Shown here piece by piece: positions 1-18,986 of a stretch of DNA of 18,986 nt (within the stretch, counting starts at the first letter, position 1; each line of letters starts with the position of its first letter). The translations under genes and the position numbers were made by a program. Origin of the DNA: Bacteroidales bacterium (GTDB lineage: Bacteria > Bacteroidota > Bacteroidia > Bacteroidales > UBA932); contig JAFZLQ010000089.1 of assembly GCA_017551425.1 (NCBI GenBank), positions 1 through 18,986 on the forward strand, given 5' to 3'. The notes under the pieces are model-generated. The model was not told the origin of the DNA and searched no databases. It worked only from the letters and a program-made list of their open reading frames with translations.

Positions 1-1090
1 CGTCGGGGTTGACGCTCTTGTTGGGCTCCTTGCCGAAGAAATCCTTCACGAGCTGCTGCACCTTGGGGATACGGGTCGATCCGCCTACGAGCAGGACCTC
101 GTCGATCTGGGATGCGCTCAGCTTGGCATCCTCGATGGCCTTGCGGCAAGGCTCGATGCTGCGGCGGAAGAGATCGTCGCAAAGTGCCTCGAACTTGGCG
201 CGGGTGAGAGTCTTGACGAGATGCTTGGGCATGCCGTCGACTGCGGTTATATAAGGAAGGTTGATTTCTGCGCTTGCGGCGTTGGAGAGTTCGATCTTCG
301 CCTTTTCCGCAGCTTCCTTCAGCCTCTGGAGTGCCATGGGGTCTTTCTTGAGGTCGAGACCGCCGTTCTCCGATGCGAACTCGCGGGCGAGCCAGTCGAT
401 TACGGCCTGGTCGAAGTCGTCACCGCCGAGGTGGGTGTCACCGTTGGTGGAGCGCACCTCGAAAACGCCGTCTCCGAGCTCGAGGATGGAGATATCGAAA
501 GTGCCGCCGCCGAGGTCATAGACCGCGACCTTCATGTTCTTGTTCTTCTTGTCCAGACCGTAAGCCAGAGCTGCTGCGGTAGGCTCGTTGATGATACGCT
601 TGACATCGAGTCCTGCGATCTTGCCGGCCTCCTTGGTGGCCTGGCGCTGGCTGTCGGAGAAGTATGCGGGCACGGTGATGACAGCCTCGGTGACAGGCTG
701 GCGGAGGTAGTCCTCGGCCGTCTTCTTCATCTTCTGGAGGATGATGGCGGAGATTTCCTGAGGGCTGTAGAGGCGCCCGTTGATATCTACGCGGGGAGTG
801 TTGTTGTCTCCGCGGTTGACTTTATAAGGTACGCGGGCGACCTCGGTGCTAACCTGGTCGTAGGTCTCACCCATGAATCGCTTGATACTGAAGATAGTGT
901 TCTTGGGGTTGGTGATGGCCTGGCGCTTTGCGGGAGAACCCACTTTGCGCTCGCCGCCATCGGTGAAAGCGACTACGGACGGCGTTGTACGCGCGCCTTC
1001 GTCATTGATGATTACGGTAGGCTGGTTGCCTTCCATTACGGCTACGCACGAATTGGTGGTGCCGAGGTCGATTCCGATAATTTTTCCCAT
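1..1090 (-). CDS. dnaK: Molecular chaperone DnaK (Hsp70), N-terminal part, cut by window edge
   Basis: This is the ATP-driven cytoplasmic Hsp70 chaperone that works with DnaJ and GrpE on unfolded proteins. Only about 363 of the usual roughly 640 residues are present; the rest of the nucleotide-binding domain and the substrate-binding domain lie beyond position 1. The reading frame runs open from the ATG at 1090 to the window edge. The three Hsp70 nucleotide-binding signatures are visible: [10 protein letters not shown] at residues 5-14, DLGGGTFDI from about residue 192, and [10 protein letters not shown] near residue 332. The linker motif [11 protein letters not shown] is also intact. The gene points away from the RluA-family gene across a 400-bp gap. 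That gap holds a TGACAA/TTGTCA palindrome that could be its heat-shock control site. No CIRCE element was seen. Identification is certain from the signatures. Confidence 0.98.
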
Positions 1091-1124
1091 ATTCTGAATT
1101 CTTTTTTGTTTTACACTTTTATTC

Positions 1125-1141
1125 CGGACCACTGCGGTCCG
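1125..1141 (-). promoter_or_regulatory. Small hairpin in the dnaK leader
   Basis: CGGACC (1125-1130) and GGTCCG (1136-1141) form a perfect 6-bp stem with a 5-nt loop. It lies 34 bases upstream of the dnaK ATG, inside the probable 5' untranslated region. It could affect dnaK mRNA stability or translation. It does not cover the start codon and no regulator is known to me. Confidence 0.4.
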
Positions 1142-1154
1142 CGAATTCAATCAT

Positions 1155-1193
1155 CAAATCCTTTGCCACTGCCTTTTTTCTGACAAATTGTCA
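1155..1193 (-). promoter_or_regulatory. Candidate dnaK promoter with overlapping palindromic operator
   Basis: The palindrome TGACAA-A-TTGTCA occupies 1181-1193. Read on the minus strand it contains TTTG (1187-1184), which could be the Bacteroidetes -33 element. A second TTTG (1158-1155), in the context AGGATTTG, lies 25 bases further on and would be a poor -7 box. A dyad overlapping the -33 region of a heat-shock gene suits a repressor or activator site. The TA half of the -7 consensus is missing, so the promoter assignment is tentative; the palindrome itself is read directly. Confidence 0.4.
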
Positions 1194-1212
1194 TTATTCC
1201 GACGCCCTCTGC

Positions 1213-1393
1213 AGGCAGAGAGGGGTCTGGCGTTACTGCTGTCACTACGACGATTGCCGCTGGAGATTGGACACAACCGGCGCCTTTTGGAGGCAGAGAG
1301 GGGTCTGGCGTTGCTGCTGTCACAACGACGATTGCCGCTGGGGATTGGATACAACCGGCGCCTTTTGGAGGCAGAGAGGGGTCTGGCGTTACT
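1213..1393. repeat. 78-bp tandem repeat, about 2.3 copies
   Basis: Two full units (1213-1290 and 1291-1368) differ at four positions only. A third, partial copy (1369-1393) matches for about 25 bases before diverging. Each unit starts AGGCAGAGAGGGGTCTGGCG and ends CCGGCGCCTTTTGG. Units are directly abutted, with no unique spacers, which excludes a CRISPR array. A truncated inverted version, ACGCCCTCTGC, precedes the array (1202-1212), and a perfect inverted copy of the first 12 bases of the third unit follows it at 1435-1446. The rest of the 1091-1491 gap holds no supportable gene. Period 78 keeps a reading frame open, but three of the four inter-unit differences would change the amino acid, so coding is unlikely. 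Confidence 0.9.
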
Positions 1394-1446
1394 CAGCCGC
1401 AGCGGCGAAGCCGCGAGAATGGACGTAGCCAGTGCCCCTCTCTGCC
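1370..1446. repeat. 77-nt imperfect hairpin ending the 78-bp repeat array
   Basis: GGCAGAGAGGGG (1370-1381) pairs perfectly with CCCCTCTCTGCC (1435-1446). After a small bulge CTGGC (1383-1387) pairs with GCCAG (1428-1432), then TAC (1390-1392) with GTA (1425-1427). An inner hairpin GCGGC-GAA-GCCGC lies at 1402-1414. The structure ends 30 bases before the -7 box of the next gene. It may be a folded terminal unit of the repeat element, a small structured RNA, or a terminator-like barrier; there is no T-tract. Confidence 0.6.
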
Positions 1447-1476
1447 GGATCTAGCGCCGGGATATCGAAAAAATGC

Positions 1477-1485
1477 TAACTTTGC
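1477..1485 (+). promoter_or_regulatory. Bacteroidetes-type -7 box of the RluA-family gene
   Basis: TAACTTTGC fits the TAnnTTTG(C) consensus exactly. The TTTG ends at 1484, seven bases before the ATG at 1492, so transcription should start within a few bases of the start codon. No clear -33 TTTG was seen at the usual distance. Confidence 0.6.
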
Positions 1486-1491
1486 AGCGAT

Positions 1492-2187
1492 ATGTACTAC
1501 CGGCAACTGACAGAAGAGGAGCGCAGCGACCTGGCATCCCGCATACTCTACGAAGACAACCACCTGATGGTGGTAAACAAAAAGAGCGGCGAAATAACGC
1601 AGGGCGACAAAACCGGCGACGAATGCATCGCAGATGCCTACAAGGCGTTCATAGCAGGACGCGACAACAAACCCGGACAGGTTTTCCTCGGAATCCCCCA
1701 CCGCCTCGACCGCCCCGTGAGCGGCGCCTGCATACTCGCAAAGACCAGCAAAGCCCTGGGGCGCCTGGGTGTTATGCTCAGGGAATCCGGCGTACACAAA
1801 ACCTACTGGGCGCTGTGCTGCGCCAAGCCGGAACCAGCCGAGGGGCACCTGGAAGACTGGCTCATCAAGAACGAACCCAAGAACAAATCATATGTGACCA
1901 CCGAACGCCCGGGGGCCAAACTTGCCAGGCTCAACTACCGCTGGCTCCGCAGCACTGAGCGCTATCAATTGGTTGAGGTAGAACTCCTTACGGGACGCCA
2001 CCACCAGATCCGCTGCCAGCTTGGCAACATCGGCTGTCCCATCAAAGGAGACCTGAAATACGGCGCCCCCCGCTCCAACCCGGACGGCAGCATATGCCTC
2101 CACGCCCACGAAATCCGCTTCGAGCACCCCGTAAAGCACACGGAGGTGCACATAATCGCCCCTCCGCCCGCCTCCTGGCCAGTATAA
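1492..2187 (+). CDS. RluA-family RNA pseudouridine synthase
   Basis: The protein should isomerise a uridine in rRNA or tRNA to pseudouridine. At 231 residues it is a compact, catalytic-domain-only member with no N-terminal S4 RNA-binding domain. The family signature HRLDRPVSG sits at residues 70-78, with D73 as the catalytic aspartate. The conserved TGRHHQIRCQL (residues 167-177) and GDLKYGA (186-192) are intact. The ATG at 1492 is the first possible start and lies only seven bases after a -7 box, so the mRNA is probably nearly leaderless and no Shine-Dalgarno sequence exists. It stands alone, divergent from dnaK and convergent with the AraC-type gene. Which RNA position it modifies cannot be told from sequence, so no rlu letter is given. 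Confidence 0.93.
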   Translation: MYYRQLTEEERSDLASRILYEDNHLMVVNKKSGEITQGDKTGDECIADAYKAFIAGRDNKPGQVFLGIPHRLDRPVSGACILAKTSKALGRLGVMLRESGVHKTYWALCCAKPEPAEGHLEDWLIKNEPKNKSYVTTERPGAKLARLNYRWLRSTERYQLVEVELLTGRHHQIRCQLGNIGCPIKGDLKYGAPRSNPDGSICLHAHEIRFEHPVKHTEVHIIAPPPASWPV

Positions 2188-2200
2188 ACAATAATACTAC

Positions 2201-2217
2201 CCCGGCAAAGAACCGGG
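2201..2217. terminator. Weak hairpin between convergent genes
   Basis: CCCGG (2201-2205) and CCGGG (2213-2217) form a 5-bp stem with a 7-nt loop in the 47-bp gap between the convergent RluA-family and AraC-type genes. It could serve both strands, but neither side has a proper T-tract, so intrinsic termination is doubtful. Confidence 0.25.
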
Positions 2218-2234
2218 ACGGCAGGAGCAAAAGC

Positions 2235-3194
2235 CTACTGAATCTTCTTGAGCGACTGCGCGAATTCCGTGGGGGTCATCCTCTCATTGAGCTTGAAGGC
2301 CATGTTGAAGGTGACCACGGTGTGGAAGCCGCTCATCCGCGCCACCTCGTTCATCCTCAGCCCCGGATCCTTGCGGATAAGGTCCGCCGCATACCTCACC
2401 CTGTAGAAATTCACCAGCTGGTTGAAATTGCGTCCCGAATGGAAATTCACCGCACGCGAAAGGTACATGCGGTTGGTGCGCGTAATGCGCGCAAGGTCTT
2501 CTATGCCGAACGTATCCTGCAGCCAGGGCTTGCGGGTCTCCATGATACGCACGACGTCGTTGAACAGGCTTGCCGAACGGCTGTCGGAATCGACATACTG
2601 GATGGGCTGCCTGAACGCAGAGCCCCTCTGCGTCTTGCGTATGAGCGTTTCCTTGGCTGGCCCCAGGAACAGGGTCGTGCGCCTGTAAACGCGGTAATAC
2701 TGAGCGGCATACAGAGCTGCAAGCGCTCCTGCCCATGCCCAGCAGGGCCATGTGAGGGATGACATAAGGGGGATCATCGCCCCTGCCCACACGCAGATGA
2801 GCAGATGCAGGAGATACATGTAGTCCTCGACCCCCTGCCACACGGCGGCCACGTGGAAAAGCGGCGGCACCTGGGAATACCTTACCAAGCTTTTGCGCAC
2901 GGCGAAGCACAGAAGCACCGCGGCGCCGCAGGAAACATGCACCCCCGGGGAGACCCCCGCGAACTTGAGCGCCAGACTCATAACAAAAGACGCCGCCGCA
3001 AAACGGAGCGAAGGAGCTGCCGATTCATGGGACGTGGGATACAGCATCAGAATCTGTACGCCCCACCAGAGATCGACACAAAGGTCCACGGCGCGGAGCC
3101 CGCCCGCAGACAGAACGTCAAAGAGCGATGTCGCCGGCAGTATGGCCAGGGACATCACCCTTAAAAGCAAATGATGTGATATGTTTTGTTTCAT
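2235..3194 (-). CDS. Membrane-anchored AraC-family transcriptional regulator
   Basis: This 319-residue protein joins a hydrophobic N-terminal half to a C-terminal AraC/XylS DNA-binding domain. Hydrophobic stretches at about residues 10-24, 36-51, 66-80, 87-99, 127-147 and 149-165 suggest five or six membrane helices. The double helix-turn-helix spans about residues 215-317, including the first HTH around IEDLARITRTNRMYLSRAV and the second around MNEVARMSGFHTVVTFNMAFK, and ends in the usual MTPTEF. The design suggests a sensor that detects a signal in or across the inner membrane and regulates DNA directly, without a kinase. It has its own promoter, and a hairpin lies just before its start codon. 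The neighbouring same-strand genes end 80 bases upstream, so it is probably a separate unit. The ligand and targets are unknown. Confidence 0.85.
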   Translation of the reverse strand: MKQNISHHLLLRVMSLAILPATSLFDVLSAGGLRAVDLCVDLWWGVQILMLYPTSHESAAPSLRFAAASFVMSLALKFAGVSPGVHVSCGAAVLLCFAVRKSLVRYSQVPPLFHVAAVWQGVEDYMYLLHLLICVWAGAMIPLMSSLTWPCWAWAGALAALYAAQYYRVYRRTTLFLGPAKETLIRKTQRGSAFRQPIQYVDSDSRSASLFNDVVRIMETRKPWLQDTFGIEDLARITRTNRMYLSRAVNFHSGRNFNQLVNFYRVRYAADLIRKDPGLRMNEVARMSGFHTVVTFNMAFKLNERMTPTEFAQSLKKIQ

Positions 3195-3197
3195 AGT

Positions 3198-3222
3198 GGA
3201 GCCAAAAATAAAACATGGCTCC
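3198..3222 (-). promoter_or_regulatory. Promoter box inside a hairpin immediately before the AraC-type start
   Basis: GGAGCC (3198-3203) and GGCTCC (3217-3222) form a 6-bp inverted repeat with a 13-base spacer, ending three bases from the ATG at 3194. The spacer holds TATTTTTG on the minus strand (3210-3203), an exact TAnnTTTG box. Its G is eight bases from the start codon. The dyad therefore brackets the -7 box and could be an autoregulatory operator. If transcription starts further upstream, it would instead form an RNA hairpin beside the start codon. In the same 80-bp gap the minus strand also has ATAAAATTTG near 3265, a poorer box. Confidence 0.45.
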
Positions 3223-3274
3223 GACTATCCGGGGGTCCCGACGGGGGATTTTTAAGGGGTTAACAAATTTTATA

Positions 3275-4216
3275 TCAATTCTTTTTGACTTTCAGCTTCT
3301 CTTTGATCTGGTCGAAGCCCTTGCCATAGACTCCAGTGACGGAAGTGACGGAAAGGAAGGCGTCGGGATCGACGGACTTGATCATCCTGAGCAGCATGCT
3401 CACGTCCGTACGGCGGGTAATGACCATAAGGACCTCGGTGCTCTGCTTGGTGTACCAGCCCTTGCCGTCGAGCACGGTAACGCCGCGGTGGAGATCGGTG
3501 GTAATCATGTCCGCAATCATTTCGTACTTCTTGGAAAGGATGAACAGCTGCACCGACTGGCGGCTGCCGGAGAGATAGAGGTCGAGAACCGTACTGTTGA
3601 TTACCACAAGGATGAAACCGTACACCACCGTGGTAATCTTCTCAGGCCACGGAAGCAGTTCCCCCTCTGCGGTGAACGAAGGGACGAGCAGGGACGACAG
3701 GATTATGACCACGTCCATCCAGAGAATCATCCTTCCCGGTGAGACGTTGCGGTATTTGTTGACGACGAGGGCGACTATGTCCGTACCGCCCGTACTGCCG
3801 CCCTGGGACATCGTCATGCCTATGCCGACGCCGGCGAGGATGGCACCCATGATGGTACTCATCAGCTTACCGTTCTCCACAGCCAGGATCTGGGTGATTT
3901 CCTGGGGAACGACGCCCTGAAGCACGTTGAGCCCCACGGAAGCGACTATAACGGCATACACCGTCTTGCCGCCGAAGGCCTTGCCCAGCGTCAGCATCCC
4001 TATAACCAGCAGGATGGCATTGACGCCGAAGTACACGGTACCTATCTTGATGAAGCCCTTGGTGGCATACTGCACTATGGAAGCCATACCGGAAACACCG
4101 CCGCCGACCAGGTTGTTGGGAATGAGGAAAAGCACCCATGCCATCACGTACATCAGGATGCCGAGCGTGATGATGGAATACTCCTTGAGGAAAACGAAAA
4201 CTGACTTCTTATTCAT
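3275..4216 (-). CDS. YitT family membrane protein (second of the pair)
   Basis: This is a 313-residue inner-membrane protein with the YitT architecture. A multi-helix N-terminal domain (DUF161 repeats, about residues 10-215) contains GGSTGGTD at 139-146. A cytoplasmic C-terminal DUF2179 domain (about 220-308) carries RGVTVLDGKGWYTKQ. The family has no settled function; membrane transport has been suggested. The start ATG overlaps the last codons of the upstream YitT gene by eight bases, so the two are translationally coupled. It is the last gene of the operon that begins at 9733. Signature motifs are at the same residue numbers as in its neighbour, which points to an old tandem duplication, though the sequences have diverged well. 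Confidence 0.9.
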   Translation of the reverse strand: MNKKSVFVFLKEYSIITLGILMYVMAWVLFLIPNNLVGGGVSGMASIVQYATKGFIKIGTVYFGVNAILLVIGMLTLGKAFGGKTVYAVIVASVGLNVLQGVVPQEITQILAVENGKLMSTIMGAILAGVGIGMTMSQGGSTGGTDIVALVVNKYRNVSPGRMILWMDVVIILSSLLVPSFTAEGELLPWPEKITTVVYGFILVVINSTVLDLYLSGSRQSVQLFILSKKYEMIADMITTDLHRGVTVLDGKGWYTKQSTEVLMVITRRTDVSMLLRMIKSVDPDAFLSVTSVTGVYGKGFDQIKEKLKVKKN

Positions 4217-5132
4217 CTTTCTTATGCTTTTTTCTTATGTGGATGCCGGCCTTGATTTCCTCAAAGCCCTCGCCGTAAACGTTATGGGTAGGAGAAACCG
4301 ACATGAAAGCCTTGGGGTCAACGTCCTTGATGGCCCTGGACAGCACAGGGAACTCCTTCTGGTTGATAAGGATGAGGAGCACGTTCTTCTCCTGCTTGGT
4401 GTACCAGCCCTGTGCGTGCAGCACCGTCACTCCCCTCTCTAGGTCGTTGGCGATGTAATCCGCTATCTCCCTGTACTTGTTGGAGAAGACCAGCAGCTGG
4501 TAGGACGATTTCTTACCGCCCACCACGAAATCGATTATCATCATGAAGGTCACGATTTCCACGAGTCCGTAGCATGCGTCGGCGAACACCTTGCCGGGCA
4601 GGAAAAGCAGCAGGGACACCACCACGAAATCCAGGACGAAGAATGCCGCGCTGAGCGACACCGGCCAGAACTTGTTTATCATGATGGCGATTATGTCCGT
4701 ACCGCCCGTGCTGCCGCCGAAACGGATTACGAGACCTATTCCTACGGCTTCCAGAACGCCCGCGATTATGGGGATGAGCAGGGTCTCACGCACGAAGAAA
4801 AACTCGCCGGGGATGCAGTGGAGCGCCGTCATCGACGAAACTATCTCCATCGCGAGAGACGACATGCCGATACAGTACAGGGTCTTGAACCCGAAGCCGA
4901 TTCCCATAGCCAGAACAGCAATCAAGATGAGCAGCACGTTGATGGCTATGTATGAATACTGGGCCTGGATAAGGCCGCCGGTGGCATACTGGATGATGGT
5001 ACAGAGACCCATCATGCCGCCTGCGGACATGCCGTTGGGTATCATGAAGCATTCCCAGGAAACAGCGAACACGAAGCATGCGAATGTGAGGGCCAGATAC
5101 TCCCACACTGTCTTCAGCACCTTGTTTTTCAT
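4209..5132 (-). CDS. YitT family membrane protein (first of the pair)
   Basis: This 307-residue paralogue of the next gene has five or six hydrophobic helices in residues 8-200, GGSTGGTD at 139-146, and a DUF2179 domain from about residue 210 with [15 protein letters not shown] at 233-247. The start was placed at the ATG at 5132 (MKNKVLK...), whose ATGA overlaps the leuS stop. The same frame stays open much further upstream through leuS, but that extension is Arg-rich and low in hydrophobicity, a frame shadow. Overlaps on both sides show it is co-transcribed with leuS and the second YitT gene. The substrate is unknown. Confidence 0.9.
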
Positions 5133-7858
5133 TTTACGACTATATTGACTATCCTTCCGGGTACTACTATTACCTTGACGATCTGCTGCTCTCCCACGTA
5201 TTTGGGCGTGAGTTCCGCGGAACGCACCGCGGCCTCCACTTCCGCAGGCGAAGCGCTGCGCGGCATATCCACTGTGAAACGCATCTTGCCGTTGAACTGC
5301 ACCGGATATGTGACGCTGTCTTCGGCAGCATACGCCGGAATGAACTCGGGGAAGCTTGCGTCCGCTACGGAGCCGTCGTGCCCGAGCCGTTCCCAAAGCT
5401 CTTCCGCCATGTGGGGGGCGAAGGGGCTGAGCAGCACCACGAGAGGCTCCAGGATGGCGCGCTTGCTGCATCCGAGGGCGGTAAGGTCGCTTACAGCTAT
5501 CATGAAGGCGCTCACGGTCGTGTTGTAGGAGAAATGCTCTATGTCTTCCTGTTCCTTGCCGATCAGCTTGTGAAGGGCCTTGAGCTCGTCGCGGGTGGGT
5601 TCTTCGTCGGTCACCAGCCACTGGTCTCTGTTCCAGAACAGGCGCCAGAACTTCTTGAAGAAGCGGTTCACGCCGTCTATGCCCTTGGTATCCCATGGCT
5701 TGCTCTGCTCCACCGGCCCGAGGAACATCTCGTAAAGGCGGAGGGTATCGGCGCCGTAAGTGTCGCAGATGAGATCCGGATTGACGACGTTGTACATCGA
5801 CTTGCTCATCTTCTCCACCGCCCATCCGCAGCGGTACTCGCCGTCTTCGAGCACGAATTCGGCGTCTGCGAACTCGGGACGCCATGCGCGGAAAGCATCC
5901 AGGTCGAGCCTGTCGGCATTGACTATATTCACGTCAACGTGTATCTCGGTGGTCTCGTACCGGTCCTTGAGGCCGACGGAGACGAAGCTGTTGGTCCCAA
6001 CGATGCGGTAAACGAAGTTGGAACGGCCCTGGATCATGCCCTGGTTGACCAGCTTGCGGAAAGGCTCGTCTTCGCAGACGTATCCGAGGTCGAAGAGGAA
6101 CTTGTTCCAGAAGCGGGAATAGATGAGGTGGCCCGTAGCATGCTCGGTACCGCCCACGTACAGATCGACCGAACGCCAGTAATCGTTTGCCTCGCGGCTT
6201 ACGAGGGCCTCGCTGTTGCGGGGATCCATATATCTCAGATAGTATGCGCTGGAGCCTGCGAAACCGGGCATGGTGGAAGTCTCGAGGGGATACCCGTGCC
6301 ATGTCCAATTCTCCGCGCGGGCGAGAGGCGGCTCGCCGGTAGGCTTGTAGGAGCTGATCTCCGGCAGGCGCAGCGGCAGCTCGCTCTCCGGAAGCGGGTG
6401 CGGGATGCCGTCTTTGTAATATATGGGGAAAGGCTCGCCCCAGTAGCGCTGGCGGGAGAAGATGGCGTCGCGCAGGCGCCAGTTGGTCTTGCGCCTGCCC
6501 AGGCCCTTCTCCTCCACATAATCCTTTGCGGCCTCGATGGCCTGCTTCACGTCCATGCCGTTCAGGAAGCCGGAGTTGCACATCTTACCTTCCTTGGCGT
6601 CGAAAGACTCCTCGCTCACGTCGCAGCCCTCGATGATGGGGACGATGGGGAGGCCGAACTTCTTTGCGAACGCATAGTCACGGCTGTCGTGGGCCGGCAC
6701 CGCCATGATGGCGCCCGTACCGTACCCGGCCAGGACATATTCGGAGATCCAGATGGGAATCTTTTCACCGGTAAGGGGATTTATGCCGTAAGCTCCTGAG
6801 AATACGCCCGTTACGGATTTGGTCTCGGCTATTCTCTCACGCTCGGTCTTCTTTGCGACCTCCTTGAGGTAGGCGGCAACGGCCTCCTTGCGGTCGGCGG
6901 AAGTCAGCTCGTCCACCAGTTCGCTTTCGGGAGCGAGCACCATGAAGGTAACCCCGAAAATGGTATCCACGCGGGTGGTGAAGATGGTTATCGCTTTCTC
7001 GCGTCCGTCGCAAACGGTATTGAAAACCACCTCGGTACCGTCGGAACGGCCTATCCAGTTGCGCTGCATCTCCTTAAGGGAATCGCTCCAGTCGAGCGAC
7101 TCCAGGGAATCCAGCAGGCGCGCGGCATAAGCCGATACGCGCAGCTGCCACTGGGTCATCTTCTTCTGCTCGACGGGGAATCCGCCGCGTACGCTCAGGC
7201 CGTCCTTCACCTCGTCGTTGGCCAGCACCGTGCCAAGGCCCTCGCACCAGTTAACGGAGGTTTCTCCCTGATATGCAATACGATAGCGCATCAGTATGTC
7301 GGACTTTTCTTTTTCTGACGCCGCGGCCCAGAGCTCCGGGGTGACGTCTTCATATCCGGTGGTCTCGAAGCGCTTGACAAGCTCCTCGATGGGACGGGCC
7401 TTGTCTGCCTGAGGATCGTACCAGCTGCCGAACATCTTGAGGAAAGCCCACTGAGTCCACTTGTAATACTCGGGATCGCAGGTGCGGATCTCGCGGTCCC
7501 AGTCGTAGCAGAAACCTATCCTGTCCAGCTGGGAGCGGTAGCGGGCTATGTTGTCGGTAGTGGTTTTCTCCGGGTGCTGGCCCGTCTGGATGGCGTACTG
7601 CTCGGCGGGAAGGCCGAAGGCGTCGTAGCCCATGGGATGCAGCACGTTGAAGCCCTTGAGGCGCTTGTACCGGGAATAAATGTCACTTGCGATGTAGCCG
7701 AGGGGATGTCCTACGTGAAGTCCCGCCCCGGAAGGGTAAGGGAACATGTCGAGGACGTAATACTTGGGCCTGGAGGGGTCCTGAACAGCCTTGTAGGTCT
7801 TATTCTCCGCCCATCGGGCCTGCCACTTGCTTTCGATTGACTTGAAATCGTAATCCAT
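5129..7858 (-). CDS. leuS: Leucyl-tRNA synthetase
   Basis: This cytoplasmic class Ia synthetase charges tRNA-Leu with leucine. It is 909 residues, slightly longer than the E. coli enzyme. The ATP-binding HIGH-type motif is HVGH at residues 48-51, after PYPSGAGL. The KMSKS loop is at 683-687. Between them lie the CP1 editing domain (roughly residues 220-420) and, just before KMSKS, an insertion including [20 protein letters not shown] and ending YRCGWAVE, which I associate with Bacteroidetes LeuRS. The C-terminal anticodon-binding and tRNA-contact domains follow. The start ATG is six bases after the stop of the M28-like/TonB-C gene, so leuS lies mid-operon, an unusual place with two envelope genes in front and two membrane proteins behind. 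Its expression probably depends on the promoter at 9740-9747 unless an internal one exists. Confidence 0.98.
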
Positions 7859-7864
7859 ATATCT

Positions 7865-9193
7865 TTATTTTTTCTTTTCCAGACGGAATTCCACGTTCAG
7901 GGACATCTGAGCCTTGACCTTCCTGCCGTTTACACGCCCCGGTTTCCAGTCGGGGGACGCCTTTATCACCCTCAGCGCCTCTTCCTCGAGCAGCGGGTGC
8001 GAACTGCGGACCGCCCTGACAGAAGTGACGCGGCCCTTCTCGTCGATTATGAAATCCACGAGAACACGTCCCTGGATGCCGTTTGCGATGGCTTCGCGGG
8101 GGTAGCGCAGGTACACGTAAACCCATTTCTGAAGGAACACCGCAGGGTCCGGACTGCCAAGGAAAGTGGGTTTGGCGTCGCACTCATAATAAGGCACGAC
8201 TCCCGCATTGTCGGCGAGATACTGTTCTTTGACCGAATCCGAAGGGTTGAACTCCGGAGCGGGGCGGCCGGCCAGTTCCACAACGTAGTTGTATATGTAT
8301 TCCACTTCCCTCTCCATCCAGTCGTACTCCAGGACGGAAGGGGTGTCGCGGTCTGTATTGTATTCGGGATACATGCCCGTGGTGAACATGACGGAAGGTA
8401 TCTTGCGGTCGTAGAACATGCGGTGGTCGGCAGGACAGGGTTCGGGAGCCACCACCTTGGGATGCACAGGCTGGAGCGTCCCGGCGAGGGAAGTCGCAAT
8501 CGCGTTCATATCGGCATTGGATGCCGTGAAGGCATAGAATCCGGAAGATCCTGTGCCCAGCATCTCCAGTTCCACGGCGGCCTCGATATTTCCGGCGTCC
8601 GCAAAAGAACGGTTGAGGAAATACCACGAACCCGCACATTCGGGCACGGAAGCGCCGAATGCGGCGAGTATGACGGAACGCCCGAGAAGCACCCGGTTGG
8701 TGACGAGGCGCTCTGCGAGCTGCAGCAGCATGGCCAGGCCGGAGGCGTTGCCGTTGGCCCCATAGAAAACCTTTGTAACCGGCTCGCCGTCAACGGTGTA
8801 GGTAAGGGGAGCCAGATTGTCGAGACGGGCGTGGATAACGACGTATTTGTCTTTGAGCTTGCTGTCGGAGCCGGGGATGAATGCGGCGACATTATGCGAG
8901 CGCAAGGTGTCACCGTTTTCGCGGCGCATGCCGAAGAGGTCTCCGTCCGTCCCCGCATAAAGCAGGTCCGCACCGGTCTCCTGCAGGCGCCGGGACATGT
9001 AGCGGGCAGCCTCGAGCTCGCCTTCCGACCCCGCCGCACGTCCCTCCAGGGCTGCAGAAGCGAGATAGGAAACGTCTTCCTTCATGGCGCGCACCATGTC
9101 GCTGTCGTTGAGATCGGAATAAGACGGCGTGCGGTACTGCGCCGATGCGATCAGCGGCAGCAGAATGGCGGCGAGTACGGCAAGCTTCTTCAT
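7865..9193 (-). CDS. Secreted M28-peptidase-like pseudoenzyme fused to a TonB C-terminal domain
   Basis: The 442-residue product has a Sec signal peptide (1-19, MKKLAVLAAILLPLIASAQ), an M28-type zinc aminopeptidase fold (about 34-308) and a TonB C-terminal domain (about 361-438, from YLRYPREAIANGIQGRVLVD to SLNVEFRL). The M28 scaffold motifs are recognisable but the active site is gone. The zinc His of AHxD is R123. The bridging Asp of GADDNASG falls in the pair N147-G148, in GANGNASG. The catalytic and ligand Glu pair of GAEE is S182-V183. The ligand Asp of NLDMVG is E210. The last ligand His of DYHTP is N279. Substrate binding or scaffolding is therefore more likely than proteolysis. The TonB domain suggests contact with outer-membrane transporters or periplasmic partners, although no membrane anchor remains after cleavage. 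It starts three bases after the SPOR lipoprotein stop. Confidence 0.85.
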   Translation of the reverse strand: MKKLAVLAAILLPLIASAQYRTPSYSDLNDSDMVRAMKEDVSYLASAALEGRAAGSEGELEAARYMSRRLQETGADLLYAGTDGDLFGMRRENGDTLRSHNVAAFIPGSDSKLKDKYVVIHARLDNLAPLTYTVDGEPVTKVFYGANGNASGLAMLLQLAERLVTNRVLLGRSVILAAFGASVPECAGSWYFLNRSFADAGNIEAAVELEMLGTGSSGFYAFTASNADMNAIATSLAGTLQPVHPKVVAPEPCPADHRMFYDRKIPSVMFTTGMYPEYNTDRDTPSVLEYDWMEREVEYIYNYVVELAGRPAPEFNPSDSVKEQYLADNAGVVPYYECDAKPTFLGSPDPAVFLQKWVYVYLRYPREAIANGIQGRVLVDFIIDEKGRVTSVRAVRSSHPLLEEEALRVIKASPDWKPGRVNGRKVKAQMSLNVEFRLEKKK

Positions 9194-9196
9194 AAT

Positions 9197-9733
9197 CTAT
9201 TCATTTACAAGCACCCACACTTCCCTGGGTCCGCCGGGCATCTGCCTGAAGCTGCGGTACGATACGAGGGCATCCGCCACTTTGTCGCAGGGAGATACCA
9301 GCACTGCCGAGAGGGTGCTGCGGTATCTGAGCACGTATGCGTCATAACCGGCGGCTTTATATCTGGCAACGAGCCTTTCCGCATTGGGCAGGCTGGAGAA
9401 TACGCCCACTACGAGGGCGTAACGGCTGCGCAGGCGCGACTGGGGGATGTTCACATAGGCTGATGCCTTGTGGTACTTGCCTATGTGAATGAGGGTGTCA
9501 AGCGCATGGAGCGAATCGTCCACGGCACGCTGTACCGCTGCGGCGGAATCAAGACGCGCCCGGTTGATGGAGTCCCTGACGGCGGCTGCATGCAGCTCCC
9601 GCTTCTCGATGCGTGCACGCTTTGCCTCTATCTGGGCCGACGTGGGCCGGCCTGCGAGCGTACGGAAGAAGTCGCACCCGCCGGCAAGGCAGAGGAGCAT
9701 GACGAATGCAAATACTGTAGTCAGTTTCTTCAT
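9197..9733 (-). CDS. SPOR-domain lipoprotein
   Basis: This 178-residue envelope protein has a lipoprotein signal: MKKLTTVFAFVMLLCLAGGC, with lipobox cysteine C20. A charged, alanine-rich helical stretch follows (about 31-72, possibly coiled coil). A C-terminal SPOR domain (about 104-176, RYALVVGVFSSLPNAERL ... EVWVLV) ends the protein. SPOR domains bind peptidoglycan strands lacking stem peptides, often at division sites, so the protein probably sits on the periplasmic face of a membrane and touches the cell wall. It is first in the operon leading to leuS and the YitT pair. A -7 box TAATTTTG (9747-9740) ends six bases before its ATG. The exact role is unknown. Confidence 0.88.
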   Translation of the reverse strand: MKKLTTVFAFVMLLCLAGGCDFFRTLAGRPTSAQIEAKRARIEKRELHAAAVRDSINRARLDSAAAVQRAVDDSLHALDTLIHIGKYHKASAYVNIPQSRLRSRYALVVGVFSSLPNAERLVARYKAAGYDAYVLRYRSTLSAVLVSPCDKVADALVSYRSFRQMPGGPREVWVLVNE

Positions 9734-9739
9734 AACCTA

Positions 9740-9766
9740 CAAAATTAATTAATTTTTTTATATTTG
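9740..9766. promoter_or_regulatory. Divergent promoter pair between SPOR and CapA-like genes
   Basis: On the minus strand TAATTTTG (9747-9740) fits TAnnTTTG and ends six bases from the SPOR-gene ATG at 9733. On the plus strand TATATTTG (9759-9766) fits it too and ends three bases before the GTG at 9770. The 36 bases between the two start codons are almost entirely A and T. Both mRNAs should have nearly no leader, and the two promoters are too close to be used independently. Confidence 0.6.
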
Positions 9767-9769
9767 CGA

Positions 9770-10831
9770 GTGCGAAAAACGCTCACAATTCTTCTGGCAC
9801 TGTTTCTGGCGTCTTTCCAGTCGTCCGCCCAACTGCTGTATCCCATGCCCAAGGCGCGTCCCCTGTACGCCCCATCAGACACGGTCAGCCTCTTCATAAT
9901 AGGCGACGTGATGATGCACTCAAGGCAGCTGGAGCACGATTGCGAATACTTCTTCAAGTACCTCACTCCGCACATGCAGGAGGCCGATTTCTGCATCGCC
10001 AACATGGAATTTCCCCTGGGCGGGAAACCATACACCGGCTATCCGGCATTCTCCACGCCGGACTGGTATGCAGAATACATAGCCCGCTGCGGCACCGACG
10101 TCTTCCTCGTCGCCAACAACCACATCCTCGACAAAGGTACCGCAGGCCTGGAGCGCACCATAAGGGTTTACGACAGGATGGCCGATTCGCTCGGAATCCG
10201 CTACACAGGCATGGGCCGCCGGCCGCTCGTGCTGCACAGGCGCGGGCTCTCCATAGCCCTGGTCAATTTCACCTACGGCACAAACATGGGGCCCGAGCCC
10301 GGCGCGCCGGACGTCCTCCGCATGCGCAGGGACGACGTAAAGGCTTGCATAGACAGCGCCAGCGCCGCAGGAGCCGACTTCATAGTCGCACTCCCCCACT
10401 GGGGCGTGGAATATACGCTTCAGCACAGTTCCACGCAGGAAAACTGGGCCGGGTGGCTTGCCGGCCAGGGTTGCTGCGCCGTGGTGGGCGCACACCCGCA
10501 CGTAGTCCAGGACACCACCCACGTGGGAGGCATCCCCGTCATCTATTCAATGGGCAACGCGGTGTCCAACATGAGCCTCACCAACACCAGGCTGGAGCTT
10601 GCCGTAACCCTGCGGTTCGTACAGAACAACATCACCGGAGAGAAGAAGATGCTGGAGCCGCAGATAGACTGGCTCTGGTGCACGCTCCCCGGCATGCTGA
10701 CTTCCAGCTATGCCACCGTCATGATAAAAGAATGGGCCACCCGCCGCAGCGAATGGCTCAATCCTTCTGATTATGACAACATGATGGCGACTCTGGAACG
10801 CGTCCGGGCCGCCACCGGTATCGGACGTTGA
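9770..10831 (+). CDS. CapA-family phosphoesterase-like protein, secreted
   Basis: The protein (353 residues from the GTG) belongs to the CapA/poly-gamma-glutamate synthesis family of calcineurin-like metallophosphoesterase folds. Metal-site motifs are in order: GDVMMH (45-50), NME (78-80), ANNHILD (115-121), PHWGVEY (209-215), GAHPHVVQ (240-247) and YSMGN (259-263). A signal peptide (1-20, MRKTLTILLALFLASFQSSA) sends it out of the cytoplasm. No capB, capC or capsule genes are near, so a role in poly-gamma-glutamate synthesis is doubtful; envelope polymer hydrolysis or modification is equally possible. The start was set at GTG 9770: a TTG at 9764 in the same frame falls inside the -7 box and would precede transcription. 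Its TGA abuts the stop of the convergent TPR gene with no gap. Confidence 0.85.
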   Translation: MRKTLTILLALFLASFQSSAQLLYPMPKARPLYAPSDTVSLFIIGDVMMHSRQLEHDCEYFFKYLTPHMQEADFCIANMEFPLGGKPYTGYPAFSTPDWYAEYIARCGTDVFLVANNHILDKGTAGLERTIRVYDRMADSLGIRYTGMGRRPLVLHRRGLSIALVNFTYGTNMGPEPGAPDVLRMRRDDVKACIDSASAAGADFIVALPHWGVEYTLQHSSTQENWAGWLAGQGCCAVVGAHPHVVQDTTHVGGIPVIYSMGNAVSNMSLTNTRLELAVTLRFVQNNITGEKKMLEPQIDWLWCTLPGMLTSSYATVMIKEWATRRSEWLNPSDYDNMMATLERVRAATGIGR

Positions 10832-12151
10832 TCAGTTGTTGCCGGCAACGATAGACTCGTACTTCTTGTACTTCTCCGCATACTCGTCCTCGAAGCGGAA
10901 GCGGAAGCATGCGTTCTTGAGGTACTCCGCAACGCCTGCCTTGGTGGCATCGTCGGAGACGAGGTCGAGAGCCTTCTCGAATGCGGGGATGCAGTTCTTG
11001 AGGGTTTCCACGAACTTGGCGTCGAGTGCGCGGTACTTGGCATCGTTCATCTCGTTCTGGGCCTCCTCCTGATACTTGAGCGCGAGGTTGTAGTAGAGGA
11101 TACCCTCTCCTATGTAACCGAATGCGTAGTTGGGATCTATGCTGGCGCAGGCACGGTAAGACTCGAGAGCCTTGTCGGTAAGGCCGAGCTGGGCGCAGAT
11201 ATTACCCTCGACATAGTAGAGCGAAGGGTTGTTGGGCTCGTTCTTCTTGGCCTCGCCGAGGAGCTCGAACAGACGGTCTGTGCTGCCGTCGCTGGAGACG
11301 TAGTAGTTGATGAGGCCGATCAGGATGCTCTGGCTCTGGGGGAATTTCTTGAAGCCTTCCTCAAGGATGTCCTTGCCCTTCTCTGCGTTGCCTTCCTTGG
11401 AAACGATGTCTGCCAGCTTGGCGAAGACCTCGCCGTCCTCGGAATAATAGCCGGCGTCAAGGCACTTCTGGAAGAAACCCTTGGCACGCTCGTTCTGGCC
11501 GAGGAACCATGCGGTAAAGCCTGCGTTGTAAACGGAATTGGTGTCGAGCTCGCTGAGAGGAGCGTATGCGGCTGCAGTTGCGGCGTCCTCGAAATCTGTG
11601 GATGCCTTCTCGTAGTTGCCGAGGGTATAGTTGGTGTATGCGCTCTCTACAAGCTTGCTGTTGATGGATTTGAGTGCGCCCTTGATGTCTTTTGCCTTGC
11701 TGCACTTTGCGTCGAATTCGCCGGCCTTGGCATAGGCTGCGGCGGCCAGCTGAAGTGCGTCGGGAAGGATGGGTTTGCTGATCTCCACCATCATGAGCTG
11801 GGCGAGAGGATCCTCACCGTTGAAGTAGTAGTTGTGATTCTCGTAAACCTCTTTTACGTATTCCTGACCGTTGAGGACGACTTTCTCGATGGAAGAGGGC
11901 TTCTCTCCGCCGAGCAGCTGGACTTCCTGGCGAGATGCGCCGATCCAGCCGTTGCCGTAGGGAGCGTCATAAGCGCCCACAAGGGTCTGGCCATACTTGA
12001 TCCAGGTTGCGAACTTGGTGTTTTTCTTGGGGTTCTCCGTATCGGCCTTTGCTTTTTCTACAGCCGAGGTTGCGGCGGGAATGCTTTTCACCTGGCCGTT
12101 GGCAGAGGTGAAGGCGGCCACGAGGGCCAGCACCATAAGAATTCGTTTCAT
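10832..12151 (-). CDS. Secreted TPR-repeat protein downstream of gyrA
   Basis: This 439-residue protein has a signal peptide (1-19, MKRILMVLALVAAFTSANG). Most of the remainder is helical repeats. TPR-like units appear at, for example, AYTNYTLGNYEKASTDFEDA, NAGFTAWFLGQNERAKGFF and YYVEGNICAQLGLTDKALES. A less regular N-terminal part (about 20-125) contains Trp/Gly/Tyr-rich segments. TPR arrays bind proteins; a periplasmic scaffold role is likely but the partner is unknown. It starts 18 bases after the gyrA stop with no promoter box between, so it is transcribed with gyrA. From memory, a gyrA-TPR pair is common in Bacteroidales, but why they are linked is not obvious from sequence. Confidence 0.85.
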   Translation of the reverse strand: MKRILMVLALVAAFTSANGQVKSIPAATSAVEKAKADTENPKKNTKFATWIKYGQTLVGAYDAPYGNGWIGASRQEVQLLGGEKPSSIEKVVLNGQEYVKEVYENHNYYFNGEDPLAQLMMVEISKPILPDALQLAAAAYAKAGEFDAKCSKAKDIKGALKSINSKLVESAYTNYTLGNYEKASTDFEDAATAAAYAPLSELDTNSVYNAGFTAWFLGQNERAKGFFQKCLDAGYYSEDGEVFAKLADIVSKEGNAEKGKDILEEGFKKFPQSQSILIGLINYYVSSDGSTDRLFELLGEAKKNEPNNPSLYYVEGNICAQLGLTDKALESYRACASIDPNYAFGYIGEGILYYNLALKYQEEAQNEMNDAKYRALDAKFVETLKNCIPAFEKALDLVSDDATKAGVAEYLKNACFRFRFEDEYAEKYKKYESIVAGNN

Positions 12152-12169
12152 TGTTATAAAAGATTTGGT

Positions 12170-14683
12170 TTATTCTGTCTGTTCGCCTTCTTCAGCTGGA
12201 GTTTCCTGTTCTTCCTCCTTGGGTACCGGGCAGACTGCGGCGATCGAGTCTCCCTCGCGGATGTTGATGAGCTTGACGCCCTGGGTGGCGCGGCCCGCGA
12301 CCCTGATGTCCGAGACCGGCATCCTGATGGTGAGGCCGGACTTGTTGATTATCATGAGGTCGTTTTCTTCAGTTACGGACTTGATTGCAACAAGCGGGCC
12401 AGTTTTTTCCGTAATGTTGATCGTGCGTACGCCCTTGGCTCCGCGGGCGGTCTTGCGGTACTCGTCCGTATCGGTACGTTTGCCGAAGCCGTTCTCGCTG
12501 ACTACCAGCACGGTACGTGATGAGTAATCGGGATCTGAAGGATTGGCGGAGAGGGCTCCGATGACCTCGTCGTCCTCATCGATATTGATACCGCGGACGC
12601 CGGAGCTGTTGCGGCCGAGAGACCTGAGTTCAGCCTCGTCGAAGCGGCAGCAGCGGCCCTTGCGTGCGGCTATCATTATCTCGTGGCTGCCGTCCGTAAG
12701 CAGTGCGTCCAGCAGTTCGTCTCCCTCGCGGATGTTGATGGCGCGAATGCCCTTGTTGAAGCTGCGGGAGTTGGTGTAATCGGCAAGATCCGTCTTCTTG
12801 ATGACACCCTTCTTGGTGATGAGGATGACGTAGCGCTCGGCGTCCGCGTCTGCGTTCTTGGGCAGGGGGATGTTGAGGTACGTGCGTATCTTGTCCGTGG
12901 CGTCTATGGACAGGAGGTTCTGCACTGCGCGGCCCTTGGAGGTGCGGGTGCCCTCGGGGAGCTCATAGACTTTCTTGCAGTAGCGTATGCCCTGGTCTGT
13001 GAAGAACAGCATGACAGAGTGCATGTTGGCCACGTAGATATGCTCGATGAAGTCTTCGTCGCGGGTGGCGCTGGCCTTCTTGCCCACGCCGCCGCGGCTC
13101 TGGGTGCGGAACTCGGCGAGCGGAGTGCGCTTGATGTAGCCCATGTGGGAGATGGTGATGACTACGTCCTCGTCGGGATAGAAGTCCTCGGGGTTGAATT
13201 CGTCTGCGCTGAGGGTGATCTCCGTGCGGCGGTCGTCCCCGTACTTGGCCTTCATCTCTGCAGACTCGGCCTTGACGATGGCGAGCTGCTCCGCCTCGCT
13301 GGCGAGGATCTCGCGGCAGCGGGCGATGAACCTTTCGAGCTCGTCGTATTCGGCCTGCAGGCGCTCCTTTTCCAGTCCTGTGAGCTGGCGGAGGCGCATC
13401 TCCACGATGGCGGCGGCCTGGATCTCAGTGAAGCCGAAGGTGGCGATGAGTTCCGCCTTGGCGTCGTCCACGCTCTTGGAACGGCGGATGATGGCGACAA
13501 TCTCGTCTATGACGTCTATGGCCTTGAGGAGACCTTCCAGGATATGGGCGCGCTTGAGGGCCTTGTCCAGCTCGAACCTGGTGCGGCGGACGACCACCTC
13601 GTGCCTGAATTCCACGAAGTTGGCGATCATCTCCTTGAGGTTGAGCGTGCGGGGACGGCCCTTGACCAGCGCCACGTTGTTGATGGCGAAGCTGGACTGG
13701 AGCGCCGTGTACTTGAAGAGGGTGTTGAGGACCACGTTGGAGTTGGCGCCCATCTTGAGGGGTATCTCTATTCGTATGCCCTCGCGGTTGGTGAGCTCCA
13801 GCAGGTCTGCTATGCCTTCTATTTTCTTGTCGCGCACAAGCTCGCCGATGTGGGCTATCATGTCGCGCTTGTTGACCATGTAGGGGATCTCCGTCACGAC
13901 TATGGTCTCACGGCCGTTGTCTGCGACTTCAATCTCAGTGCGGGCGCGCACCACCACCCTGCCGCGGCCGGTGTTGTAGGCGTCGATTATGCCCTGACGG
14001 CCCATTATGATGCCGCCGGTGGGAAAATCGGGGCCCTTGACATAGTCCATGAGCTCCTCGGTGGTGATGTCCGGATTGTCTATGTAGGCGCAGATGGCGT
14101 CACAGACCTCGGAGAGGTTGTGAGGGGGCATGTTGGTGGCCATACCTACTGCGATGCCGCTGGCGCCGTTGAGCAGGAGCAGCGGGAGCTTTGTAGGGAG
14201 GACGGTGGGCTCCTGGAGGGAGTCGTCGAAGTTGAGGGTCATGTCCACCGTGTCCTTGTCCAGGTCTGCCAGTATGTCTTCCGTCATCCTGGCGAGCTTG
14301 GCCTCGGTGTATCGCATTGCCGCAACCGGATCTCCGTCCATGGAGCCGAAATTGCCCTGGCCGAATACAAGGGGATAGCGCTGGTTCCAGGGCTGGGCGA
14401 GACGTGCCATCGCGTCATAGACGCTGGAGTCTCCGTGGGGATGGAACTTACCCAGGACCTCACCGACGATACGGGCCGATTTCTTGGTCTGGCCGCTGGC
14501 GGAGAGGCCCAGGCCGTCCATGCCGAAAAGCACCCTGCGCTGCACCGGCTTGAGGCCGTCGCGGACGTCGGGAAGGGCCCTGGACACTATGACGGACATC
14601 GAGTAGTCGATGTACGCCGTGCGCATTTCGTGGTCTATCTCTACCGGCTCTATATAGCCGTGGACGATTTCTTCACTTTCCAT
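12170..14683 (-). CDS. gyrA: DNA gyrase subunit A
   Basis: GyrA is the cleavage-and-religation subunit of DNA gyrase, which introduces negative supercoils together with GyrB. The 837-residue protein has the catalytic tyrosine Y125 in [10 protein letters not shown]. The quinolone-determining region is [16 protein letters not shown], with S86 and D90 at the positions of E. coli S83 and D87, the usual sensitive-type residues. A GyrA box, QSRGGVGKK, marks the start of the C-terminal beta-pinwheel and separates it from ParC. The tail (last 16 residues or so) is strongly acidic and variable. The promoter box TATATTTG (14717-14710) leaves a leader of about 25 nt. The gene diverges from the Clp N-domain protein and leads into the TPR gene. 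Confidence 0.97.
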
Positions 14684-14709
14684 TTATCAAAAGCATCTTT
14701 ATAAACGTA

Positions 14710-14717
14710 CAAATATA
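14710..14717 (-). promoter_or_regulatory. -7 box of the gyrA-TPR operon
   Basis: TATATTTG on the minus strand is an exact TAnnTTTG match. It ends 26 bases before the gyrA ATG at 14683, so unlike most neighbours this transcript has a normal short leader. The surrounding 14710-14728 stretch is A/T-only apart from one base at each end of the run. Confidence 0.6.
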
Positions 14718-14740
14718 ATAATAATTTGCGGAATTTTGTG

Positions 14741-14749
14741 CATCTTTGC
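14741..14749 (+). promoter_or_regulatory. Probable -7 box of the Clp N-domain gene
   Basis: CATCTTTGC matches TAnnTTTGC except for the first T. Its TTTG (14745-14748) ends four bases before the ATG at 14753, implying a leaderless transcript. It lies 24 bases beyond the divergent gyrA box, so the two promoters probably compete or are co-regulated. Confidence 0.45.
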
Positions 14750-14752
14750 GTC

Positions 14753-15316
14753 ATGGAATTACGCTTTTCCGACGAATTTCTCAAGGCCCTCGAACTCAGC
14801 CGCAGCGAGGCCCTGCGCACCGGTTGGCACAACATACGTCCAGACCATATAACACTTGGGATCCTGCGCCTCGACGGCTGCCTTGCATGTAAGGTCCTGG
14901 ACCGCGCGGGCGCCTGCCGCGAGGCCTTCAAGGAGCGGCTGGACGAACGCCTTTTCCACCCCGAGCAGATACCCTGGGAAGACCGGGAAAGCATACAGCC
15001 CTGCGAGAATGCGGTCACCATGCTGCAGCACGCCGCGCTGGAGGCCCGCCGTTGCGGCACCCCCGTCATCGAGCCCCTTCATTTCCTGCTGGCATGCCGC
15101 CGCGTTCCAGGCAGCTGCAGCCACGACTGGCTGGAAGAACAGGGCATAAGACTGCGTGCCCTGGTAGAGGCCGCCGGCCTGGACTGGGACAGCTACGGGC
15201 TGGCCCCTTCCGCTGCGGAAAACGAAGCTGCGGCCCCTGATCCGTCAATCATGGCCGCAGCAATCGAACAGCGTCTGCGCGAAGGCTACACCACAGGCAA
15301 CCCGCACGTCAGTTAA
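14753..15316 (+). CDS. Stand-alone Clp N-terminal-domain protein (no AAA+ module)
   Basis: The 187-residue protein consists of a double Clp N repeat and little else. Repeat 1 covers about residues 5-52 (FSDEFLKALELSRSEALRTG, PDHITLGILR). Repeat 2 covers about 83-133 (PCENAVTMLQHAALEARRCG, IEPLHFLLACR). A charged tail to residue 187 contains no Walker motifs, M domain or ClpP-loop. In ClpA/ClpC this N domain docks substrates and adaptors, so a free copy may act as an adaptor, decoy or regulator of a Clp ATPase elsewhere. Seven cysteines (43, 46, 55, 84, 101, 115, 122) are many for its size. The ATG at 14753 was preferred over an upstream in-frame TTG at 14726, because the latter lies before the promoter box. 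It stops nine bases from the convergent nucleoside phosphorylase. Confidence 0.82.
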   Translation: MELRFSDEFLKALELSRSEALRTGWHNIRPDHITLGILRLDGCLACKVLDRAGACREAFKERLDERLFHPEQIPWEDRESIQPCENAVTMLQHAALEARRCGTPVIEPLHFLLACRRVPGSCSHDWLEEQGIRLRALVEAAGLDWDSYGLAPSAAENEAAAPDPSIMAAAIEQRLREGYTTGNPHVS

Positions 15317-15324
15317 CAATTACC

Positions 15325-16209
15325 TTACAATGTGCTCATTCTGTCAACCGCCAGCTCCACGAGTTTGCGTATGGCGGGTTTGTAGTCGGGGTTGGAGCTC
15401 TGGAGATAGCGGTTTGCGATTATGCAGCATACGGTGCTGGCATTGTGTCCCAGGTGGGCGGCAAAACCGGCCAGGGGCGAGCTCTCCATCTCGAAGTTCG
15501 TGATGCGGTAATCCTCGCCGGCTTCCGAGAAGCGGAAGCTCTCTATGTTCTCCAGCATGTCGGGCATGGCCAGGGGCAGACGCACGACGCGTCCCTGCGG
15601 CCCGTAGAAACCGGGGGCGGAGATGGTCACGCCCTTGACGGTAACGTCCTTGAATAGGTCTATGATCTTGGGGGAAGCCTTTACGAAATAAGGAGAAGGG
15701 AGCCCGGGAGCCCAGTTCATGTGCTTCTTGAAGGCTTCTTCCACTGCGGGAATGGTGACCTTGTCGCGGTTTGCATACCAGTTCATGACACCGTCGAATC
15801 CTACGCTGATATGGGCCAGCACATAGCTGCCGAGGGGTATGTCAGCATGAAGGGCGCCTGAGGTGCCGATACGGAGGATATTGAGGGCCTTGTGCTCGGG
15901 CTTGACCTCGCGGGTCTTGAAATCCACGTTCGCAAGGGCGTCGAGCTCGGTCATGACTATGTCGATGTTGTCGGGGCCGATACCGTGGGAAAGAACGGTG
16001 ATGCGCTTGCCGTTGCGCCTGCCGGTAATGGACACGAATTCGCGGGATTCATGGCGGAATTCAATGTCTGTGAGATACTCGCCTATCATGTCGACACGGC
16101 CGGGGTCGCCTACCATGATAACATTGTCGGCCAGTTCTTCGGGCTTCAGGTGAATGTGGAACACCGAGCCGTCGCCGTTGATGATGAGTTCAGATTCTGG
16201 GATACGCAT
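15325..16209 (-). CDS. Nucleoside phosphorylase, uridine-phosphorylase-like
   Basis: The enzyme should cleave a nucleoside with phosphate to the free base and (deoxy)ribose-1-phosphate in cytoplasmic salvage. The 294-residue protein belongs to the NP-I family. It has GDPGRV at 34-39 (phosphate binding), RIGTSGAL at 113-120 (phosphate/ribose) and NFEMESS at 238-244 (ribose-binding Met-Glu). The SAPGFYGPQGR segment (197-207) with EMES favours uridine phosphorylase over purine nucleoside phosphorylase, but substrate is not proven. It is third in the operon after the LytTR regulator and the DUF4293 protein, with an 11-bp gap upstream and no promoter box there, so it would be controlled from 17531. 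Confidence 0.9.
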   Translation of the reverse strand: MRIPESELIINGDGSVFHIHLKPEELADNVIMVGDPGRVDMIGEYLTDIEFRHESREFVSITGRRNGKRITVLSHGIGPDNIDIVMTELDALANVDFKTREVKPEHKALNILRIGTSGALHADIPLGSYVLAHISVGFDGVMNWYANRDKVTIPAVEEAFKKHMNWAPGLPSPYFVKASPKIIDLFKDVTVKGVTISAPGFYGPQGRVVRLPLAMPDMLENIESFRFSEAGEDYRITNFEMESSPLAGFAAHLGHNASTVCCIIANRYLQSSNPDYKPAIRKLVELAVDRMSTL

Positions 16210-16220
16210 ATTATTGATAT

Positions 16221-16625
16221 TTAGTGTTTTTTACGTTTGGAAGAGCGCAGGCGGCTGGCGCTGCGGACTATCAGCTCATCGGCCCAGATGCCGCGGGCGG
16301 CCAGCACGTCGAGTATGACGGCCACCACCGGGAACAGGGCCGGAACATGGAACAGGGGGTCGTTGCCGGTCACGACAAAATCGACCACGAGCCAGACCTG
16401 CAGCGCAAGGGTGAGCAACGCCGCAAGCACCGCAGTACGCACCTGGAAGATGCGGAACTTCCATGTCGTGAGGGCAAGGATGTGCAGCAGCAGGCTGAGG
16501 ATCAGCAGCACTAGGTACGGCCAGTAGGAGGTGAAACCGACGCCCTCGGCCTTGTCGCAGAAGAACATGGCGGCAATAAGGCCGGTCGCTATTGCAAGAT
16601 ATAATGTCTGGACTCTCTGCCACAT
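16221..16625 (-). CDS. DUF4293 four-helix membrane protein
   Basis: This 134-residue protein starts MWQRVQTLYLAIA, like the DUF4293 family found in Bacteroidetes. It has four predicted membrane helices (about 6-23, 36-53, 62-84, 93-111) and a basic tail ending RSSKRKKH that should face the cytoplasm. The family has no assigned function. It starts three bases after the LytTR regulator's stop and ends 11 bases before the nucleoside phosphorylase, so it is in the same transcript. Partnership with the LytTR membrane protein is possible but only inferred from position. Confidence 0.85.
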   Translation of the reverse strand: MWQRVQTLYLAIATGLIAAMFFCDKAEGVGFTSYWPYLVLLILSLLLHILALTTWKFRIFQVRTAVLAALLTLALQVWLVVDFVVTGNDPLFHVPALFPVVAVILDVLAARGIWADELIVRSASRLRSSKRKKH

Positions 16626-16628
16626 AGG

Positions 16629-17516
16629 CTAACGGGAATTGAAACGGGCAAGCACGGCCTGCTCGTAGGTTTTGGATACCGGGATGCGGGGCGTGGCGTC
16701 GCTTTCCAGCTCTATGCCGTAGCCGTCCTTGCCGGACGACAGGACCCGCACCTTGCGTATGTTGATTATGTATTTGCGGTGACAGCGCACGAGGTCGGAG
16801 CCGGCGAAACTGTCTTCAACCGTCTTGAGGCGGCAGCGGAGCATATATTTGCGCATGTCGCCGGAACTGTCTGTGTACCAGACCTGTATGTAGTTGTCGT
16901 CCGATTCGATGAAGAAAAGGTTGGAGGGACTGATGTCGAACTTGAGGGCGCCGCTGTTGTCGAAAAGGGTGATGCGCTGTTCCTCGCTGGGGGCGATGGG
17001 GGCGTCGCTGACGACCTCCGCATACTTCATTAGGCGTATGGTGTTGTCTTTCTCCTCCAGGAGGAAATACTGGGCGCTCACGAGATACGGCACGCCGAGC
17101 GACAGGGCGGTGTAACCGAGGGCCCCGAGGAAAATGAGGCCGAAGTCGTCCCTCTCCAGGGTGATGATGCCAAATTTGTCCCCCTCCGCCGTAAAGAAAG
17201 TGTACAGGAGGGCGATGAGCACGACCTCCGCCGTGTTCCAGAGAACGTAGTGCAGGACCGTGAAATTGTCTGCGGCGTGCGCTGTGTGCATGAGCATCTT
17301 GCTGACTATCACGATGGCCAGCGAGATGAGGAAGAACACCACGGTGAAGATGAAGGCCTCGCTGCGGCCGAGGGCGAACCAGGCGTTGTGGGAGAAGGGA
17401 ATGCTCAGCAGCAGGAAGGCCAGGGATATGAAAGCCGCGAAAACCACGGTTGCTATCAACTGGTGCTTGCCTAGCAGTATGCGGGGCAGCTGTGCGCTGA
17501 GCGAGTAGGAGGCCAT
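16629..17516 (-). CDS. Membrane-anchored LytTR-family transcriptional regulator
   Basis: The 295-residue protein has four hydrophobic helices (about 19-40, 54-73, 93-109, 124-144), then a cytoplasmic LytTR DNA-binding domain (about 185-292). Signature parts are FFIESDDNYIQVWY (201-214), MLRCRLKTVED (225-235) and RCHRKYIINIRKV (244-256). It lacks a receiver or kinase domain, so signal sensing probably occurs in the membrane part and is passed directly to DNA. The start was set at the ATG at 17516 (MASYSLSAQ); an in-frame ATG at 17567 lies before the -7 box (17531-17524) and inside the fabF leader, so is unlikely. It heads the operon with DUF4293 and the nucleoside phosphorylase and is divergent from fabF, whose promoter it may share or control. 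Confidence 0.87.
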   Translation of the reverse strand: MASYSLSAQLPRILLGKHQLIATVVFAAFISLAFLLLSIPFSHNAWFALGRSEAFIFTVVFFLISLAIVIVSKMLMHTAHAADNFTVLHYVLWNTAEVVLIALLYTFFTAEGDKFGIITLERDDFGLIFLGALGYTALSLGVPYLVSAQYFLLEEKDNTIRLMKYAEVVSDAPIAPSEEQRITLFDNSGALKFDISPSNLFFIESDDNYIQVWYTDSSGDMRKYMLRCRLKTVEDSFAGSDLVRCHRKYIINIRKVRVLSSGKDGYGIELESDATPRIPVSKTYEQAVLARFNSR

Positions 17517-17523
17517 ATCTCTG

Positions 17524-17550
17524 CAAATATATGAAAAATTTGTATATTTG
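17524..17550. promoter_or_regulatory. Back-to-back promoters of the LytTR operon and fabF
   Basis: CAAATATA at 17524-17531 reads TATATTTG on the minus strand and ends seven bases before the LytTR ATG (17516). TATATTTG at 17543-17550 on the plus strand ends 23 bases before the fabF ATG (17574). The two identical boxes are only 11 bases apart, so polymerases at one should exclude the other. Confidence 0.6.
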
Positions 17551-17573
17551 CGGCCTGAAAAAACCATAACCTG

Positions 17574-18827
17574 ATGAGCAAAAGAGTAGTAGTAACAGGA
17601 CTCGGAGTCATTTCATGCATAGGCAACGATGTAAGCACCTTCTGGAACAGTCTCAAGACCGGAGTATGCGGCATCGACTTCATCCCGGAGTTCGAGGAAG
17701 GCGGGCTTCCAGTCAAGATAGCCGGCAAGGTCAAGGACTTCAACCCCGAGGATTACGGCATGGACAAACCCTTCATCCGCAAGCAGGATCCGTTCACCGT
17801 TTTCGCCATGGCCGCAGCTTATCAGGCAATGAATGATTCCGGCCTCGTGTGCGGAGAGAACATCAAGCCGGAGCGCCTTTCCACCTACGTCAGTTCCGGA
17901 ATCGGCGGATTCGCCACCATCCAGAGAGAGATCGAGAAGATGGTCGAGGATCCCACCGGACAGTGGATCTCTCCCCTCTTCGTCCCCACCATGATTTCCG
18001 ATATGGCAGGCGGACAGATTGCCATCAAATACGGTGCCCAGGGCTCCTGCATAGACATAGTCACCGCATGCGCCACCGCCACACATTCCATAGGCGAGGC
18101 CTATCGTGCCGTCAAGCACGGATACACCGACGCCGTGATTGCCGGAGGTACAGACCATTGCGCCATACCCATCGGCGCTGCGGCCTTCGGCAACGCCCGC
18201 ACCCTTTCCCGCGCAGAGGATCCCAAGTACGCCAGCCTACCGTTCAACGCCAACCGCAGCGGCTTCGTAATGGCAGACGGTTCCGCGGTTCTCGTGCTCG
18301 AAGAGATGGAGCACGCGCTTGCCAGGGGCGCAAGGATTTATGCCGAGGTGGTCGGCTACGGCAGCACCTGCGACGCCTACCACGCCACCGCTCCCAGGCC
18401 GGACGGATCGACCCAGGCGCGCTGCATACGCCAGGCCCTGGACCAGGCGGGATTCAATCCCGACGGCGATTGCGTTTACATCAACGCCCATGGGACGGGC
18501 ACCCAGCTCAACGATGTCGCAGAAACGGCAGCCTACAAGATCGCTTTCGGAGAAGCCGCGTACAAGATCCACATCAGCAGCACCAAGTCCATGCACGGGC
18601 ATATGTTCGGTGCGACAGGCGCGGCGGAGGCGATCGCCGCCATCCTCGCCCTTCGCGACGGTGTCGTGCCTCCCACCATCAACCTCGATACGCCCGACCC
18701 GGAGTGCGACCTTGACTACACGCCCAACGTCGCCGTCGAGGCTCCGCTCACGCTCAGCCTCTCCGACTCCTTCGGCTTCGGCGGTCACAACGCCTGCATT
18801 GCGTTCCGCAGACCTGCGGAACGCTGA
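17574..18827 (+). CDS. fabF: Beta-ketoacyl-ACP synthase II
   Basis: The enzyme condenses malonyl-ACP with an acyl-ACP, the elongation step of fatty-acid synthesis. The 417-residue protein has the full Cys-His-His triad: C166 in TACATATHS, H306 in NAHGTGT and H343 in MHGHMFGATGA, with the conserved K338 in STKS. SFGFGGHNA near the end is also intact. The usual SMTGH is SMHGH here (H341 in place of Thr), a mild departure. No acpP or other fab gene adjoins it, so it could be a second KAS with a specialised acyl chain; FabF is the closest name. The final codons (AFRRPAER) and the stop TGA at 18825-18827 lie within an inverted repeat and the first unit of a tandem repeat array. Confidence 0.93.
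   Translation: MSKRVVVTGLGVISCIGNDVSTFWNSLKTGVCGIDFIPEFEEGGLPVKIAGKVKDFNPEDYGMDKPFIRKQDPFTVFAMAAAYQAMNDSGLVCGENIKPERLSTYVSSGIGGFATIQREIEKMVEDPTGQWISPLFVPTMISDMAGGQIAIKYGAQGSCIDIVTACATATHSIGEAYRAVKHGYTDAVIAGGTDHCAIPIGAAAFGNARTLSRAEDPKYASLPFNANRSGFVMADGSAVLVLEEMEHALARGARIYAEVVGYGSTCDAYHATAPRPDGSTQARCIRQALDQAGFNPDGDCVYINAHGTGTQLNDVAETAAYKIAFGEAAYKIHISSTKSMHGHMFGATGAAEAIAAILALRDGVVPPTINLDTPDPECDLDYTPNVAVEAPLTLSLSDSFGFGGHNACIAFRRPAER
18801..18824. repeat. Perfect 11-bp inverted repeat at the 3' end of fabF
   Basis: GCGTTCCGCAG (18801-18811) and CTGCGGAACGC (18814-18824) are exact reverse complements with a 2-base centre. The palindrome ends directly before the fabF TGA. It could act as part of a transcription end signal or as the junction where the tandem repeat begins, since the right arm is the start of the first repeat unit. 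Confidence 0.8.
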
Positions 18828-18986
18828 TTCCACGTTACCCCCTGGCGGCTGAGCGCCGCCTTCCCCTCGGGGGAGCCGCAGGCGCCCAAGTGCGGAACGC
18901 TGATTCCACGTTACCCCCTGGCGGCTGAGCGCCGCCTTCCCCTCGGGGGAGCCGCAGGCGCCCAAGTGCGGAACGCTGATTCCACG
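18815..18986. repeat. 76-bp tandem repeat array running off the window end
   Basis: Units start at 18815, 18891 and 18967, each opening TGCGGAACGCTGATTCCACG. The first two are identical across their 76 bases; the third is cut after 20. Each unit holds two hairpins: GGCGGC-TGAGC-GCCGCC (18844-18860 in unit 1) and TCCCC-TCG-GGGGA (18862-18874). Units abut without spacers, so this is not a CRISPR array. The first unit supplies the final codons and stop of fabF. No gene is visible after 18827. Total copy number is unknown because the array continues past the window. Confidence 0.92.

Follow-up and report, generated by a model that had tools for sequence, protein, structure and literature searches.

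A protein encoded by a gut bacterium of the Bacteroidales joins an M28 metallopeptidase fold to a TonB C-terminal (TonB_C) domain and has all six metal-binding and catalytic positions of the M28 site altered. Within one bacterial family, this di-zinc site appears to have been inactivated several times independently at a single orthologous locus. We put at roughly two in three the probability that the fused product is a secreted pseudopeptidase with a non-catalytic role, its di-zinc site lost repeatedly and its fold, gene and locus kept.

Results

An M28 fold fused to a TonB_C domain

In the window, the whole 18,986-nucleotide stretch of DNA analyzed here, the gene occupies positions 7865..9193 on the minus strand as an open reading frame of 442 amino acids with an ATG start. 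Pfam assigns residues 101-301 to Peptidase_M28 (70.9 bits against a cut-off of 21.3) and residues 361-438 (7880..8113, minus strand) to TonB_C (74.1 bits against 24.6); the latter region is also recovered by phmmer matches to solved TonB chains such as 5lw8, and the protein matches TIGR01352 of NCBIfam (49.2 bits against 27.1). An AlphaFold2 model (mean pLDDT 87, pTM 0.68) retains the M28 fold, which spans residues 31-312 (8258..9103, minus strand). Fold and sequence profile both place the protein among M28 homologues, and the original prediction of a preserved M28 scaffold fused to a TonB C-terminal domain is borne out.

Residues 1-18 (9140..9193, minus strand), as read from the sequence, form a probable cleavable signal peptide in which hydrophobic residues precede an A-Q at its end; the model places a helix at residues 2-19, and Q19 is conserved in at least 90% of relatives. 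The conserved A-Q fits the reading of this N-terminus as a cleavable signal peptide, and the protein is probably secreted and located in the periplasm. Databases label relatives, among the matches listed, as ‘TonB family protein’. The window protein itself does not look like an ordinary TonB, since by eye it has no S-H-L-S (SxHxLxS) motif, no proline-rich spanner (the linker is residues 313-330) and no candidate membrane anchor apart from the presumed signal peptide.

The former active site and its conserved replacements

The register of the site was established with HMMER alignments of the window protein to solved M28 enzymes, using zinc-ligand and catalytic roles and a residue numbering of the Vibrio enzyme that we assume here, D117 presumably being the bridging zinc ligand. 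At position 148 the register was anchored on 3b3t, titled as a D118N mutant of the Vibrio enzyme. Its changed letter is the third residue of a D-D-D run and lies one past the residue aligned with G148, which places the bridging ligand D117 on G148; N147 is aligned with D116, which we take not to be a ligand.

In this register, and with all positions on the minus strand, R123 (8825..8827) stands on a zinc-ligand His (H of ‘HxD’), G148 (8750..8752) on the bridging zinc-ligand Asp, S182-V183 (8645..8650) on the E-E pair comprising the catalytic Glu and a zinc-ligand Glu, E210 (8564..8566) on a zinc-ligand Asp (D of the ‘LDM’ stretch) and N279 (8357..8359) on a zinc-ligand His (H of ‘YHT’). The di-zinc ligand set of His, Asp, Glu, Asp and His is thereby replaced by R123, G148, V183, E210 and N279, and the general-base Glu by S182. 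All six metal or catalytic positions are altered, the change at 210 being mild; E210 could by itself be a ligand. Sequence and alignments contain every substitution named beforehand (R123, N147-G148, S182-V183, E210, N279), and the observation of a fully replaced M28 site in the window protein is confirmed; of the Asp-Asp pair said to have become N147-G148, G148 does replace the bridging Asp and N147 drops out as the counterpart of a presumed non-ligand.

Conservation of these replacements in the window's clade is far from chance. We compared 154 relatives, namely 120 listed proteins (the best 120 of 3258, window protein included) and 34 of 36 genome contig loci, with two loci cut at contig ends left out and L028 entered with its longer frame only. 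Among the matches listed, position 123 is R in 152 of the 154 and position 182 is S in 153; at position 148, 147 relatives have G and six have S, and position 279 is N in 143. Position 210 is D in 76, N in 51, E in 26 and Y in one, and position 183 is variable. Because rows had been selected by the letters at 123, 148 and 182, conservation percentiles were dropped for these positions and residues were recounted on 54 rows of the clade, selected by similarity among the matches listed and less than 80% identical to each other. This set has R123 in 52 rows, G148 and S182 in 53 each and N279 in 46; at position 210, 27 rows have D and 13 have E, position 183 is again variable, and D256, H257, E277 and D283 are retained in 52 or 53 rows. 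Of the six positions, then, four carry new, fixed residues, 183 drifts and 210 is half kept. The proposal that every ligand position has changed therefore carries over to the clade at 123, 148, 182 and 279, and does not at 210, which is not uniformly lost, or at the variable 183.

Two members of the clade stand apart. L030 (6001-7149) lacks the stretch around residues 124-148 in a frame that stays open, a further step of erosion, and in L028 (2111-3320) the M28-TonB_C gene lies in two frames, as a decaying copy or an assembly error.

Complete and broken sites at one orthologous locus

Beyond this clade, the two-domain protein occurs with complete as well as broken sites. A full two-domain protein is present in at least four of 295 genomes sampled across the order, the centre genome G003 included, and only in the centre genome G234 among 395 sampled across the phylum; both searches scored at most about five candidates per genome, and these counts are lower bounds. 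One order-wide match (L070) keeps the His, the Asp, the second Glu and the second Asp and has Ser for the catalytic Glu; another (L069) has Asn for the His and Lys for the catalytic Glu. Searching with L070 returned 120 more two-domain proteins (the best 120 of 1515), and a complete site is found in 41 of the 240 two-domain proteins among the matches listed in the window and L070 searches, counts which, coming from the best 120 of 3258 and the best 120 of 1515, are no census.

Genomes G136, G234 and G018 fall in the same taxonomic family, to which Candidatus Cryptobacteroides (L008, in the window's clade) would, we infer, also belong. The 149 genomes sampled from this family hold 91 near-full-length two-domain places in 91 genomes, none with two such places; a second family sample largely repeated the first, since both centres lie in one family. 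We analyzed 90 of the 91, leaving out G435, which is cut at a contig end; the set also omits five partial pieces, five of 15 unfused places and G451. The site is complete in 17 of these 90 loci and incomplete in 73, and the catalytic Glu is missing in 71. Besides the 17 unchanged loci, three have one changed position, six have two, 21 have three, 21 have four, 16 have five and six have all six, and D125, the Asp of the His-x-Asp motif, is retained in 90 of 90. Many broken lineages keep several ligands, such as H123, E183 and D210 in the HDAGEDDHR type, and partly broken lineages of this kind may have a one-metal or altered activity. Uniform ligand loss among homologues of the same two-domain layout, which the original prediction proposed to check, is ruled out by the 17 intact loci. 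A second, shorter match in one genome (G346:C188:3967-4902) scores 347 bits to the fused family, well above unfused relatives.

Intact and broken copies share their neighbors. In the window, the M28-TonB_C gene lies, by the synteny count, 7 bases from an upstream gene for a SPOR-domain protein (9197..9733, minus strand; Pfam SPOR 24.9 bits, with a lipobox-like start LAGGC by eye) and 10 from leuS, which encodes leucyl-tRNA synthetase (5129..7858, minus strand; TIGR00396 leuS_bact, 923 bits against 548) and served as the downstream syntenic anchor. Broken loci were drawn from the family loci and the 36 genome contig loci, two of which are too short for the whole site. Among loci with room, all 17 intact copies and 92 of 107 broken ones have leuS downstream in the same orientation, its start no more than 600 bases away. 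On the upstream side, 16 of 17 intact and 89 of 104 broken loci have a SPOR gene, and 17 of 17 and 54 of 104, respectively, have gcvT; leuS holds the downstream place in none of nine unfused loci with room. These shared neighbors identify the intact and broken copies as positional orthologues.

In 15 broken loci leuS is not in place, and 11 of these form one clade in which a leuS-YitT block lies inverted on the downstream side of M28-TonB_C (L160, L162, L165, L166, L168, L171, L175, L183, L185, L188 and L197); members of this clade are of the broken His-Ala-Gly type and have Gln or Tyr in place of the last His. Of 47 family genomes without a match at 1e-60, 20 were searched for leuS and 19 had it; upstream of leuS in 15 of these (at least 2.5 kb in 11) there was no M28-TonB_C, gcvT or SPOR match at 1e-4. 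The whole neighborhood differs there, which yields no clean deletion series and rules out simple gene deletion as the account of these members without the gene. In the window itself, tandem genes for YitT-type membrane proteins with DUF2179 ends (3275-4216 and 4209-5885, minus strand) lie downstream of leuS, the second, as listed, overlapping leuS at its start. Elsewhere in the window, 14726-15316 (plus strand) encodes a stand-alone 196-residue protein whose sole Pfam match is Clp_N (29.1 bits), without the ATPase part.

Apparent repeated loss under purifying selection

Trees were built with the six ligand columns removed. A 125-row tree requires at least eight changes between intact and broken sites, and seven for the catalytic Glu; counting losses only gives 11 and 10, respectively, and a careful 65-row tree needs seven changes. 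When the 49 broken rows of the latter are constrained to be monophyletic, the likelihood drops by 278 log units (p-AU 1e-7), which rules out a single broken clade. The fused proteins group together in a single 109-row clade. Support is weak at several deep forks, and the loss counts are therefore not exact. The replacement sets differ between lineages, which fits independent events. We read the changes of state as probable losses and not regains, since a regain is less simple in that several residues would often need rebuilding.

A complete site is found in ten unfused family relatives, in the two closest elsewhere in the phylum and in 15 outgroup rows, all taken as best profile matches, a selection that favors the ordinary site. 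Five unfused M28-like proteins from the genomes of relatives (L045, L046, L053, L055 and L061; frames of 293-392 amino acids), which form a more distant M28-like group without TonB_C, lack most ligands. All five have Ser or Ala for the bridging Asp, Lys, Arg or His for the catalytic Glu and Asn for the last His, and three have Tyr or Ala for the first His. Inactivation is thus not special to the TonB_C fusion, and the group may represent another set of pseudoenzymes or a glutaminyl-cyclase-like group.

Both parts of the fused protein evolve under purifying selection, as the original prediction expected of the protein outside its site. NG86 dN/dS was calculated for 28 pairs above 80% identity, the ratios being rough in some where synonymous change is near saturation. 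For the M28 part, the 25 broken pairs give 0.013-0.187 (median 0.061; one sequence of the pair L025-L034 is partial) and the three intact pairs 0.047-0.067. Values for the TonB_C part lie within 0.021-0.182. For the window protein against L001 the values are 0.066 and 0.057 for the M28 and TonB_C parts, respectively. The gene is one open frame in 33 of the 36 genome contig loci, L032 and L034 being cut at contig ends and L028 having two frames. Low dN/dS and open frames together rule out pseudogene decay. The catalytic residues are lost, the fold is kept and the gene is under purifying selection, the replacements are conserved in the clade and the locus is syntenic, all as expected of the pseudoenzyme, not a decaying gene, that had been proposed. 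The original interpretation is thereby supported in part, the module that would bind peptides or proteins and engage outer-membrane transporters being its conjectural portion.

Discussion

These results suggest a route by which, among the ancestors of a single Bacteroidales family, a TonB_C domain would have been added to the C-terminus of an M28 aminopeptidase, the fused gene then settling at the SPOR-(gcvT)-leuS locus. The fused protein may there have acquired a catalysis-independent role older than the inactivations, in which the M28 surface or pocket would bind or scaffold and TonB_C would be a docking module on a periplasmic protein, not part of an energised TonB. Catalysis would have been accessory and dropped by many lineages, the di-zinc site being lost repeatedly because the non-catalytic role sufficed, and in the window's clade the old site would have become a new conserved polar pocket (R123, G148, S182, N279). 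We infer a binding or scaffold role for the M28 domain, the pocket as its putative ligand site, and probable activity of the intact-looking orthologues; docking on a TonB-dependent transporter, or on another envelope partner, is conjecture based on the usual behavior of TonB_C domains. A counterpoint is that half of the window's clade still has D at position 210. The sampled loci are mostly metagenome assemblies, all site states are read from sequence, and the window genome was seen as one contig; it may carry a second, intact copy elsewhere, although none of the sampled genomes had two near-full-length two-domain places. We offer only tentatively, as a doubtful possibility, that M28-TonB_C is a new envelope adaptor whose main function is non-catalytic even with an intact zinc site. 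In the window's clade a selective pocket rebuilt around R123, S182 and N279 would then hold a ligand, perhaps a peptide terminus or an anionic group, that TonB_C presents to TonB-dependent transporters; alternatively, TonB_C would link the protein, itself lacking a membrane anchor, to the Ton machinery.

Were the peptidase simply dispensable and gradually relaxing, the M28 part would have no ligand and would serve TonB_C only as a passive spacer or an aid to folding. The many different replacement patterns between lineages, the variability of position 183 in the window's clade and the eroded appearance of L030 and L028 all speak for such a course, which we nonetheless consider unlikely given that dN/dS of the M28 part is about equally low in broken pairs and the three intact pairs, and that four ligand positions are fixed on new residues (52, 53, 53 and 46 of 54).

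Two further explanations would preserve catalysis. R123, N149, S182 and N279 might form a different, metal-free active site with D125, D256 and H257, residues that are near-invariant in the clade apart from N279, for which 46 of 54 rows have N; yet 16 of 16 unfused rows share D125 and D256, along with D283, and two unfused sets of 15 and 10 rows have H257 in 6 and 5, respectively, so that D125, D256 and H257 need no new role, and new chemistry of this kind strikes us as improbable. Still more so, to the point of being hard to credit, is a protein that remains a metallopeptidase via other ligands: D256, H257, E277 and D283 do persist in 52 or 53 of the 54 clade rows, and position 210 is D or E in many (27 and 13), but virtually the whole clade has lost H123, D148, E182 and H279, and with them the bridging Asp and the general base, and D256 and D283, conserved as they are in unfused proteins, are to our understanding not known ligands. 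A secreted pseudopeptidase with a non-catalytic role remains our preferred reading.

The closest known systems are the M28 di-zinc aminopeptidases (Vibrio/Aeromonas leucyl aminopeptidase 1amp, Streptomyces griseus aminopeptidase 1cp7, Bacillus subtilis BSAP 6hc7 and Aneurinibacillus 2ek8), from which the window protein differs in six changed positions and an added TonB_C domain. Transferrin receptor 1 is among the animal M28 homologues that are pseudoenzymes, and such non-catalytic homologues, matched here, have the same fold as the window protein; proteins of the transferrin receptor type serve as membrane receptors in animals, carry different extra domains and are not known to have TonB_C. 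TonB energy transducers share TonB_C with the window protein, above Pfam and NCBIfam cut-offs. They are described, in an excerpt of PMC12204202, as having an N-terminal transmembrane anchor, an S-H-L-S motor motif and a periplasm-spanning region, whereas in the window protein neither S-H-L-S nor a proline-rich spanner is seen by eye and the N-terminus looks cleavable. The fungal Dis3L2/Ssd1 pseudonucleases, according to an excerpt of PMC8097288, lost their active site at least four times and kept a second, non-catalytic function; M28-TonB_C resembles them in repeated site loss with a retained second function, a retention presumed here, and differs in that theirs is a eukaryotic RNA-binding protein of unrelated fold and process. 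A review of inactive metallopeptidase homologues (PMC11266112) mentions no M28, transferrin receptor, nicastrin, nicalin or TonB in its main text. Among the top-ranked literature results, which covered few subscription journals, we found no paper on M28-TonB_C fusions or their inactivation; neither the M28 and TonB_C combination nor alternating states at one bacterial locus was found in the literature surveyed.

Pseudoenzymes are often duplicates that stand beside an active parent. Here, in contrast, the site at a single orthologous locus is complete in some species and broken in the majority of those sampled. The resulting natural series runs from six intact positions down to none and offers a way to ask what makes catalysis dispensable. 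A Pfam M28 call does not, in these bacteria, amount to peptidase activity, and the pattern indicates that a protein named ‘TonB family protein’ probably has a second, hidden function. That relatives at the same locus seem to have lost these residues several times independently suggests that the main job of the M28-TonB_C protein may be independent of peptidase chemistry.
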